64,000 nt of DNA from Zhongshania sp. Lineage in GTDB: Bacteria > Pseudomonadota > Gammaproteobacteria > Pseudomonadales > Spongiibacteraceae. Where the stretch lies: positions 372,001 through 436,000 of the forward strand of contig NZ_JARGNU010000001.1 of assembly GCF_029212375.1 (NCBI RefSeq). The letters are read 5' to 3'. A program made the translations under genes and the position numbers. This document shows positions 1-64,000 of the stretch, piece by piece; position 1 is the first letter of the stretch, and each line of letters opens with the position of its first letter. The notes beneath the pieces are model-generated. The model saw nothing but the letters and a program-made list of their open reading frames with translations. It did not search any database and was not told where the DNA came from.

Positions 1-86
1 TGCTAACGGTTAAGCAAAAGCAGGATTACAACAAAATGCGTTCAGACGCGCTTGCTGCTCAAGCAGGCCAATTGCCGAATAAGTAG
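1..86 (+). CDS. C-terminal fragment of an unidentified protein (runs in from the left edge)
   Basis: An open frame enters from the left edge and closes at a TAG at 84-86. It gives about 27 residues, Lys/Gln/Ala-rich and hydrophilic, ending in GQLPNK. The composition suits the helical tail of a real protein, and a stem-loop follows about 50 bases later, which fits a gene end. The fragment is too short to assign to a family. It could also be a chance open frame, because 27 codons without a stop is not significant. Confidence 0.35.
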   Translation, partial: LTVKQKQDYNKMRSDALAAQAGQLPNK

Positions 87-135
87 CACTGCGTAAGATC
101 AATTGGTTCAATGTGAAAAATCATATTGATGACCA

Positions 136-165
136 CAGCGCCGGAACAATTGATGTTCGGCGCTG
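136..165. terminator. Stem-loop between convergent gene ends
   Basis: An inverted repeat of about 12 bp (cagcgccggaaca against tgttcggcgctg, one bulged base, five-base loop) lies between the end of the fragment at 86 and the stop of the convergent peptidase gene at 180. No strong T-run follows on either strand, so intrinsic termination is only probable. Confidence 0.4.
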
Positions 166-179
166 CAATCCTTCCTAGT

Positions 180-3158
180 TCAATCCGTTTCGGTGTGTAA
201 TTGTTCAATACTGAAGTTTTGCTCGCTCAGCCAGTCGCTCAGCTCGGCGGCTTTGGCGGCATTGCTCAGCACTGCGACACTGGCATTGCCACTCTGCAAA
301 TACAGCGCACAAACCCGCAGTAAATCGGCTGCATTTACCGCCAAAACTCGCTGGCGGAAACGTCGGCGCTGGCTCAGGCTGCGACCAAAGATGGTGCTGT
401 GATAGTCCTGTTTGGCTTCGCCAGCGGGGGAGCCCGGTTTGTCGATACTGCTGACCACCCCTAGTATCGCCTCTTCTAAGCCCTGGGCTGATACTGTGGT
501 GTTAAGCATCCAGTCTATGGACTTGTCGAAATCGCTAAGCGTGTCTTGCAGGCGTGGGTCGCGGTAGGAGTAAAAGCGGAAGGCGGCAATATTCGAGTCT
601 TGCGAGGCTCCGCCGCCGTAGGCGCCGCCTTGCTCGCGAATAACGCGGTGTAAAAAGCCATTTTTCATATAGGTTGCGAGCACGGTGAGTACTGGCGCAT
701 CGGGGTGGTCTGACGGTACGGTTGGGTAGGCCTTGGCGCAGAAATTTACCTGCGAGTTGGCAACCCAAAATTCCTTTTTACATTCTCTCACCGCAGGCTG
801 CTTGAAGTGGCTTAGCGTGGTGGCATTAAAGTCTTGCCACAGTGGGGCGAGTTCGTTGCACAGCGCGTCGAGCCGGTCGTCTTCCGCCACGATCAGCAGT
901 TGACGCTCTGCACCGAGCATTTTCTGGTGTATGGCGGCTAATTGCTGGGCGAGCGCAGTTAAATTGGCGGGCTCGGTGATGCCTTTGTTTAAACTGTTTA
1001 GATGGCGGATGCCGCTCAGGCCGCCAAGGGCTTCGTTGATCTTGGCGACAGGGCTCATGCCGGCGCTGGCCGCGGTCATGGCAAGGCTGTGACCGTTGCC
1101 GGTGATGCCAGATTCGCGGCGAGCCGTTAATTGGCTAACCAAGTCATGGATGCGCTCACATTCATCAAAGCGCAGGGTTTCAAGGGTGTCGCGCATTAAC
1201 TGAGTTTGAGCGGCGGCGTTGCGCAGCAGCGCTTTAGACGACAAGACTAAATACGCTTTTAGGTCTTGCTCATTATTTGTATCGCCGCGCATGGTGGTAA
1301 ACGCACTTATCCCGCCGCAGACCTGTGCTTGCCGAGCTTGTACTTGTAGGTAGTCTTGATCGCCAAGGCCGAGTTCGGTTAGCACTTGGGTATAAATTGT
1401 GAGTAAGGCTAATTCGTTGTCGTTAAGTTCGGGCAGGGTAATTACTAATTGCTGATACACCAGTCCGTTGGTGCCGCGGCCGTAGGTGGTGTAAGGCAGG
1501 CTGCCAAATTTGGCTTGCTCGCTATGCAGCGCTGGAATGTCGAGGGGTACATCATCCAGCGTAACCTTGGGCAGAATACTGTCGTCCTCTTCCATGGCTT
1601 GGCGTTCGACTAGCGCCGCCGCTTGCTCAATAATGGCTTGTTTTTGCTCGGCATTTAAACTGGCTTTGATGCTGGCTAAGCGCTGTTTTTCGGCCTGCTC
1701 GATACGGGTTTGAATGTTTTCGTCGGGGCTCAACACCAAGGTGACGCGATGCGGGTTGTCTAATAGCGCTTGCGCCAGTTGCTTAATGTATTCGGGCTTT
1801 GCAGCGCGCTCGCGCAGGGCTTGCAGGGCGGGGTCTAAATTGAGCAACTCAATTGGCTTGCCGCGATGGGTGGCACTGCCTAGTGCTGTTAAAATAAGCT
1901 GCAGTCCGTAGGGGTAACCGTCACCGCCAATCTCGCGCTGTTGCAGCTCTAGTTGGTGCAGAACAGCGTCGACATTGTCTTTGGCAATACCGTTCGCAGC
2001 AACCTCGCGCAGAGTATCTAAGATTAGCGCTTCAACGTCGTCGACCTTTGCCGCGCTGCTACCTTCTAGGCCGCAGGCAAACACCATTTCGCGCATGGAG
2101 TCTTCCAGCCCGCACATGGGGGATGGCGAACTGCCTAGGGTGCTGGTTTCTAGGGCGTGAAGCAGTGGGCTGGCGCTATTGTCGAGTAAAACGCCCGCGA
2201 GTAATTGCGCTTCTAACAGGGTTTCTAATTGGGTGCTTTTGCCCAGTAACCACGACACCACAATATGGGTTTTGTCGCCCTTGTTTTGTGCGGCCGGCAG
2301 GGGGTAGCTTTCTTGTACGCGAATGGGTGCGTGGTAGCGCTTTTCGTCGCCAACGGCAATGTGGCTGTCGATGGCCTCAAAGCGAGCTAAACCCAGTTCT
2401 TCAAAGCGGGCTTGGTGCTGCGCGGCGGGTATATCGCCAAAGGTCATGAATATTGCGTTACTGGGGTGGTAATGGCTCTGGTAAAAGGATTTGAGTTGTT
2501 CATAGCTGAGGTCGGGAATTGCCTCTGGCTCGCCACCGCTATTGTAGTGATACGTGGTGCTGGGAAATAAGTATTTGCAGAGCGTGTGCCAGAGCTGGCT
2601 AGAAATAGAGCTCATCGCGCCTTTCATTTCGTTAAACACCACGCCCTTAAATTCCAGTTCGGATTCGGGGTTGCCCGGCTCTTTAAATTCAACGCGGTGC
2701 CCTTCTTGCGCAAAGTCTAGGGGGTGCAGGCGCGAGAAAAAAACCGCGTCCATATACACCTGCAAGAGGTTTTCAAAATCTTTGCGGTTGCTGCTGGCAA
2801 AGGGGTAGGCGGTCCAGTCTGAGCTGGTAAAGGCGTTCATAAAACTGTTCAGTGAGCGCCGAATCATCATAAAGAATGGGTCGCGCACTGGGTATTTTTC
2901 GCTGCCACACAGTGCGGTGTGCTCCAGAATATGGGCTACGCCGCTAGAATCTTTAGGCACGGTACGCAGCGCCACTAAAAACACATTTTCGGGATTGTCG
3001 CTGGCAATATGGTAGTGGCTGGCGCCGGTTTTGATGTGTTGGTATTCGGCAATGCTTACGCCAAGTGCGGGTATTTCTTCGCTGCTGATTAAGGTAAAGC
3101 TCGGGAAGGCTGCGGGTGTAGTGGTATTAGCTGTTGCGACAGGCGCTGCTTGAGTCAT
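180..3158 (-). CDS. M16C family zinc metallopeptidase, PreP (presequence protease)-like
   Basis: A 992-residue protein of the pitrilysin/insulinase clan. The inverted zinc motif HxxEH is at residues 76-80 (HILEH), and the third ligand is probably E177 in FNEMKG. Two M16 modules are joined by the M16C-associated linker, and the length is right for PreP/Cym1-type enzymes (about 970-1,000). These enzymes form a closed chamber that degrades short unfolded peptides. There is no convincing signal peptide: the first 15 residues are Ala/Thr-rich but lack a hydrophobic core, so a cytoplasmic enzyme is likely, although some bacterial relatives are exported. The ATG at 3158 is the only sensible start. 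The gene is followed on the same strand by a glutaminyl cyclase and mnmC about 80 bp apart; a functional link is not evident. Family assignment is firm; the natural substrate is unknown. Confidence 0.93.
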   Translation of the reverse strand: MTQAAPVATANTTTPAAFPSFTLISSEEIPALGVSIAEYQHIKTGASHYHIASDNPENVFLVALRTVPKDSSGVAHILEHTALCGSEKYPVRDPFFMMIRRSLNSFMNAFTSSDWTAYPFASSNRKDFENLLQVYMDAVFFSRLHPLDFAQEGHRVEFKEPGNPESELEFKGVVFNEMKGAMSSISSQLWHTLCKYLFPSTTYHYNSGGEPEAIPDLSYEQLKSFYQSHYHPSNAIFMTFGDIPAAQHQARFEELGLARFEAIDSHIAVGDEKRYHAPIRVQESYPLPAAQNKGDKTHIVVSWLLGKSTQLETLLEAQLLAGVLLDNSASPLLHALETSTLGSSPSPMCGLEDSMREMVFACGLEGSSAAKVDDVEALILDTLREVAANGIAKDNVDAVLHQLELQQREIGGDGYPYGLQLILTALGSATHRGKPIELLNLDPALQALRERAAKPEYIKQLAQALLDNPHRVTLVLSPDENIQTRIEQAEKQRLASIKASLNAEQKQAIIEQAAALVERQAMEEDDSILPKVTLDDVPLDIPALHSEQAKFGSLPYTTYGRGTNGLVYQQLVITLPELNDNELALLTIYTQVLTELGLGDQDYLQVQARQAQVCGGISAFTTMRGDTNNEQDLKAYLVLSSKALLRNAAAQTQLMRDTLETLRFDECERIHDLVSQLTARRESGITGNGHSLAMTAASAGMSPVAKINEALGGLSGIRHLNSLNKGITEPANLTALAQQLAAIHQKMLGAERQLLIVAEDDRLDALCNELAPLWQDFNATTLSHFKQPAVRECKKEFWVANSQVNFCAKAYPTVPSDHPDAPVLTVLATYMKNGFLHRVIREQGGAYGGGASQDSNIAAFRFYSYRDPRLQDTLSDFDKSIDWMLNTTVSAQGLEEAILGVVSSIDKPGSPAGEAKQDYHSTIFGRSLSQRRRFRQRVLAVNAADLLRVCALYLQSGNASVAVLSNAAKAAELSDWLSEQNFSIEQLHTETD

Positions 3159-3240
3159 GCTTTATCCAAATTCCAGTAGGTGGGGCGGTGTATCAAATGA
3201 GTCTAGCATTCTAGCCGCTGAAAAAGGCCTTGCCTATGAC

Positions 3241-4101
3241 TTATCGTACAGCCGCTTTTTGTAGATCCTTGACTTTGCTCAGATCAAATTTAATGCGATA
3301 AATTTTTGGCCAGAGTTTGCCGGTGATTAGCCAGCTATCGTCGCTAGGGTCGTAGGCGATGCCATTGAGAACGGCCTCTGGGTCTAGCGTGGCGGACTTG
3401 GCGGCATCGAGGGCGAGGGCGCTGAGATCCAACTTGGCCAATACATTGCCAGTAACGGCGTGAATAATGAGTAAATGCGATTTATGCCATTGATTGGCAA
3501 TAATGTAATCACCATGGCACTCCAGCTCATTGAGCTGATCCACTGGTTGTCCAGCGTCATTAACGTTCACCTTGTGGCTGAGTTTTAGGGTGTTGGCATC
3601 AATCCATTGCAGCTGATCGCTGCCATTGCTCATTACCAGAAAATCACCGCGATCTTTATTCACGCTGGCGCATAAGCCCCAGCCTTGGCCCGCGTAGTCA
3701 AAGACATCAAGTAGCTTGAAATGGTGGGGGTCGAGTACTAAACCTTTGCCCGCCCGCCACGTGAGCATATACAGTTTGCCGCGATACAAGCTTAAGCCCT
3801 CGGCAAATAGGTTGCTGGGTAGCACGGTGCCAGTGATGCTGTCTTCGGCTTTGGGCGGAAAAGCCCGTGACACGACTTTTGAATGGCCATATAAACCGCT
3901 GCTTTCAAATAGCCGACCTTGGTAGAGCTCAAGGCCTTGGGTGAATAGCGCGGGCTGGTGTGGGTAGCTTGTTTCCAGGGTGTAGGGTAGCGTTTGTGCT
4001 GCCAAGGCTACTAAGGGGCTAAATAGCAGGCTTAAAAAGGCAATTAAGCGCAGGGTGGTTTGGGGAGCTAAACGGCGCAAATGCCGAACTGCATTGATCA
4101 T
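3241..4101 (-). CDS. Secreted glutaminyl-peptide cyclotransferase (plant/bacterial-type glutamine cyclotransferase)
   Basis: A 286-residue protein with a Sec signal peptide (basic start, hydrophobic core about residues 17-34, cleavage near ALAA|Q), followed by a five-bladed beta-propeller of the Glu_cyclase_2 family. Family hallmarks are visible: FTQGLE and FESSGLYG near the mature N-terminus, NELE followed by NQWHKSH in the middle, and NGIAYDP...WLITGKLWPK at the C-terminus. The enzyme converts N-terminal glutamine of peptides or proteins to pyroglutamate, here in the periplasm. It lies 75 bp downstream of mnmC on the same strand. Its biological target in this organism cannot be read from the sequence. 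Confidence 0.9.
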   Translation of the reverse strand: MINAVRHLRRLAPQTTLRLIAFLSLLFSPLVALAAQTLPYTLETSYPHQPALFTQGLELYQGRLFESSGLYGHSKVVSRAFPPKAEDSITGTVLPSNLFAEGLSLYRGKLYMLTWRAGKGLVLDPHHFKLLDVFDYAGQGWGLCASVNKDRGDFLVMSNGSDQLQWIDANTLKLSHKVNVNDAGQPVDQLNELECHGDYIIANQWHKSHLLIIHAVTGNVLAKLDLSALALDAAKSATLDPEAVLNGIAYDPSDDSWLITGKLWPKIYRIKFDLSKVKDLQKAAVR

Positions 4102-4176
4102 GGCGATTTCATTGTCAGGGTAGTATTTCCATCATACAGACTGCACAGGCTTTCGCCAGTAGGTCCTTGATACTCC

Positions 4177-6237
4177 TTATAATGCTTGTTTACGGATGAG
4201 CTTGCGAATAATAAAGCGGGCGGGGGACAGTGCTTGGCAGAGATGCCGAGGCAGCGGTCTTATGTCATTGGCGATATAGCTGGCCAGTAATTCCGCGCAC
4301 AGCGGGGTCGAGGTTAATCCCCTAGAGCCATGCGCGACATTAACATACAGATTTGGGTAATTGGCCGCCGCAATTGGGATTTTGCTGCGCGCGTCCTTGC
4401 CTAGCACCTTGTAATTCTCGGCGAAGGTGGCAAGTTGCGGTACCGCGCCAACAATGGGCATGTAATCGGGGCTGGCGCAGCGGAGCGCGGCGCGACCACC
4501 AATGGGCCTTGCATCTTGTTGTAAAAGGTTTGGCGCTAGGGCGCTGAGCTGTTCAAGGTTCCAATCATGATCAGCGCTGCGCAGCTCATTACCTTTGTTA
4601 AGAAGGTCAAAGCTGGCACCGACACAGAGTTGCCCGTTAATGGGTGGCGCCAAATAGCCTTCGTGGCAAATAACACACTGGGGCGATTGGCAGAGGCTGG
4701 CTTCGGCCAGATAGCTCAACTGGCCGCGAATACTCTTCAGGGGTAGGTAAGCAGTTTGCGCAAAGTGCTTGGCGTCGTTGCTATTGGCGATCACAACCGT
4801 GTCTGCACGGACAATACACAGCTGTTGTTCGTCAAGTATCTGCCACTTTAGATCACTGTGTTCTAGGCGCAGGGCACTGGTGTGATTGACAAGCTTTATA
4901 TTGGGGTGATCAAGCAGGGCGGCGCAGACACTGGGCGGCGATAACCAGCCCGCCTGGCGGTAGAAAAACCCTTGGCCGTCTAGGGCGATGCCCGAACAAC
5001 GGTGAAGCTCGTCACCACTAAGAAATTGCAGCCAATCTTGATCTCCTAAGATGCCTTTAAGTTTTAAAAATTGACTGATTTCTTTTTGTGTTTTGGCCAG
5101 CTGCAATACCCCGCAGAGTTCGCCTGTTACCCGTTTTTGATCGAGTTGCTCGCGATAATGGGCAAGGGAAAATAAGAAGCTGGCCAAAGTAAATTGATTG
5201 AGGTCACCAGGGTCTGCCGAGAGCTTGGTGTATAAAATTCCTTGGGGATTACCGGAGGCGCCGCTGGCAGGGGTGTCGCGCTCAATGACGGTAACCTTGT
5301 AACCGCGCTGCGCAAGGGCCATGGCGGTGCTGCAGCCAGCGAGTCCGGCGCCGATGATGGCGATGTGCTTAGTTGGTTGTTGGGCAGCGGGACGGTGCCA
5401 GGGCACTGCCACGGGCGCTGGCCGAGGGGCATCGCTGGCGACAGAGTGCGTAACTGTGCCTTGCAACATGTCGCGCTTGCGGCCAAACCCTCTTACTTTT
5501 GCAACACTAAAGCCCTGAGCACGCAAGCCGCGCTTAACAAAGCCAGCTGCGGTAAAGGTCGCAAAGGTCGTACCGAGCTTACTTAAGGCACCAATGCAGG
5601 CGAATAAATCGTCGTGCCACATATCTGGATTAGTCGCGGGTGAAAAACCGTCTAAAAACCAGGCATCTGCACACGGTGTATTCGTGGCGTTAGTGTTAAA
5701 TTCCGGAGCAACTACAGAATTTGGCGCGTCGAGCAGGGCTGGAAAACAGCTAAGCGCATCGCCAAACAATAAATCCAAGCAAACTTGTGCACTATTCAAC
5801 AATCTACGATGCTGGCCGAGTAACAGCGGCGGATAATTGTACTGTAGTATAGCTGCTAGAGACGCGAGTTCGGGCCAGCTTGTTTGAGCGCGGCGCAAGT
5901 CCTCTGCCTTGAGTGGGTGTTTTTCTACCGAGATGTAGTGAAGCTGCCAGTGTTGAGGTGCAGTTTGCTGCCATAGCTGCCAAGCCAGCAGAAAATTAAG
6001 GCCAGTGCCAAAACCCGTTTCAATAATTGTGAATCTTCCCGTGCTTTCTCTGTCCAGAGCACACCAGCGTTCGGCAAGATTATTATGATTTAGAAAAACA
6101 TGGCGGCTTTCGTCAATGCCGCTCTCTTGGGAAAAGTAAATGTCGCCGTAGTCTGCGGCGCGTGGTGCGCCATCATCGCCCCATTGCAGATTGGCACAGT
6201 GAATAGAATAGGGATTATCGTGCTGGCTTGTGGTCAT
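4177..6237 (-). CDS. mnmC: Bifunctional tRNA 5-methylaminomethyl-2-thiouridine(34) biosynthesis protein MnmC
   Basis: A 686-residue fusion of two enzymes. Residues 1 to about 260 are the SAM-dependent methyltransferase (MnmC2), with the SAM-binding loop ETGFGTGLNF at 73-82 and DAWFLDGFSP at 191-200. From about residue 290 comes the FAD-dependent oxidoreductase (MnmC1), with the dinucleotide motif GAGLAG at 296-301 and ERD closing the beta-alpha-beta fold. Together they turn cmnm5(s2)U34 into mnm5(s2)U34 in the wobble position of tRNAs for Lys, Glu, Gln and others, after MnmE/MnmG. Length matches the E. coli fusion (about 670). It is divergent from the peptide transporter, with 74 bp between the start codons. 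Confidence 0.96.
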   Translation of the reverse strand: MTTSQHDNPYSIHCANLQWGDDGAPRAADYGDIYFSQESGIDESRHVFLNHNNLAERWCALDRESTGRFTIIETGFGTGLNFLLAWQLWQQTAPQHWQLHYISVEKHPLKAEDLRRAQTSWPELASLAAILQYNYPPLLLGQHRRLLNSAQVCLDLLFGDALSCFPALLDAPNSVVAPEFNTNATNTPCADAWFLDGFSPATNPDMWHDDLFACIGALSKLGTTFATFTAAGFVKRGLRAQGFSVAKVRGFGRKRDMLQGTVTHSVASDAPRPAPVAVPWHRPAAQQPTKHIAIIGAGLAGCSTAMALAQRGYKVTVIERDTPASGASGNPQGILYTKLSADPGDLNQFTLASFLFSLAHYREQLDQKRVTGELCGVLQLAKTQKEISQFLKLKGILGDQDWLQFLSGDELHRCSGIALDGQGFFYRQAGWLSPPSVCAALLDHPNIKLVNHTSALRLEHSDLKWQILDEQQLCIVRADTVVIANSNDAKHFAQTAYLPLKSIRGQLSYLAEASLCQSPQCVICHEGYLAPPINGQLCVGASFDLLNKGNELRSADHDWNLEQLSALAPNLLQQDARPIGGRAALRCASPDYMPIVGAVPQLATFAENYKVLGKDARSKIPIAAANYPNLYVNVAHGSRGLTSTPLCAELLASYIANDIRPLPRHLCQALSPARFIIRKLIRKQAL

Positions 6238-6311
6238 TATAAAGTGGCTGTCGGTACTTGCAGGGAGTGTATTGTAGCAGTGAAGAAGGCCAAAACCTCG
6301 GTGTATAAACT

Positions 6312-7925
6312 TTGTTGATATGGAAAGCGTGGTGTAAAGCGGTTGCGGTCAGTGTTCTCTTGCTGTGGGCGAGTCTGAGCTCAGCTCAGGCGGTAGACGC
6401 CGATAAAGCCAAGCTCACCTTGGCCCTTGCTACCGAGCCGCCGACCCTCAATAGTGCAGTGGCCACGGACACGATTGCCAGTTTTATCTTAGCTCATCTA
6501 ATGGAAGGGCTGCTGGTTTATGGCCCTGATGGTGAACTCGCCCCTGGCGTAGCGCTGCGCTGGGAATTAAATGCCGATGGCGCGCGTTTCTGGTTGCGTG
6601 ACGACGCCCGCTGGAGTGATGGCAAGCCAGTGACGGCCCATGATTTTGTGTTTGCGTGGCGGCATGCCTTAAGCCCCAAAACAGCCTCGCAATATGCGTT
6701 TATTTTTTACCCTATTAAAAATGCTGAGGCGGTCAATCAGGGTGTACTCGCCCCAGGTGAGCTAGGTGTAACTGCGGTGTCTGACACCGAGCTCAAGGTT
6801 GAGTTTGCCAATCCCTGTCCGTATTTTCTTAGCCTAACTGCGTTCATGACATTTTTACCTCTGCGTGAGGATGTACTTGCCCAGTGGGGAGGGCGCTACG
6901 CCGCCGATGCCGACAAGCTTACGGTGAACGGCCCCTATCTTTTAAATAAATGGGTACACGGCGCGCGCATACAACTGCGTAAGAATCCGCAATATTGGCA
7001 TGCGGATTCAGTGCAAATTAAAGAAATTGATATGCCCTATATCACCGCCGATCCAAGCGCCCAATTTAATCTGTTCCGCGATCAGCAAATCGCCATGGCG
7101 CCGCTAGACACCGGTCTGCTGAGTGAAGCAGTAAAGCGGGGCTTTGATATAGAGTATTTTCATACCGGCTCGCTGTTTTTTTTGGAATTCAATTTCCGCG
7201 AAGGTCGCATCACCGCAAATCGCGCTTTTCGTAAAGCCGTTCAGCGTTTGATTGATCCCGCATTACTGGTGAATAAAATTATTGGTTTGCCAGGGATTCA
7301 GCCCGCGTACTCGTTGTTTCCGGTCACGGTAAAGGGGCTTAAGGCGGGTTTTCGAGAAGAATATCCTGTTATGCGGGTCACTCCCGACATTGCCGCCGCG
7401 CGGACCTATTTGCGCCAGGCTAAGGCCGAACTCGGAATAAGCGAGATTCCGCCCTTGATGCTATTGGCTGGCGATAGCCCAAGAGCCTTGCAAGAGGCGG
7501 AGTACTACCAGTACTTGTTTAAGACCGGCCTCGGCATTGAATTGCGTATCGACCAGCAGGTGTTTAAACAGCGTCTAGAAAAAATGCGCCGTGGTGACTT
7601 TGATATTGTGGCTGCTGCGTGGGGGCCAGATTACGACGACATTATGACCTTTGCCGATTTATTTGCTTCTTGGAACGACAATAACCGCGGCCGCTACAAC
7701 AACTCGCTGTACGATCGTTTGATTCGATTGGCGCAAAACAGCAATGACCCCCGCACGCGATTTAATGCCATGGCGCAGATTCAACGTATTGTTGTTGACG
7801 ATGTACCCATTTTGCCAACCTATGAGAATGGCGCACTCTATGTTCAAAATCCGCGCTTGCGCGGGGTGCGCCGCAATATTTTTGGTGGCGATCCCTTGTT
7901 TCGTTACGCATGGATTGAGCGCTAA
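6312..7925 (+). CDS. Periplasmic peptide-binding protein of an ABC importer (OppA/DppA family, SBP_bac_5)
   Basis: A 537-residue solute-binding protein with a signal peptide (hydrophobic stretch AVSVLLLWASLSS, cleavage near AQA|VDADK). The mature start LALATEPPTLNSAVATDT, the ARWSDGKPVTAHDFVFAW block and the C-terminal tract of cluster-5 binding proteins are all present. It should deliver oligopeptides to the permeases encoded immediately downstream. The start is odd: an in-frame TAA lies at 6306-6308 and no ATG or GTG precedes the signal peptide, so translation must begin at TTG 6312 or TTG 6315. No good Shine-Dalgarno sequence is present at normal distance; the purine tract gaagaagg lies about 23 bases away. 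First gene of a five-gene operon. Confidence 0.92.
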   Translation: MLIWKAWCKAVAVSVLLLWASLSSAQAVDADKAKLTLALATEPPTLNSAVATDTIASFILAHLMEGLLVYGPDGELAPGVALRWELNADGARFWLRDDARWSDGKPVTAHDFVFAWRHALSPKTASQYAFIFYPIKNAEAVNQGVLAPGELGVTAVSDTELKVEFANPCPYFLSLTAFMTFLPLREDVLAQWGGRYAADADKLTVNGPYLLNKWVHGARIQLRKNPQYWHADSVQIKEIDMPYITADPSAQFNLFRDQQIAMAPLDTGLLSEAVKRGFDIEYFHTGSLFFLEFNFREGRITANRAFRKAVQRLIDPALLVNKIIGLPGIQPAYSLFPVTVKGLKAGFREEYPVMRVTPDIAAARTYLRQAKAELGISEIPPLMLLAGDSPRALQEAEYYQYLFKTGLGIELRIDQQVFKQRLEKMRRGDFDIVAAAWGPDYDDIMTFADLFASWNDNNRGRYNNSLYDRLIRLAQNSNDPRTRFNAMAQIQRIVVDDVPILPTYENGALYVQNPRLRGVRRNIFGGDPLFRYAWIER

Positions 7926-7928
7926 GCG

Positions 7929-8879
7929 ATGCTAAAATTTATTGCCAAGCGACTTTTATCTGGGGCGATTACCATTTGGTTTATCGCCACCGCGACTTTT
8001 TTTGCAATGCACGCTGTTCCTGGCGATCCACTTACCCAAGAAAAAGCCATGTCGCCAGCGGTTAGATCCCAGCTCGAGGCCCGCTATGGTTTAGATAAAC
8101 CGCTTATTGAGCAGTATCAGCTGTTTCTTAACAATATGTTGCACGGCGATTTTGGTATTTCCTTCACCCAAGAGAATCGCAAAGTTAACGATATTATTCG
8201 CGAGCACTTTCCAATATCGGCCATTTTGGGTATTACGGCGGTGTTAATCGCCCTTGTTGGCGGCGTTTCAGCGGGTACCGTTGCGGCGTATTACCGCAAT
8301 CGATGGCCAGATCGTATGGTGATGGTGGCGGTGATTGCCGCTATTTCGGTGCCCGGCTTTGTGATTGCAGGTCTGGCGCAGCTGACTATTGTGGCAATGA
8401 ATAATGCCGCAGGTAAAACCCTACTCCCAGTGGCGGGTTGGGGCGGGGTGAATCATATCTGGGTGCCGGCACTGGTCTTGGGCTTGGGCACAATGGCCTA
8501 CTTGAGCCGGATCATGCGGGCCTCGATGCTCGAGGTGCTCAGCGCAGATTTTAATATGGCAGCCAAAGCCAAGGGTGTACACGGCTGGCGGCTGTTTTGG
8601 CACCATCAGTTGCGCAATGCGGTGTTGCCGGTAGTCACTGAGTTAGGGCCGACCATTGCAGGGGTGACCACGGGCGGCTTTGTGGTGGAGTTAATCTTTG
8701 CCATTCCCGGTTTGGGCCGCTATTTCGTGCAAGCTGTTCAGCAATTAGATTACACCGTCATTATGGGCACGACGGTTTTCTATGGAGCATTTTTAGTTTT
8801 AGTGGTGGTCGTGGTCGATATTAGTTATGGCTTAATTGATCCCCGTATTCGCCTGCACAGTGGCGGGGGTGGCCGCTGA
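7929..8879 (+). CDS. oppB: Peptide ABC transporter inner-membrane permease, OppB/DppB type
   Basis: A 316-residue permease with the N-terminal helix of the OppB class (FIAKRLLSGAITIWFIATATF), the periplasmic block beginning GDPLTQEKAMSP and RYGLDKPLIEQY, and five further membrane spans. The cytoplasmic EAA loop that contacts the ATPases is visible around AAKAKGVHGWRLFWHHQLRNA. It forms half of the membrane channel with the OppC-type protein. It starts 3 bp after the binding-protein stop, and its TGA overlaps the next ATG (TGATG), so translation is probably coupled. Substrate range cannot be decided between di- and oligopeptides. Confidence 0.94.
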   Translation: MLKFIAKRLLSGAITIWFIATATFFAMHAVPGDPLTQEKAMSPAVRSQLEARYGLDKPLIEQYQLFLNNMLHGDFGISFTQENRKVNDIIREHFPISAILGITAVLIALVGGVSAGTVAAYYRNRWPDRMVMVAVIAAISVPGFVIAGLAQLTIVAMNNAAGKTLLPVAGWGGVNHIWVPALVLGLGTMAYLSRIMRASMLEVLSADFNMAAKAKGVHGWRLFWHHQLRNAVLPVVTELGPTIAGVTTGGFVVELIFAIPGLGRYFVQAVQQLDYTVIMGTTVFYGAFLVLVVVVVDISYGLIDPRIRLHSGGGGR

Positions 8880-10189
8880 TGGAGTTATCGGTATTCCGCT
8901 TTGCGCGGCGGACATGGGCGAGCGACGAGCTTGAGCATATCGCGCCGCTGCCCCTGCCCAAAATGGCCACCCCCGCGGTGGTGGTGTCGACCTTGGTGGT
9001 AATCGCCTTATTACTGTTTGTGAGTGTTGGCCCCTTGCTGTGGCGCCAAGATCCGTCTCAGCAGTGGTTGTCGCAAATATCGGCGGGGCCAAGTGCCCCT
9101 CATTCCGTGCGCTTAATTCTTAATAGTGGGCCATGGCAGCCGCCGGCTGGCGAACCGCCGCAGACCTTAATGGTACACGAGGCCAACACCGAGTTTGTGC
9201 GTCTGCAATGGCCCAAGCTCGACGGTGTGAAGCGCTATAGGGTATATCGCGCATCTGCGCACAAAGCTGGGTTGGGTTTGGCGATTGCCGAAACCGATAA
9301 GCCCTATTATCAAGATCAGCTGCAGCTGAGTTATCAGATTTACCGCTATACCATTGCCGACGCCGATACGGGACTACTATTGCTAGCACGCGATGTGCGG
9401 CCAGATGCGGCCATGTCGCTGTTTGAAGCCCAGTTACAGGGTTTGGTGCCCGTGGGCAAGGTGAATGGTCGCCAGCAATGGCTTACGCTTCCGGGGCATC
9501 CGCTAGGTACCGATGCATTGGGGCGCGATATATTGGCCAGATTAATGGCTGGTGGCCGAACCTCACTCTTTGTTGGGGTGGTGGCGCCCCTGTTGTATAT
9601 CACCTTTGGCTGTATATTTGGCGCCATAGCGGGTTTGGCAGGGGGCTGGGTAGACCAATTAGCAATGCGTTTTGTCGACTTTGTGGTGGCGCTGCCATTT
9701 CTGCTATTTATGATTTTGTTTAGGGTCGCCTTTGGGATTGGCCCTGGTGAAAATGGCATTACGCCGCTAATTGTGGCCATGTTAATGCTGAGCTGGCCGG
9801 GCAGTGCGCGGCTGATTCGCGGCCAAGTTTTGGCCTTGCGCAGCCAGCCCTTTGTTGAGGCGGCCAAGCTCGCCGGGGTTGGTACTAGTCGAACCATATT
9901 GCGGCATATGCTGCCCAATGTGTTGCCCATGATTTTGGTGGCATTTAGCTTTGCTATTCCCCAAGCAATTTTCACGGAAGCCTTTTTGTCGTTTATTGGC
10001 ATGGGGGTGTCGCCGCCCACCACGTCGTGGGGGGCACTGTGTAATGACGGCATAAAAACATTGCTATCTCACCCTCGGCAATTGCTGCTGCCGGCCTTGT
10101 TCATCAGTGTGTCGGTGCTGGCCTTTAATTTACTCGGTGACGCGCTGCGTGATGCCACCGATAGACGTGCGGGGGTGGCCAAGGCGTGA
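8879..10189 (+). CDS. oppC: Peptide ABC transporter permease, OppC type, with an extra periplasmic fibronectin-III-like domain
   Basis: The second permease, at 436 residues unusually long for OppC/DppC (about 300). TM1 is at about residues 32-54. The family motif that normally follows soon after (GTDALGRDIL) is only reached at residue 210. The extra sequence (about 70-205) is hydrophilic and would sit in the periplasm. Residues about 96-172 look like a fibronectin type III fold: FVRLQWPKLDGVKRYRVYRA followed by paired Tyr-rich strands and YTIADADTG. From residue 210 on, the usual five membrane spans and the EAA loop (EAAKLAGVGTSRTILRHMLPN) are normal. The insertion is in frame and shows no sign of error. 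It may contact the binding protein or cell wall (inference). Start overlaps the oppB stop by one base. Confidence 0.93.
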   Translation: MELSVFRFARRTWASDELEHIAPLPLPKMATPAVVVSTLVVIALLLFVSVGPLLWRQDPSQQWLSQISAGPSAPHSVRLILNSGPWQPPAGEPPQTLMVHEANTEFVRLQWPKLDGVKRYRVYRASAHKAGLGLAIAETDKPYYQDQLQLSYQIYRYTIADADTGLLLLARDVRPDAAMSLFEAQLQGLVPVGKVNGRQQWLTLPGHPLGTDALGRDILARLMAGGRTSLFVGVVAPLLYITFGCIFGAIAGLAGGWVDQLAMRFVDFVVALPFLLFMILFRVAFGIGPGENGITPLIVAMLMLSWPGSARLIRGQVLALRSQPFVEAAKLAGVGTSRTILRHMLPNVLPMILVAFSFAIPQAIFTEAFLSFIGMGVSPPTTSWGALCNDGIKTLLSHPRQLLLPALFISVSVLAFNLLGDALRDATDRRAGVAKA

Positions 10190-11169
10190 ACTTACTAGAA
10201 CTAGAACGCTTGCAGGTAAGCATAGGCCCTGTGCAGGCGGTGAGAGACGTGTCATTGAGCTTGGCGCCAGGGGAATGCCGTGCGCTGGTGGGTGAGTCGG
10301 GTTGTGGCAAATCTGTGACGGCAATGAGTTTATTGAATCTAATGCCGGCCGCTGCAAAGACGAATGCGCTGCGCTGGGACTTTGCCGGACGCGATATGCG
10401 CCAGCTGAGCGAGCGCGATTGGCGACAGCTGCGAGGCAATGAGATTGCCATGATTTTTCAAAACCCGATGACAGCGCTGGACCCCACCCAAACGATCGGC
10501 AGTCAAATCGCCGAGCCACTGCGCATTCACAAGGGTTTGTCTAAACGCGAAGCGCTAAATAAGGCGATAGCGCTATTAGAACGTTTGGCGATTGCCAACC
10601 CCGCCCAGCGCGCAGGGCAATATCCATTTGAATTTTCTGGCGGTATGTTGCAGCGCGCGATGATTGCCATGGCTGTGGTTTGCGAGCCACAACTACTCAT
10701 TGCCGATGAGCCGACCACCGCGCTGGACGTAACTGTGCAGGCAGAAGTGCTGAGTATTTTGCGGGAGCTGCGTGAATCCAGTGGCACCGCGATGTTATTT
10801 ATCACTCACGATCTTGGTGTGGTTGCCGAAATTGCCGATTCGGTGTCGGTGATGTACGCCGGCCAAACCGTCGAAACGGGATCGCTCATTGATGTTTTTA
10901 GCCATGAGGCTCACCCCTATACTCAGGCTTTGAAACGCGCGGTCCCAGACATGGCGAACCCCCAGCCCTTACAGGCAATTGGCGGAACCCCGCCAGATTT
11001 GCGGCATCCCCCGACGGGCTGCGGTTTTGCCGCGCGCTGCGCTGAACGCATGGCGATTTGCGATCAACTGCCGCCTAATTTCGCGTGTAAATCGCGCGCC
11101 GAACATTATTCGCGGTGCTGGCTTTGGCACCCAGAGCACCCAGCGCGGTGGCGGGAGGCCGAACAATGA
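10186..11169 (+). CDS. oppD: Peptide ABC transporter ATPase, OppD/DppD type
   Basis: A 327-residue ATPase with Walker A GESGCGKS, the Q-loop in MIFQNPMTALDP, a degenerate signature FSGGM in place of LSGGQ, Walker B LLIADEP and the H-loop ITHD. The C-terminal oligopeptide-transporter extension contains four cysteines (CGFAARC, a third Cys after AERMAI, and HYSRCW); in related OppD/DppD proteins such cysteines hold an iron-sulfur cluster, so a cluster is plausible here. Start is GTG, overlapping the oppC TGA (GTGA). The end overlaps oppF by four bases. Confidence 0.94.
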   Translation: MNLLELERLQVSIGPVQAVRDVSLSLAPGECRALVGESGCGKSVTAMSLLNLMPAAAKTNALRWDFAGRDMRQLSERDWRQLRGNEIAMIFQNPMTALDPTQTIGSQIAEPLRIHKGLSKREALNKAIALLERLAIANPAQRAGQYPFEFSGGMLQRAMIAMAVVCEPQLLIADEPTTALDVTVQAEVLSILRELRESSGTAMLFITHDLGVVAEIADSVSVMYAGQTVETGSLIDVFSHEAHPYTQALKRAVPDMANPQPLQAIGGTPPDLRHPPTGCGFAARCAERMAICDQLPPNFACKSRAEHYSRCWLWHPEHPARWREAEQ

Positions 11170-12149
11170 GCGGCGCACTTATTCAACTTCGCGAGTTGCG
11201 CTGTCACTTTAGCAGTGGTCAGGGTTTGTTGGCCGCAGTCGACGGTGTAAATCTCGATATTGAGGCGGGTGAGGTTTTGGGACTGGTGGGCGAGAGCGGC
11301 TCGGGCAAATCTACACTTGGTCGGATTATTGCGGGCTTGCAGCCGCGCAGTGCGGGCGAGTTGATTATTGCTGGCAAAGCCATGCCCCAGTACTACAATC
11401 GCCGCCAATTTAAAACCATGTCCACTCAAGTTCAAATGGTGTTTCAAGACAGCTACGCCAGTCTTAATCCCCGTATGACCATACTTGCCAGTTTGCAGGA
11501 GCCGCTGTGGAGTAAGGGGGTGGCGGCAACAACGGCGCGCGCTAAAGCAGCGTACTGGCTGGAGCGGGTCGGTTTGCCGCAGTCGGCGGGGGAGCGCTAT
11601 CCCCATGAACTTTCTGGTGGCCAGCGTCAGCGCATTGGTATTGCGCGGGCCTTTATCGCCGAGCCGCGGCTGGTGATTTGCGATGAACCGGTCTCGGCAC
11701 TGGATGTGTCGGTGCAGGCGCAAATTATTAATTTACTGCAAGAGCTGCAAAGTGAACACAATACCGCTATGTTATTTATTGCCCACGATTTGGCAGTGGT
11801 GCGTTTTCTGGCCAGCCGCACGGCAGTGATGTACCTTGGTGAAATAGTTGAACTAGGGGAAACGGCGGCGCTGTTTGAGGGGCCGCGACATCCCTACACA
11901 ACGCGGTTGCTCGCATCGCATTTAGACGGCAAACTTCGTCAGCGTAGTACTACAGCGGTGGTGCCGATGAAATCTCAGGCCCACAAAACGCCATTGGCAA
12001 CGGACAACGGTTGCCGATTTGCGCCGCGCTGCCCGCTGGCAGAAACCGCTTGCAGTGCTAATCCGCCCTGGTTGCGGCAGACTAGGCTGGCGACGGAAGC
12101 GGCTTGTCATCGCTTAGCCGATATCGAAATCGCGAAGCTGCGGCAATAA
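11166..12149 (+). CDS. oppF: Peptide ABC transporter ATPase, OppF/DppF type
   Basis: A 327-residue ATPase with Walker A GESGSGKST, Q-loop MVFQDSYASLNPRM (the ASLNPR form is typical of OppF/DppF), signature LSGGQRQR, Walker B LVICDEPVSALD and H-loop IAHD. The C-terminal extension again has cysteines (CRFAPRCPLAETAC). The open frame reaches back to 11115, but the ATG at 11166 overlaps the oppD stop as ATGA and gives the normal N-terminus, so it was chosen. It completes an OppABCDF set encoded in one direction. No clear intrinsic terminator follows. Confidence 0.94.
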   Translation: MSGALIQLRELRCHFSSGQGLLAAVDGVNLDIEAGEVLGLVGESGSGKSTLGRIIAGLQPRSAGELIIAGKAMPQYYNRRQFKTMSTQVQMVFQDSYASLNPRMTILASLQEPLWSKGVAATTARAKAAYWLERVGLPQSAGERYPHELSGGQRQRIGIARAFIAEPRLVICDEPVSALDVSVQAQIINLLQELQSEHNTAMLFIAHDLAVVRFLASRTAVMYLGEIVELGETAALFEGPRHPYTTRLLASHLDGKLRQRSTTAVVPMKSQAHKTPLATDNGCRFAPRCPLAETACSANPPWLRQTRLATEAACHRLADIEIAKLRQ

Positions 12150-12224
12150 TTTAACGTCCTCAAGGCTTAAACATCGTTAAAGTGCTTGCGGGTAAATAAG
12201 AATATTTAATGTGGACTTAAATCG

Positions 12225-12704
12225 ATGAAAGTAAAAATGGATGCGCCCAGTGTGCTGGCAGTTGCCGCTACACTCTTTAAAACCGGTATTCTCGATGCAG
12301 GCCGTACCGAGGCTAAACGCTATTTTCGTGAGTTAGAGGCAGGGCGTGAGTTAATTTTGAGCGATATGGCCATGCCAGATAAATCTAAATTGCGCATTAA
12401 GCTGCAGTTATTGCCCCAAGAATTTCGCGGAAAGTTGAATTTCAGCGCGTTTAAAGAACATCTGCTATTTTTAACAGCAGAGCTGGCCAAGGTTGTTAAG
12501 GCGCAGTCTGAACCCATAGTGATGAGCGATGATAGTGGTGCGCAGCTCTTATTCAATATTCCAGCGCTCACCTATATTGATGGGGTGTTAAATGCATTGG
12601 TTTTGGGTGCAGATCTGCGTCGATCAGGCGAGTTGGTGTTGCAGCTTATGTTTATTGATCCGGACCAATATCGAACGGCAGAGATCCAGACTGCGAACGG
12701 CTAG
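12225..12704 (+). CDS. Hypothetical protein, 159 residues
   Basis: I do not recognise a family. The product is soluble, mixed alpha/beta in appearance, with an amphipathic Lys-rich start (MKVKMDAPSVLAVAATLF), no signal peptide and no membrane span. The middle (DMAMPDKSKLRIKLQLLPQEF) and the C-terminus (LVLGADLRRSGELVLQLMFI) look like strands and helices of a folded domain. It stands alone between the peptide transporter and the acyl-CoA ligase, with 75 and 114 bp gaps. Codon use resembles the neighbours and no overlapping frame competes, so it is probably real. Confidence 0.7.
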   Translation: MKVKMDAPSVLAVAATLFKTGILDAGRTEAKRYFRELEAGRELILSDMAMPDKSKLRIKLQLLPQEFRGKLNFSAFKEHLLFLTAELAKVVKAQSEPIVMSDDSGAQLLFNIPALTYIDGVLNALVLGADLRRSGELVLQLMFIDPDQYRTAEIQTANG

Positions 12705-12818
12705 TGTTGACACTGAACACAAATGTCGATAGCTTGCCTATCTGAATATGCGTGGCCGGCTTGCCTGAAGACTTGGCTGCGGCGCCAATAACAACAAGCA
12801 CTATATTAGGGGGCGACT

Positions 12819-14525
12819 TTGTCAGCAGAAATGGAAAGTATTGCAGCGGTAATCAGTGCAGCACGCGCAAAAGCGGGTATGCCAAGCGATGTTGATCTAA
12901 CACAACACGCAAACTTGGGGGCAATGTTCGATTATTGCGTGAGTAAATTTGCTGATCTTCCCGCCATGTCTTGTATGGGCGAGACGATTACGTATCAGGA
13001 TTTAGATCGACTCTCTGCACAGTTTGCGACGTATTTGCAAAAAAATACCAATTTGCGGGTCGGTGATCGTATTGCCTTGCAAATGCCCAATATTCTGCAA
13101 TACCCCGTGGCCTTGTTTGGCGCAATTCGCGCTGGCCTGATTGTGGTCAATACCAACCCGCTGTATAGCCAGCGCGAGTTAAAGCATCAGCTCAACGATT
13201 CCGGTGCGAAGGCATTGGTGGTGCTGGCTAACGTTGCCGAGGCGGCGGCAGCGGTTGTTGATGAAACCCCAGTCGAATTTGTGATTGTGACTGAAATTGG
13301 CGATTTGCACCCAATGGTAAAACGGCTATTGATTAATAATGCCGTTAAGCACGTTAAAAAAATGGTGCCTAAGTTTAAATTCAAAAATGCGGTTAAATAC
13401 CGCAGCGTGTTAATTAAGGGTAAAAACGCGAAATTTACCAAAGCCAACCCCGATGCGGAAGACGTTGCATTGCTGCAATACACGGGTGGCACTACGGGAG
13501 TCTCTAAGGGTGCAATGATTAGCCACCGAAATTTGATGGCCAATATCCTGCAGAGTAAAAATCTGTTTGAGAGCTACGGTCTCAATGAAGGCGAAGAAAC
13601 CTTTCTGTCACCGCTGCCGCTATACCATATTTACTCTTTTATGCTGTCGTTCTGCGTGATGTTGCAGGGCAACCACGGGGTCTTAATTGCCAACCCCCGT
13701 GATCTTGGCAGCGTAATAAAAGAAATGAAGCGCTACAAATGGAGCGGCATGAGCGGGATTAATACCCTGTTTGTGCAACTTTGTAATAATGATGATTTCC
13801 GCGCCTTAGACTTTTCTTCGGTAAAGGCAACCATGTCGGGCGGTATGGCCTTAACCGCTGGCGCGGCTAAGGAATGGATGGAAGTCACCGGCGCCGAGGT
13901 TTACGAGGGTTACGGCTTAACGGAAACTTCTCCCGTGGTGTCTATTAATCCCGGTGGTAATAATCAAATCGGGACTATTGGGATTGCTTTACCGGGCACC
14001 GAAATTCGCATAGTTGTAGAAGGTGTCGACAAGGGCGTCGGTGAACGCGGTGAATTGTGTGTACGTGGCCCGCAGGTGATGATGGGCTACTGGCAGCGGC
14101 CCGACGAAACGGAAAAAACCATTATTGATGGCTGGTTGCACACGGGTGATGTGGCAATTGTGCAGGAAGATGGCTATATGCGCATTGTCGATCGCATGAA
14201 GGACATGATTATCGTCTCTGGCTTCAATGTTTACCCCAATGAAATTGAAGACGTTTTAAGCGGACACCCGAATATTGCTGAATGTGCGGCAATTGGTGTG
14301 CCTGACGAGAAGTCTGGGGAAGCCGTTAAAATCTTTGTCGCGGCTAAAAAAGGCGATATTGATGTGACCGAGCTAAAAGCATTTTTGCGTGAACGCCTCA
14401 CCGGCTATAAAATGCCTCGGTATATTGAAGTGCGTGACGAACTGCCTAAGACCAATGTGGGTAAGGTATTGCGCCGCTCGCTTCGCGACGAGGAGCTTGC
14501 CAAGCTCGCCAAGGCTAACAAATAA
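12819..14525 (+). CDS. fadD: Long-chain fatty acid-CoA ligase (FadD-type AMP-forming acyl-CoA synthetase)
   Basis: A 568-residue ANL-superfamily enzyme. Visible motifs are the P-loop YTGGTTGVSKGA, the A5 motif YEGYGLTETSP, GWLHTGDVA, the hinge IVDRMKDMIIVSGFNVYPNEIEDVL and the C-terminal catalytic lysine in PKTNVGKVLRR. It activates fatty acids with ATP and CoA for beta-oxidation or lipid synthesis, at the inner membrane. The start is TTG at 12819: the Shine-Dalgarno AGGGGG at 12807-12812 sits six bases upstream, ideal spacing, whereas the in-frame ATG at 12831 would be too far away. A strong terminator follows at 14549. FadD is the best family match; chain-length preference is not readable. 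Confidence 0.92.
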   Translation: MSAEMESIAAVISAARAKAGMPSDVDLTQHANLGAMFDYCVSKFADLPAMSCMGETITYQDLDRLSAQFATYLQKNTNLRVGDRIALQMPNILQYPVALFGAIRAGLIVVNTNPLYSQRELKHQLNDSGAKALVVLANVAEAAAAVVDETPVEFVIVTEIGDLHPMVKRLLINNAVKHVKKMVPKFKFKNAVKYRSVLIKGKNAKFTKANPDAEDVALLQYTGGTTGVSKGAMISHRNLMANILQSKNLFESYGLNEGEETFLSPLPLYHIYSFMLSFCVMLQGNHGVLIANPRDLGSVIKEMKRYKWSGMSGINTLFVQLCNNDDFRALDFSSVKATMSGGMALTAGAAKEWMEVTGAEVYEGYGLTETSPVVSINPGGNNQIGTIGIALPGTEIRIVVEGVDKGVGERGELCVRGPQVMMGYWQRPDETEKTIIDGWLHTGDVAIVQEDGYMRIVDRMKDMIIVSGFNVYPNEIEDVLSGHPNIAECAAIGVPDEKSGEAVKIFVAAKKGDIDVTELKAFLRERLTGYKMPRYIEVRDELPKTNVGKVLRRSLRDEELAKLAKANK

Positions 14526-14548
14526 TCGTTTAGCTGTTATGTAATAGT

Positions 14549-14580
14549 AAAAAGGCGCCAAATGGCGCCTTTTTTGTTTT
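14549..14580 (+). terminator. Rho-independent terminator of the acyl-CoA ligase gene
   Basis: Six-bp GC stem ggcgcc/ggcgcc with a four-base loop (aaat), preceded by an A-run and followed by TTTTTTGTTTTT. This overlaps the longest possible open frame of hrpA and argues that hrpA starts downstream of it. Confidence 0.85.
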
Positions 14581-14591
14581 TAATGGAATGT

Positions 14592-17500
14592 ATGTCTGAA
14601 ATTCAATCGCAAACCAGCACTGCTGCCACCGTATCGCCAAGCCCCCAATCATTGCTGGGGCAGCTGGAAGACTGCTTTTTAGCTGAGCGTTTCGCGCTGG
14701 GTCGCAGCTGTCGTCAATTGCAGCAACTGGCGGCGGGGGGCGCAGACATAAGCCCAAAATTGGCAGCACTGACTGAGCGCTTTGCTGCCTCGCAGGCGCG
14801 GGTTCTGCAGCGCCGCGCGAGCTTGCCGAGCGTAGTCTACCCGCCAGATTTACCGGTAAGCCAGCGGGTAGATGATATTCGCGCGGCCATTGCTGGGCAT
14901 CAGGTGGTAGTTGTGGCGGGTGAGACCGGTTCGGGTAAAACCACCCAGATTCCTAAAATCTGTTTGGATATGGGGCGTGGGGTAGCGGGGACTATTGCTC
15001 ACACCCAGCCGCGGCGCTTGGCGGCGCGGGCGGTAGCGCAGCGCTTGGCCGAGGAGTTAAACACCACCTTGGGTGAGGGTGTGGCTTTTCAAATACGTTT
15101 CCAGGAAGTGAGCTCGCCCAATAGCCATATTAAATTAATGACCGACGGTATTTTGCTGGCGGCTATTCAGCGCGACCGTTTTTTGAGCGAATACGATACC
15201 ATCATTATTGACGAGGCCCATGAGCGCAGCCTAAACATCGATTTTTTGCTGGGTTATTTAAAAACCCTGCTGCCTAAACGCCCCGATTTAAAGCTGATCA
15301 TCACCTCGGCCACCATTGATGTGGCACGCTTCTCTGAACACTTTAATAATGCGCCGGTTATTGAAGTGTCTGGTCGGAGCTTTCCCGTTGAATATCGCTA
15401 TCGTCCCCAAGAAGAACTGAGTGCCGACAATGATATTGGCGAGGCAGTTGAAGCCGTACTGCGCGAATTAATCGCTGAAGGCGCGCAGCGCAGCGGTGAT
15501 ACCTTGGTGTTTCTCAGTGGCGAGCGGGACATTCGCGATGTGACCCGCCATTTGCGCAAAGCGGATTTGCCTGGCGCAGAGGTATTACCACTGTACTCAC
15601 GTCTTAGCACCGCCGAGCAGCAGCGCATTTTTGATTTACGTGGGCGACGGGGCTGGCGGGTGGTGCTGGCGACCAACGTCGCGGAAACCTCACTGACCGT
15701 GCCGGGCATTCGCTATGTAATCGACGGCGGCACTGCACGGATTAGCCGCTATAGCGTGCGCAGCAAGGTGCAGCGTCTGCCGATTGAGCCAATCTCCCAG
15801 GCCAGCGCCAATCAACGGGCTGGTCGCTGTGGGCGGGTCGCTGCCGGTATTGCTTATCGCTTGTACAGCGAGGCCGATTATTTAAGTCGGCCGGTGTATA
15901 CCGAGCCAGAAATTCAGCGCACCAATCTCGCTGCCGTTATTTTGCAAATGCTCCAGCTCAAGCTGGGGGATATCAGTGCTTTTCCCTTTGTGGATGCGCC
16001 AGATAATAAATTTGTGAATGACGGCTTTGCCTTGTTGGCAGAATTGGGCGCCGTTAAAGACGGCAAACTCAATAAACTCGGTCAGCAACTGGGCCGCTTT
16101 CCTGTTGATCCTCGGATAGGACGCTTGCTATTGGCCGCTGCTGACGGCGGCTGCCTGCGGGAAATGCTGATTATCGCCAGCGCGCTAAGTATTCAAGATC
16201 CCCGCGACCGGCCAGCAGATAAGCAGCAAGCTGCCGATGAAAAGCATCGCCGTTTTTGGCAGCCAGATTCCGATTTTATGGCCTTTGTTGGCCTGTGGGA
16301 CTACGCCGAGGAGCAGCGCCAGGCATTGTCGGCAAGCCAGTGGCGTAAGCTCTGTCAGCGGGAATTTTTATCGTGGACGCGGATGCGGGAATGGCGCGAG
16401 GTTCACCATCAAATCACCCTGATGTGTCGGCAGTTGAAGTTGCCGGTCAATCGCGAGCCCGCTGATTTTGACAGTATTCACCGCGCCCTGTTGCCGGGCT
16501 TTTTGGGCCAGATAGCCAGCAAAGACGAAGAGCGAGAGTATCTCGGTGCTCGCAACCGCAAACTGCGGATATTCCCTGGCTCCTCGTTATTTAAAAAAGC
16601 ACCGAAATGGATTGTGGCTGCCGAGCTTGCCGAAACCACCCAGCTCTATGCCCGCTGCGTCGCTAAAATCGATCCAGAATGGGTGTTTGGCATTAATGAC
16701 GAACTGTTAAAACGCAGCTATTACGAGCCCCATTGGCATAGCCGCAGTGGCCGAGTGATGGCCTTTGAGCAAACCATGCTCTACGGTTTGCTGATTCGCG
16801 ATAAAAAGCGGGTGCATTACGGGCCGATATCGCCGGTAGAAAGCCGCGAAATTCTGATTCGCCAAGCCTTGGTTGAGGGACGTTACTTCGGTAAGGCAGA
16901 ATTCTTTCGCCACAACCGTAAACTTATTGACGAGATTGGCGAGCTGGAAGACAAGGCCCGCCGCCGCGATATTTTAATTTCCGACGATGAGCTATTTCGT
17001 TATTACGACGAGCGTATTCCCGAGGGCATCATTACCGCCGCCCATTTGGAAAGTTGGCTAAAAAGCACCGCAGCGCCACGGACTTTATTTTTAAGTCGTG
17101 GTGAGTTAATGCGTCATGCGGGCAGTGATGTTACCGAGCAACAGTTTCCCGACACCTTGCACTGCGCCGGTATGATACTGGCGCTGAGTTACCACTTTGA
17201 GCCTAATCATCCTGCAGATGGGGTTAGCGTGTCAGTGCCGCTGGCAAATCTACCAAAGCTGCCAGAAGGGCGTTTGGAGTGGCTGGTGCCTGGTCTGCTG
17301 AGGGATAAGTGCATTGCGCTGTTAAAAACCTTGCCTAAAGTCCAGCGCAAACAACTGGTGCCGGTGCCGGATTTTGTCGACAAGGCGCTGCCGATGTTGT
17401 CGGTAAATGACGTGGGCCTATTGCCGAGCTTGGCCGACGCACTGCGCAAGATTAGCGGTCTGCAGATTGATGTGGCCGAGTGGTCGCGCAATAACATCGA

Positions 17501-18530
17501 TAATTTCTACCGCATGAATATTCGGGTGCTGGATAACGCCGGAAAACTACTGGCCCAAAGCCGAGATTTACGGGCACTGTGCGCGGAATTGGCGGTGCAG
17601 GTGCAGCAGGGTATAGCTGAAGAACGTGGCAGTGGTTTTGAAACCAAAACACTGACCAACTGGGGTTTTGAACGCCTAGAAGATCGCTATGAATTTAAGC
17701 AGGGCGGGGCAACCTTGGTCGCTTACCCCTGTTTGCGGGATCAGGGCGAGAGTGTTGAATTAAGCTTGGCCGAGACTGAAGCCGATGCCCAACAGGCTAA
17801 TTTGCGTGGTGTGCAGCGCTTGCTGCTATTGCGTTTGGTGCAGCAGTGCAAAACCCTGCGGGCGAGTTTATTTCGCAGCAATACCGCGCAATTGCAATTT
17901 TCGGCGGTGGGCGAACAAAAGAAACGCTGGTTGGAAGATTGCCTGCTGGCTGCCGCCCAAAATTGCTTCGCGCTGAGCGAGGAAGCCTTGCCGCGCACCC
18001 AGACAGAATTTGAGCAGGTATGGGAAACTGGCCGCGCCGGTTTTGTCGCCGATGCCGAGGCCTGCGCCGAGCTGCTCAACACGGTGCTGGGCAATTACGC
18101 CGAGATTCGCCGCAGCCTTAAAAAACTCAATTCGCTAAGCTGGATCCACAGTATTAACGATATTAACCGCCAGCTGGACGCCTTGTTTTTTGAGGGATTT
18201 ATTACCGCTCTTAATCGTGATGAGCTCAGTCAGTACCCGCGTTACCTGCAGGCTATTTTACAGCGTATTAGTAAACTGGATGGCGCCTATCAGCGCGATC
18301 GGCAGTCGACTTTGGCGTTTGAACCTCTGCAGCAGCAGTTTGCTGAGTTTGTAAAAAAATTGCCCGAAAAGCATCGTCGCCATCCGCTCGTGATGGACTA
18401 CCGCTGGCAATTAGAGGAGCTGCGGATCTCCCTGTTTGCCCAAAATATGGGGACGCGAATGCCGGTGTCGGAGAAACGCTTGAAGGTTCTGTGGAAAGCG
18501 TTGGTGCAAGATGTAACATCACTCAATTGA
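14592..18530 (+). CDS. hrpA: ATP-dependent RNA helicase HrpA (DEAH box)
   Basis: A DEAH/RHA helicase of about 1,312 residues, full length for HrpA (about 1,300). Motif I is GETGSGKTTQIPKI, motif II IIIDEAHERSLNIDFL, motif III SATID, motif VI QRAGRCGRV. After the helicase core come the HA2/winged-helix and OB-fold regions and the long DUF3418 C-terminal domain typical of HrpA. HrpA rescues stalled or collided ribosomes and processes mRNA. The open frame extends to 14562, but that would start inside the upstream terminator stem; ATG 14592 or ATG 14583 are the realistic starts, and 14592 is preceded by tgga at short spacing. A perfect 14-bp palindrome (18520-18533) spans the stop codon. Confidence 0.95.
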   Translation: MSEIQSQTSTAATVSPSPQSLLGQLEDCFLAERFALGRSCRQLQQLAAGGADISPKLAALTERFAASQARVLQRRASLPSVVYPPDLPVSQRVDDIRAAIAGHQVVVVAGETGSGKTTQIPKICLDMGRGVAGTIAHTQPRRLAARAVAQRLAEELNTTLGEGVAFQIRFQEVSSPNSHIKLMTDGILLAAIQRDRFLSEYDTIIIDEAHERSLNIDFLLGYLKTLLPKRPDLKLIITSATIDVARFSEHFNNAPVIEVSGRSFPVEYRYRPQEELSADNDIGEAVEAVLRELIAEGAQRSGDTLVFLSGERDIRDVTRHLRKADLPGAEVLPLYSRLSTAEQQRIFDLRGRRGWRVVLATNVAETSLTVPGIRYVIDGGTARISRYSVRSKVQRLPIEPISQASANQRAGRCGRVAAGIAYRLYSEADYLSRPVYTEPEIQRTNLAAVILQMLQLKLGDISAFPFVDAPDNKFVNDGFALLAELGAVKDGKLNKLGQQLGRFPVDPRIGRLLLAAADGGCLREMLIIASALSIQDPRDRPADKQQAADEKHRRFWQPDSDFMAFVGLWDYAEEQRQALSASQWRKLCQREFLSWTRMREWREVHHQITLMCRQLKLPVNREPADFDSIHRALLPGFLGQIASKDEEREYLGARNRKLRIFPGSSLFKKAPKWIVAAELAETTQLYARCVAKIDPEWVFGINDELLKRSYYEPHWHSRSGRVMAFEQTMLYGLLIRDKKRVHYGPISPVESREILIRQALVEGRYFGKAEFFRHNRKLIDEIGELEDKARRRDILISDDELFRYYDERIPEGIITAAHLESWLKSTAAPRTLFLSRGELMRHAGSDVTEQQFPDTLHCAGMILALSYHFEPNHPADGVSVSVPLANLPKLPEGRLEWLVPGLLRDKCIALLKTLPKVQRKQLVPVPDFVDKALPMLSVNDVGLLPSLADALRKISGLQIDVAEWSRNNIDNFYRMNIRVLDNAGKLLAQSRDLRALCAELAVQVQQGIAEERGSGFETKTLTNWGFERLEDRYEFKQGGATLVAYPCLRDQGESVELSLAETEADAQQANLRGVQRLLLLRLVQQCKTLRASLFRSNTAQLQFSAVGEQKKRWLEDCLLAAAQNCFALSEEALPRTQTEFEQVWETGRAGFVADAEACAELLNTVLGNYAEIRRSLKKLNSLSWIHSINDINRQLDALFFEGFITALNRDELSQYPRYLQAILQRISKLDGAYQRDRQSTLAFEPLQQQFAEFVKKLPEKHRRHPLVMDYRWQLEELRISLFAQNMGTRMPVSEKRLKVLWKALVQDVTSLN

Positions 18531-18670
18531 GTGCGTCTAACAAATACATCGAATTTGGCCGTTGCAGCGTATGAGTGGTATCGCTTAAAACTGCTATGCT
18601 CAACTTGGTTTATATAGAACAATCAATTTTAATTTAGCCGTGTTACTGACTACCACTTTGGAGAATAACA

Positions 18671-19192
18671 ATGTCTCAGATTAATTTTGCAAAAAAACCG
18701 CTGGCAGCGGCGTTTGGCGCTGCCCTGTTGGCTTCGGCGATGAGTCCCGCGATGGCGGGAGAAAACCCCTTCGCAGCCAAAAGTTTAAGCTCTGGCTATG
18801 AATTAGCTATGGGGAGTTCAGACAAAGCGGCGAAAGCTGAAGCAAAGATCGATGCGAATAAGACCGGTGGCGAAGCGCAGTGTGGCGCCGACAAAGCAAA
18901 AGCAGCGCACGAAGGCAAATGCGGCGAGGCGAAATGTGGTGCCGACAAAGCCAAAGCTGCTCACGAAGGTAAATGCGGCGAGGCGAAATGTGGTGCCGAC
19001 AAAGCTAAAGCAGCGCACGAAGGTAAATGCGGCGAAGCGAAATGTGGCGCCGATAAAGCCAAAGCTGCTCACGAAGGTAAATGCGGCGAGGCGAAATGTG
19101 GTGCCGATAAAGCCAAAGCGGCTCATGAAGGTAAGTGCGGTGAGGGCAAGTGTGGCGAAGCTAAGTGCGGCGCCGATAAAATGGCTAAGTAA
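18671..19192 (+). CDS. hvfA: HvfA/bufferin-type RiPP metallophore precursor with repeated EGKCG motifs
   Basis: A 173-residue secreted, Lys/Ala/Gly/Cys-rich protein. The N-terminal Sec signal peptide (hydrophobic AAAFGAALLASA, cleavage AMA|GENPF) is followed by ENPFAAKSLSSGY, typical of this precursor class. The rest is five near-identical 18-residue repeats and a shorter tail, with 12 cysteines: six in EGKCG and six in EAKCG/EAQCG. In characterised relatives (HvfA of Haemophilus influenzae, bufferins of Caulobacter) cysteines in EGKCG-type motifs are converted by an MNIO enzyme plus partner into oxazolone/thioamide or thiooxazole groups that bind copper. The two following genes encode exactly these partners. 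Shine-Dalgarno ggag lies seven bases before the ATG. Copper is the expected metal by analogy; which cysteines are modified is not readable. Confidence 0.9.
   Translation: MSQINFAKKPLAAAFGAALLASAMSPAMAGENPFAAKSLSSGYELAMGSSDKAAKAEAKIDANKTGGEAQCGADKAKAAHEGKCGEAKCGADKAKAAHEGKCGEAKCGADKAKAAHEGKCGEAKCGADKAKAAHEGKCGEAKCGADKAKAAHEGKCGEGKCGEAKCGADKMAK
18881..19150 (+). repeat. Five tandem 54-bp coding repeats
   Basis: Units begin at 18881, 18935, 18989, 19043 and 19097, each 54 bp (18 codons, C-G-A-D-K-A-K-A-A-H-E-G-K-C-G-E-A/G-K), with a partial copy to the end of the gene. Copies differ mainly at third codon positions, so they arose by in-frame duplication and keep the protein repeat under selection. 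Slippage or recombination between copies would change the number of metal sites in steps of two cysteines. Confidence 0.95.
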
Positions 19193-19235
19193 ATAATCCG
19201 TCTCCGGAAGGTGGCCAGCGTGAATGGAAGAGCCT

Positions 19236-20108
19236 ATGACTAGTGAATCAAGCGCACAGGCCGGTTTGGGCTTGCGGCGGGGCTTAATGCCCGAGCTGAA
19301 AAGCCTTGCTGGCAGCGAGCTGGATTTTCTTGAGGTTGCTCCAGAAAACTGGGTGCATATTGGCGGCCGTTACGGCCGCTCATTTCGCGAGCTAGCGGAG
19401 CGCTACCCGATTTATTTACATGGTTTATCCTTAAACATTGGTGGTTTTGCACCGCTAAATAAGGAGCTGTTAACGGATATTAAACAGTTCATGGCCGATT
19501 TTAATTGTCCACTGTACTCCGAACACCTCACTTACTGTGGCGACGAAGGGCAGCTCTACGATTTGCTGCCTATTCCATTTACCGAAGAGGCGGTGTATCA
19601 CGTTGCCGAGCGGGTTAAACAAGTTCAGGACGTTTTAGGTCAGCGGATATTGTTGGAGAATGCGTCCTACTACGCAGCACCAGCGCAGGCCATGAGCGAA
19701 AGCGAATTTATTAACGCGGTATTGGCTGAGGCGGACTGCGATTTGCTCCTAGACGTAAATAATATCTTCGTGAATAGCGTAAACAATCGTTACGATCCCG
19801 TTCAGTTTTTACATTCATTACCCTTGGCAAGAGCCCGCTATATCCATATAGCAGGGCATTTTGACGAGGCGGAAGATTTACGAGTAGACACCCATGGGGC
19901 TGATGTAATCGATCCGGTATGGGCGCTGTTAGATGAAGCCTATCGCCTTTGCGGGCCGCTGCCGACCTTGTTGGAGCGAGATTTTAATTTTCCACCCATG
20001 GCCGAATTGTTGTTAGAAATTGGGCAAATCCGCCGCGCACAAGCCCATGCCAATAGCCAAGGTATAAGTCATTTCTCACCGTTAAATGCACGCAAGCGAG
20101 CTGGCTGA
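19236..20108 (+). CDS. hvfB: MNIO (DUF692) family RiPP maturase, HvfB type
   Basis: About 290 residues, a TIM-barrel of the multinuclear non-heme iron-dependent oxidase family (MbnB/HvfB/BufB). N-terminal GLGLRRGLM is family-typical. Candidate iron ligands lie in the usual blocks: LHGLS (H62), SEHLTY (E96/H97), ENASYY (E141/N142), DVNNIFVN (D173/N175), HIAGHFD (H204/H208/D210), DTHG (D218/H220) and LLERD (E247). In characterised systems the enzyme oxidises cysteines of the precursor using O2. It follows the precursor by about 40 bp and overlaps the partner gene by one base (TGATG). ATG 19236 was preferred over ATG 19224 because ggaag lies five bases upstream; 12 bp of doubt remain. Confidence 0.93.
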
Positions 20109-20854
20109 TGAAGCCATTTCAGCAAGTACAGCAAAGTATGACAGCCTTCGTTCGCGACCCAGATGCTTGCGTTGGACCGGAAGGCATAGAAACGCGGCGT
20201 TTAGCGATTTACCGTGATCTTTTCTTTAATAATATCGAAGGTTTTCTCAGTAATGGCTTTCCGGTGTGTCGGAGCTTATTTAGCGATGACGACTGGCATG
20301 CACTGGTGCGGGATTTTATGCGCCAGCACCGCTGCGAAAGCCCCTATTTTTTGCGTATCGCCGAGGAGTTTCTCAGCTATTTAGCCGAGCAAGGCGACGC
20401 TCGGGACGATCCGGCGTTTCTAATGGAATTGGCCCATTATGAATGGGTTGAGCTGGCGCTAGACATAGCAGAAGATGAGTTCCCTGAGTCAGCGCCGTTT
20501 AGCGATGTTCTGGCGGCTCGCCTGAGCGTGTCGCCATTGGCGTGGTCTTTGGCGTATCAATTTCCTGTACAGCATATTGGTCGCGATTATCAGCCCGCTG
20601 AGCCGAGCGCTGAGCTAAGCTATATTGTTGTTTATCGCAATCGGCAGGATGCAGTGCAGTTTTTGGAAATTAACGCCGTCACCGCTCGCTTATTAGCGCT
20701 GCTTGCCGAGTTTCCAGCATTAGAGGGGGCGGCACTGTTGAGTACAATCGCTCAAGAACTCAATGTTGAATTGGCTGCGCTTGCGGATTTTGGACGCGAT
20801 ATTTTGGTGAAATTACTGGATCTGGACATATTATTTGTGAACAAGTGGTCATGA
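20108..20854 (+). CDS. hvfC: HvfC-type RiPP maturation partner (DUF2063 N-terminal domain)
   Basis: A 248-residue protein. The N-terminal third is the DUF2063 domain once labelled putative DNA-binding (RRLAIYRDLFFNNIEGFLSNGFPVCRSLF...FMRQHRCESPYFLRIAEEFL); the rest is a poorly conserved helical and strand region. In H. influenzae and Caulobacter systems the equivalent protein (HvfC/BufC) binds the precursor and works with the MNIO enzyme. Its start overlaps the maturase stop, which supports a stoichiometric partnership. The DoxX-like membrane protein that often ends such operons is absent; mlaA follows instead. Confidence 0.9.
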   Translation: MKPFQQVQQSMTAFVRDPDACVGPEGIETRRLAIYRDLFFNNIEGFLSNGFPVCRSLFSDDDWHALVRDFMRQHRCESPYFLRIAEEFLSYLAEQGDARDDPAFLMELAHYEWVELALDIAEDEFPESAPFSDVLAARLSVSPLAWSLAYQFPVQHIGRDYQPAEPSAELSYIVVYRNRQDAVQFLEINAVTARLLALLAEFPALEGAALLSTIAQELNVELAALADFGRDILVKLLDLDILFVNKWS

Positions 20855-20928
20855 TCGAAGTGGTGCCAAATACGTGGGTATTAGGTATAGTGTTGACCAG
20901 TTTTAAGCTTAAAGAGTAATTGGGGTTG

Positions 20929-21657
20929 ATGATACCAATGCAAAGAAAAGTCGGTGCCTTATTCGTGCTGTTATCTGTGCTTGGAATAAGTAATGTTTTT
21001 GCCGAGAATGATGGCGATCCGCGTGACCCGTGGGAAGGTTTCAATCGGGGGGTATTTGCTTTTAACGATACCGCTGATGAATACCTTGTTCAGCCCATTG
21101 CCCGAGGTTATCGCAAGATAACCCCAGCTATTGTCGATCAAGGCATAGCCAATTTTTTCAATAATATTGGCGAGATCAAAAACATGGGCAATGACCTGCT
21201 GCAAGGCAAGGCGAGCGATGTACTGGTCGATGGTGGTCGTTTTATTATAAATACTACCGTTGGGGTAGTCGGTTTTTTTGATGTTGCTAGTTATATTGGC
21301 CTGAAGCGAGAGTCCGAAGATTTTGGCCAAACCCTCGCCGTGTGGGGTGTTGGCTCTGGGCCTTATCTGGTGTTGCCATTTTTAGGGCCAAGTAGTGTTA
21401 GGGATGGCTTTGGCACAGGTGTTGATTCCTACGTGTCGGTAACTGGGGCTATTGATCCAGAGTACGCGCGCTACGCCATGAGCGGCCTAGATTTATTGCA
21501 GACCCGTGCTAGCTTATTAGGTACTGAGGCGCTAATGTCCGGTGATAAATACACTTTTTTGAAAGATGCCTACCTGCAGCGCAGAGAGTACCTAATTAAT
21601 GACGGTCAGCTTAAAGATGACTTTGGCGATGAAGACTTTGAGTCTTTTGACTTCTGA
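20929..21657 (+). CDS. mlaA: MlaA (VacJ) family outer-membrane phospholipid-trafficking protein, apparently not lipidated
   Basis: About 242 residues with family hallmarks DPWEGFNRGVFAFNDTAD, the NFFNNIGEI block, GFFDVAS, DFGQTLAVWGVGSGPYLVLP and a C-terminal acidic tail. MlaA sits in the outer membrane with porins and removes mislocalised phospholipids from the outer leaflet, passing them to MlaC. A signal peptide is clear (GALFVLLSVLGISNVFA|ENDGDP), but it ends in a signal-peptidase-I type site and there is no lipobox cysteine, unlike E. coli MlaA. The frame opens at a TTG (20920); ATG 20929 follows gggg closely and ATG 20938 is also possible. The order mlaA-rssB-rssC-tal matches Pseudomonas. 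Confidence 0.9.
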   Translation: MIPMQRKVGALFVLLSVLGISNVFAENDGDPRDPWEGFNRGVFAFNDTADEYLVQPIARGYRKITPAIVDQGIANFFNNIGEIKNMGNDLLQGKASDVLVDGGRFIINTTVGVVGFFDVASYIGLKRESEDFGQTLAVWGVGSGPYLVLPFLGPSSVRDGFGTGVDSYVSVTGAIDPEYARYAMSGLDLLQTRASLLGTEALMSGDKYTFLKDAYLQRREYLINDGQLKDDFGDEDFESFDF

Positions 21658-21738
21658 ACAAACCGCTACTGAGCCGCTTGTAAATTCTCCACATAATTCC
21701 CTATTGTGTGTGCTGCGGGATGCGGGTAAAAAGGCTTG

Positions 21739-22920
21739 ATGAATATCACTCTTCCCCATCGCATTCTGCTCGTTCAACAGGTAGATGCAACCCACCCCCA
21801 ACTTGTTAGTTCCCTAGAAGAGCTAGGTATGGAACTTGTGCATGTTGCCGATTGCGCCACGGCCATGCCAAGTTTTCGGGAAGAGGATATTGATATCGTG
21901 ATGGTCGATATCGATTTTCCAGAAGACCGAGGGATTGATTTACTGGGTAGAATGGCTGCCGACCCCCGCGAGCTGCCGCTAGTTGGCCTTTCTCGGCGTA
22001 AAAGTTTGGCTGATGTGCTGTCTGCGGTACGTCACGGCGCTACAGATTATTTGATGCTGCCGCCGGAAAATCTCGACGTGATAAAGCACGTCGTAGACCG
22101 CGCGTTGGAGCGGGGCGCCTTAAAACGTGAAAACTTGGCGTATCGCACCAAGCTTGAAAATGCCAATCGGGATTTGCTGGAGAGCCTAACGCTATTGCAG
22201 CAGGATCAGCAGGCAGGTAAACATGTTCAGCAGCTACTGCTGCCGGATACCCCCAAGCAAATCTCCAACTATCAGTTTTGCCACTTTATTTTGCCGTCGC
22301 TGTACCTCAGTGGTGACTTTGTCGATTACTTTGTGGTGGGTGAAGACCACGCGGTATTTTTTGTGGCCGACGTTTCCGGTCACGGTGCCAGCTCCGCGTT
22401 TGTAACGGTGTTTTTGAAAAACCTTTTTGCCCGCAAGCGTAGCGATTTTTTGCATCGGGGTTCAACGGCGATTTTGTCACCTGCCAAAATGCTGGCTATA
22501 GCCAATCGTGAATTATTGGAAATGGGCATCGGCAAGCATGTGACCCTGTGTGTGGGCGCTTTTGATTTAAAATGCAATCAGCTGTGTTACTCGGTCGCGG
22601 GTCATTTGCCAGCGCCGGTTTTGGCCTCTAATGGTCGCGCAGAGTTTTTGCCGGAACATGATATGCCGGTGGGCTTGTTTGCTGATGCCCAATTTAGTGA
22701 CCATATGATCACTTTTCCGCCGGGGGCTGTGCTGACCCTGTTCTCTGATGGTATATTAGAGGTCTTAGACAGTGACACCCTAGAGCACAAAGAACAGCGC
22801 TTGCTCGATTTATTGAAAGAGGGGCAGAGCTCGTCAACACAGCTGGCCGAGGCCTTTGGACTTTTTGATATGGACGAGGCACCGGACGATATTGCAATTT
22901 TAGTAGTATGTAGGTTATAG
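21739..22920 (+). CDS. rssB: RssB-like response regulator with C-terminal PP2C/SpoIIE phosphatase domain
   Basis: A 393-residue protein. The receiver domain spans about 1-120, with D57 as the likely phospho-acceptor (VMVDIDF) and the conserved Lys position replaced by the P-P of LMLPPE. A helical linker of about 125-160 probably forms a coiled coil. The PP2C-like domain follows from about 165, with metal-binding acids in SGDF, VADVSGHG, LFSDGILEV and DDIAILVV, so it should be an active serine phosphatase. In Pseudomonas the homologue pairs with the STAS protein RssC, encoded next, in control of the stress sigma factor RpoS. ATG 21739 is chosen over TTG 21736; aagg lies just upstream. Confidence 0.9.
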   Translation: MNITLPHRILLVQQVDATHPQLVSSLEELGMELVHVADCATAMPSFREEDIDIVMVDIDFPEDRGIDLLGRMAADPRELPLVGLSRRKSLADVLSAVRHGATDYLMLPPENLDVIKHVVDRALERGALKRENLAYRTKLENANRDLLESLTLLQQDQQAGKHVQQLLLPDTPKQISNYQFCHFILPSLYLSGDFVDYFVVGEDHAVFFVADVSGHGASSAFVTVFLKNLFARKRSDFLHRGSTAILSPAKMLAIANRELLEMGIGKHVTLCVGAFDLKCNQLCYSVAGHLPAPVLASNGRAEFLPEHDMPVGLFADAQFSDHMITFPPGAVLTLFSDGILEVLDSDTLEHKEQRLLDLLKEGQSSSTQLAEAFGLFDMDEAPDDIAILVVCRL

Positions 22921-22924
22921 GCAA

Positions 22925-23413
22925 ATGCAGCCTGGTCGAATTTTAGTAGCAGGACAGGATGGTGCCTTCGTTATAAAGCTGGTTGGCGATGTGCGGCTAA
23001 CCCTTTGTACAACACTGGACGAGTTTTTTGATGAAATGCTCTCGGTTGAGGGTTTTGCCAGTGTGGTCGTGGACTTATCAGATGCTATCAATGTCGATAG
23101 CACTACTTTGGGTTTGCTCGCTAAATTGGCGATCAAAGCCAAGGAAAAATTTCAGTTTGTGCCCCTCATTTTATCGACGAACCCCGATATTACGCGGGTG
23201 CTGCAAAGCATGGGATTTGATCGGGTGTTTAGGATTCGTGAAGAGCCTTTGCTAAATGATGAAGACCTTGGCGAGCTACCCGTGCTTGACGCCAGTGAAG
23301 AGGGTGTGCGAAACCGAGTGCTAGAGGCCCACCGCACCTTGATGGGTTTAAGTGAGAGCAACCACGCCAAGTTTCGCGAATTAGTCTCCCTTCTAGAAGG
23401 GCAGTGTTTTTAG
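22925..23413 (+). CDS. rssC: STAS-domain anti-sigma factor antagonist, RssC-like
   Basis: A 162-residue protein with a SpoIIAA-type STAS domain (about 1-105). The phosphorylation loop reads NVDSTTLGLLAKLAIKA, with S59 (or T60) as the regulatory site. A 50-residue C-terminal extension follows. It starts four bases after the RssB-like phosphatase, its probable partner: the phosphatase would dephosphorylate the STAS serine. The kinase/anti-sigma partner is not in this window. The stop overlaps the convergent terB-like gene by four bases. Confidence 0.88.
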   Translation: MQPGRILVAGQDGAFVIKLVGDVRLTLCTTLDEFFDEMLSVEGFASVVVDLSDAINVDSTTLGLLAKLAIKAKEKFQFVPLILSTNPDITRVLQSMGFDRVFRIREEPLLNDEDLGELPVLDASEEGVRNRVLEAHRTLMGLSESNHAKFRELVSLLEGQCF

Positions 23414-23853
23414 TTTCCGTCGCCAATTACACTTAATTTTGCCCGAATAAACTCGCTGTGCGGCAAATAGATAAGGTCTGATATTTTGCGAATCAGATGA
23501 TCTTCGTATTTGTCTATACGCCCATCTTCTTGAGCCACTTCCCAAAGTGCCAGTACCAGTTGGTATTTCTCAATATTATTGCAGTTATCATTGATATAGC
23601 GGGTAAATGGGTAGAGATCGGTTCGTTCTTCGGTGGTGTTTCGAGCTTGGGCCATAAACGCATCAATGTCGCTGCTGGAAATCGAAAAGTGCGCAATGAG
23701 TATTTTTCGGATTTTGTCTATTTCAGCGGGATCTTCTTGGAAGTCTGATTTACAGACTTCCAGCAGCAAGGCTGCGGTAACTAATTCTAAGGTCATTTTG
23801 TCGTCGCTAGCGCTGTTTTCTACCGTGAACAGCTGTTTTAGCCTCTCAAACAT
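23410..23853 (-). CDS. TerB-like domain protein
   Basis: A 147-residue helical, acidic protein with the TerB signature: two repeated helical units, [21 protein letters not shown] and [25 protein letters not shown], each with an acidic metal-binding type loop, and a basic N-terminal helix MFERLKQLF. The family name comes from tellurite resistance, but isolated TerB-like proteins occur widely and usually have nothing to do with tellurite; the role here is unknown. Its start overlaps the stop of the upstream transaldolase gene by eight bases, so the two are co-transcribed. Confidence 0.8.
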
Positions 23854-24802
23854 GCGAATTCCAACCCCGTAATAGCGCTTCTAGTTTCACTTGATCTGCT
23901 GCAAAGGCGCGAATGCCTTCGGCTAATTTTTCGGTCGCCATGGCGTCTTCATTCATCGCCCAGCGAAAGTCAATTTCATTGATGCCGATTTTGCTTTGCG
24001 GCGCAAATTCCATTGTAGGGGAAAGGCGGCGGGGCAGAGCACCACAGTCGTCTTTTAATTCACTGAGCAGGGCAGGGCTAATGGTGAGGCGGTCGCAGCC
24101 AGCCAAGGCCTCGATTTCACCGCAATTTCGAAAGCTTGCGCCCATCACAATCGTTTTGTAATTGTGTTGTTTGTAGTAGCTGTATATGGCGCTAACCGAT
24201 TGTACGCCAGGGTCTTCGTCGGCATTGGCTGGCGTGGCGCCATGGGCAACATGCCAGTCTAAAATACGGCCAACAAAAGGCGAAATCAGAGTGGCGCCGG
24301 CTTCGGCGCAAGCTGCTGCTTGGATCAGGCTAAAAAGGAGGGTTAGGTTGCATTCTATACCTTCTTGCTCAAGGGCTTTGGCGGCTTCTATGCCTTCCCA
24401 AGTAGAGGCGATTTTAATCAGAAGGCGATCCTTGTCGATGCCTTTGGCTTGGTAAAGTTCGACAATCCGCCGGCCCTCGTGAATCATTGCCGTGGTGTTG
24501 AACGAGAGTCTAGCATCGACTTCGGTGGAAACTTTGCCAGGCACAAGCTTGCTTATTTCTGCGCCAATTTCAACGGCGAGCTGGGTGGCGGCTTGCTGGA
24601 GTTGTGAGGCATCGTCCCGATTGCTGAGCTGGGCAACCACCTTGCTAATCATTGCCTCATACTGAGGAAGAGCGGCGGCTTTTAAAATGAGTGACGGGTT
24701 GGTCGTGGCATCTTGGGGGCTGAAGCGGGCGATGGCTTCGATATCGCCGGTGTCGGCAACCACATCGGTAATCGCCTTTAGCTGATCAAGTTTACTGCTC
24801 AT
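23846..24802 (-). CDS. tal: Transaldolase (TalB type)
   Basis: A 318-residue class I aldolase of the pentose phosphate pathway, transferring a dihydroxyacetone unit between sedoheptulose 7-phosphate and glyceraldehyde 3-phosphate. The Schiff-base lysine is K130 in [21 protein letters not shown] near the N-terminus and [21 protein letters not shown] are family blocks. Length equals E. coli TalB (317). Cytoplasmic. In Pseudomonas tal also sits beside the rssB/rssC pair, although here a terB-like gene lies between them. Confidence 0.97.
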
Positions 24803-24829
24803 TATAGTGCTATTCCTTTATGTAATTTA

Positions 24830-25813
24830 CTACCAGCTGCGCTCGACAAAGGCCAGCGCGTCACTGAGTACCTCTAGGCCCGCGCCGGGGCGATGAGCGT
24901 GCTCGCTAATATGACGCCGAAAGAGCCGACCGCCAGCTTGGCCGTTAAACAGGCCTAATATATGGCGCGTTATATGATTGAGCCGCGTGCCTTTGGCAAG
25001 TTCCGCTTCAATATAAGGAAACAAGCCGTGGATGACGTCGCGACGAGTTTTGCTTATGGCGGCCTGTTGGTAAAAGCGTTCGTCTACCTCTGCCAATAAA
25101 TAAGGTGTTTGGTAAGCGCTGCGGCCCATCATAATGCCATCGACATATGACAAATGCGAGCTGGCGTCGTCAAGGGTTTGGATGCCACCGTTTATGATAA
25201 TTTCTAGGTCGGGGAATTCCTGTTTAAGCTGGTATACCAAATCGTAATTTAAAGGTGGTATCTCGCGATTTTCTTTTGGGCTTAAACCCTGCAGCCACGC
25301 TTTACGGGCGTGAACGATAATCGCATCGGTACCGGCCTCGGCAATGGCGCCAACAAATTCCTGCAGCGGTCCGTAACCCTCCTGCTCATCAATGCCAATG
25401 CGGTGTTTGACGGTGATAGGGAGCCCGCAGGCGTCTTTCATTGCTTTGACGCAATCGGCGACCAATTGTGGGCGAGACATTAAACAGGCACCAAAAAAGC
25501 CGTTTTGAACGCGGTCGGAAGGGCAGCCGCAGTTCAGGTTAATCTCATCGTAATTCCATTGCTCCGCCATGCGCGCTGATACTGCCAAGGCTTCGGGATC
25601 GCTGCCCCCTAATTGCAGTGCCACAGGGTGTTCAATATCACTGAAATCAAGATGGCGCTCTTGATCCCCATGAATTAAGGCACCAGTGGTGATCATTTCG
25701 GTGTAAAGCACGGCGTGACGGCTAAGCTGGCGCCAGAACACGCGACAGTGTCGGTCAGACCAGTCGAGCATCGGGGCGACGCAGAAGCGACGGTCGAGAA
25801 CTTTTTTACTCAT
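24830..25813 (-). CDS. dusA: tRNA-dihydrouridine(20/20a) synthase DusA
   Basis: A 327-residue FMN enzyme reducing U20/U20a in the tRNA D-loop. Visible are the N-terminal FCVAPMLDWSDRHCRVFWR, the subfamily-specific ELNCGCPSDRVQ-like block (read here as NLNCGCPSDRVQNGFFGACLM, with the catalytic cysteine in GAC), VKHRIGID, IVHARKAWLQGLSPKENR and INGGI. The spacing and the R-x-A-W-L-x-G-L block identify DusA rather than DusB/DusC. It is 27 bp upstream of tal on the same strand and divergent from gltX. Confidence 0.96.
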   Translation of the reverse strand: MSKKVLDRRFCVAPMLDWSDRHCRVFWRQLSRHAVLYTEMITTGALIHGDQERHLDFSDIEHPVALQLGGSDPEALAVSARMAEQWNYDEINLNCGCPSDRVQNGFFGACLMSRPQLVADCVKAMKDACGLPITVKHRIGIDEQEGYGPLQEFVGAIAEAGTDAIIVHARKAWLQGLSPKENREIPPLNYDLVYQLKQEFPDLEIIINGGIQTLDDASSHLSYVDGIMMGRSAYQTPYLLAEVDERFYQQAAISKTRRDVIHGLFPYIEAELAKGTRLNHITRHILGLFNGQAGGRLFRRHISEHAHRPGAGLEVLSDALAFVERSW

Positions 25814-25945
25814 CGGCGCTGAAATACCTCTGCGGATGGATGAATCTTGGTGGTATCGGCACGTATAATGGCCGCTGCATTGGCCTGCTGCCGTAATCGG
25901 TGGCAGGCTAAAACCCTATTGTATTCAAATGGTAATAAACACTCC

Positions 25946-27439
25946 ATGACTGTTCGCACTCGTATTGCCCCGTCTCCTACTGGTGACCCACACGTGGGTA
26001 CGGCCTATATCGCCCTTTTTAACTACTGTTTCGCCAAAAGTCAGGGTGGTCAGTTTCTATTGAGAATTGAAGATACCGATCAGCAGCGCTCCACTGCGGC
26101 GTCTGAGCAGGCGATTTTTGATTCGTTGCGTTGGCTGGGTTTGGATTGGGATGAGGGCCCAGATGTGGGTGGGCCCCATGGCCCCTATCGGCAGAGTGAG
26201 CGCAGTGAGATTTATCGTGAGCACTGCGAGCAGTTGATTGCAGCGGGGCATGCGTTTCGCTGTTACCGCACCCCAGCTGAGCTTGACGCTCTGCGCGAAA
26301 CCCGCCGCGCGGCGGGTGGACATACAGCGTTAAAGTATTCTGATTTAAAGCTGGACGATGCCGAGCACGCGCGTCGTGAGGCGGCGGGTGAGTCATATGT
26401 TATTCGGATGTTTGTGCCCGAAGATGATGGTCATTGCGAGATAGATGACATGCTGCGGGGCAAGATTGAGCTGGAGTGGGGGCAGGTCGACGCCCAAATC
26501 CTGCTGAAATCCGACGGCTTGCCGACCTACCATTTGGCGAATGTAGTAGATGACCATCTAATGGAAATTACCCACGTACTGCGGGGCGAGGAGTGGATTA
26601 ACTCGGCGCCTAAGCACAAGCTGTTATACCAGTATTTTGGTTGGCAAATGCCAGTGCTGTGTCATTTGCCGCTGCTGCGCAACCCAGATAAAAGCAAGCT
26701 GAGTAAGCGCAAAAATCCTACCAGTATTAATTATTATAAGCGTATGGGATTTTTGCCCGAGGCGATGCTCAATTACTTGGGTCGTATGGGTTGGTCCATG
26801 CCTGACGAGAGCGAAAAATTTAGCCTGCAAGCCATGATCAATAATTTTGATATTACGCGGGTGAGCCTAGGAGGGCCGATTTTTGATGTTGAAAAACTGC
26901 GTTGGCTGAATGGCCTCTGGCTTCGGGAAGATTGCAGCCCTGAACAATTAGCTGATCGTCTGCAGGAGTGGGTATTAAACCGCGAGATGCTGATGAAGGT
27001 TATTCCCCACGTGCAATCTCGGATTGAGGTGTTTAGCGATTTGGCGCCACTGGCCAGCTTCTTTTTGTCGGGTATGCTGCCGCTAACACCCGAGAGTTTT
27101 GCTGCGTCGAACCTCGACGAGGAAGAGTTGCTGACCTTGTTGCAGTGCGCGGCGTGGCGCTTAGAGGCCTTGGATGACTGGCAGCGCGACAATATTTTTG
27201 CAGCCATTAAATCTCTTGCCGACGGCTTGGGTATTAAATTAAAAGATTTTATGCCGCCGCTGTTTGTTGCTATCGCAGGCACAACGTCATCGATTTCCGT
27301 TGTCGATTCGATGGAGGTGTTGGGCGCAGATATGAGTCGGGCGCGCTTGCGTCACGCGGTTGAAGTGCTTGGTGGGGTGGGTAAAAAGCGCCTTAAGAAA
27401 CTCGAGAAACGCTACCAGCAAGCTTGCGAGCTAGTTTGA
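25946..27439 (+). CDS. gltX: Glutamate-tRNA ligase
   Basis: A 497-residue class I aminoacyl-tRNA synthetase. The HIGH-type motif is [14 protein letters not shown] and the KMSKS-type motif is [12 protein letters not shown]. The connective and C-terminal anticodon-binding domains follow at normal length. It charges tRNA-Glu. The open frame extends 33 codons further upstream to 25847, but ATG 25946 gives the canonical start [14 protein letters not shown]; the extension is rich in Cys/Trp/Arg and overlaps the likely promoter region shared with dusA. Confidence 0.97.
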
Positions 27440-27543
27440 CAATAAGAGGGGCTGTCTCAGGCCAGTGATATTGCTTTGATGGGGTATCGCTGAGCCAATA
27501 AGGTGCGGTGGAAAATAATTTAACGAGATTTTTCATCAACTTG

Positions 27544-27572
27544 TTGACAAGGCTTAGGGTGATCATTAATAT
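27544..27572 (+). promoter_or_regulatory. Sigma-70 promoter of the tRNA-Ala gene
   Basis: A perfect -35 box TTGACA at 27544-27549, a 17-bp spacer and -10 box TAATAT at 27567-27572. Transcription would begin near 27579, about ten bases before the mature tRNA. Spacing and -35 identity make this the best-defined promoter in the window. Confidence 0.8.
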
Positions 27573-27588
27573 GCGCATCCTCTGCTTT

Positions 27589-27664
<76 letters not shown>

Positions 27665-27672
27665 AAGTTTTG

Positions 27673-27699
27673 AAAAACCGCTGAAAGGCGGTTTTTTTT
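27673..27699 (+). terminator. Terminator of the tRNA-Ala gene
   Basis: Stem aaaaaccgc/gcggttttt with loop tgaaag, running into eight T. A standard intrinsic terminator nine bases after the tRNA 3' end. Confidence 0.88.
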
Positions 27700-27859
27700 C
27701 GCATTGAAGAAAGTAGCTGGCGCTAATCTGCGTAGGGCTCGCTCGACTTATACGCTACAGTTCATTGATTTCATTGCAATTGCACGCGGCTGACCTATTA
27801 TTAAGGGTATTGGTACGCAAAATATTCTGTTTTAGTTTGCTTATAGGGGTTCGCGATTC

Positions 27860-28138
27860 GTGTCGACTATTTCTCTTCGTCAAAACCATAATAAAGATCC
27901 GGAAGAACTGCGTAATTTGATTAAGCAGTTGACGGTTAAATTGGAAGATAAATATCAGCTTACGGCGCGGTGGCTGAATAACGATGAAGTCGAGGTGCAG
28001 CGTTCTGGTATAAAAGGTCTAATCTCCCTTGCGCCAGCCGAAGTGCGCGTTGAGATTAAGCTCGGCATGCTGATGCGGGGATTTAAGTCGACCATTCAAA
28101 GCGAAATTTCGCGGTCGATGGCTGAAAAGTTGGGTTAA
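27860..28138 (+). CDS. Polyhydroxyalkanoic acid system family protein (PHA_gran_rgn)
   Basis: A 92-residue protein matching the small family first described near PHA genes, with recognisable DKYQLTARWLNNDEVEVQRSG and the amphipathic C-terminus KLGMLMRGFKSTIQSEISRSM. Function is not established in the literature I know; the domain resembles START-like or PHA-granule-associated small proteins. No PHA synthase or phasin lies nearby. Start is GTG, preceded at about ten bases by aggggt. Assignment by sequence impression only. Confidence 0.7.
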   Translation: MSTISLRQNHNKDPEELRNLIKQLTVKLEDKYQLTARWLNNDEVEVQRSGIKGLISLAPAEVRVEIKLGMLMRGFKSTIQSEISRSMAEKLG

Positions 28139-28255
28139 ACTTTAATTAGCAAAGACCTTCTTAAGAAATCATACAGTCGTGGAATTTTTTTACCCTAAGT
28201 GTGCTCTAAAGCTCATTGCGAGTGACCATTCTGAGTAAGGGAGTTCAGGGGACTT

Positions 28256-29659
28256 ATGAATAGATTGAATCATCGCGCGTATCAGCGCACCCAAGTACTG
28301 ATAAAAAGTGTTTTGCTATGTTGTTTAATGGGCTTGGCGCAAAGTAGTTTTGCGCTGTTTCCTCAGCAGGACGGTGAGGGCCGAGCGCTGCCCAGCTTGG
28401 CGCCCATGCTCAAAACGGTTAATCCAGCCGTCGTCAATATCTCAACCTATACCACTCGTAACGTGCAGCAAAACCCCTTGCTGAACGACCCCTTTTTCCG
28501 TCGCTTTTTTAATGTTCCTGAACAGCAAATGCGGCCCCAGCAGCGTCGCACCCAAAGCGCTGGTTCTGGGGTGATTATCGATGCTGAGGCGGGCACGGTG
28601 CTCACTAATCACCACGTTATCAATGGCGCAGATGAAATCACGGTTGCCCTAGAAGATGGTCGCAGTTATACCGCCACCTTAATAGGCTCTGATCCGGATG
28701 TGGATATTGCGGTATTAAAAATTGATGCCAAAGACTTGCGCAGTGTGACATTAGCCGACTCGGAAAATCTCGAGGTAGGTGACTATGTGGTGGCCATTGG
28801 CAATCCCTTTGGCCTTGGTCAAACAGTTACCACGGGTATTGTCAGTGCGCTGGGGCGCACGGGCTTGGGTATTGAGGGCTATGAAAACTTTATTCAAACA
28901 GACGCCTCTATCAACCCTGGTAACTCCGGCGGTGCGCTGGTGAATTTACATGGGGAGTTGGTGGGCGTGAATACGGCAATTCTCGCGCCGGCCGGCGGCA
29001 ACGTGGGGATTGGTTTTGCGATTCCCATTAATATGGCCAAGGTGAGCATTGATCAGATATTGGAGCATGGCGAAGTCAAACGCGGCCAGTTAGGCGTGGT
29101 GATTCAGGACCTTAGTCCTGAGCTTGCGGATGCATTTAAGCTTCCCAAGCACCAGCGTGGCGCCGTTATTGCGGAAGTGCAAGAGAAGTCGGCAGCGGAT
29201 GAGGCGGGTATTAAACCCGGTGATGTGGTGGTCGCCGTAGAGGGGAAAGAGGTCTATAGTTCTGCCCAGTTACGCAATGCGGTTGGCTTGCGCCGCATTG
29301 GTGATAAGGTGGCCATCACGGTGCTGCGCGATGGTAAATCCAAAATCTTGCATGCCCGCTTAAAAGCCACGCCAGCACTTAAGGTGGCAGCGGATGCGCC
29401 AAATAGTGATGTGAGCAATTTGTTGAAAGGTATTGTGCTCCGCGACGCGCCTGATGGGCGCGGCGTGGTGGTGGCCGACGTGGCCAGCGATGCCGAGGCG
29501 GCCACTAAATTGCAGGCTGGCGATTTAATCGTATCGCTGAATCAGCGGCGAGTGCAAAATGTTAAGGAGTTTAGTGCGGTGTTGTCGGCCAGCAAAGGCG
29601 GTTTGCTAATTCGCGTATTGCGCGGTCAGATGGCGCTCTGGATAGTGTTGCAGCCTTAA
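28256..29659 (+). CDS. degQ: Periplasmic Do-type serine protease (DegQ/MucD family)
   Basis: A 467-residue HtrA protease. The signal peptide core lies at about residues 17-33 (cleavage near SSFA). Catalytic triad: H120 (LTNHHV), D150 (DPDVDIAV) and S224 (INPGNSGGAL). Two PDZ domains follow, about 270-365 and 380-467. The LA-loop region is short, closer to DegQ/MucD than to DegP. It degrades or refolds misfolded envelope proteins. A terminator hairpin overlaps the stop codon. DegQ is the nearest label; MucD is equally fair, as no sigma-E/mucA cluster adjoins. Confidence 0.94.
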   Translation: MNRLNHRAYQRTQVLIKSVLLCCLMGLAQSSFALFPQQDGEGRALPSLAPMLKTVNPAVVNISTYTTRNVQQNPLLNDPFFRRFFNVPEQQMRPQQRRTQSAGSGVIIDAEAGTVLTNHHVINGADEITVALEDGRSYTATLIGSDPDVDIAVLKIDAKDLRSVTLADSENLEVGDYVVAIGNPFGLGQTVTTGIVSALGRTGLGIEGYENFIQTDASINPGNSGGALVNLHGELVGVNTAILAPAGGNVGIGFAIPINMAKVSIDQILEHGEVKRGQLGVVIQDLSPELADAFKLPKHQRGAVIAEVQEKSAADEAGIKPGDVVVAVEGKEVYSSAQLRNAVGLRRIGDKVAITVLRDGKSKILHARLKATPALKVAADAPNSDVSNLLKGIVLRDAPDGRGVVVADVASDAEAATKLQAGDLIVSLNQRRVQNVKEFSAVLSASKGGLLIRVLRGQMALWIVLQP

Positions 29660-29672
29660 GGCTGCATTTTTT
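29650..29672 (+). terminator. Intrinsic terminator with the protease stop codon in its loop
   Basis: Six-bp stem GCAGCC/GGCTGC, loop TTAA, then A and six T. The TAA stop of the upstream protease gene (29657-29659) is the last three bases of the loop, so translation and termination signals overlap completely. Confidence 0.82.
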
Positions 29673-29690
29673 GGCTGGGGGAGTGGGGAA

Positions 29691-30311
29691 ATGAAAAAGG
29701 CGGGTGTTGCGCTGCTAGTTGTGTTGCTGTCGGCCTGTGCTGGGGTGCCGGTGAGCACCGATTACGCACTGGATTATGATTTTGCAGCGATCTCTACCTT
29801 TGCTTGGCTGCCGGCGCCCACGCCAGACGCAAAGGGCAGGGCGAAAGATGCTAGCCTCGACAATGATTTGGTTAGGGAGCGAGTGCTTGATGCGGTCGAC
29901 GCCGAGTTAGCGGCCAAGGGCTTAAGTCTTGCGGCGGAGGGGGTGCAGCCATCGGTGCTGGTGACTTACCATCTAGGCAAAGAAGATAAAGTCAATTTCA
30001 ATAGCTTTGGTTCGTGGTATACCCATTTCGCTTATTACCCTTGTTATTACTGCGATTACCAGCCTGGTTATGGACGCGGTTATTTTGGCCACGGTCATTT
30101 TTATGACGACGATATATGGGTGCGCAGCTACGAAGAGAGCAGCCTCATGATTGATATTATTGATCCGGCGACGAAAAAGCTGGTGTGGCGGGGTACGAGC
30201 AAGCGAGTAATGCCGAGTTTGACTACGCCAGAGGAGCGTCGTCAGTATATTCGCGAGACAGTGGCGGCGGTATTGGCTAAGTTTCCACCAGCTGCGCCTG
30301 TAGCGCATTGA
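29691..30311 (+). CDS. DUF4136-type lipoprotein
   Basis: A 206-residue protein with a short lipoprotein signal (VALLVVLLSAC, lipobox LSAC, Cys at about residue 16). The body fits DUF4136: FAAISTFAWLP near the mature start, DNDLVRERVLDAVDAELAAKGL, VTYHL, and LMIDIIDPATKKLVWRG near the end. In the middle is a Tyr/Cys/Gly/His-rich loop (YYPCYYCDYQPGYGRGYFGH) that is not part of the core fold. Function unknown; outer-membrane location likely, as no Asp follows the lipobox Cys. Separated from the protease by a terminator. Confidence 0.82.
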   Translation: MKKAGVALLVVLLSACAGVPVSTDYALDYDFAAISTFAWLPAPTPDAKGRAKDASLDNDLVRERVLDAVDAELAAKGLSLAAEGVQPSVLVTYHLGKEDKVNFNSFGSWYTHFAYYPCYYCDYQPGYGRGYFGHGHFYDDDIWVRSYEESSLMIDIIDPATKKLVWRGTSKRVMPSLTTPEERRQYIRETVAAVLAKFPPAAPVAH

Positions 30312-30348
30312 TAAACTGGGAAATTAGCGGAATATCTGTCTGCGCGGC

Positions 30349-30377
30349 TTGCATGTCTGAGGTCTTTGGCCGACAAT
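30349..30377 (+). promoter_or_regulatory. Possible promoter of the 4.5S RNA gene
   Basis: TTGCAT at 30349-30354, 17-bp spacer, GACAAT at 30372-30377, followed by a GC-rich stretch. It would give a leader of about 30 nt before the mature RNA, compatible with RNase P trimming known for 4.5S precursors. The -10 box is weak, so this is tentative. Confidence 0.3.
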
Positions 30378-30416
30378 AGCGCCCGCGTTAAGGCAGTGCC
30401 TAAACGCGTTTTCTGC

Positions 30417-30526
30417 GGTAGTCCTTCCGGTCCCCCCGCAACGAGAGATAGCGAACTCCGCCAGGCCTGGAAGGGAGCAACGGTAGTTATCACATCGTGT
30501 GCCGGGGTGTGGCTGGTTGGACTGCC
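30417..30526 (+). ncRNA. ffs: 4.5S signal recognition particle RNA
   Basis: About 110 nt. The conserved SRP core is present: ccaggcctggaagggagcaa (equivalent to CAGGUCCGGAAGGAAGCA with the GGAA tetraloop), followed by the opposite strand gtgtgccggggtgtggctgg. The ends pair as ggtagtcc/ggactgcc, and a tccccccgcaac block on the 5' side matches E. coli 4.5S. It binds Ffh for membrane protein targeting. Ends are placed by pairing, +/- 3 nt. Its position just before dnaX is shared with other gammaproteobacteria. It explains most of the 30312-30633 gap. Confidence 0.93.
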
Positions 30527-30633
30527 ACCAAAGCTTTAAACCTTCCTTCTGTATTCAAATCTGTTCGCTTTCATTAGTTTATGTCCTTGCAGGGCTGGTG
30601 TATCCTTGCCGCTTCCACGTCAGGAATTATTCG

Positions 30634-32661
30634 ATGAGCTATCAGGTGTTGGCGCGTAAGTGGCGCCCGAAAACCTTCCGTGAAATGGCAGGCCAAAATC
30701 ACGTGCTTAAAGCACTGATTAATGCGCTCGACCACGACCGTCTGCACCACGCCTATTTATTTACCGGTACTCGCGGGGTGGGTAAAACCACAATCGCGCG
30801 TATTCTTGCCAAATGCCTTAACTGCGAGGCTGGCGTTAGCTCCGAACCCTGCGGGCAATGCAATGCCTGTGTCGCGATTAATGAAGGCCGCTTTGTCGAT
30901 TTGCTCGAAGTGGATGCGGCCTCGCGCACCAAGGTAGAAGACACCCGCGAAATTCTCGACAATGTTCAATATACACCCAGTCAGGGCCGCTACAAGGTTT
31001 ACCTCATCGATGAGGTGCATATGCTCAGCAGCAGTAGTTTTAATGCGCTGCTGAAAACCCTAGAAGAGCCGCCAGCCCACGTTAAGTTTTTATTGGCGAC
31101 CACTGATCCGCAAAAATTACCCGCCACCATTTTGTCGCGCTGCCTCCAGTTCAATCTTAAAAATTTAACGGCAGAGCGGATTGTTGAATATTTGAAAACC
31201 ATTCTTGAAAAAGAAATGGTGCAATACGAAGAAACCTCGCTGTGGTTGCTAGGCCGCGCCGCCGACGGCAGTATGCGCGATGCCTTGAGTTTGACCGATC
31301 AGGCGATAGCCTTTGGGTCTGGGAGCTTGGGTGAAGCCGATGTGCGGCAAATGCTTGGTACCATCGACCATGGCTCGGTTTATCGGCTGATTTCTGCGCT
31401 CTCTGCTAGCGACGGCGCTGCGCTGTTATCGATAGTGGCTGATTTGGCTGAAATGGGAGCCGATTTTGCTGGAGTGGTGAGCGAATTACTGGTGGTCTTG
31501 CATCGCTTGGCGGTAGCTCAAACTGTTGCCGAAGGTTTGGATAATAGCCTGGGTGATCGGCAGCGGATTATTGATCTGGCGGCGAGTTTGAGCGCTGAAG
31601 ATGTGCAGTTTTATTACCAAATGGGCTTGGCCGGGCGCCGAGACATGGGCTTGGCGCCAGATCCCCGTGCGGGTTTGGAAATGCTTTTGCTGCGGATGCT
31701 GGCGTTTAAGCCACAAGGTGTTATTGATGCGCCCAAACAAGCCTTACCCCGCGCTAAACCAGCGGTGGGGGCCGTTGATACCGAAAAAAAGTCCTTAGCG
31801 AATGAGCCGACTGCGGCGGTTAAGGGCAGTGCCGTTGTCAATCCTGTTAGCGCAGAGCCTGATCCCGTGAGACAAGAGGCTGCGGTAAGGAATTCTGCTG
31901 CGCAGCCGCAAGTGGCGCCGAGTACTGCAATATCGGATTCGGCGGCGCCGCAGAGCAGGGCGCTTCCAAAGCCTCCTGTGCAAACTATGCCGCAAGCTGA
32001 AGTGAGCACCCCTGCGACTAGCAGCTCGGTACCGCCCTGGGAGGAGCAGGCTGTCCTAAATCATAAGCCGGTAAATCCGATCCTTGAGGCACCGGTTGCT
32101 GAAAATCGCCCTACAACGCTTATCGCAGAGCCAAAACCTACTCAAGCTGTTTCGCCAGCCCCAGCTAATACACCCGTAAATGCAGTGGCAGTCGCACCGG
32201 CTGCACCTAACGCGGCGCTTAACACCACTGATGCAACTGTAGCTGCTCCGTTGCAGGGTAAAATTAGCTTGGCGGAATTTTCGGAGCAGCACTGGCGCGA
32301 GCACATCGACCAATTTAATTTACCCGGTATGCTGGGTAGTATTGCCAGTCATTGCCAGCTGGTGGCGTCGACCGCCACGAGTTTGGACTTTCATATCGAT
32401 GCCGGTAACGCGGCCTTGTTAAATGATCGCCACATCGAACGGCTTGGCGAGCTTTTAGGTGAGTATTTTGGAACGGCGCTAAACGTAAGTGTAAAAATTG
32501 CGCCAACGCCTACTGAAACCCCTGCTGCGTATCGGCAGCGGTGCTTAGATGAGCGTTTGCTTATCGCCAAAGAGGCTTTGTTTAACGACCCAATGGTAAA
32601 TCGCTTAATTGCTGAATTTGATGGCGTGTTGGACCCGAATTCGGTGCAACTCATTAATTAA
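30634..32661 (+). CDS. dnaX: DNA polymerase III tau subunit (with internal -1 frameshift site for gamma)
   Basis: A 675-residue clamp-loader ATPase: Walker A FTGTRGVGKTTIARILAK, a four-cysteine zinc module (CLNCEAGVSSEPCGQCNAC), Walker B LIDEVHML, the SRC motif in LSRCLQF, domain III, then a Pro/Ala-rich linker (about 385-570) and the tau C-terminal domain that binds polymerase alpha and DnaB. The open frame reaches back to 30499, but that would begin inside the 4.5S RNA gene; ATG 30634, preceded by agga, gives the canonical MSYQVLARKWRPKTF. A slippery heptamer at codons 384-386 should make a gamma form of about 390 residues. Followed by ybaB and recR as in most gammaproteobacteria. Confidence 0.96.
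   Translation: MSYQVLARKWRPKTFREMAGQNHVLKALINALDHDRLHHAYLFTGTRGVGKTTIARILAKCLNCEAGVSSEPCGQCNACVAINEGRFVDLLEVDAASRTKVEDTREILDNVQYTPSQGRYKVYLIDEVHMLSSSSFNALLKTLEEPPAHVKFLLATTDPQKLPATILSRCLQFNLKNLTAERIVEYLKTILEKEMVQYEETSLWLLGRAADGSMRDALSLTDQAIAFGSGSLGEADVRQMLGTIDHGSVYRLISALSASDGAALLSIVADLAEMGADFAGVVSELLVVLHRLAVAQTVAEGLDNSLGDRQRIIDLAASLSAEDVQFYYQMGLAGRRDMGLAPDPRAGLEMLLLRMLAFKPQGVIDAPKQALPRAKPAVGAVDTEKKSLANEPTAAVKGSAVVNPVSAEPDPVRQEAAVRNSAAQPQVAPSTAISDSAAPQSRALPKPPVQTMPQAEVSTPATSSSVPPWEEQAVLNHKPVNPILEAPVAENRPTTLIAEPKPTQAVSPAPANTPVNAVAVAPAAPNAALNTTDATVAAPLQGKISLAEFSEQHWREHIDQFNLPGMLGSIASHCQLVASTATSLDFHIDAGNAALLNDRHIERLGELLGEYFGTALNVSVKIAPTPTETPAAYRQRCLDERLLIAKEALFNDPMVNRLIAEFDGVLDPNSVQLIN
31785..31791 (+). 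other. Programmed -1 ribosomal frameshift site in dnaX
   Basis: The heptamer A AAA AAG lies in the reading frame exactly as in E. coli dnaX. A -1 shift reads K-K-V-L-S-E and then TGA at 31803-31805, giving a gamma-like protein of about 390 residues. A G-rich, weakly Shine-Dalgarno-like tract (ggtgggggcc) sits about ten bases upstream. A downstream stimulatory hairpin is only weakly suggested (actgc 31810-31814 with gcagt 31826-31830). Confidence 0.75.
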
Positions 32662-32687
32662 TAACGTGATCGACGAGAGATACGCTA

Positions 32688-33011
32688 ATGAAACCAGATT
32701 TAAATGAATTGATGAAAAAAGCCGCTGAAATGCAGGAAAAAATGCAAAAGGCGCAAGAAGAGTTAGCCAATGCCGAAGTGCAGGGCGAATCGGGCGCGGG
32801 TTTGGTAAAAATTACCATGACCGGTCGCCACGATGTGCGTCGGGTGAGTATTGACCCCACCCTAATGAGCGAAGAGAAAGAAATACTCGAAGATTTAATT
32901 GCGGCAGCGGTCAATGATGCTGTGCGCAAAATAGAAGCCAGTAGCAAAGACCAGATGGGTGGCATGTTATCCGGTATGGGCATGCCCGCCGGCTTTAAGA
33001 TGCCATTTTAA
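32688..33011 (+). CDS. ybaB: YbaB/EbfC family nucleoid-associated protein
   Basis: A 107-residue small DNA-binding protein. Heptad-rich N-terminal helix [22 protein letters not shown], the core [21 protein letters not shown] and the Met/Gly-rich tail [18 protein letters not shown] are family features. It dimerises in a tweezer shape and binds DNA around the nucleoid. It lies in the conserved dnaX-ybaB-recR cluster, 26 bp after dnaX and 2 bp before recR. Confidence 0.96.
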
Positions 33012-33013
33012 AT

Positions 33014-33613
33014 ATGAGTTACAGCCCCTTAATCGATGAGTTAATAGATGCCCTGCGCTGTTTGCCGGGTGTTGGCGCCAAGTCGGCGCAACGCATGAGT
33101 TTTCAGCTGCTGGAACGCAATCGACCTGGCGCGGCGCGCTTGGCTGCAGCTTTGGCCAAGGCGGTAGACAAGGTTGGCCACTGCGCAAGTTGCCGAACGT
33201 TAACGGAAAATGAGCAGTGTTTTATCTGCGCCGACAGCCGTCGCGATACTGACACAATTTGTGTGGTGGAATCTCCGGCAGACGTGGTCGCGTTTGAACA
33301 GAGCGGTGATTACAAGGGCTTATACTTTGTGCTTATGGGGCATTTGTCGCCTATTGATGGCATTGGCCCTGAAGAGATTGGCATCGACAAACTCCTGCAG
33401 CGCAGCAGCGAACTGGCCGTAAGTGAATTGATTTTGGCTACCAACCCCACGGTAGAAGGCGAAGCAACCGCTTATTATATTACCGAGCAAATGCGCAGCC
33501 GGGGTATTGCGGTTAGCCGAATTGCCCATGGCGTACCGCTGGGTGGGGAATTGGAATACGTAGACAGCGGCACCCTCGCTCACGCACTAAAAGGACGACG
33601 ACGCATTGACTGA
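33014..33613 (+). CDS. recR: Recombination mediator RecR
   Basis: A 199-residue protein. N-terminal helix-hairpin-helix ([21 protein letters not shown]), C4 zinc finger (CASC...CFIC), TOPRIM domain ([14 protein letters not shown]...[12 protein letters not shown]) and a C-terminal Walker-B-like region ([16 protein letters not shown]). RecR acts with RecF and RecO to load RecA on gapped DNA. Normal length. The end overlaps the rnd start by eight bases. Confidence 0.97.
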
Positions 33614-34721
33614 TCCTCTGGAAAGCTGCCTTTATATCGACACCGATATTGCTTTAAACGAGGCCTGCACGCAGTGGGCAAAAGCTGATTTTTTGGCGAT
33701 TGACACGGAATTTATCCGCACCGACACCTTTTACCCTATTGCAGGGCTGCTGCAGGTCGGTGCTGAGGGGCGTTTATATCTTATCGATCCCCTTGAAATT
33801 GCGGACTGGTCGGCGTTCACAGCCTTGCTCCGGCGCGAGGACCTGCCCAAAGTCATTCACTCATGCAGCGAAGACTTAGAGGTTTTTCAGGTCTTGTTTC
33901 AGTGTGTGCCCCAGCCCTTGCTCGACACCCAAATTGGCGCCGCCCTAGCTGGGCTGGGTTTTGGTTTGAGCTACCAAAAATTAATTATGGAATGCTTGGG
34001 TATTCATGTAGAGAAAGGTGAAACCCGCTCGGATTGGCTGCGTAGGCCACTCAGCGAAAGCCAGTGCACTTACGCGGCCCTCGACGTTTTATATCTGCAG
34101 CGGGTTTACCCACTGCTCAACGAGCGCCTAGCAGCCAAGGGCGCCTTAGCGTGGTGGCTGGAAGACTGCGCGGCGATTACCGCGCAGGCGGAAACCCCAA
34201 ATGCACCAGAAGACTACTATCTGCGCATTAAATCCCTGTGGAAGCTCAGTCGGCTTCAGCAGTACGGCCTGCAGCAGCTCTGTGCTTGGCGTGAGGTAGA
34301 GGCAAAAGAGCGTAATATTCCCCGTGGGCGGGTGATAAAAGACCCTGTTTGTTTTGAAATTGCGCGGCAGATGCCCAGCGATATAGCGCAATTGGGGCGT
34401 ATCAAAGATTTATCGCCTGGTAGCATACGGCGTTATGGGGAAGCGATACTGACGCTAATTGATGACTGTCGCGGCGCTGCCGGCAGCGACCTGCCGCCAG
34501 CGGCCCCAAAGCCACTGAGTCCAGCGCAAACGCAGATGCTAAAACAAATGAAGGCAGTGGGCGAAACCGCTGCGGCCAAGCTCGATATTGCACCAGAGGT
34601 TTTATTGAAAAAACGCGATTTAGAAGAGTTAATCCGCAGCGGCAAACTGCCACAGGCGCTGAGCGGTTGGCGTAAATCAGTTGTTGGTGAGGACTTGTTG
34701 CGCCTCGGTGAGAAAAATTAA
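33606..34721 (+). CDS. rnd: Ribonuclease D
   Basis: A 371-residue DEDD-family 3'-5' exoribonuclease maturing tRNA 3' ends. Exo I motif [14 protein letters not shown], Exo [12 protein letters not shown], Exo [12 protein letters not shown], then the first HRDC domain ([23 protein letters not shown]) and a second helical domain. Start is TTG at 33606, within the recR end, with aagga ten bases before it; no upstream alternative preserves the N-terminus. The stop overlaps the ycgL start (TAATG). Confidence 0.94.
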
Positions 34722-34999
34722 TGAAGCGTATTTGTGCGGTATACCGCAGCCCTCGCACCGAGGGTATGTATTTATATGTTGATCATCAGGAAGATTTGGC
34801 CAAAGTGCCTGAGGCGCTGTTGTTGCGCTTTGGTAAGCCGGTGCGAGCCATGACCTTGGTGCTAACTGCTGAGCGCAAATTATCCCGCGCTGACGTTGGC
34901 AAAGTTATGCAGGAAATTGCCGACAATGGCTTTTATTTGCAGCTGCCCCCGCAGCCCGAGCGGCTTAACCCCATGGTAGGCCCCGAAATCGATGGCTGA
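34721..34999 (+). CDS. YcgL domain-containing protein
   Basis: A 92-residue protein with the YcgL fold signature: [30 protein letters not shown] at the start and [15 protein letters not shown] near the end. Function unknown despite a known structure. Overlaps rnd by one base and the ycgN-like gene by eight, as in Pseudomonas, where the same three genes follow each other. Confidence 0.92.
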
Positions 35000-35444
35000 C
35001 ATCGTACGGCCGCCATTTTGGGAAGTTAAATCTCTTGCCGAGATGAACGCGCAAGAGTGGGAACTACTCTGCGACGGCTGCGGTAAATGCTGCCTGCAAA
35101 AGCTCGAGGACGAGGATAGCGGCGAAGTTTTCTATACCGATGTTGCGTGTCGCTTACTGGACACCACGAGTTGCGGTTGTAGCGACTACCCGCATCGCCA
35201 GCAGCGGGTGCCAGATTGTTTGCAATTAAAGCTAGAGGACATAGCCGAGTTTCATTGGCTGCCCAAAACCTGTGCTTATCGGGTATTAAGCGAGGGTGGG
35301 ACTTTGGCAGACTGGCATCCGCTGCTCTCAGACAGTGACGAAAGTGTGCACCGCGCCGGTATTTCGGTGCGCGGCCGCTGTGTTAGCGAGATTGCAGTGG
35401 CCGATGAAGATTTGGAAGAGCATATAATTCACTGGGTAAATTAA
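34992..35444 (+). CDS. YcgN family cysteine-cluster protein (UPF0260)
   Basis: A 150-residue protein with the CxxCxxCC-type cluster ([12 protein letters not shown]) near residues 27-38, further cysteines at TDVACRL and TSCGCSDY, and the conserved [18 protein letters not shown]. It belongs to the zinc/iron-chelating cysteine-rich domain group; metal binding is likely and the reaction is unknown. Translationally coupled to ycgL. Confidence 0.92.
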
Positions 35445-35452
35445 GGTGCGCA

Positions 35453-35884
35453 ATGATTGATTTAGACGATTACCGCTTGGCATGGCAGGTATATCTTGGC
35501 GTTGGGGTGCTTGCAATGGTGCTGTGGTTTTTACTGTTGCGGCGTATTCCCTCGGTGTTTGTACGCTATTGGCTACTGTTTGCTGCGCTGGCATTTTTGT
35601 TCGTGCCTGGCCGCCACCCCGCAGCGCCTCAACTTTGGGTGCCTGGCAGTGCGGCAGCGGTGCTAAGTTTGCTAACAGAGGGCATTGAAAGTGCCATGCC
35701 GATACTGATTAGCTTGGGCGCGGGGCAGATTCTTGCTTTAATTATGGGGCTGGCGGCGATGATTTGGCTGTCAAACAGCTCGCCAGTAGCACCAACGCCG
35801 ACTAGTACCAAGCCTGTTCGTGCTAAATCGGCCGGTGCTGAAAGCAAGGCGAGAGGGACAGAGCGCAAGGAACCCTCTTTATAG
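35453..35884 (+). CDS. Small hydrophobic membrane protein of unknown function
   Basis: A 143-residue protein with three or four membrane segments (about 13-31, 37-54, 60-80 more weakly, 85-106), then a 37-residue hydrophilic tail rich in Pro, Ser, Thr, Ala and Lys. No family recognised. It starts nine bases after the YcgN gene with a good aaggtg ribosome site, so it is probably the last gene of the dnaX-ybaB-recR-rnd cluster. About 150 non-coding bases follow. Confidence 0.7.
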   Translation: MIDLDDYRLAWQVYLGVGVLAMVLWFLLLRRIPSVFVRYWLLFAALAFLFVPGRHPAAPQLWVPGSAAAVLSLLTEGIESAMPILISLGAGQILALIMGLAAMIWLSNSSPVAPTPTSTKPVRAKSAGAESKARGTERKEPSL

Positions 35885-36037
35885 CACAAGGTATTCACGC
35901 TGCTGGCGGTGGGAGATTCCATCTTGGCTGTAATTAGCTATACTTTGGGGAAAATTCCGAGCATGGGCTTGGTTGTTTAGTTTAACAGGCGACACGGGTT
36001 TACATTTTTCTTAAATCTGCGCGCTGTAGGTAGCTTA

Positions 36038-36847
36038 ATGGACTTAAAACTCGTCAGCTTGGATGGCAATGAAGCCTACGCTATTGCGACCGATACGGTT
36101 GTTATTGGCCGCGACAGCGATAGTGATATTACTATCACTAAGGATTTGTTGTCGCGCCGCCATGCCAAGTTAAGTTACATCGATGGTAGCTGGGTACTCG
36201 AAGATCTCGGTTCTACCAACGGTACGTGCATTAATAACCGTTTATTGAAAAGACCCACAGAAGTAAAAAGTGGCGATGTCATTAAATTTGGCGAAGCGGC
36301 GTATTACTTAAAAAGTGAAGCAGAAGCGGAGCGCACCATTGTTGCGGCGCGCTTGCCACAGAAAGATTCTTATAGCGGTGGCTCGGTGGTGATAGATGAC
36401 GAGCCCGATAGCGAATTAACCTCCTTTCAACAATCCTACCAATTGCCCTCTGGCTGGACCGATACCGCCATTCGCAACAGTAAATACCCAAAAGAGCTGG
36501 TTGATCAGCGTATCCATCGGGCTATTGGCACTAAACAAATAAAGCCCGAAGTGGCCTTGGTGTTTTTCTTTGCCGACGGACGGAGTTTAGTGTTTGGTGT
36601 TTCCGCTAAAAATAGTGATACCTTTTGGACGATTGGCCGGCAAGAGAACTTAAAAATTCGTATTGATGATCCTAGCATCTCAATGCTTCACGCCAAATTA
36701 ATACATAAAAATGGCAATTGGTGGATTGAGGATGTTGGCGCTACCAATGGCATTCGAATAGACGGCGAAGCCTGTCAAAAGGCTGTTCTCCAAGATAGTC
36801 AATTGCTCAGTTTAGGGCGTATTGAAATGGTGTTTCGCAAATTATAA
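36038..36847 (+). CDS. Protein with two FHA (phospho-threonine-binding) domains
   Basis: A 269-residue protein. First FHA, about residues 1-95: GRDSDSDITI, SRRHAKL and GSTNGT carry the pThr-binding residues R25, S39/R40, H42 and N61. Second FHA, about 180-269: TIGRQENLKI, SISMLHAKL, GATNGI; it keeps G-R and T-N-G but lacks the R of SRRH, so it may bind weakly. The linker is acidic/polar, with a helical RIHRAIGTKQIKPEV stretch. No membrane span or signal peptide. It opens a run of five co-directional genes that ends with a Ser/Thr kinase, the obvious source of phospho-threonine. Confidence 0.9.
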   Translation: MDLKLVSLDGNEAYAIATDTVVIGRDSDSDITITKDLLSRRHAKLSYIDGSWVLEDLGSTNGTCINNRLLKRPTEVKSGDVIKFGEAAYYLKSEAEAERTIVAARLPQKDSYSGGSVVIDDEPDSELTSFQQSYQLPSGWTDTAIRNSKYPKELVDQRIHRAIGTKQIKPEVALVFFFADGRSLVFGVSAKNSDTFWTIGRQENLKIRIDDPSISMLHAKLIHKNGNWWIEDVGATNGIRIDGEACQKAVLQDSQLLSLGRIEMVFRKL

Positions 36848-36908
36848 AAAATCAATTTTTCGTCGTAGCGATGGGTTAAGCGACATCGGACTCATCATCA
36901 GGGACTAG

Positions 36909-38576
36909 ATGAACGAGGCATTAGAGATGAATAGGTATATTGGCTGCAATCAGGCAGCAATGAATGCGGCCGCAGCGATTATAGCGTTTGTACTGCTAGC
37001 ATCTTGCGCCAACACCAGTGACTCCAAACTTAGTAGTGGCGCGCCAGCGAGTAGCGAAGAAATTATTGCGGGCTTGCAAATTGTCGATTGCCTTTTACCT
37101 GGGCAGCTGCGCAAACTCGGTAATATGACGTATTTGTCGCCGCGGCGACCAATCAAAACCACCGCAGCCGATTGTAATGTCCGCGGCGGCGAGTACGTCG
37201 CCTATGACCGTGCCGACTATAAAACAGCCTTAAAAATATGGTTGCCAACGGCGGAGCAGGGCGATGCCGAGGCGCAATTAGCGGTGGGTGAAATTTTTGA
37301 AAAAGGTTTGGGTGCTGAACCGAATTACGAGGCGGCAGTATTGTGGTACCAAAAGGCCGCAGCGCAGGGCAATAAAAGCGCCCAATTTAATTTAGGCACA
37401 ATGTATGAGCAGGGCTTGGGGGTAGCACAAAACAAATTACAGGCACTCAATTTATACCGCGAAGCGTGGGGTATGCCTGCCGATAGCGTAATTTTTCAAG
37501 ACGCGGCGCGCAGTGAACAACAAGCCTTACGCAAGGCGCTTGAAGCCCAGCTAAGCGCTAAAAATGATCAGCTCGCTTTAATGGAGCGCCAGCTCGCCAG
37601 CCTTAAAAAGAAAACAGCCAGTAAACAACCCTCAGACAGTGCGCCTGTGACGGAGTTGGCGACCCTAACGCAGATAGTGGCGTCCTTGCAAAATGATCGC
37701 GCTAGCGTTGAAAAACAGTTGTCTACAATTCCTCGGCTGCGAACGCCGGCGGCGAGTCTCAACGCCACTCCGGCACAAGCTGCGACTGCAGCGGAAATCA
37801 AAGTTGCAGATATGGACTTTGGGCGCTATTACGCCTTGATTATTGGCAATCGTAATTACACGCAGTTAGAACACTTAGAAACGCCCCTGAATGACGCCCG
37901 TGAAGTTGGCGAAATTTTAGAAAAACAATATGGATTTCAAGTGCAGCTGCTGCTCGATAGCGACCGTCTTACGGTGATGAAGGCGATTAACGAGTTGCAT
38001 AGCGTGCTCGGCGAAAACGACAACCTCTTGATCTACTACGCTGGTCACGGCTCGATGATTAATGTCGGGGAACGTGATACTGGCTATTGGTTACCGATTA
38101 ACGCTGACCCACCGCCAAATGATGCGTCGTGGGTTTCAAATGATTTTGTCAGCAATCATTTGGGTCGAATTCAAGCTAAACGGGTTTTGGTCATTGCCGA
38201 TTCCTGTTATGGCGGATTGCTGTCTTCCGCACCTGGGCATTTATTTTTTGGCCAAACTACTGGGGCGGGAAGTAGCGATTACATCAAGTATAAGCTGCCT
38301 CGGCGCTCCCGCTTGTTGTTGTCTTCTGGCGGAGATAAGCCCGTTATCGATGAAGGTGGTAGGGGGCATTCGGTATTTGCCCAAGAGTTGATTGACACTC
38401 TGCGCAGTAACGTCGGTGTGCTTTCGGCGCCGGATCTTTACGCCAGTATTCGCGGGCCGGTGAAAGCCCGCGCAGCAGTAAATCAGTTTGTTCAAGAACC
38501 TGTTTACAAAAGTATAAAGGGCGCAGGTCACGAAGTCGGGGATTTCTTTTTTGTACCGAAAGCCCTTAGCCAATAG
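36909..38576 (+). CDS. Caspase-family (peptidase C14) protein with lipobox and Sel1-like repeats
   Basis: A 555-residue protein. N-terminal lipoprotein-like signal (AAAAIIAFVLLASC, Cys33), Sel1/TPR-like repeats at about 103-188 (AEQGDAEAQLAVGEIFEKGLG; AAQGNKSAQFNLGTMYEQGLG), a coiled-coil region of about 195-275, and a caspase p20-like domain from about 303, with catalytic pair H380 (YYAGHG) and C433 (IADSCYGG). Metacaspase-like cysteine peptidases usually cut after Arg/Lys; specificity here is unknown. If the lipobox is used, the protease sits on the periplasmic side. M1 or M7 could be the start. Second gene of the FHA-to-kinase cluster. Confidence 0.88.
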   Translation: MNEALEMNRYIGCNQAAMNAAAAIIAFVLLASCANTSDSKLSSGAPASSEEIIAGLQIVDCLLPGQLRKLGNMTYLSPRRPIKTTAADCNVRGGEYVAYDRADYKTALKIWLPTAEQGDAEAQLAVGEIFEKGLGAEPNYEAAVLWYQKAAAQGNKSAQFNLGTMYEQGLGVAQNKLQALNLYREAWGMPADSVIFQDAARSEQQALRKALEAQLSAKNDQLALMERQLASLKKKTASKQPSDSAPVTELATLTQIVASLQNDRASVEKQLSTIPRLRTPAASLNATPAQAATAAEIKVADMDFGRYYALIIGNRNYTQLEHLETPLNDAREVGEILEKQYGFQVQLLLDSDRLTVMKAINELHSVLGENDNLLIYYAGHGSMINVGERDTGYWLPINADPPPNDASWVSNDFVSNHLGRIQAKRVLVIADSCYGGLLSSAPGHLFFGQTTGAGSSDYIKYKLPRRSRLLLSSGGDKPVIDEGGRGHSVFAQELIDTLRSNVGVLSAPDLYASIRGPVKARAAVNQFVQEPVYKSIKGAGHEVGDFFFVPKALSQ

Positions 38577-38652
38577 GGCGAGAAATAAACGCGAGCAAGG
38601 CATTATTTAATAGATGTGCGCCATAGATTGCACAATAAGAGGATAACGGGTT

Positions 38653-39918
38653 GTGGCCAAAATACATTTAAAAACAGTGGTGTTGTCTGGGCTTATAAGC
38701 GCGGCTGCTATTGCGTTGCCACTGCAGGCAGCTGAAATCTGTAAAGGTCGTCAAGAATCGAATGGCGGTCAGGAAGGTCCCCCAGACCAGCCTACCGGTG
38801 GGGTTGGTACTGGCGGTGAGTATGTTAGTTTTGCCGCGCCTTCGTTTACCCGCGCAAGTGAATCGGCGGAACCGAGTAACAGTGTTTCGACTGATTCCTG
38901 CGGCGCAGTGGTGACCGAAAGCGGTGGTGGGCTAGCGCAAGACACCGCGATGAATCTAGGCAGTAAATTTAATGCCCTTCGAGTCATTTCAAGAGGCATT
39001 GGCAGTGACAAAAATAGCGAAAGCAGCACGTTGGGTGGCGCGGCGGGCGCGGGTGATAATGCGCTGCTCGATGGCAGTCGTTTCTCGGTATTTAGTTTTG
39101 CAGATCATGTTGAGCGCGAGCGCAAGGCCACCGCGAGCAGCGGTGGGTATGAACAGAAGAACAACGCATTGACCCTTGGTTTTGATTACCGCATAGACGA
39201 TAGCAGCTTTGCTGGTATGTCGATTAGTCGAAGCGACGGCGACAGCGATCTCGATAGCCAGCTCGGTGGCAGCGAGGTATCCCTCACAATGCTCGGCTTT
39301 CACGGCGTTCACTACTGGCCAGAACATTATGTCTCGGTATTAGTTGCCTACGGTGCAATGGACATTGATATCGCTCGTCGTAACGCTGGCGACAGCTTTG
39401 ACGCCGCCACCAACAGCAATTATTGGTACGGCGATCTGACACTGGGCACCGAATATCAGTATGGCGCGCTAAGGCTTAGCCCAACAATACGGGCATTGTT
39501 AATGACCGGCGAGATAGACGCCTACACCGAACGCTCTGCTTCAGGCGCTGGCACCGTGCGCAGTATTAACGCCCAAGATATCGATTCTAATTTGTTGAGC
39601 TTGGCCGTGCAGGCAGATTATTCGCTACTACAGTCGTGGGGTGTGCTGCTGCCTTCTATGCGGGCTGAGTTTATTTTTGATCAAGGCGACGCATATAAAA
39701 CCAATGGTCAAACCTTGAATGACAGTGATAAAACCGTAATTGGTAGTATTTCAGATCTCTCTGACGAGCCCGACTCCAGCACACTGGCGGTGTCGTTGGG
39801 ACTGTCTGGGCAATTCAAGCGGGGCTTTGCAGCCTATGCCGTATATGAGCGTTTATTTCTGCACGATTATCTGAATAAGTACACCGCGACCTTGGGTGTT
39901 CGCTATGAGCTGCCATAA
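38653..39918 (+). CDS. Outer-membrane protein with C-terminal autotransporter-type beta-barrel
   Basis: A 421-residue protein. Signal peptide (LSGLISAAAIALPLQAAE), a Gly/Ser-rich region of about 30-130, then a barrel domain with alternating aromatic/polar strands from about 135 to the end (LGFDYRIDDSSFAGMSISRSDGDS; YWYGDLTLGTEYQY; AAYAVYERLF; ATLGVRYELP), matching the autotransporter beta-domain pattern. The passenger is very short, so this may be a plain barrel rather than a secretor. The last residue is Pro, not the usual aromatic; the preceding Y-E-L still suits a final strand. Start GTG 38653. In the FHA-kinase cluster. Confidence 0.82.
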   Translation: MAKIHLKTVVLSGLISAAAIALPLQAAEICKGRQESNGGQEGPPDQPTGGVGTGGEYVSFAAPSFTRASESAEPSNSVSTDSCGAVVTESGGGLAQDTAMNLGSKFNALRVISRGIGSDKNSESSTLGGAAGAGDNALLDGSRFSVFSFADHVERERKATASSGGYEQKNNALTLGFDYRIDDSSFAGMSISRSDGDSDLDSQLGGSEVSLTMLGFHGVHYWPEHYVSVLVAYGAMDIDIARRNAGDSFDAATNSNYWYGDLTLGTEYQYGALRLSPTIRALLMTGEIDAYTERSASGAGTVRSINAQDIDSNLLSLAVQADYSLLQSWGVLLPSMRAEFIFDQGDAYKTNGQTLNDSDKTVIGSISDLSDEPDSSTLAVSLGLSGQFKRGFAAYAVYERLFLHDYLNKYTATLGVRYELP

Positions 39919-39959
39919 AAAGTCACTATTGCGATTGGTAGTTTATTGATGAGGACGCA

Positions 39960-40787
39960 ATGACTTTTCTAAATGGCGTTTTTCTCAGCTTGCGAATTTG
40001 CCTGCTGATTTTTATGTTTAGTGCCTGTAGTAGCCCCACTCAGCGTATCGATGCCACCGCTCAGAAGTATGGTATGGAAAAGCAGGTGTTAATGGGGCTT
40101 GGTTTTAAGCACGTTGTGTATTCTCGTCCGCCGTCAAAGGCTGAGGTGCTACATATTTATCTCGATGGCGATGGCAGCCCTTGGTTGCGTGGTCGCTATA
40201 TTGCGAGCGACCCCACCCCCACGCAGTCGCTGGGACTCAGCCTAGCGAGTTTAGATACGCAGGCCGACGCGGTTTACCTTGGTCGCCCCTGCTATTTAGG
40301 TTTGGTTAATGAACCAGGTTGTAACGAATCAATGTGGACTTCGGCCCGCTATAGTGAAGCGCTGGTGCGTAGCATGGCCAAGGCTGCCGACTCGTTGATT
40401 GCCGCACGCGGCGCTAAACAGGTTAGGTTGATTGGTTATAGCGGTGGCGGTAGCTTAGCGATGCTCATGTTGAGGTATATGGAAAAGGTCGATGCAGTAA
40501 TCACGATTGCCGCAAATTTGGATACAAGGGCATGGACCAGCTACCATAATTACTTGGCGCTAACAGATTCGCTCAATCCCATGGACAACCTTTTTCCAAC
40601 GGGCATTCGGTATTGGCATTTTGCTGGGAGTGACGATGACAATGTGCCCCCACAACATCTTAGCGCATTTGTTGCTAAACACGGCGGCGAATCGCAGGTG
40701 ATACGTGGCTTTGATCATTACTGTTGTTGGAGCGAGCGCTGGCCAAGTTTGCTGAGTACCGCCTTGGGCCACGGCAGCGGAGGTTAA
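39960..40787 (+). CDS. Lipoprotein-like alpha/beta hydrolase
   Basis: A 275-residue protein with a lipobox (LLIFMFSAC) and an alpha/beta-hydrolase fold: YLDGDGSP at the oxyanion region, nucleophile elbow GYSGGG, probable acid in FAGSDDD and His in GFDHYCCW. YLGRPCYLG and CNESMWTSARYSE form the cap side. The substrate is unknown; ester, thioester or lipid hydrolysis are possible. The Ser-His-Asp set appears intact, so an active enzyme is expected, anchored in the envelope. Only nine bases separate it from the kinase gene, which argues for co-expression. Confidence 0.85.
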   Translation: MTFLNGVFLSLRICLLIFMFSACSSPTQRIDATAQKYGMEKQVLMGLGFKHVVYSRPPSKAEVLHIYLDGDGSPWLRGRYIASDPTPTQSLGLSLASLDTQADAVYLGRPCYLGLVNEPGCNESMWTSARYSEALVRSMAKAADSLIAARGAKQVRLIGYSGGGSLAMLMLRYMEKVDAVITIAANLDTRAWTSYHNYLALTDSLNPMDNLFPTGIRYWHFAGSDDDNVPPQHLSAFVAKHGGESQVIRGFDHYCCWSERWPSLLSTALGHGSGG

Positions 40788-40796
40788 AACGCGGGT

Positions 40797-42326
40797 ATGG
40801 CGGATAATGACAAAACTCAAATCAGCAAGCTGACGCCAAGCGCCTCGCAAGATGAGGTCACGGAGTTTGAGTTTGAGTTTGAGTTTGATACAGATCAGAC
40901 CGGTCTGGCGCCTACCGATGGCGAAAAAACCAAGCTTAATCACCAAGACATTGGCAGTGATGCTTTAACCGTTGTTGTGGGCGACGCCACCCAGCTAACG
41001 TCGAGGGCAGATGCCACGGTACTGACGAGTCACGCCGGTGATGATACAGATTTTTTTGTAGACGATAGTGGGCCGGTCAACACGGCTACCAGCCCCAGCT
41101 TCGATGTTGGCAGTGTGCTTAAAGATCGATTTCGGCTGGAAAAAAAGCTCGGTGAAGGGGGCATGGGCGCCGTTTTCCTCGCGGTGGATCAACGTAAATT
41201 AGAGGCCAAACACCCTGACCCCTATGTGGCGATAAAGCTGATTACCGGCGATTTTTTGCAGGATCCGCTGGCCTATATTTCGCTGCAGCGAGAAACCGAT
41301 AAGTCTCAAAAACTTGCCCATCCAAATATTATTACCGTATACGATTTCGACCGCGACGGTGATGTGTTTTTTATGACTATGGAGGCCTTAAAGGGCCGCA
41401 CCTTAGATCAAATTATTAGTGATCGGGAGCATTGCCAACGCCACGCGCGGGCTTATATTGAGGCGCTTGCCCAAGGAATTGCCTACGCGCACAAGCGCAA
41501 TATTGTGCACTCAGACCTTAAACCCGCCAATATTTTTGTGACCGATGAGGGCGTGCTAAAAATCCTCGATTTTGGCATTGCGCGAGCGCTTTACGGCACT
41601 GGTGATGATCTTGGCGAGGTGGTGGGGCTCACCCCAGGCTACGCCAGTTGCGAAATGTTTGAGGCGGCGCCGCCTCATACCTCCGATGACGTTTACGCGC
41701 TGGGGATTATTGCCTATCAGCTTTACACCGGAGAGCATCCCTTCGCAAAAGCGAAAGCGCCAACCGCGCGAGACAAGGGCCTGCGGCCCAAGCGAATTGC
41801 CGGTATTGCGGCTTACCAGTGGCGGGCTATTGTTGCTGCGCTGGCATTTAAGCGAGATGAGCGCTGTGCGGATGCCGGTCAGTTTTATCGGCAATTTACC
41901 GGTGCAGGACGCAGTATTCGCCAGCTGAGTGCGGTCGTGGTGTTAATGCTTGTTGGTTTTGGTGGCTACATTGCATTTTACGAGCCCGCGCAGGGGCCGG
42001 ATATTCCCTTTGCGGAACTGCCTGTCGCTGTGCAGCAGCAATTTGATAACAATATGAGTGAAGCAGAACTGGCCTTAAAATTTAAAGACATTAACGGCGG
42101 GTTATTCTACCTCGATAAGGCGTATGCACTGCATCCCCGTAATGAACGCGTAATGGCGAAGCTAGATGATTTGGTGCTGAAATTGCGTGCCGGTATTACG
42201 GCTGCGCCACTTGAGCCAGCGCAGCAGATACAACAACTGGACGAATTATTGAAATACGATTCGCTGGCTCAAAACCCAGAATTACTCGCGCTAAAGAAAA
42301 GCCTTAGCGGGCAGGCTGTGCCTTAG
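40797..42326 (+). CDS. Membrane-anchored Hanks-type Ser/Thr protein kinase
   Basis: A 509-residue protein. Residues 1-105 are a disordered, acidic, Thr-rich region with several T-x-x-[hydrophobic] sites (DKTQIS, DATQLT, ATVLT) of the kind FHA domains bind once phosphorylated, plus an EFEFEFEF tract. The kinase domain (about 112-370) has the P-loop GEGGMG (119-124), K147, HSDLKPAN (catalytic D240), DFG (258-260) and [13 protein letters not shown]. One membrane span at about 376-395 is followed by a 110-residue helical, TPR-like periplasmic domain. It should phosphorylate itself and cytoplasmic partners, the double-FHA protein being the best candidate. Last gene of the cluster; its stop overlaps convergent cysK by four bases. 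Confidence 0.92.
40863..40886 (+). repeat. Four tandem GAGTTT hexamers within the kinase gene
   Basis: Four exact copies of GAGTTT encode an alternating Glu-Phe tract. Because the unit is six bases, copy-number change alters length but not frame. Confidence 0.9.
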
Positions 42327-43285
42327 CCCTCGATTTCGGTGAATGCACCGGCAAATAAGGCCGAGCTTAGATAGCGTTCAGCCGAGTCAGGCAAAATTGC
42401 AACAATGGTTTTGCCGGCGTTTTCTGGGCGGCTCGCCACCCGTTGCGCCACCGCCATGGCGGCGCCGCTGGAAATGCCGGCCAATATACCTTCTTCCTTC
42501 ATCAAACGATGGGCCCACTGCATGGCCTCGTCATCGTCGATGGTTTCTACGGCGTCAACCATCGTTAAATCGAGATTGTCGGGCAGAAAGCCCGCGCCTA
42601 TACCCTGTATTTTGTGTGGTGCATGCTGCACTTCATCGCCGTTGAGCGCACTGCGAATTAGGTTGGTGGAGCTGGGCTCGACGGCAATAGTGGTGATCGC
42701 CTTGCCACACTGATTTTTAATATAGCGTGATATGCCAGATAGCGTGCCGCCGGTACCAACGCCCGCGACGAGAATATCAATTTCGCCCTTGGTGTCCTGC
42801 CAAATTTCCGGCCCGGTGGTGCGCTCGTGAATAGCGGGGTTGGCGGGATTGCTAAATTGCTGGGGCATAAAGTAGCGTTTCGGGTCGCTGGCCACGATGG
42901 CCTCTGCGGCGGCAATTGCGGCTTTCATGCCTTTGCTGCCATCACTGAGTACCAGTTTCGCGCCGAGGGCGAGCAGCACCTTGCGGCGCTCCATGCTCAT
43001 GGTGCTGGGCATGGTGAGGGTTATGGGGTAACCCCGTGCCGCGGCTACAAATGCCAGCGCAATGCCGGTATTGCCGCTGGTGGGTTCAACGATTTCCATA
43101 CCGGCTTTGAGGACGCCATCTTGTTCGGCTTGCCAGATCATATTGGCGCCAATTCGGCATTTCACACTATTAGCTGGGTTGCGGCTTTCCATTTTCACTA
43201 AAATATTGTGCTGGCTAATGCGTTTTACTTTAATTAACGGGGTGTTACCGATAGTGAGGCTTAAGTCGTCAAAGGGGGCGGGCAT
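42323..43285 (-). CDS. cysK: Cysteine synthase A (O-acetylserine sulfhydrylase)
   Basis: A 320-residue PLP enzyme making cysteine from O-acetylserine and sulfide. PLP lysine K42 in [13 protein letters not shown], substrate loop PTSGNTG (68-74), phosphate loop [25 protein letters not shown] and [11 protein letters not shown]. The [11 protein letters not shown] form and the I-G-A-G-F-x-P-x-N-L-D block are those of CysK rather than CysM. Cytoplasmic. Divergent from the MoxR gene by about 200 bp and convergent with the kinase gene. Confidence 0.96.
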
Positions 43286-43482
43286 GGTAGTCTCCGTCTG
43301 TTTGAGGCATAGATTATTTGTGGCAGCGACCGCTGTAATACCAATTATGGCAGGCGATTGATTAATTATGCTGGCCAGATTTGTAATTGCCTTATAATGC
43401 CAGCTTGGTTAGTCTTCTGCGCAGTCATTTTAATCATCGCCTGACTAGTTTAGAACAGTGCGACAAGTTTTAGGGAATACCA

Positions 43483-44331
43483 ATGAAATTTACCGGCACC
43501 GATTCATACGTTTCAACCGACGACCTGAGCATGGCAGTTAATGCGGCAGTGACTTTACAGCGTCCGCTGCTCATTAAGGGCGAGCCAGGTACCGGTAAAA
43601 CCCTGCTGGCAGAGCAAGTCGCCGAGTCGATGGGCAAAACCCTGATCCAGTGGCATATCAAATCGACTACCAAGGCGCAGCAAGGCCTGTACGAATACGA
43701 TGCAGTTTCGCGTTTGCGCGATTCACAGCTGGGTAATGAAAAAGTAAAAGACATCAGTAATTATATCCGCCGCGGCAAACTCTGGGAGGCGTTTGCCGCC
43801 GACGAGCAAGTGGTGTTGCTGATCGACGAAATTGATAAGGCCGATATTGAATTTCCCAACGATTTACTCGTTGAACTCGATCGCATGGAGTTCTTTGTTT
43901 ACGAAACCGGCGAAACGGTTAAAGCCAAGCACCGGCCGATTATTATCATTACCAGTAATAATGAAAAGGAATTGCCCGACGCATTTTTACGTCGCTGCTT
44001 CTTCCACTTTATTACGTTCCCCAGCCGGGAAACCATGCAGAAGATTGTTGCGGTTCACTACCCAGATATCGCTAAAGAGTTAGTAGCCGAGGCCATGGAA
44101 GTGTTCTTCGAGATTCGTCAAATTCCTGGCCTTAAGAAAAAGCCTTCAACTTCGGAGTTAATCGACTGGCTGAAACTATTGCTGGCCGATGAAATTCCCG
44201 GTGAAATTCTTAAAAATCGCGATGCCAGTAAGGCCATTCCGCCGCTGTATGGCGCGCTGTTGAAAAATGAGCAAGATGTTCATTTGCTTGAGCGTCTGGC
44301 CTTTATGCATCGCCGCGATGGCCGCAATTAA
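43483..44331 (+). CDS. MoxR-type AAA+ ATPase
   Basis: A 282-residue ATPase. Walker A KGEPGTGKT, Walker B VVLLIDEIDKAD, sensor 1 in IIITSNNEKELPDAFLRRC, and the MoxR lid domain with PSTSELIDWL. MoxR ATPases act as chaperones that insert cofactors or assemble complexes together with a VWA-domain partner, which is encoded three bases downstream. Client unknown: no carbon-monoxide or methanol dehydrogenase genes are nearby. Confidence 0.94.
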   Translation: MKFTGTDSYVSTDDLSMAVNAAVTLQRPLLIKGEPGTGKTLLAEQVAESMGKTLIQWHIKSTTKAQQGLYEYDAVSRLRDSQLGNEKVKDISNYIRRGKLWEAFAADEQVVLLIDEIDKADIEFPNDLLVELDRMEFFVYETGETVKAKHRPIIIITSNNEKELPDAFLRRCFFHFITFPSRETMQKIVAVHYPDIAKELVAEAMEVFFEIRQIPGLKKKPSTSELIDWLKLLLADEIPGEILKNRDASKAIPPLYGALLKNEQDVHLLERLAFMHRRDGRN

Positions 44332-44334
44332 ATT

Positions 44335-45510
44335 ATGCTAGTTCAATTTTTTCTCAGTTTACGCAATGCCGGCGTGCCGGTAAGCATTCGCGAGCTGCTC
44401 GATTTATTGGCAGGGCTGCAAGCGCGCTTGGCCTTTGTTGATGTTGACGAGTTTTATCAGTTGGCACGGCTGTGCATGGTCAAGGATGAGAAGTATTACG
44501 ACCGCTTCGACAAAGCCTTTGGCCGCTACTTTAGCGACCTAAGCAGTCTCGACGATATTATCGAAGCGATGATTCCCGACGATTGGCTGCGCAAAGAGTT
44601 TCTTAAGCAGCTCACCGACGAAGAAAAAGCCAAAATTGAGTCATTAGGTGGTCTGGATAAGCTCATCGAAGAGTTTAAAAAGCGGCTCGACGAGCAAAAA
44701 GGCCGCCACGCTGGCGGCAATAAATGGATTGGTACGGGCGGTACTTCGCCCTATGGCCACAGTGGTTACAATCCAGAAGGCATCCGTATTGGTGGTGAAA
44801 GCCAAAACAAAAAGGCCATTAAAGTGTGGGAGCGTCGAGATTTTAAAAACCTCGACGACAGTGTTGAGCTGGGCACTCGCAATATCAAAGTGGCTCTGCG
44901 ACGCCTGCGCAAATTTGCGCGCACCGGCGCGGCAGACGAGTTGGATATTAACGATACCATTTCGTCCACCGCCAAGAACGGCGGTATGCTCGACCTAAAA
45001 ATGGTGCCAGAGCGCCATAATGCGGTGAAAGTGCTGTTGTTCTTTGATGTGGGTGGTTCAATGGACCCGCATATTAAAGTCTGCGAAGAGCTATTTTCAG
45101 CGGCGCGCACTGAATTTAAGCACATGGAATATTATTATTTCCACAACTACATCTACGAGTCGGTGTGGGATAACAATATGCGCCGGCACGCTGAGCGCAT
45201 TCAAATGCTGGATATTCTGCATAAGTACAGCTCGGACTATAAAGTGATTTTTGTGGGTGACGCATCAATGTCGCCCTATGAAATTGTTCAGCCCGGCGGC
45301 AGTGTTGAGCATTGGAATGAGGAGGCGGGCGAGACGTGGATGCGACGTTTGCGTGAGACCTACGAGAAAGTGGTGTGGTTAAACCCCGTGCCACCCTCAG
45401 ACTGGGGCTGGACTCAGTCGATTAAAATGGTTGAAAAGCAGCTTGAGGGGCATATGTACCCCATGACCTTAGGTGGGCTTGAGCAGGCCATGGTTTATTT
45501 GGCTAAGTAA
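44335..45510 (+). CDS. VWA domain protein of the CoxE-like family, partner of the MoxR ATPase
   Basis: A 391-residue protein. The N-terminal helical region (FFLSLRNAGVPVSIRELLDLL) is typical of CoxE-like proteins; a charged linker with Gly-rich GGTSPYGHSGYNPEGIRIGG follows, and a von Willebrand A domain occupies about 235-391. The MIDAS reads FFDVGGSMDPH, a DxGxS variant common in this subfamily, in place of DxSxS. No membrane span, so cytoplasmic. The pair MoxR + VWA is presumably a single chaperone machine. A 13-bp hairpin terminator follows at 45518. Confidence 0.92.
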   Translation: MLVQFFLSLRNAGVPVSIRELLDLLAGLQARLAFVDVDEFYQLARLCMVKDEKYYDRFDKAFGRYFSDLSSLDDIIEAMIPDDWLRKEFLKQLTDEEKAKIESLGGLDKLIEEFKKRLDEQKGRHAGGNKWIGTGGTSPYGHSGYNPEGIRIGGESQNKKAIKVWERRDFKNLDDSVELGTRNIKVALRRLRKFARTGAADELDINDTISSTAKNGGMLDLKMVPERHNAVKVLLFFDVGGSMDPHIKVCEELFSAARTEFKHMEYYYFHNYIYESVWDNNMRRHAERIQMLDILHKYSSDYKVIFVGDASMSPYEIVQPGGSVEHWNEEAGETWMRRLRETYEKVVWLNPVPPSDWGWTQSIKMVEKQLEGHMYPMTLGGLEQAMVYLAK

Positions 45511-45517
45511 GTCTACG

Positions 45518-45546
45518 GCGCAAGCGATGAATCTCATCGTTTGCGC
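45518..45546. terminator. Bidirectional hairpin between convergent genes
   Basis: A 13-bp stem gcgcaagcgatga/tcatcgtttgcgc with one G-T pair and a three-base loop. It lies between the VWA gene and the convergent rRNA methyltransferase gene. T-runs are weak on both sides, but placement and stem strength suggest a shared terminator. Confidence 0.65.
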
Positions 45547-45572
45547 TTATCTTTGCCTATTTCGCACTATTA

Positions 45573-46340
45573 TTAAAGTCCACTAAACGCAATTAACGCA
45601 GCCGTCACCGCGACATTTAGCGATTCGACGCCGTTGTGCATCGGGATTTTTAGGCGCGCATTGCAGCGCTTTTCCAAATTGCGGCTCACACCCTCGGTTT
45701 CATTGCCAAGAATATAAACCATGCTGCCCTGCGCTTTGTAATCGAAAAGCGAGTGCTCAGCGTGGGACGATAGGCAGCATAGGGTGGCGCCATCGTCTTT
45801 CATGCGCAGTAACTCGGCATCTAAATCTTCGCAGTGATAGATCGGCGCCTTGAAGAGGGTGCCGGCACTGGCTTTTATAACTAGTGCTGTTAATGGCGCG
45901 CCGCCTCGACGGGGTAAAATAAGGCCGTCGATACCGCTGGCGGCTACTGAGCGAATAATCATGCCGAGATTTTGCGGGTTGGTTATGCGGTCTAATGCGA
46001 TATAGCGGCGCGGCGATGCCTGCAAATGATCAGCACTAATTGCAGAGCAGGGCTGGTAGGCGCTGAGCTGTAGGTCGGCGGCCACGCCCTGATCTTGTTT
46101 ACCGTTCTTGGAGATGCGCGACAGCGCTTTGCGCTCGTGCATTTCAATTTCAATGCCGCGCTGTTCGGCGAGCTGGCGCAATTCCCGAATAATGCCGTCT
46201 TCTTTATTGCTCTGAGCGAGGTGGAGCTTGTAGACCTGCATTGTAGAGTCTTGAAGGGCTTCTAGTACTGGCTTTCGACCGTAGATCGTTAACAACTGGT
46301 CGAAAAATGCTTTGCGTTGCTGATAGTTCTCACTGCTCAT
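45573..46340 (-). CDS. SpoU/TrmH-family RNA 2'-O-methyltransferase, RlmB-like
   Basis: A 255-residue SPOUT enzyme. The N-terminal L30e-like substrate-binding domain (about 1-90) includes IYGRKPVLEALQDS, typical of RlmB. The SPOUT domain from about 105 has motif 1 LDRITNPQNLGMIIRSV, motif 2 YILGNETEGVSR and motif 3 IPMHNGVESLNVAVTAAL. RlmB methylates G2251 of 23S rRNA; TrmH-like paralogues with other targets are possible, since rlmB usually adjoins rnr and rpsF, which are not here. N-terminal MSSENYQQRKAFF precedes the domain and looks like an extension. Confidence 0.88.
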   Translation of the reverse strand: MSSENYQQRKAFFDQLLTIYGRKPVLEALQDSTMQVYKLHLAQSNKEDGIIRELRQLAEQRGIEIEMHERKALSRISKNGKQDQGVAADLQLSAYQPCSAISADHLQASPRRYIALDRITNPQNLGMIIRSVAASGIDGLILPRRGGAPLTALVIKASAGTLFKAPIYHCEDLDAELLRMKDDGATLCCLSSHAEHSLFDYKAQGSMVYILGNETEGVSRNLEKRCNARLKIPMHNGVESLNVAVTAALIAFSGL

Positions 46341-46799
46341 AGGGTTCGCTTATATTGCCGTGGTCTTGGGCTTGCTAAGGCCCTTTGCCGCAGCTGTGGG
46401 CACTCAGCGGGGATGCTGCGCGTGGGAGGGAATTTTAATTGAAAATGCTCGCGCTTACCTTGTTTTAGTCTATTTATATTTAGCGTTTTAGGACGATATA
46501 TTACTTAATGCATTTTTGTGGTGCTTTTGCACTATGCTTGGGCATGAATATTGCTTCTAATTTGTGCGTTGCTGGATGCTCAGCAAATAAATCTTATGTC
46601 GCGTTTGCTTTGGCAACAGTCTCTAAGTCGAGAATTTGAAGCTAATATCACTGATAAACAGTGACTTACATGCAGTTGTAGTGGGTTTTACCTTAATACC
46701 TAATTATATAGGTCAGGTAATTATCGCCCCAATACCGAGCGACTTAATTATAAATGAACCAATTTAGTGCGTACCATTCCGCGCTAGGAGATACTTTTG
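46341..46799. other. 459-bp intergenic region upstream of the ammonium transporter gene
   Basis: No convincing gene on either strand. It holds the divergent start regions of the RNA methyltransferase (minus) and amt (plus). Visible elements: a candidate sigma-54 promoter (46540-46555), an inverted repeat TCACTG-ATAAA-CAGTGA (46648-46664), and an AT-rich tract around 46690-46760 that could hold a sigma-70 promoter. No NtrC site of the GCAC-N7-GTGC form was found. glnK, which usually precedes amtB, is absent. Confidence 0.6.
46540..46555 (+). promoter_or_regulatory. Candidate sigma-54 (-24/-12) promoter upstream of amt
   Basis: GGGCATGAATATTGCT compares with TGGCACG-N4-TTGCW: the invariant GG and GC are ten bases apart (46541-46542 and 46553-46554), and only two consensus positions differ. 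Sigma-54/NtrC control of ammonium transporters is standard in this class. Transcription would start near 46566, leaving a long leader of about 230 nt, which weakens the case. Confidence 0.45.
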
Positions 46800-48104
46800 A
46801 TGAAAAACAAGGGAAATTGGCGCCTGCTGCGTGTTGCTGGCTTGCTCGCCACTATTTTTGCACCACAGTGGGGATTTGCACAGAGTCTCGACACCGGTAA
46901 TACCGCGTGGGTGTTAACATCGACTGCCCTTGTTCTGTTTATGACGTTACCTGGCCTAGCGTTGTTTTATGGTGGCCTAGTGCGCAGTAAAAACGTATTA
47001 AGCGTATTGATGCAGTGTTTCAGTATTACCTGTCTTGCGTCCTTGCTGTGGGTTGTGGTGGGGTATAGCTTGGCCTTTAGCGAGGGCTCGGCGTTTGTCG
47101 GTGGCCTAAGTAAGGCATTTCTTGCTGGTGTCGGTGAGTCGAGTATTAGTGGCGATATTCCCGAAACCGTTTTTATTATGTTTCAGATGACCTTCGCGAT
47201 TATTACCCCAGCGCTGATTATCGGTGGCTTTGCAGAACGGATTAAATTCTCGGCGGTTATGATCTTTTCGGCGCTGTGGTTGCTGTTGGTTTACGCGCCC
47301 GTTACCCACTGGGTATGGGGCGGCGGCTGGCTAGCTGAAATGGGCTTGCTTGATTTTGCCGGTGGTACAGTGGTGCACATCACCGCAGGTGCCGCTGCTT
47401 TAGTCGCTGCACTGGTGTTGGGTAAGCGTCAGGGCTTTGGGCAAATGGCCTTGCCGCCACATAACCTAACTATGACCTTTATTGGCGCCGGTATGCTGTG
47501 GGTTGGCTGGTTTGGTTTTAACGCCGGTAGCGCCTTGGCCGCCAATGGAAATGCCGGTATGGCAATGCTGGTAACCCATTTGTCTGCGGCAACAGGCTGT
47601 TTAACGTGGTCGGCAATTGAATGGAAGCGCTACGGCAAGCCGAGTGCGCTAGGCGCGGTAACCGGCATGGTAGCCGGTTTGGGTACCATCACACCGGCTT
47701 CCGGCTATGTCGGCCCTGCTGGCGCTATGGTGATTGGTTTAAGTGCTGGTATTGTGTGTTTTTACGTCACTTTAGCAATGAAGCAGGTGTGGAAAATTGA
47801 TGATTCCCTCGATGTTTTCCCCGTGCACGGCGTCGGCGGCATCTTGGGTACCTTTTTGGCGGGCATTTTTGCCAGTAGCGAATTGGGTATTTTCAGCGGC
47901 CAAGGGCTTGCCGAAGGCATGACAATTGTTTCGCAGCTTAAAGTGCAGTTGATTGGTATTGGCGCTACCTTTGCGTATACCGCCATTATTAGTTACGGTT
48001 TATTTGTGCTTATCGACAAGCTCATTGGTTTGCGCGTAAGTGCCGACGAAGAAGCGCAGGGCTTGGATATTACTTGTCACAACGAAGTGGGTTACGATTT
48101 ATAA
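46800..48104 (+). CDS. amt: Ammonium transporter, Amt family
   Basis: A 434-residue membrane protein with a cleavable signal (VAGLLATIFAPQWGFAQ) and 11 transmembrane helices. Family motifs: NTAWVLTSTALVLFMTLPGLALFYGGLVRSKN, FGGFAERI-like (IGGFAERIKFSA), VYAPVTHWVWGGGWL, DFAGGTVVHITAGAAAL and FPVHGVGGILGTFLAGIF, including the twin histidines of the pore (VTHW region H and VHGVGG H). It takes up ammonium/ammonia. ATG 46800 is preferred to TTG 46797; aggag lies nine bases before it. The expected PII gene glnK is not adjacent. Strong terminator downstream. Confidence 0.95.
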   Translation: MKNKGNWRLLRVAGLLATIFAPQWGFAQSLDTGNTAWVLTSTALVLFMTLPGLALFYGGLVRSKNVLSVLMQCFSITCLASLLWVVVGYSLAFSEGSAFVGGLSKAFLAGVGESSISGDIPETVFIMFQMTFAIITPALIIGGFAERIKFSAVMIFSALWLLLVYAPVTHWVWGGGWLAEMGLLDFAGGTVVHITAGAAALVAALVLGKRQGFGQMALPPHNLTMTFIGAGMLWVGWFGFNAGSALAANGNAGMAMLVTHLSAATGCLTWSAIEWKRYGKPSALGAVTGMVAGLGTITPASGYVGPAGAMVIGLSAGIVCFYVTLAMKQVWKIDDSLDVFPVHGVGGILGTFLAGIFASSELGIFSGQGLAEGMTIVSQLKVQLIGIGATFAYTAIISYGLFVLIDKLIGLRVSADEEAQGLDITCHNEVGYDL

Positions 48105-48127
48105 TTAGCCCGCGGTTTATTTTAATT

Positions 48128-48164
48128 TAAAAAAAAGCCCAGCATTGCTGGGCTTTTTGTTTTT
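48128..48164 (+). terminator. Rho-independent terminator of amt
   Basis: Stem aaagcccagc/gctgggcttt with loop att, A-run before and TTTTTGTTTTT after. Textbook form. Confidence 0.92.
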
Positions 48165-48191
48165 GGCGTATATCTATTTAGGAGTGGCGAT

Positions 48192-48464
48192 ATGGAAGTG
48201 CAGACGCCAGTGACGTCCTTTGCACTGTACGGGACTTCGGCCTGCCATTTGTGCGAGTTGGCTGAAACTGTTTTAAGCGAACTTTTGGCCCAGGGCTACG
48301 ACTGGCAGATAGAAGTGATTGATATCGCTGACGATGACGCCTTACTGGAGCGTTATGCACTGTCTATTCCGGTGTTAACTCGAGCGAGTGGCAACCTTGA
48401 ATTGCGCTGGCCCTTCGATAGCGAGGCGGTACTGGCATTTGCCGGCGAGCGGTCAGCGCGATGA
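48192..48464 (+). CDS. Glutaredoxin-like protein (thioredoxin-fold, DUF836 type)
   Basis: A 90-residue protein with thioredoxin-fold start FALYGTSACHLCELAETVL: the CxxC motif (C-H-L-C) follows the first strand. The cis-proline region is SIPVLTR. It is short, like the glutaredoxin-2-like/DUF836 group; a general thiol-disulfide role is expected. Shine-Dalgarno ggag at seven bases. It overlaps the MOSC gene by four bases (ATGA), so they are co-translated. Confidence 0.88.
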   Translation: MEVQTPVTSFALYGTSACHLCELAETVLSELLAQGYDWQIEVIDIADDDALLERYALSIPVLTRASGNLELRWPFDSEAVLAFAGERSAR

Positions 48465-49261
48465 GTATCCAAGTTTCGGGACTTTATTCTTATCCAGTTA
48501 AATCTCTGCGCGGCCACGCACAGGAAACCACAAGGGTGACGAGCTGGGGCCCAGATCGCGACCGGCGCTGGTTGGTGGTGGGCGAAACTGGGCAATTTAT
48601 CACCCAGCGCCAGGTTCCAAAAATGTCGCGAATTGGCGCCGAATACAGGGGGGAGGGTATTTATCTTTGGCATCTCGATTATGCCAATGCCGAGATTTAC
48701 GTACCCGTAGCCAGTGCCCAAACTTCCTGTAAGGTGATGGTATGGGCAGATAGCTGCGCCGCCTTAGATGCCGGCGACGAGGCCGCTAGCTGGCTTAGCA
48801 GCTTGCTGGGCAAACCGCTGCGGCTTTGTTACATGCCAGAGCAAACGCATCGGCAGGTGGATATGCAATTTGGCCAGCAGGGCGACAGGGTGAGTTTTGC
48901 CGATGGTTTTCCATTTTTGCTTTGCAATACCGCTTCTTTACAGTTGTTTAGCGCTGGCCTCGGGCGAGAGATGGATATTTTGCGCTTCCGGCCAAATATC
49001 GTCATAAGCGGTGCTGAGGCATTTGCGGAAGATAATTGGCAACGTATTCGCATAGGCGATATTGAGTTTGATCTGGTTAAGCCCTGTGCGCGCTGCGCGA
49101 TTCCCACCGTTAATTTAGTGGATGCGAGCCGCGAGGCGGATGTATTTACGATGCTAAGAAAACTACGTCAGCGGGGTGATGAGGTCTATTTTGGTCAAAA
49201 TATGATCCATCGTGGCCAAGGTAATATTCGCCTTGGCGACGAGGTGAAAATTGTAAGCTAG
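48461..49261 (+). CDS. MOSC domain protein with N-terminal beta-barrel (YcbX-like)
   Basis: A 266-residue protein. N-terminal MOSC_N domain (SGLYSYPVKSLRG, RDRRWLVVGETGQFITQRQVPKM) and MOSC domain (about 120-266) with the conserved FRPNIVISGAEAFAED and KPCARCAIPTVN, where the Cys is the likely molybdenum-cofactor ligand. Related YcbX/mARC-type proteins reduce N-hydroxylated compounds. Unlike E. coli YcbX, no ferredoxin domain is fused to the C-terminus; the adjacent glutaredoxin-like protein is not an obvious replacement. Its stop abuts the convergent slt stop inside a CTAGCGCTAG palindrome. Confidence 0.92.
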   Translation: MSIQVSGLYSYPVKSLRGHAQETTRVTSWGPDRDRRWLVVGETGQFITQRQVPKMSRIGAEYRGEGIYLWHLDYANAEIYVPVASAQTSCKVMVWADSCAALDAGDEAASWLSSLLGKPLRLCYMPEQTHRQVDMQFGQQGDRVSFADGFPFLLCNTASLQLFSAGLGREMDILRFRPNIVISGAEAFAEDNWQRIRIGDIEFDLVKPCARCAIPTVNLVDASREADVFTMLRKLRQRGDEVYFGQNMIHRGQGNIRLGDEVKIVS

Positions 49262-49263
49262 CG

Positions 49264-51201
49264 CTAGTCTTTGAGTGCCGTGGCACTGGTTCTGGGGCCG
49301 ATCTGGCGTTCAGTTTGGGCCAGCAGCGGCCGCTCTAGCTTTAGTTTTTCGGCGTAAATCACGCTAAAAGCCAGCACATTTTTAATGTATTCTCGGGTTT
49401 CGCCATAGGGTAGGTTCTCAATCCAGATGTCGGCTGGCATGTCTTTGGTTTGGCGCAGTAATACCCGTTCAATTCGACCCGGGCCGGCATTGTAGGCAGC
49501 GGTGGCTAGCACTCTGTTGCCGCCGAACTGTTCCAGTAACTGGCCAAGATAATAGCCACCCATGGCAATGTTTTTTTCGGGGATCAGTAGGTCTTCAGTT
49601 TTGGGGCTTGGAATGCCCATTTGTTTGGCGACAAGGCGAGCGGTGCCCGGCATTAATTGCATCAGCCCGCGCGCGCCAACGGGTGAGTTTGCGGCGGGCG
49701 CAAAGGCGCTTTCTTGTCGCGCAATGGCGTATATCCATTTCAATTGAATTTTTTCCCGTTTCGCCGTCTTAGTGAAACTGTCTTGGTGGGGAGTGGGGAA
49801 GCGCAGCTGCAAATCATCCCACTCGCCGGCGCGTATAGCGGTCATAATGGATTGGTATTCCCAGCCCCAGTTTAGAGCCAGCTGTGCGGCGGCAACTTGC
49901 TCGGCCTTGTTTAGGCTGCGCATAGCGTAAGCCCACTCAAGGTTGGCGGTTACGGGCTCGCCGATCAGGTATAGCTCGTGGGCGCGGGCAATGGCGCTGT
50001 GCTGTTCAATTTCACTAATGAGTGCAGGGTCTAGGGTGCGAGTGGCGCCCAACTGATAGTCTTCGTTGAGAATATCTGCCGCTAAAAAGCTGTAATAGCC
50101 GCGCTCGGAGGCCAAGGATTGCAGTGCTAATTGGGTGCTGACGGTCAGCTCACCGCGGAGCTCGATATCGGCTCTTGCCGACCAATAGCGCCAGTCGGCT
50201 TTCTGCTGCTTGTCGGCAGGGAGATGCTGCACAATACGTTGCACCGATGTCCAGTCGCCGTCCTTTAAGGCCAGACGAATTCGCCACTCCGTTAAATAGG
50301 GGTCTTCGTAGTCGGGGTCGGTGGCCATAACCCAGTCGCGAGTGTAATCGGCGTCACTGGCAATAATTTGTCTGGCCATGCTATCGCGCAGGGCATAATT
50401 TTGGCTTGGAGTGAACTTCAGGTGGCGATCAAGTTGCTGCCACAGTGTGTTGGTGCGCTCAAAATCGCTTTTGGCCAGACGCTTTAGGGTGTGAGCGGCT
50501 ATGTCGCGGCTGTGATCGTTGGGGCTCAGGTTAAGGCCTCGGCTAAAAAGGAGGTTGGGGCTTTGTAATATTTCAATATAGGCTTCGCTGCCTTTGACCC
50601 TGCCAAGTAGGTAGCGGGCCATATCGGTTTGGCCAGCGTTGAGGGCAAGGCTGGCGCGACGCCAATACTGATGCTCAGTTTGGGCTTGGTTGAGCGTAGC
50701 AAACCACTGTTTGATTGGCGCGTCGCATTCTTTGGGGAGTGAGTAGGGCGTGCTCCACAGCTCCGAAATTGCGGTATTGGCGGCCTTTGTGTCGCCTATT
50801 TGGCGCAAGGCGTAAGCGTAATGGCAGCTATTGGTGGTGGACGAACTCTTGCGATAGTTCTGCACGTATTGTGGCCAATTGCGGTCGCGCAATAATTTAT
50901 TCATCCATGTGAGACGAATGCGCTGTCCGGTAATGGTGTCGCCATACTGCTGTAAATACACATCAATGGTTTGCTGTGAAGTTTGATCGATCTGTGCTTT
51001 TAGCAATTCCAGCTCAAAATAGGGAAATAACGCGTAGTTACTTAAGCGAGGCGCTAGCTTTTCGGCATTGGCAATGCGACCGCGGCTGATTTCGGTCAGT
51101 GCTTCGCGGTATAATCTGCGGCTGTCCTCCGTCGAAGGGGCGGCATTGGCAGATATCGTCTGGAGTGACAGTACGATAAGGAGCGTGAAAAAGCGGTTCA
51201 T
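49264..51201 (-). CDS. slt: Soluble lytic murein transglycosylase (Slt70 type)
   Basis: A 645-residue protein with signal peptide (FFTLLIVLSLQTISANA), a long alpha-superhelical U-domain (about 25-440), a linker and the C-terminal lysozyme-like SLT domain (about 480-615). Catalytic Glu is about E497 in IARQESAF; SPVGARGLMQLMPGTA and ATAAYNAGPGRI complete the active site. It cleaves glycan strands of peptidoglycan, forming 1,6-anhydro ends. Size is typical. Divergent from uup by about 100 bp. Confidence 0.95.
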   Translation of the reverse strand: MNRFFTLLIVLSLQTISANAAPSTEDSRRLYREALTEISRGRIANAEKLAPRLSNYALFPYFELELLKAQIDQTSQQTIDVYLQQYGDTITGQRIRLTWMNKLLRDRNWPQYVQNYRKSSSTTNSCHYAYALRQIGDTKAANTAISELWSTPYSLPKECDAPIKQWFATLNQAQTEHQYWRRASLALNAGQTDMARYLLGRVKGSEAYIEILQSPNLLFSRGLNLSPNDHSRDIAAHTLKRLAKSDFERTNTLWQQLDRHLKFTPSQNYALRDSMARQIIASDADYTRDWVMATDPDYEDPYLTEWRIRLALKDGDWTSVQRIVQHLPADKQQKADWRYWSARADIELRGELTVSTQLALQSLASERGYYSFLAADILNEDYQLGATRTLDPALISEIEQHSAIARAHELYLIGEPVTANLEWAYAMRSLNKAEQVAAAQLALNWGWEYQSIMTAIRAGEWDDLQLRFPTPHQDSFTKTAKREKIQLKWIYAIARQESAFAPAANSPVGARGLMQLMPGTARLVAKQMGIPSPKTEDLLIPEKNIAMGGYYLGQLLEQFGGNRVLATAAYNAGPGRIERVLLRQTKDMPADIWIENLPYGETREYIKNVLAFSVIYAEKLKLERPLLAQTERQIGPRTSATALKD

Positions 51202-51303
51202 ATCCCAGCAGCCTTGATTGATTTCGTGAATTTTCGATGAGTTAGCAAAATACTTAGCGGATGCCCAACTGGCATCTGCTGCCCCCTATATTGGATCAAA
51301 TAT

Positions 51304-53196
51304 ATGCCTTTGTTACGTGCCACACAATTACAGCACAGTATTGGACAACAGATTGTACTGGATAACGCAGAATTACAACTCGAAGCTGGAGATAGAGTGT
51401 GTTTATTGGGCCGCAATGGCTGCGGCAAGTCCACTTTACTGCGTATTGTCGAGGGCAGTGCCCCAGTAGATTCTGGTGAGGTTTGGCGCCAGCCAGGCGT
51501 TAAAATTGCGCGCATGGAACAGACCTTAGACTTTGCCTCGCCTGAAGAAACGATATATGACGTGGTAGCCGATGGCTTGGCCGGCCTTGGTAAGGTATTA
51601 CGTCGTTATCACGAGCTAATCCATGGCGACATGGGCGATGCTGAGCTGAAAGAACTTGAGCACTTGCAGCGGGAAATAGAAACTAATGATGGCTGGTTAT
51701 TTCAACAACGCATCGACAATATCCTGTCGCGCTTAGAATTAGATGCCGATGCCACTGTGGTTAGTTTGTCGGGCGGTTGGCGCCGCCGAGTGGCGCTGGC
51801 GCGGGCCTTAGTGTGCGACCCCGATATTTTACTGCTCGACGAGCCCACCAACCATTTGGATCTCGATGGTATTTTGTGGCTGGAACAATGCGTGATGTCT
51901 TTTCAGGGCTGCGTGCTATTTGTAACCCACGACCGGGCTTTAATCGAAAAATTGGCAACCCGCATCGTTGAGTTAGATCGGGGTATTTTGACGAATTACG
52001 ACACCAATTACAGTCGCTATTTAGAGCTTCGCGAGCACGCTTTAGAGATCGAAGCTGAACACAATGCGCTGTTTGACAAGCGTCTCGCCCAAGAGGAAGT
52101 GTGGATTCGTCAGGGTATTAAAGCGCGCCGAACCCGCAACGAAGGTCGGGTTAGGGCGCTTGAACGTATGCGCACCGAACGCTCAGGCCGCCGCGTGCAG
52201 TCGGGGTCAGCCAATCTCAGTGTTAATCAGGCTGACAGAACTGGCAAAGTTGTGGCTGAACTTACGGATGTGTCTTTTCAGGTGCCAGGTAAGGTATTGG
52301 TCAATAATTTGTCGTTGCTGGTGTGTCGCGGCGATAAACTCGCCCTGATTGGCCCCAACGGCGCGGGTAAAACCACTTTGTTGCGGCTAATTTTGGGTGA
52401 GCTTGAAGCGCAATCAGGTACCGTGAAAGCGGGCACCAATTTGCAAGTAGCTTATTTTGACCAGTTGCGTGACCGCCTTGATGAAAGTCAGCGAGTGGTC
52501 GATATTGTTGGTCAAGGCCGCGATGCCGTCACCATTAATGGCAAAGACCGCCATATTATGAGCTATCTTGGCGATTTTCTGTTTAGTCCTGAGCGGGCCC
52601 GCAGTCACTTTGGCGTGCTGTCTGGTGGTGAGCGCGCGCGGGTGCAGTTGGCCTGCTTATTCAGTCAACCCGCCAATGTTCTGGTTATGGATGAGCCGAC
52701 CAATGACTTGGATATGGAAACCTTAGAGCTGTTAGAAAGCCTGCTAGTTGAATTTAGCGGCACAGTCCTACTGGTGAGTCACGATCGCTCTTTTGTCGAC
52801 AGCGTGGCCAGCAGCTGCCTGCTTTTTGAGGGGAATGGCGTAATCAGTGAGCATATTGGTGGCTACAGTGAGGTGTCTGCATATATGGCGCGGCGCGCTG
52901 CGCAACAAAAAGCGGCACCAGTCGCAAAGCAGGAGGCGCCTGCGGCGATTACCGCGCCGGCACCTCCGGCAGCTAAAGCCCGTAAGCTGAGCTATAAAGA
53001 TCAACGGGAGCTTGATAACTTACCTAAAAAAATCGAGAACTTAGAGGCAAGTCTTGAGGATTTAGGTAAAAAGACGGGCGATGCTGGATTCTATCAGCAA
53101 GACCCAGTGGCCATTGCTGAAGTACTCGATAAACTCGCGTCCATACAGGCTGAATTAGATGCTTGCATGGAGCGCTGGCTAGAATTAGCTGAATAA
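51304..53196 (+). CDS. uup: ABC-F ATPase Uup
   Basis: A 630-residue soluble protein with two ABC domains: Walker A GRNGCGKST and GPNGAGKTT, signatures LSGGWRRR and LSGGERAR, Walker B LLLDEPTNHLD and LVMDEPTNDLD. The interdomain P-site linker contains RQGIKARRTRNEGRVRALERMR, and a C-terminal coiled-coil domain (about 555-630, after a Pro/Ala linker) binds DNA in E. coli Uup. MSYLGDFLFSPERA is the Uup-specific block. Roles reported for Uup are in ribosome function and precise excision of transposons. The stop codon lies in the loop of a 16-bp hairpin. Confidence 0.94.
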   Translation: MPLLRATQLQHSIGQQIVLDNAELQLEAGDRVCLLGRNGCGKSTLLRIVEGSAPVDSGEVWRQPGVKIARMEQTLDFASPEETIYDVVADGLAGLGKVLRRYHELIHGDMGDAELKELEHLQREIETNDGWLFQQRIDNILSRLELDADATVVSLSGGWRRRVALARALVCDPDILLLDEPTNHLDLDGILWLEQCVMSFQGCVLFVTHDRALIEKLATRIVELDRGILTNYDTNYSRYLELREHALEIEAEHNALFDKRLAQEEVWIRQGIKARRTRNEGRVRALERMRTERSGRRVQSGSANLSVNQADRTGKVVAELTDVSFQVPGKVLVNNLSLLVCRGDKLALIGPNGAGKTTLLRLILGELEAQSGTVKAGTNLQVAYFDQLRDRLDESQRVVDIVGQGRDAVTINGKDRHIMSYLGDFLFSPERARSHFGVLSGGERARVQLACLFSQPANVLVMDEPTNDLDMETLELLESLLVEFSGTVLLVSHDRSFVDSVASSCLLFEGNGVISEHIGGYSEVSAYMARRAAQQKAAPVAKQEAPAAITAPAPPAAKARKLSYKDQRELDNLPKKIENLEASLEDLGKKTGDAGFYQQDPVAIAEVLDKLASIQAELDACMERWLELAE

Positions 53197-53214
53197 AATC
53201 AGCTAATTCTAGCC
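53177..53214. terminator. Perfect 16-bp inverted repeat spanning the uup stop codon
   Basis: ggctagaattagctga (53177-53192) pairs perfectly with tcagctaattctagcc (53199-53214); loop ataaaa contains the TAA of uup. It lies between convergent uup and uspA. The 3' arm is followed by gtttaggg and a T-run only from 53223, so this is an imperfect terminator; an mRNA-stabilising or shared terminator role is likely. Confidence 0.6.
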
Positions 53215-53216
53215 GT

Positions 53217-53663
53217 TTAGGGCTTTTTGTGCTGGCCCACGCGCACCGCTAGCACATCACAGCTGGCGCCGTGTAACACGCCGTTGGCTGTTGAGCCTAG
53301 CAGTAGCGCTAGTCCCTTGCGGCCATGGCTGCCAACAATGATCAAGTCGGCGCCGAGGCTTTTGCTAAGCTCATGTATTTGCGCGTCGGGACGGCCGGTG
53401 AGCAAATGGCATCGCTTAGCGGGGATTGTTAAGCGTTCGGCATATTTTGCGAGCGCCGTTTCGGCTTGTTTTTGCAGTTGTAACTGCACTTCAGAGAAAT
53501 CCATAGGAATATCGCCGCCGTAGGCGAGGCTGAGGGGTTCAACAACGTGCAATAGGTGTAGCTCTGCGCTGTGTTGTGCAGCCATGCCGGCAGCGCGGTC
53601 AAGTACGCTGCTGGCCTCATCAGATAGATCTATCGCGGTCAGGATAAGCCGATAATTTGGCAT
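53217..53663 (-). CDS. Universal stress protein, UspA family
   Basis: A 148-residue protein: YRLILTAIDLSDEASSVLDRAAG at the N-terminus, LHLLHVV, and the nucleotide-binding signature GADLIIVGSHGRKGLALLLGSTANGVLHGASCDVLAVR (G-2x-G-9x-G-S/T form). ATP binding is therefore likely. The open frame extends eight codons upstream to 53687, but the ATG at 53663 has ggagag at five to six bases and gives the family start MPNYRL. Role: stress survival, mechanism undefined. Confidence 0.92.
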   Translation of the reverse strand: MPNYRLILTAIDLSDEASSVLDRAAGMAAQHSAELHLLHVVEPLSLAYGGDIPMDFSEVQLQLQKQAETALAKYAERLTIPAKRCHLLTGRPDAQIHELSKSLGADLIIVGSHGRKGLALLLGSTANGVLHGASCDVLAVRVGQHKKP

Positions 53664-53747
53664 TTTACTCTCCATTAGTATTCGCAATTGACGCCGTTAT
53701 TAAGGTATAAAGCCTGCCAACTGTCCAGTATTTGACAAAGGAATTCT

Positions 53748-54248
53748 ATGACGTGGCTTATTGGTATTGCCGTAATTGCATTTATGCTGGCACCAATTAT
53801 GTGGATTTTGCCCTCGCGGCGACAGTCGCAGCAGGCTGCCGTGCGAGAATCAGCGCGGTCCCTAGGCTTGTCAGTGAAAGTTGTTGCCATGCCGAAAACG
53901 CGGCGAGAGCGTATTCGTCGCGAAGATGATGTGTACGGCGTGTGCTACACCCGTGGCGTACACAATAAAAGAAGCTTGCCGGCATGGAAGTATTGGTTGA
54001 TCGATATTCCTGAGGGTGAGGGCGATGTGGTGCCCTGCAGTACTGAAATTGAGGCATTGATCACCGAGTTTCGCGGTTTACTCCCCGCCGACGCGACAAT
54101 GCTTGAATTTTCGCCTGTTGGCCTTCATGTTTATTGGCGAGAGCGCCAAGCTGATGAAAAGGTAGTGGCAGAAATTGCTCAGTGCCTCAATGCGATTATT
54201 GATAAAGGGGGGCTGGAAGTTGCGTCCAGAGCCGAAAGTACAGAGTGA
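53748..54248 (+). CDS. Hypothetical protein with one N-terminal membrane anchor
   Basis: A 166-residue protein with a single N-terminal hydrophobic helix (TWLIGIAVIAFMLAPIMWIL), then a basic stretch PSRRQSQQAAVRESA and a soluble domain with paired strands around YWLIDIPEGEGDVVP and LHVYWRERQ. No family recognised. ttgacaaaggaatt just upstream supplies the ribosome site (aagga). It is probably coupled to the DUF1653 gene, whose TTG start lies inside its end. Confidence 0.72.
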   Translation: MTWLIGIAVIAFMLAPIMWILPSRRQSQQAAVRESARSLGLSVKVVAMPKTRRERIRREDDVYGVCYTRGVHNKRSLPAWKYWLIDIPEGEGDVVPCSTEIEALITEFRGLLPADATMLEFSPVGLHVYWRERQADEKVVAEIAQCLNAIIDKGGLEVASRAESTE

Positions 54249-54477
54249 AAACTTGCCAGCGGGCCGTTACCGCCACTATAAAGGTGGTGAATATCAAGTA
54301 TATGACATTGCCACTCACAGCGAGACAGAAGAATTGCTGGTTGTTTATCGACCCCTTTACGGCGCTGGTGCGCTGTGGGTAAGACCCTTGGCAATGTTTG
54401 TTGAACTCATTGAATTTAAAGGGAAAACAATGCCGCGTTTCAGTCTCATTGAGGCCGATAGCAAGGCCTTGGCTTAG
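54220..54477 (+). CDS. DUF1653 domain protein
   Basis: About 85 residues matching DUF1653: LPAGRYRHYKGGEYQVYDIA followed by HSETEELLVVYRPLYG and ALWVRPLAMFVELIEF. Function unknown. The frame opens at 54175, but the most plausible start is TTG 54220, because aagggggg lies about eight bases upstream and the longer form adds 15 residues unlike the family. ATG 54190 is a fallback. It overlaps the upstream gene by 29 bases. Confidence 0.82.
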   Translation: MRPEPKVQSENLPAGRYRHYKGGEYQVYDIATHSETEELLVVYRPLYGAGALWVRPLAMFVELIEFKGKTMPRFSLIEADSKALA

Positions 54478-54594
54478 CAAGGGGCATAAAAAAAAGCCTA
54501 GCATCGCCCCTTGACCCTGGGGAAACGAACACTTATATATGTCGCCTCTCGCCGTTAAGGCGTCACGTACTTACTAATTTTGCAGAAGGATAAT

Positions 54595-57282
54595 ATGGGC
54601 AAATCTTTGGTTATTGTGGAGTCGCCAGCAAAGGCGAAGACCATTAATAAGTATCTGGGCTCCGACTACATCGTAAAGTCCAGCATTGGTCATATCCGCG
54701 ATTTGCCAACCAGTGGCAGTGCTAAAAGTAGCACCGTAGATCCTAAAGAGCGGGCCAAGGCCGCGGCGTTAACGCGGAAAATGGCGCCAGAAGAAAAAGA
54801 AATTCATAAAAAGAAAAAGTCGCAGCAGCAGCTTATTGCGCGGATGGGCATCGACCCCGAAAAAGATTGGGCCGCCCATTATGAAATTTTGCCCGGCAAA
54901 GAAAAAGTCGTCAATGAACTGAAGAAACTGGCTGAAAATGCCGACACCATCTACCTCGCGACGGATTTGGACCGCGAAGGAGAAGCTATTGCATGGCATT
55001 TGCGCGAAGCGATTGGTGGCGATGCCAGCCGCTATAAACGAGTGGTATTTAACGAAATTACTAAAAAGGCGATTAAAGCCGCCTTTGAAAAGCCCACCGA
55101 GCTGGATATTGATCGGGTTAATGCGCAGCAGGCCAGACGTTTCCTCGACCGCGTGGTGGGTTACATGGTATCGCCGCTACTATGGGCAAAAATTGCTCGC
55201 GGCCTGTCTGCTGGGCGGGTCCAGTCGGTAGCGGTGCGTTTAATTGTTGATCGCGAAAAAGAAATTCGGGCGTTTATTCCCGAAGAGTACTGGCAGATTC
55301 ATACCGACAACAAATCGTCAGCAGGCGCGTTGCGGCTTGAAGTAAAAAAACAAGCGGGCGCGAATTTCCGTCCCGACAATGAAGCCGACGCCCTAGCGGC
55401 AACGGCTGCATTGAATAAAGCGGACTACACGGTTACCGCACGCGAAGACAAACCAACCAAAAGCCACCCCGGTGCACCCTATATCACGTCAACGCTACAG
55501 CAGGCGGCCAGCACCCGTTTAGGCTTTGGCGTTAAGAAAACCATGATGCTCGCCCAACGTCTTTACGAAGCGGGCTACATTACATACATGCGTACCGACT
55601 CCACCAATTTGAGTGCCGACGCGGTTGCCGCTTGTCGAGATTATATTAGCGCGCAATTTGCCAAATCCTATTTGCCCGAGGCTCCGCGCTCGTATTCAAG
55701 CAAAGAGGGCGCCCAAGAGGCCCATGAAGCAATTCGTCCCTCCGACGTTAATATTGAGCCAACCCAGCTGGCCGGCATGGAGCGCGATGCGGAGCGTTTG
55801 TATGTGTTGATCTGGCGTCAGTTTGTGGCTTGCCAGATGGCCTCAGCCAGTTTTACCAGTACCTCGGTGGTGGTTGGTGCTGGCGACTTTGAGTTGCGTA
55901 CCCGTGGTCGGGTAGTGTTGTTTGACGGCTTTATGAAAGTGCAGCCACCGAATGTGAGCAAAAAGGAAGAAGATCAAGAGTTGCCCGACGTTAAAGTGGG
56001 TGATCGTCTTGAACTTGTTAAAGTCGATCCGACGCAGCACTTTACTAAGCCATCGCCGCGCTATTCAGAAGCGGCCTTGGTTAAAGAATTGGAAAAACGT
56101 GGCATTGGCCGGCCATCCACTTACGCAGCGATTATTTCCACGATTCAAGACCGCGGTTATGTGCGGGTCGACAACCGCCGCTTTTACGCCGAAAAAATGG
56201 GCGATATCGTTACCGATCGTCTAGTGGAAAGCTTTAGTAATCTGCTTGATTACAGTTTTACCGCGCGCATGGAAGAACTGCTAGATGAAGTGGCGGCGGG
56301 CGATAAAAATTGGAAAAAATTACTCGACGAGTTTTATTCGGAATTTCGCAAAACCCTAGAAGCTGCGGAAGCTGAAGACGAGGGCATGCGTAATAATGTC
56401 CCGACGGGGACCGATATTCCCTGTCCGAATTGTGGTCGTACTATGCAAATTCGCACGGCGAGCACCGGCGTATTTCTCGGTTGTTCAGGCTATGCGCTGC
56501 CACCGAAAGAGCGCTGTAAACAAACGATTAATTTGGTGCCCGCTGAAGATTTTGTCAGCATTGATAGCGACGACGAAGAAGCTGAATCTAAGGTGCTGCG
56601 CAGCAAGCACCGCTGTGGTATTTGCAATACCGCAATGGAAAGCTATGTTATTGATACTTCCAGAAAACTGCATATTTGCGGCAATAACCCCGATTGCAGT
56701 GGCCATGAAATAGAGCAGGGTAGCTTTAAAGTAAAAGGCTATGAAGGCCCGCTGATTGAGTGCGATAAATGCGGCGCAGATATGCAGCTAAAAACCGGCC
56801 GTTTCGGCAAATATTTTGGCTGTACCGGTGAAGAGTGTAAAAACACCCGCAAACTACTGCGCAGTGGTGAGGCAGCGCCACCGAAGATGGATCCGGTGCC
56901 AATGCCCGAGCTGCAGTGCGAAAAGGTTGATGACCACTATATTTTACGCGATGGCGCGTCCGGCTTGTTTTTAGCGGCGAGTGGTTTTCCGCGCAACCGC
57001 GAAACCCGTGCGCCCTTGGTAAAAGAAATACTGCCGCATCAAGCTGAAATTGATGAGAAATACACATTCTTGTTTGCTGCACCGGCAAAAGACAAAGAGG
57101 GCCGTGATGCAGTTATTCGCTATAGCCGCAAAACCAAAGAGCAGTATGTGCAAACCGAAGTAGACGGCAAGCCCTCGGGCTGGTCGGCATTTTACGAAAA
57201 CGGCAAATGGGTAGTGCGCGAGAAAGCGGCAAAAGTCGCTAAAGCAGCTAAGCCTGCGGCCAAGACTAAGGCGGCGAAGTAA
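54595..57282 (+). CDS. topA: DNA topoisomerase I
   Basis: An 895-residue type IA topoisomerase. TOPRIM domain: [15 protein letters not shown] and [16 protein letters not shown]. Active-site tyrosine is Y331 in [13 protein letters not shown]. Three C4 zinc-ribbon modules follow ([35 protein letters not shown]), then a C-terminal region ending in a Lys/Ala-rich tail. It relaxes negative supercoils. The frame opens at TTG 54580, but ATG 54595 with agaagga upstream gives [15 protein letters not shown]. The order topA-x-x-sulA-lexA is that of Pseudomonas. Confidence 0.97.
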
Positions 57283-57768
57283 TTGGCTGGGCTAAAAGAA
57301 AGTTTCCGTGGCCAGTGTAATCTGCACGTGTATTTTGCTGAGCAATACCTTGCGCAGCTAGAATCCGCTGATCCAACAGCGTGGGGTGGGCATATACGTC
57401 GGGCTACCTCTGATTCACTGGTTTGGCAGCTCCAATTAGCTTATCAGTGCCATCTTGCCGATCTAATTGATCAGCAGCCTAAGTTCGGCTTGGCGTTGCC
57501 GCAGGGGGTGTTTAATGCTCGCTCCTTTGTGGCAGCTGAGTTACCACCAGAGATTGAGGAACTGGCCGACCGCGAGCTTGAGCCCGGTTGGCTTACGGTG
57601 ATGCAGAATTATACCTTTGTGCAAACTGCTGTGGCGAGCCCTGCGCGCCATGGGGTTTTAGCGTGGGATGGTCAGCTGGAGCCGGAAGCGGCGCCTGATT
57701 TGGCTGCGTGCTTAACGGAGTTAAAGTCAACGATCGCCCGTCATCGCGCCACGTTAATGGAATACTAA
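57283..57768 (+). CDS. Hypothetical protein of the DUF6586 type
   Basis: A 161-residue soluble protein, helical, with FRGQCNLHVYFAEQYLAQLESAD and LVWQLQLAYQCHLADLI. Homologues occupy the same place next to topA in Pseudomonas; function unknown. Its TTG start follows the topA stop with no gap and no Shine-Dalgarno sequence of its own except the purine-rich end of topA (gcggcgaag), so translation is probably by re-initiation. The DUF number is from memory. Confidence 0.75.
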   Translation: MAGLKESFRGQCNLHVYFAEQYLAQLESADPTAWGGHIRRATSDSLVWQLQLAYQCHLADLIDQQPKFGLALPQGVFNARSFVAAELPPEIEELADRELEPGWLTVMQNYTFVQTAVASPARHGVLAWDGQLEPEAAPDLAACLTELKSTIARHRATLMEY

Positions 57769-57855
57769 GCTCGGCAGTTGGCGTCAGGCTTTATAGATTT
57801 GATACAATAGCGCCAACGGCGTCGTGTTGGCGTTAGTAATATCAAGGAATTTTTT

Positions 57856-58119
57856 GTGCTGTCATATTTAGAATTGGTTGAACTCGCTAACGGTGACGTT
57901 GTGCTACAACGCTCGGAAGGTGATGAAAACCCTTTGGTGACAATTCGTTTTTCCAAAGAAACGCGGGAGCATATCAATGGCTCTTGCTTGGAAATAGCCC
58001 GTGCCATGGTTCAGGCCGGAATTGAAGCGGCCGCTATTTCTGCCGACAATGACGCCTTTGCCGAAGAGGATGAGTCCGATCTGGACGAGCTCGAGTTGCA
58101 GACCAAAATCATCCACTAG
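57856..58119 (+). CDS. Small hypothetical protein between topA and sulA
   Basis: An 87-residue acidic protein (LSYLELVELANGDVVLQRSEGDENPLVTIRFS at the start, DEDESDLDEL-type acidic C-terminus). Start GTG 57856 with aagga seven bases upstream. A protein of the same size and position occurs in Pseudomonas. No known function. The gap before it contains the inverted repeat cgccaac/gttggcg and a TACAAT box at 57803-57808, possibly its own promoter. Confidence 0.75.
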   Translation: MLSYLELVELANGDVVLQRSEGDENPLVTIRFSKETREHINGSCLEIARAMVQAGIEAAAISADNDAFAEEDESDLDELELQTKIIH

Positions 58120-58184
58120 CAAATTTTATTTTGATTGCTCACTTGGCACTGAATTTTCGGTGCATTGGTGTATGAGCGTATCGT

Positions 58185-58604
58185 CTAGTCGGTTTGCATT
58201 GATATTACTAGGCATTCCGCGGCGCCGGCAAGCGCGGCTACTTCCAGTGATTGACGCTCATCAGGCCGTAAAGGTCGGTCCAGTAAAATAGCTACTGTGT
58301 GACTTTTACCGCGCTCTAGGGCGCGCACGGCTATTTCTGTTAAATCCCGCTCGGTATTAGAGACAACCTGCAGTATTTTCTGGTCGTGCTGATGGCTAGA
58401 TGCGCTAAGCAAGGGCTTTAATGGGCGGTCGGCAACCCAGCACAGCCAGCGCTGATCTGAGTTGGCGCTGAGCTGTACCAACATGGCTGCGAGCAGTGGC
58501 CGCGACAGATGTGACTCGCTGTGCATGGTAATTTCGGTGATCTGGCCAGCGGCAACCGCTGACTCAGAGGCGTAGTGTAGTGGTAGCTGTTCTATACAAG
58601 TCAT
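58185..58604 (-). CDS. sulA: Cell division inhibitor SulA
   Basis: A 139-residue protein of the SulA family: ITEITMHSESHLSRPLLAAMLVQLS, RWLCWVADRPL and SHTVAILLDRPLRPDERQSLE. SulA binds FtsZ and blocks division during the SOS response. It follows lexA after five bases, so it is expressed from the lexA promoter and its two SOS boxes, the arrangement known in Pseudomonas; no separate SOS box was seen directly before it. Confidence 0.9.
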   Translation of the reverse strand: MTCIEQLPLHYASESAVAAGQITEITMHSESHLSRPLLAAMLVQLSANSDQRWLCWVADRPLKPLLSASSHQHDQKILQVVSNTERDLTEIAVRALERGKSHTVAILLDRPLRPDERQSLEVAALAGAAECLVISMQTD

Positions 58605-58609
58605 GGTTT

Positions 58610-59212
58610 TTAACTCCCGCGCCGTAATACACCAACACTTAAGCCTTCGATGGCAAATTCTTGTTCACGTAAATCAACTTGAATCGCTTGGTAATCTGGG
58701 TTTTCAGCAAGTAAAGAAATTTGATATTTGTTTTTATGCTGCTGAAACCGCTTAACCGTTACTTCGTTATTTATACGCGCCACCACAATTTGGCCGTTGC
58801 GCGCTTCGCTGGTGCGGTGCACGGCGAGCAGATCGTCTTCAAAAATGCCCACATTAATCATGCTGTCGCCTTTTACCCGCAGAAAATAGTCGGCGCTAGG
58901 TGAAAATATTGAGGGGGGCATGTCGCAGTAATCTTCAATATTGGCTTCCGCTAGTATTGGGTTGCCCGCTGCTACGCGGCCGATAATGGGAATGCCTAGG
59001 TTTTCCGGCAGGCGTATGCCTCGGGATGCGCCTGCGATTATCTCGATAGCACCTTTGCGGGCAAGGGCTTTAAGGTGCTCCTCGGCGGCATTGGGGGAGC
59101 GGAACCCCAGCACTCGAGCAATGTCGGCGCGGGTTGGAGGGTAGCCAGTGTCGACGATGTGGTCTTTTATTAGCTGTAATATCTGGCTTTGCCGTGCAGT
59201 GAGCTTTTCCAT
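58610..59212 (-). CDS. lexA: SOS repressor LexA
   Basis: A 200-residue repressor. Winged-helix DNA-binding domain, about 1-70 ([43 protein letters not shown]). Self-cleavage site A82-G83 (GRVAAGNP); catalytic S117 (KGDSMIN) and K154 (VTVKRF). Cleavage is stimulated by RecA filaments on single-stranded DNA and derepresses the SOS genes. Two LexA boxes lie just upstream, so it represses itself and the downstream sulA. Confidence 0.97.
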
Positions 59213-59223
59213 AATTTCAGTAT

Positions 59224-59239
59224 CTGTTTATCTATACAG
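59224..59239 (-). promoter_or_regulatory. SOS (LexA) box 1
   Basis: CTGT-N8-ACAG, exact core, 12 bases from the lexA start codon (in the leader). Confidence 0.9.
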
Positions 59240-59242
59240 GTA

Positions 59243-59258
59243 CTGTTAGTATATACAG
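59243..59258 (-). promoter_or_regulatory. SOS (LexA) box 2
   Basis: CTGT-N8-ACAG, exact core, flanked by TA before and GT after. It lies three bases beyond box 1, a tandem arrangement like that of E. coli lexA. Confidence 0.9.
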
Positions 59259-59313
59259 TGTTTTTGAGATAACAAGTGTAAATGTGCACAGACATTATTT
59301 TTTTGTGGAGGCA

Positions 59314-59350
59314 TAAAAAACCCGCCAAAATTTAACAATGTGGCGGGTAT
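59314..59350 (-). terminator. Rho-independent terminator of the small acidic-protein gene (minus strand)
   Basis: Stem acccgcca/tggcgggt (8 bp) with a 13-base loop and, on the minus strand, a run of T after it (A-run at 59315-59320 on plus). A second hairpin, gcaggcaat/attgcctgc, lies at 59372-59392, just after the stop codon of the same gene. Confidence 0.8.
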
Positions 59351-59396
59351 TCGGCATCGATATAGGTATCGGCAGGCAATAGTATTGCCTGCGGTG

Positions 59397-59717
59397 TCAG
59401 TATTCGTCGAGTAATCCGTTGACGATGTCAGATTCTATTTCCGACAGTGGGTTGTTCCAATTTTCGGGAACCATGGTGTCGTCAAGAAAACGGTAGTCGT
59501 CGTCGCTTAATTCAAAGGCGTTTCGCCAATCTTCTGGCTCTTCGACGGTTTCGAGGCTCAGTTGTCGCCAACTTTCCATGTCGTATTGGCAGAGTTCACC
59601 GTCTATCAGTTGCACTTCAACGGAGTCGCTGCCGTCATCAACTGCAACCACTTCAAACAGCTGTTCTGATTCAGCATCTTTGTACCATTTTCCAACTTGG
59701 GGTCTAATTCTAGCCAT
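59397..59717 (-). CDS. Small acidic protein of unknown function
   Basis: About 106 residues, strongly acidic, with RIRPQVGKWYKDAESEQLFEVVAVDD at the start and LSDDDYRFLDDTMVPENW near the end. The strands around VVAVDDGSDSVEVQLIDGELCQYD suggest a small beta-barrel. No function known; a DUF6763-like small protein family is possible from memory. The frame extends 13 codons upstream to 59756, but ATG 59717 has agagg about nine bases before it. Confidence 0.78.
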   Translation of the reverse strand: MARIRPQVGKWYKDAESEQLFEVVAVDDGSDSVEVQLIDGELCQYDMESWRQLSLETVEEPEDWRNAFELSDDDYRFLDDTMVPENWNNPLSEIESDIVNGLLDEY

Positions 59718-59972
59718 GATTTCAACCTCTGCGAAAGCCTGTATCCAAACTAACACTTACGGATTTGCTGTCTAGTAGGTATTTTTCGCGACAGTAAGGT
59801 GGCGGTCTTGGGTTTTGCGGTGGGCCTTTAATACAATTCGCTGTATATTCAGTGGGCTAGCTACTATTTTTAATCTATTTCTCGATTTGAAAAATGGTTT
59901 TTTATGGTGCATTTGCATAAGCCTTGCTGGCTTAGCAATGAAATTGTATAGAAATAACGACGGATTAGCGCA

Positions 59973-61088
59973 ATGTTTGAGCAGTGGTGGAGTAATTTTC
60001 AGCCGGATCAATACCCTTGGCTGGGCGATGTTTTTATCGTTGTTATTATTATGTTAACGACGAATTTATTTGTAAGCCGGTTAATGGCTAGCTTGGCAGT
60101 GAAGTTTACCAAAACTCGCAATTTGTGGGATGACGCGCTATTAGAGGCTGCGCGCAAACCAGCATTGCTCATGATATGGGCGGTGGGTGCTAGTCATGTA
60201 CTAGAGATTATTGTGCGCTCCACCAACGCCGAGATTTTTACCGCGCTAGAGCCGCTGCGTGCGGTAGCCGTGGTGCTTATTTTGGGCTGGTTTTTGGTGT
60301 CGCTGGTACGGCAGGTTGAGCTGCGGTTATTGTCAGATGATTACTCAGCTAAGGATGAGCCAATAGACCGCACTACGGTGATGGCGCTCGGTAAATTAGT
60401 GCGCTCGGCAGTGATTATTGTGTCGGCGCTGATGGTGCTGCAAAACCTTGGTTACAGTATTTCTGGGGTGTTGGCCTTTGGCGGTATTGGCGGCATTGCC
60501 GTTGGTTTTGCGGCAAAAGATATGCTCGCTAATTTTTTTGGCGGCTTAATGGTGTATTTAGATCGGCCTTTTTCGGTTGGCGACTGGATACGTTCACCGG
60601 ATAAGGACATTGAAGGAACAGTTGAAAATATCGGTTGGCGCCAGACTCGAATTCGCACCTTTGACCAGCGGCCACTTTATGTGCCCAATGCGACATTTAT
60701 GCAGATTTCAGTCGAAAATCCTTCGCGCATGTTGAATCGTCGGATTTATGAAACCATCGGTGTACGCTACCAAGATGCTGCGTGTTTGCCCGAGATTATT
60801 GATCGGGTTAGGGCGATGCTTGAAAATCACGCCGACATTGATTTGGCTAAAACCCTGATTGTTAATTTTAATAAATACAATGCCTCATCTTTGGATTTCT
60901 TTATCTACACATTTACCAAAACCACTAATTGGGTGGAGTACCATCGCATCAAACAGAATGTGCTATTGCAAGTGCTCGATATTATTCATGAGCTTGGTGG
61001 TGATGTAGCCTTCCCAACCAGTACGATTAAGTTAGACCCTATCACTATTGAAAATGCCCAAGGGCGCGCGGAGCAAAACCATGAGTAA
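59973..61088 (+). CDS. MscS-family mechanosensitive channel (YnaI/medium-size type)
   Basis: A 371-residue protein with about five membrane helices (about 20-38, 62-82, 95-115, 139-160 and the pore helix) and the C-terminal cytoplasmic vestibule. The pore helix and following block read GVLAFGGIGGIAVGFAAKDMLANFFGGLMVYLDRPFSVGDWI, with the family V-G-x-G-x-x-A pattern; the beta-domain has VENIGWRQTRIRTFD and VPNATFM. It releases solutes on osmotic downshock. It occupies the place of nagZ in Pseudomonas, before the phosphorylase gene, and overlaps it by eight bases. Confidence 0.93.
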   Translation: MFEQWWSNFQPDQYPWLGDVFIVVIIMLTTNLFVSRLMASLAVKFTKTRNLWDDALLEAARKPALLMIWAVGASHVLEIIVRSTNAEIFTALEPLRAVAVVLILGWFLVSLVRQVELRLLSDDYSAKDEPIDRTTVMALGKLVRSAVIIVSALMVLQNLGYSISGVLAFGGIGGIAVGFAAKDMLANFFGGLMVYLDRPFSVGDWIRSPDKDIEGTVENIGWRQTRIRTFDQRPLYVPNATFMQISVENPSRMLNRRIYETIGVRYQDAACLPEIIDRVRAMLENHADIDLAKTLIVNFNKYNASSLDFFIYTFTKTTNWVEYHRIKQNVLLQVLDIIHELGGDVAFPTSTIKLDPITIENAQGRAEQNHE

Positions 61089-61824
61089 GACTATTGCTGT
61101 TATTGGCGGAACCGGATTATGTGATTGGCCGGGCGCTGAAGTGCTGGAAGAAACAGCGATTGAAACCCCCTTTGGGATGCCGAGCGCGCCCTTGCAGCGT
61201 ATTCGTTACGAATCTGCTGAGTTTTTATTTCTCGCCCGTCACGGCCATGGCCACGAAATACCGCCTCACGCGATTAACTACCGGGCTAATATTTCTGCGC
61301 TCAAGCAGGCGGGCGTTGGCGCCATGATTGCGGTGAACGCGGTTGGGGGTATAAGCGAGCGCTTTGTGGCTGGGGTGATCGCTATTCCAGACCAAATCAA
61401 TGATTACACTTGGGGCCGTGCGCATACCTTTTTTAATGGCAGCAATGGCAAGGTCGAACATATCGATTTTAGCTACCCCTATAGCCAAGATCTGCGCTCG
61501 CGGCTTGCCAATGCAGCGGTCGATGCGAATATTGCCTTTGAGGATTATGGTGTTTACGCGGTGACCCAAGGGCCACGCCTAGAGACGGCCGCGGAAATTC
61601 GGCGCTTGGCCAAAGACGGTAACGATATTGTGGGGATGACTGCGATGCCGGAAGCGGCGTTGGCGCGAGAAGCGGGGATTGAGTACGCCTCGATTGCGCT
61701 AGTGGTAAATCCTGGTGCTGGGCTTGGCGACAATATCATCACCATGGATGATATTCGCGCGGTAATCGATACCGGCATGCTACAGGTGAAGTCTATTCTC
61801 GCTCATTGCATAGCCGATTATTAA
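61081..61824 (+). CDS. S-methyl-5'-thioinosine phosphorylase (MTAP/PNP family)
   Basis: A 247-residue phosphorylase. GGTGLCDW at the N-terminus (phosphate loop), RHGHGHEIPPHAINYRANI, GVGAMIAVNAVGGI and TQGPRLETAAEIRRLAKDG are family blocks. The H-x-x-P-P-H-x-I-N-Y form and the gene order with mfd correspond to the Pseudomonas enzyme that prefers S-methylthioinosine in the MTA salvage path; substrate preference here is by analogy. The frame opens at 61048, but ATG 61081 overlaps the mscS stop and gives MSKTIAVIGGTG. Confidence 0.88.
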   Translation: MSKTIAVIGGTGLCDWPGAEVLEETAIETPFGMPSAPLQRIRYESAEFLFLARHGHGHEIPPHAINYRANISALKQAGVGAMIAVNAVGGISERFVAGVIAIPDQINDYTWGRAHTFFNGSNGKVEHIDFSYPYSQDLRSRLANAAVDANIAFEDYGVYAVTQGPRLETAAEIRRLAKDGNDIVGMTAMPEAALAREAGIEYASIALVVNPGAGLGDNIITMDDIRAVIDTGMLQVKSILAHCIADY

Positions 61825-61831
61825 ATGTGTA

Positions 61832-61863
61832 AGCCGGTCGTCTGTATAGACCGGCTATTTTTT
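61832..61863 (+). terminator. Intrinsic terminator of the phosphorylase gene
   Basis: Stem agccggtc/gaccggct (8 bp), nine-base loop, then ATTTTTT. It lies between convergent genes and touches the stop codon of csiV. Confidence 0.85.
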
Positions 61864-62641
61864 AGGGCTTAGGCGGCGCAATTTTGGTAATTTTAATGAT
61901 CGTGCCAAATTTAGGATGATCAATAAAATGCAGTTCGTCGCTGCGCATCCGCCGCTTTTGCTTCATTACCACAATCTGCTCAATTGGCGCGTCACTAGCG
62001 TCGGTTTGCGGCTGTGTGGTGGGTTTAAAATCTGGATTTTGCTGTTTAAATTGCGCATATTCGGGGCTGGCTTCAAAGGCTGTGTCAATAAGTGGCGCTT
62101 GCTCCTCTGGCTCGTTGTAGCTCAGTGGTTGGTGAGGCAGGTAGTAATTGTTCTCGCCGCGGTTGCCGTAATTAACCAGCCATAAATTGGTGTCTAGGTG
62201 GAGATAACGCTCTACTGAAACACGGATATAGCCCTCGAGTTCATAGTGTTTCCCAATTTGTTTACCGCCTTGAATTAGGATCGCTGGGGATTTCTTGCGG
62301 GCCTTCAGGTCTTGTTCCCAGCTTGCTTGAAACAGCGGTTTAAAGCGCGACGACATGCGCAGAGATGCGGCAACTTTGGCAAACTCAGGATCGCTGCTGT
62401 CAACGATATACGGCGAGTCACTTGTGCTGTCATTACTTTGTAGGCGCACCCATTTGCGGGGATAGCGCAAATGCACATTGTCGGGCCAGTCTTCTTCATA
62501 CATATTGGCCGGATCGTTATTGGCGTAAATCACCATGTCGATGTGGTAGCGGTCGGAATTTTGCGCAAATGCCACGGCACTAAAACCCCACAGCAATAAA
62601 GCTAGCAGGGCGCAGGGGCGAAGGCGAAGTCGTGTACTCAT
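61862..62641 (-). CDS. csiV: CsiV-like peptidoglycan-binding periplasmic protein
   Basis: A 259-residue protein with signal peptide (LRPCALLALLLWGFSAVAFA|Q). The body shows RYHIDMVIYANND (N-terminal strand), HLRYPRKWVRLQS, RFKPLFQASWEQDL and a C-terminal MRSDELHFIDHPKFGTIIKI, matching the CsiV family described in Vibrio, where it is required with D-amino-acid-modified peptidoglycan. It lies 44 bases downstream of mfd on the same strand, a linkage also seen in Vibrio. Confidence 0.88.
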   Translation of the reverse strand: MSTRLRLRPCALLALLLWGFSAVAFAQNSDRYHIDMVIYANNDPANMYEEDWPDNVHLRYPRKWVRLQSNDSTSDSPYIVDSSDPEFAKVAASLRMSSRFKPLFQASWEQDLKARKKSPAILIQGGKQIGKHYELEGYIRVSVERYLHLDTNLWLVNYGNRGENNYYLPHQPLSYNEPEEQAPLIDTAFEASPEYAQFKQQNPDFKPTTQPQTDASDAPIEQIVVMKQKRRMRSDELHFIDHPKFGTIIKITKIAPPKP

Positions 62642-62685
62642 AGTGCTCGGTCTCGTGTTTTCAATGCGGGCTTACTATCGCAGTT

Positions 62686-64000
62686 CTAGTGCTTGGCTTC
62701 CAGTTTGGCGAGTAGGGTTTCGACAAACTCGAAGCGCTGCTGTGGTTCAATCAGTGCTTGCTTGAATTTTAATGCATTGGCACCGTCGAGCTGGTAGCTG
62801 GCCGGTGCGGTTTGCACTAGTTTAACTATGTTCAATGGGTGTACTTGGGTGTCTTCGGCAAACTCGATCCGTCCGCCTTGGTTTGAGGCTTCGATTTTAC
62901 TGAGGCCTAGTACTGCGGCATGTAGGCGTATCTCGGCGCAGCGGAACAGGTTTTTAACTTGGTCTGGCAGCAGGCCAAAGCGGTCGATCATTTCAACCTG
63001 TAGTTCCCGCAGTTCATGGCTATTATTGGCGCCAGCGATGCGCTTGTAGAGCATGAGTCGGCTCTGAACATCGGGTAGGTACTCGTCGGGAATCAGCGCC
63101 GGCAAGCGTAAATTCACTTCAATGTGGTCTTCGGCGTTATTCTCAAGGTTGATTTTCTTGCCCTGTTTAATGGCGTTCACTGCGCGGTCGAGCATGTCCA
63201 TATACAAGGTGAAACCAATCGAATGAATTTGCCCGCTTTGGCCCTCACCAAGTAATTCGCCAGCGCCGCGAATTTCCATGTCTTGGGTGGCGAGGGTAAA
63301 ACCCGCACCCAAGGTGTCGGCTTCGCTAATGGCAAGCAGGCGTTTTTGCGCGTCACCAGTGAGCTGCTTTACTGGCGGTGTTAATAAATACGCGTAGGCT
63401 TGGTGGTGCGAGCGCCCAACGCGGCCCCGCAACTGGTGGAGTTGGGCGAGGCCGAATTTATCGGCGCGATCAATAATAATGGTGTTGGCATTGGGTACGT
63501 CGATACCCGTCTCGATGATGGTGGAGCAAACCAGTACATTGTGGCGCTTGTGGTAGAAATCGCTCATTACCTGTTCCAGCTCGCGCTCGCGCATTTGGCC
63601 GTGGCCGACGCCGATACGTAGCTCTGGAATCATTTCCTCTAAGTCGCGGGCGACTTTTTCAATAGTTTTAACTTCGTTGTGCAGGTAATACACCTGACCG
63701 CCGCGCAATATCTCGCGCAGAATGGCTTCTTTTATCAGTCCCTTGTCTGATTCTCGCACAAAGGTTTTTACCGATAAACGCCGCGCCGGCGGGGTGGCGA
63801 TAATAGAGAGGTCGCGAATACCGGCCATCGACATGTTCAATGTGCGGGGAATAGGGGTGGCGGTCATGGTCAGCACATCCACTTCGGCGCGCAGGGCTTT
63901 GAGCGCTTCTTTTTGACGAACGCCAAAGCGGTGCTCTTCGTCGATAATCACTAAGCCAAGGTTTTTGTAGCGAATATCATTGCTGAGCAATTTGTGGGTG
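62686..64000 (-). CDS. mfd: Transcription-repair coupling factor Mfd, C-terminal part (truncated by the window edge)
   Basis: About 438 residues of the SF2 translocase are visible. The frame stays open to the right edge; the first codons read T-H-K-L-L-S-N-D-I-R, so the true start is outside. Motif II DEEHRFG, motif III TMTATPIPRT, then VYYLHNEVKTIEKVA, IDVPNANTIIIDRADKFGLAQLHQLRGRVGR (motifs V-VI) and the TRCF C-terminal domain (GFTLYMDMLDRAVNAIKQG; LRLPALIPDEYLPDVQSRLMLYKRI). It releases stalled RNA polymerase and recruits UvrA. Confidence 0.96.
   Translation of the reverse strand, partial: THKLLSNDIRYKNLGLVIIDEEHRFGVRQKEALKALRAEVDVLTMTATPIPRTLNMSMAGIRDLSIIATPPARRLSVKTFVRESDKGLIKEAILREILRGGQVYYLHNEVKTIEKVARDLEEMIPELRIGVGHGQMRERELEQVMSDFYHKRHNVLVCSTIIETGIDVPNANTIIIDRADKFGLAQLHQLRGRVGRSHHQAYAYLLTPPVKQLTGDAQKRLLAISEADTLGAGFTLATQDMEIRGAGELLGEGQSGQIHSIGFTLYMDMLDRAVNAIKQGKKINLENNAEDHIEVNLRLPALIPDEYLPDVQSRLMLYKRIAGANNSHELRELQVEMIDRFGLLPDQVKNLFRCAEIRLHAAVLGLSKIEASNQGGRIEFAEDTQVHPLNIVKLVQTAPASYQLDGANALKFKQALIEPQQRFEFVETLLAKLEAKH

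Follow-up and report, generated by a model that had tools for sequence, protein, structure and literature searches.

The EGKCG proteins, of which about 2,000 have been described, are precursors of peptides modified by an MNIO and a PME1 partner protein. The available text of that survey leaves open whether one MNIO-PME1 pair can serve several precursors or precursors encoded at another locus (PMC12452194). In Haemophilus influenzae, the doxX-hvf genes are reported to depend on RpoE2 after HOCl treatment (PMC7907618). Oxazolin has been reassigned to a 5-thiooxazole (PMC13097082), and in the sections consulted the products of both HvfBC and FonBC are now given this structure (PMC13097082, PMC13419390). 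The active iron state is stated to require HvfC (PMC13419390). According to the available part of the FonABC study, each Lys-Cys of the peptide FonA67-80 (SGEAKCGEGKCGEK) undergoes a loss of 4 Da, in EAKCG and EGKCG motifs alike. A one-repeat substrate was left unmodified by FonBC, and among the non-Pro variants at positions 1 and 2 the sole unprocessed one carried Arg at position 1 (PMC13097082). Among the ten papers listed by a literature search on Zhongshania or Spongiibacter, copper and RiPPs, none deals, by title, with this system in the genus.

The locus described here lies in a 64-kb stretch, termed the window, on contig C1 of a Zhongshania genome (G000; 3.8 Mb, 29 contigs). It comprises the following features.

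14562..18530, + strand: gene of an HrpA-type helicase, upstream neighbour, named by eye; conserved flank, outside the pathway
18512..18538, + strand: TGTAAC-N16-CGTCT, putative promoter of hvfABC for an ECF sigma factor; overlaps hrpA at its 3′ end
18671..19192, + strand: hvfA (hvfA1), presumably exported precursor of 173 amino acids with 12 Cys, NF050137
18764..18805, + strand: conserved segment NPFAAKSLSSGYEL, codons 32-45, just past the presumed signal peptide
18869..19145, + strand: tandem repeat array of 54 bp (18 amino acids), 5.1 copies, TRF score 421
19224..20108, + strand: hvfB, MNIO (PF05114), a peptide-modifying oxidase by family
20108..20854, + strand: hvfC, PME1 partner protein (DUF2063 and NGO1945_C)
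20920..21657, + strand: mlaA, downstream neighbour (PF04333, 248 bits); conserved flank, outside the pathway

The original prediction named an HvfA-HvfB-HvfC locus of three consecutive genes. The genes are real and lie on the same strand, and the family assignment is right. HvfA reaches 162.7 bits in the model of the repeated KCGExKCG domain (NF050137, cut-off 19.5) and stays below the strict HvfA equivalog model NF050188 (65.1, cut-off 95). HvfB matches PF05114 with 332 bits (cut-off 25) and the HvfB-type MNIO model NF003818 with 419 (cut-off 360), sharing the blocks LDVNN, VDTHG and LERDFNFPP with 3BWW. HvfC passes the HvfC-type PME1 model NF050145 (306.5, cut-off 142) and also matches PF09836 and 3DEE (E 6.9e-14). 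The closest named HvfB relatives are from Zhongshania, with 75-89% identity. Of the 61 named loci that span at least 9 kb, 41 have relatives of both hrpA and mlaA near the hvf genes, which suggests that the position of the hvf genes is old. The window locus adds one more member to the EGKCG/oxazolin ("captophorin") group, which is already known, and is by itself ordinary. Elsewhere in the window, positions 36038-42326 encode an FHA-domain protein and a Ser/Thr protein kinase, separated by about 4 kb.

HvfA1 carries its 12 cysteines in 12 motifs, namely six EGKCG, five EAKCG and one EAQCG, as had been counted before. The strict alternation of EGKCG and EAKCG proposed together with this count fails at the end of the array, which reads EGKCG-EGKCG-EAKCG (motif order EA, EG, EA, EG, EA, EG, EA, EG, EA, EG, EG, EA). 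The gaps between cysteines are alternately 13 and 5 residues, the last two being 5-5, and the unit has 18 residues. Pairwise codon comparison of units 1-5 gave 51 synonymous and 4 nonsynonymous differences over ten unit pairs that are not mutually independent. All four nonsynonymous differences fall on a single K/Q site. Random single changes would be synonymous in 21% of cases, and this bias suggests selection at the protein level. At window positions 18839-18853 (residues 57-61), the sequence is EAKID, compared with E[AG]KCG in nine of nine aligned relatives; among the ten aligned precursors, only the window HvfA lacks the Cys at residue 60. This replacement of a conserved Cys suggests that the number of sites drifts, and 14 A1 precursors of the genus contain 8 to 13 Cys. 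The presumed signal peptide ends at AMA|GENPF, as judged by eye. The segment that follows, NPFAAKSLSSGYEL, has similar counterparts in 28 of 28 A1 and A2 precursors of the genus examined, and a looser L..GY pattern occurs in 53 of 57 precursors of named loci. It is possibly a recognition element for HvfC. AlphaFold2, run on the ten aligned precursors, returned no confident fold (pLDDT 39), which leaves the beta-helix reported for 17-residue repeats unsupported for HvfA.

A second locus is present in the same genome. The precursor model also matches contig C6, where hvfA2 (114 amino acids, 8 Cys) is transcribed divergently from hvfX. The C6 hvfX scores 233.9 bits in NF050144 (cut-off 80). The whole-genome search with this model returned matches on C6 and C5 only, and none for a DoxX-type hvfX in the window operon on C1. 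Adjoining hvfX on C6 are an ECF sigma gene and then a gene for an anti-sigma factor of 83 amino acids, whose start overlaps the sigma stop. The sigma protein contains regions 2 and 4, and its partner the C/H-X23-26-H-X3-C-X2-C signature, the ZAS motif as defined in the accessible text of PMC7907618. The motif was found in 18 of the 19 loci scanned; the exception, L161, is a cut-off locus, and L170 from the same genome has the motif. The C5 match (G000:C5:97613-98164) is a second hvfX-family gene above the NF050144 cut-off. It was not counted as part of the system because second copies in four relatives adjoin helicase and MoeB/PrmC-like genes, as identified by eye.

The two loci have a promoter-like site in common. 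In the window it begins 159 bp before hvfA (18512-18538) and is the sole exact match to TGTAAC-N16-CGTCT on both strands of the 64 kb, with 0.03 expected and a match in 3 of 100 shuffles. It remains the only match when one mismatch in the -10 element is allowed at spacer 16. Alignment of the hvfA2-hvfX gaps revealed opposed TGTAAC blocks, and a TGTAAC with 16-bp spacer faces both ways in all 14 gaps. Towards hvfX the -10 element is CGTCT, with one mismatch in G016; the one directed at hvfA2 deviates from it at one or two positions. In all, 19 of the 21 family genomes have the site ahead of hvfA or hvfB. Under a rule set for 14 genomes (within 400 bp, exact -35, spacer 16, at most one -10 mismatch), it precedes hvfA or hvfB in 12, with 0.01 expected from shuffles. 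Four further genomes (G015, G001, G002, G003) added under the same rule all have it, and three (G004, G005, G010) were counted by exact matches about 144-242 bp upstream of hvfA1, these seven without shuffle control. In G010 the initial 169-bp stretch was empty and the site lies further upstream. Outside the preset rule, G009 has a site at -433 and G020 one with a 17-bp spacer. Among named loci, the site was found near the precursor start in 11 of 56 (0.06 expected), and these 11 are not independent, as five belong to Zhongshania and four to Alcanivorax records whose sites are nearly identical. The signal is one of position only, with no genome-wide enrichment: exact matches across the 21 genomes number 51, compared with 63 for the backward control, and in G000 alone spacers of 15-17 give 6 matches compared with 8. 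Judged by coordinates, twenty-three of the 51 lie at the two loci, 15 before hvfX and 8 before hvfA1 or hvfB. As the pattern is not enriched genome-wide, the other sites are not claimed as a wider sigma regulon. One exact match in G000 (L203 3192-3218; G000:C3:273691-273717) lies between genes assigned by eye as Dps-like and secreted thioredoxin-like, possibly a further target of the sigma factor.

Gene arrangement varies across the 21 family genomes. Ten of them, including G000, combine hvfA1BC with the hvfA2/hvfX-sigma locus. Four (G011, G012, G016, G018) have hvfBC without hvfA1, and hvfA2 adjoins hvfX-sigma; their gaps between HrpA and hvfB are about 45-160 bp, measured from ORF starts that, as throughout the genome surveys, were set mechanically. 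In the named locus of Spongiibacter marinus DSM 17750 (L075), no precursor was found adjoining hvfBC. G014 and G019 contain hvfA1BC and an unlinked hvfX-sigma and lack hvfA2. G015 has hvfA1BC, no hvfX match, and an anti-sigma match elsewhere. hvfABC is present in G001-G003; in G001 and G002 hvfX is matched at another place, with no sigma gene in the short stretch examined, and G003 has no hvfX match above the cut-off. In G020, sigma, anti-sigma, hvfA, hvfB, hvfC and hvfX are contiguous, and the best G000 match of its sigma factor is the C6 sigma (161 bits; next 70). In a tree of HvfB/HvfC, which excludes G014 because its HvfC escaped the ORF filter, the A2-only genomes do not form one clade; support is modest, and hvfA1 may have been lost once or twice. 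A single MNIO is encoded in G000, and likewise in 18 of the 21 family genomes. In G012, a second MNIO gene adjoins one for a DUF2282 precursor (G012:C11:104601-106798), together with weak HvfC-like and HvfX-like matches below the cut-offs; the neighbouring precursor indicates that this is probably a separate Buf1-type cluster. Outside the family set, a Paraperlucidibaca MAG (L105, 3492-6687) encodes sigma, an anti-sigma with ZAS motif, hvfA, hvfB and hvfC contiguously, and in its variant precursor EAKC sites outnumber EGKC.

We propose, as a likely account taken as a whole, a captophorin/oxazolin-type RiPP system with two loci, one sigma factor and one HvfBC for both precursors. HvfC would bind the precursor HvfA in the cytoplasm, and HvfB would oxidise its Lys-Cys sites to 5-thiooxazoles, each losing 4 H. 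In HvfA1, modification probably extends to all 12 sites or almost all. The peptide would be exported by Sec and bind copper in the envelope. The window locus would be half of the system, and hvfA2 with the divergent hvfX-sigma-anti-sigma genes the other half; one ECF sigma factor is probably responsible for transcription of both, and HvfA1 and HvfA2 are probably both substrates of the single HvfBC pair. We infer modification, copper binding, sigma control and modification in trans; the observed basis consists of gene identities, synteny, the promoter-like sites, the linked arrangement in G020 and the four hvfA2-only relatives.

The oxazolone/thioamide or thiooxazole chemistry offered in the original prediction is outdated, as the available text of PMC13097082 and PMC13419390 assigns 5-thiooxazoles. 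That prediction also asked whether half or all of the sites are modified, and suggested a distinct product. If only the EGKCG or only the EAKCG sites reacted, such a product could arise, and paired motifs with Ala in the second do recur across the genus. FonBC, however, acts on EAKCG as well as EGKCG and tolerates the tested non-Pro variants at positions 1 and 2 save Arg at position 1, so modification of half the sites is very unlikely. For the homologue FonA the question is thus answered in the reported data, as motifs of both kinds lose 4 Da: FonBC is not hindered by Ala at motif position 2, and a division into two site classes by Ala and Gly was rejected on the same data. One site may differ for another reason. 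Since FonBC is reported to be inactive on a one-repeat substrate, the isolated first EAQCG of HvfA1 may stay unmodified. Nothing indicates a chemically distinct product; across the loci sampled, it is mainly this genus that has Ala in the second motif. In 57 of 80 named loci, motif position 2 holds Gly in 431 cases and Ala in 35, and in adjacent pairs Ala stands once in the first and 15 times in the second motif; the other 23 loci, some with a variant motif and some on cut contigs, yielded no precursor with at least three motifs.

A more serious alternative, which we nevertheless consider unlikely, is that HvfBC modifies only its neighbour HvfA1, and that HvfA2 is an unmodified Cys-rich sink for metal or oxidant with shared ancestry and regulation. 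Such a role for additional precursors is given in the available text of PMC12452194, and the repeat steps are unlike, 54 bp in hvfA1 of the window and commonly 48 bp in hvfA2. HvfA2 nevertheless retains the leader segment seen in HvfA1, and its sites are of the EGKCG, EAKCG or ESKCG type. In G011, G016 and G018 it is the sole EGKCG-type precursor found, next to one MNIO with an open reading frame, and these genomes, like G000, are devoid of a DUF2282 precursor (PF10048). The shared site, the contiguous genes of G020 and the four genomes with hvfBC but no adjacent precursor argue that one HvfBC pair probably serves unlinked precursors belonging to a single stress regulon. The regulatory part could also be read otherwise, in that another regulator recognizes the TGTAAC-N16-CGTCT-type sites or the C6 sigma controls its own locus only. 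Further sigma-like matches in G000 would fit, but the equal spacing at both loci and the sigma and anti-sigma genes directly adjoining hvfABC in G020 and L105 make this improbable. That one HvfBC acts on two unlinked precursors with differing repeats under one redox-type ECF sigma factor, and in four relatives in trans only, is a further-reaching reading that we consider somewhat more likely than not.

The interest of the locus sits outside the window, for the missing hvfX, hvfA2, sigma and anti-sigma genes are on another contig and were invisible to the original prediction. The arrangement with two precursors, divided between loci that share one site, is a variant that deserves testing. The genus provides a clean test of a single enzyme pair with two precursors or with a distant one alone, and the shared site may help to locate pathway parts outside a cluster. 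If the proposal is true, the hvfA2-only relatives would be a natural demonstration that these RiPP enzymes do not require their substrate gene to be linked.

Among known systems, methanobactin biosynthesis (MbnABC) also employs an MNIO acting on Cys for copper, with an oxazolone/thioamide product; HvfB scores 47.4 in the MbnB model TIGR04159, below the cut-off of 325. The bufferins (Buf1/Buf2) likewise combine Cys-rich precursors with an MNIO and a PME1 protein; their precursors are exported by Sec, as is presumed for HvfA1, and some Buf1 clusters carry sigma genes, as the second locus does here. G000 has no PF10048 (DUF2282) match, and its HvfB stays below the cut-off of NF050167 (260, cut-off 310). 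The mmrABC genes of Microbulbifer comprise the same three genes with two-Cys cassettes and are reported to yield a copper-binding RiPP; the precursors are built of repeated EGKCG units and contain five to eight Cys, and the available description mentions no split locus (PMC12538549). Fontiphorin (FonABC) from Fontimonas thermophila, a captophorin, shares EAKCG/EGKCG pairs, MNIO and PME1 with the window locus. Its chemistry is reported as demonstrated. In FonA, Ala occupies the first motif of the pair shown and there are seven sites, while in HvfA1 it occupies the second, with 12 sites in all, and neither placement looks diagnostic. Oxazolin (HvfABC-X) of H. influenzae involves the same four gene families. 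There, hvfABC and hvfX are described as one operon with six EGKCG sites, controlled by the ECF sigma factor RpoE2 with the ZAS anti-sigma HrsE, both encoded elsewhere. G000, in contrast, has two loci and two precursors, and the sigma gene adjoins hvfX.
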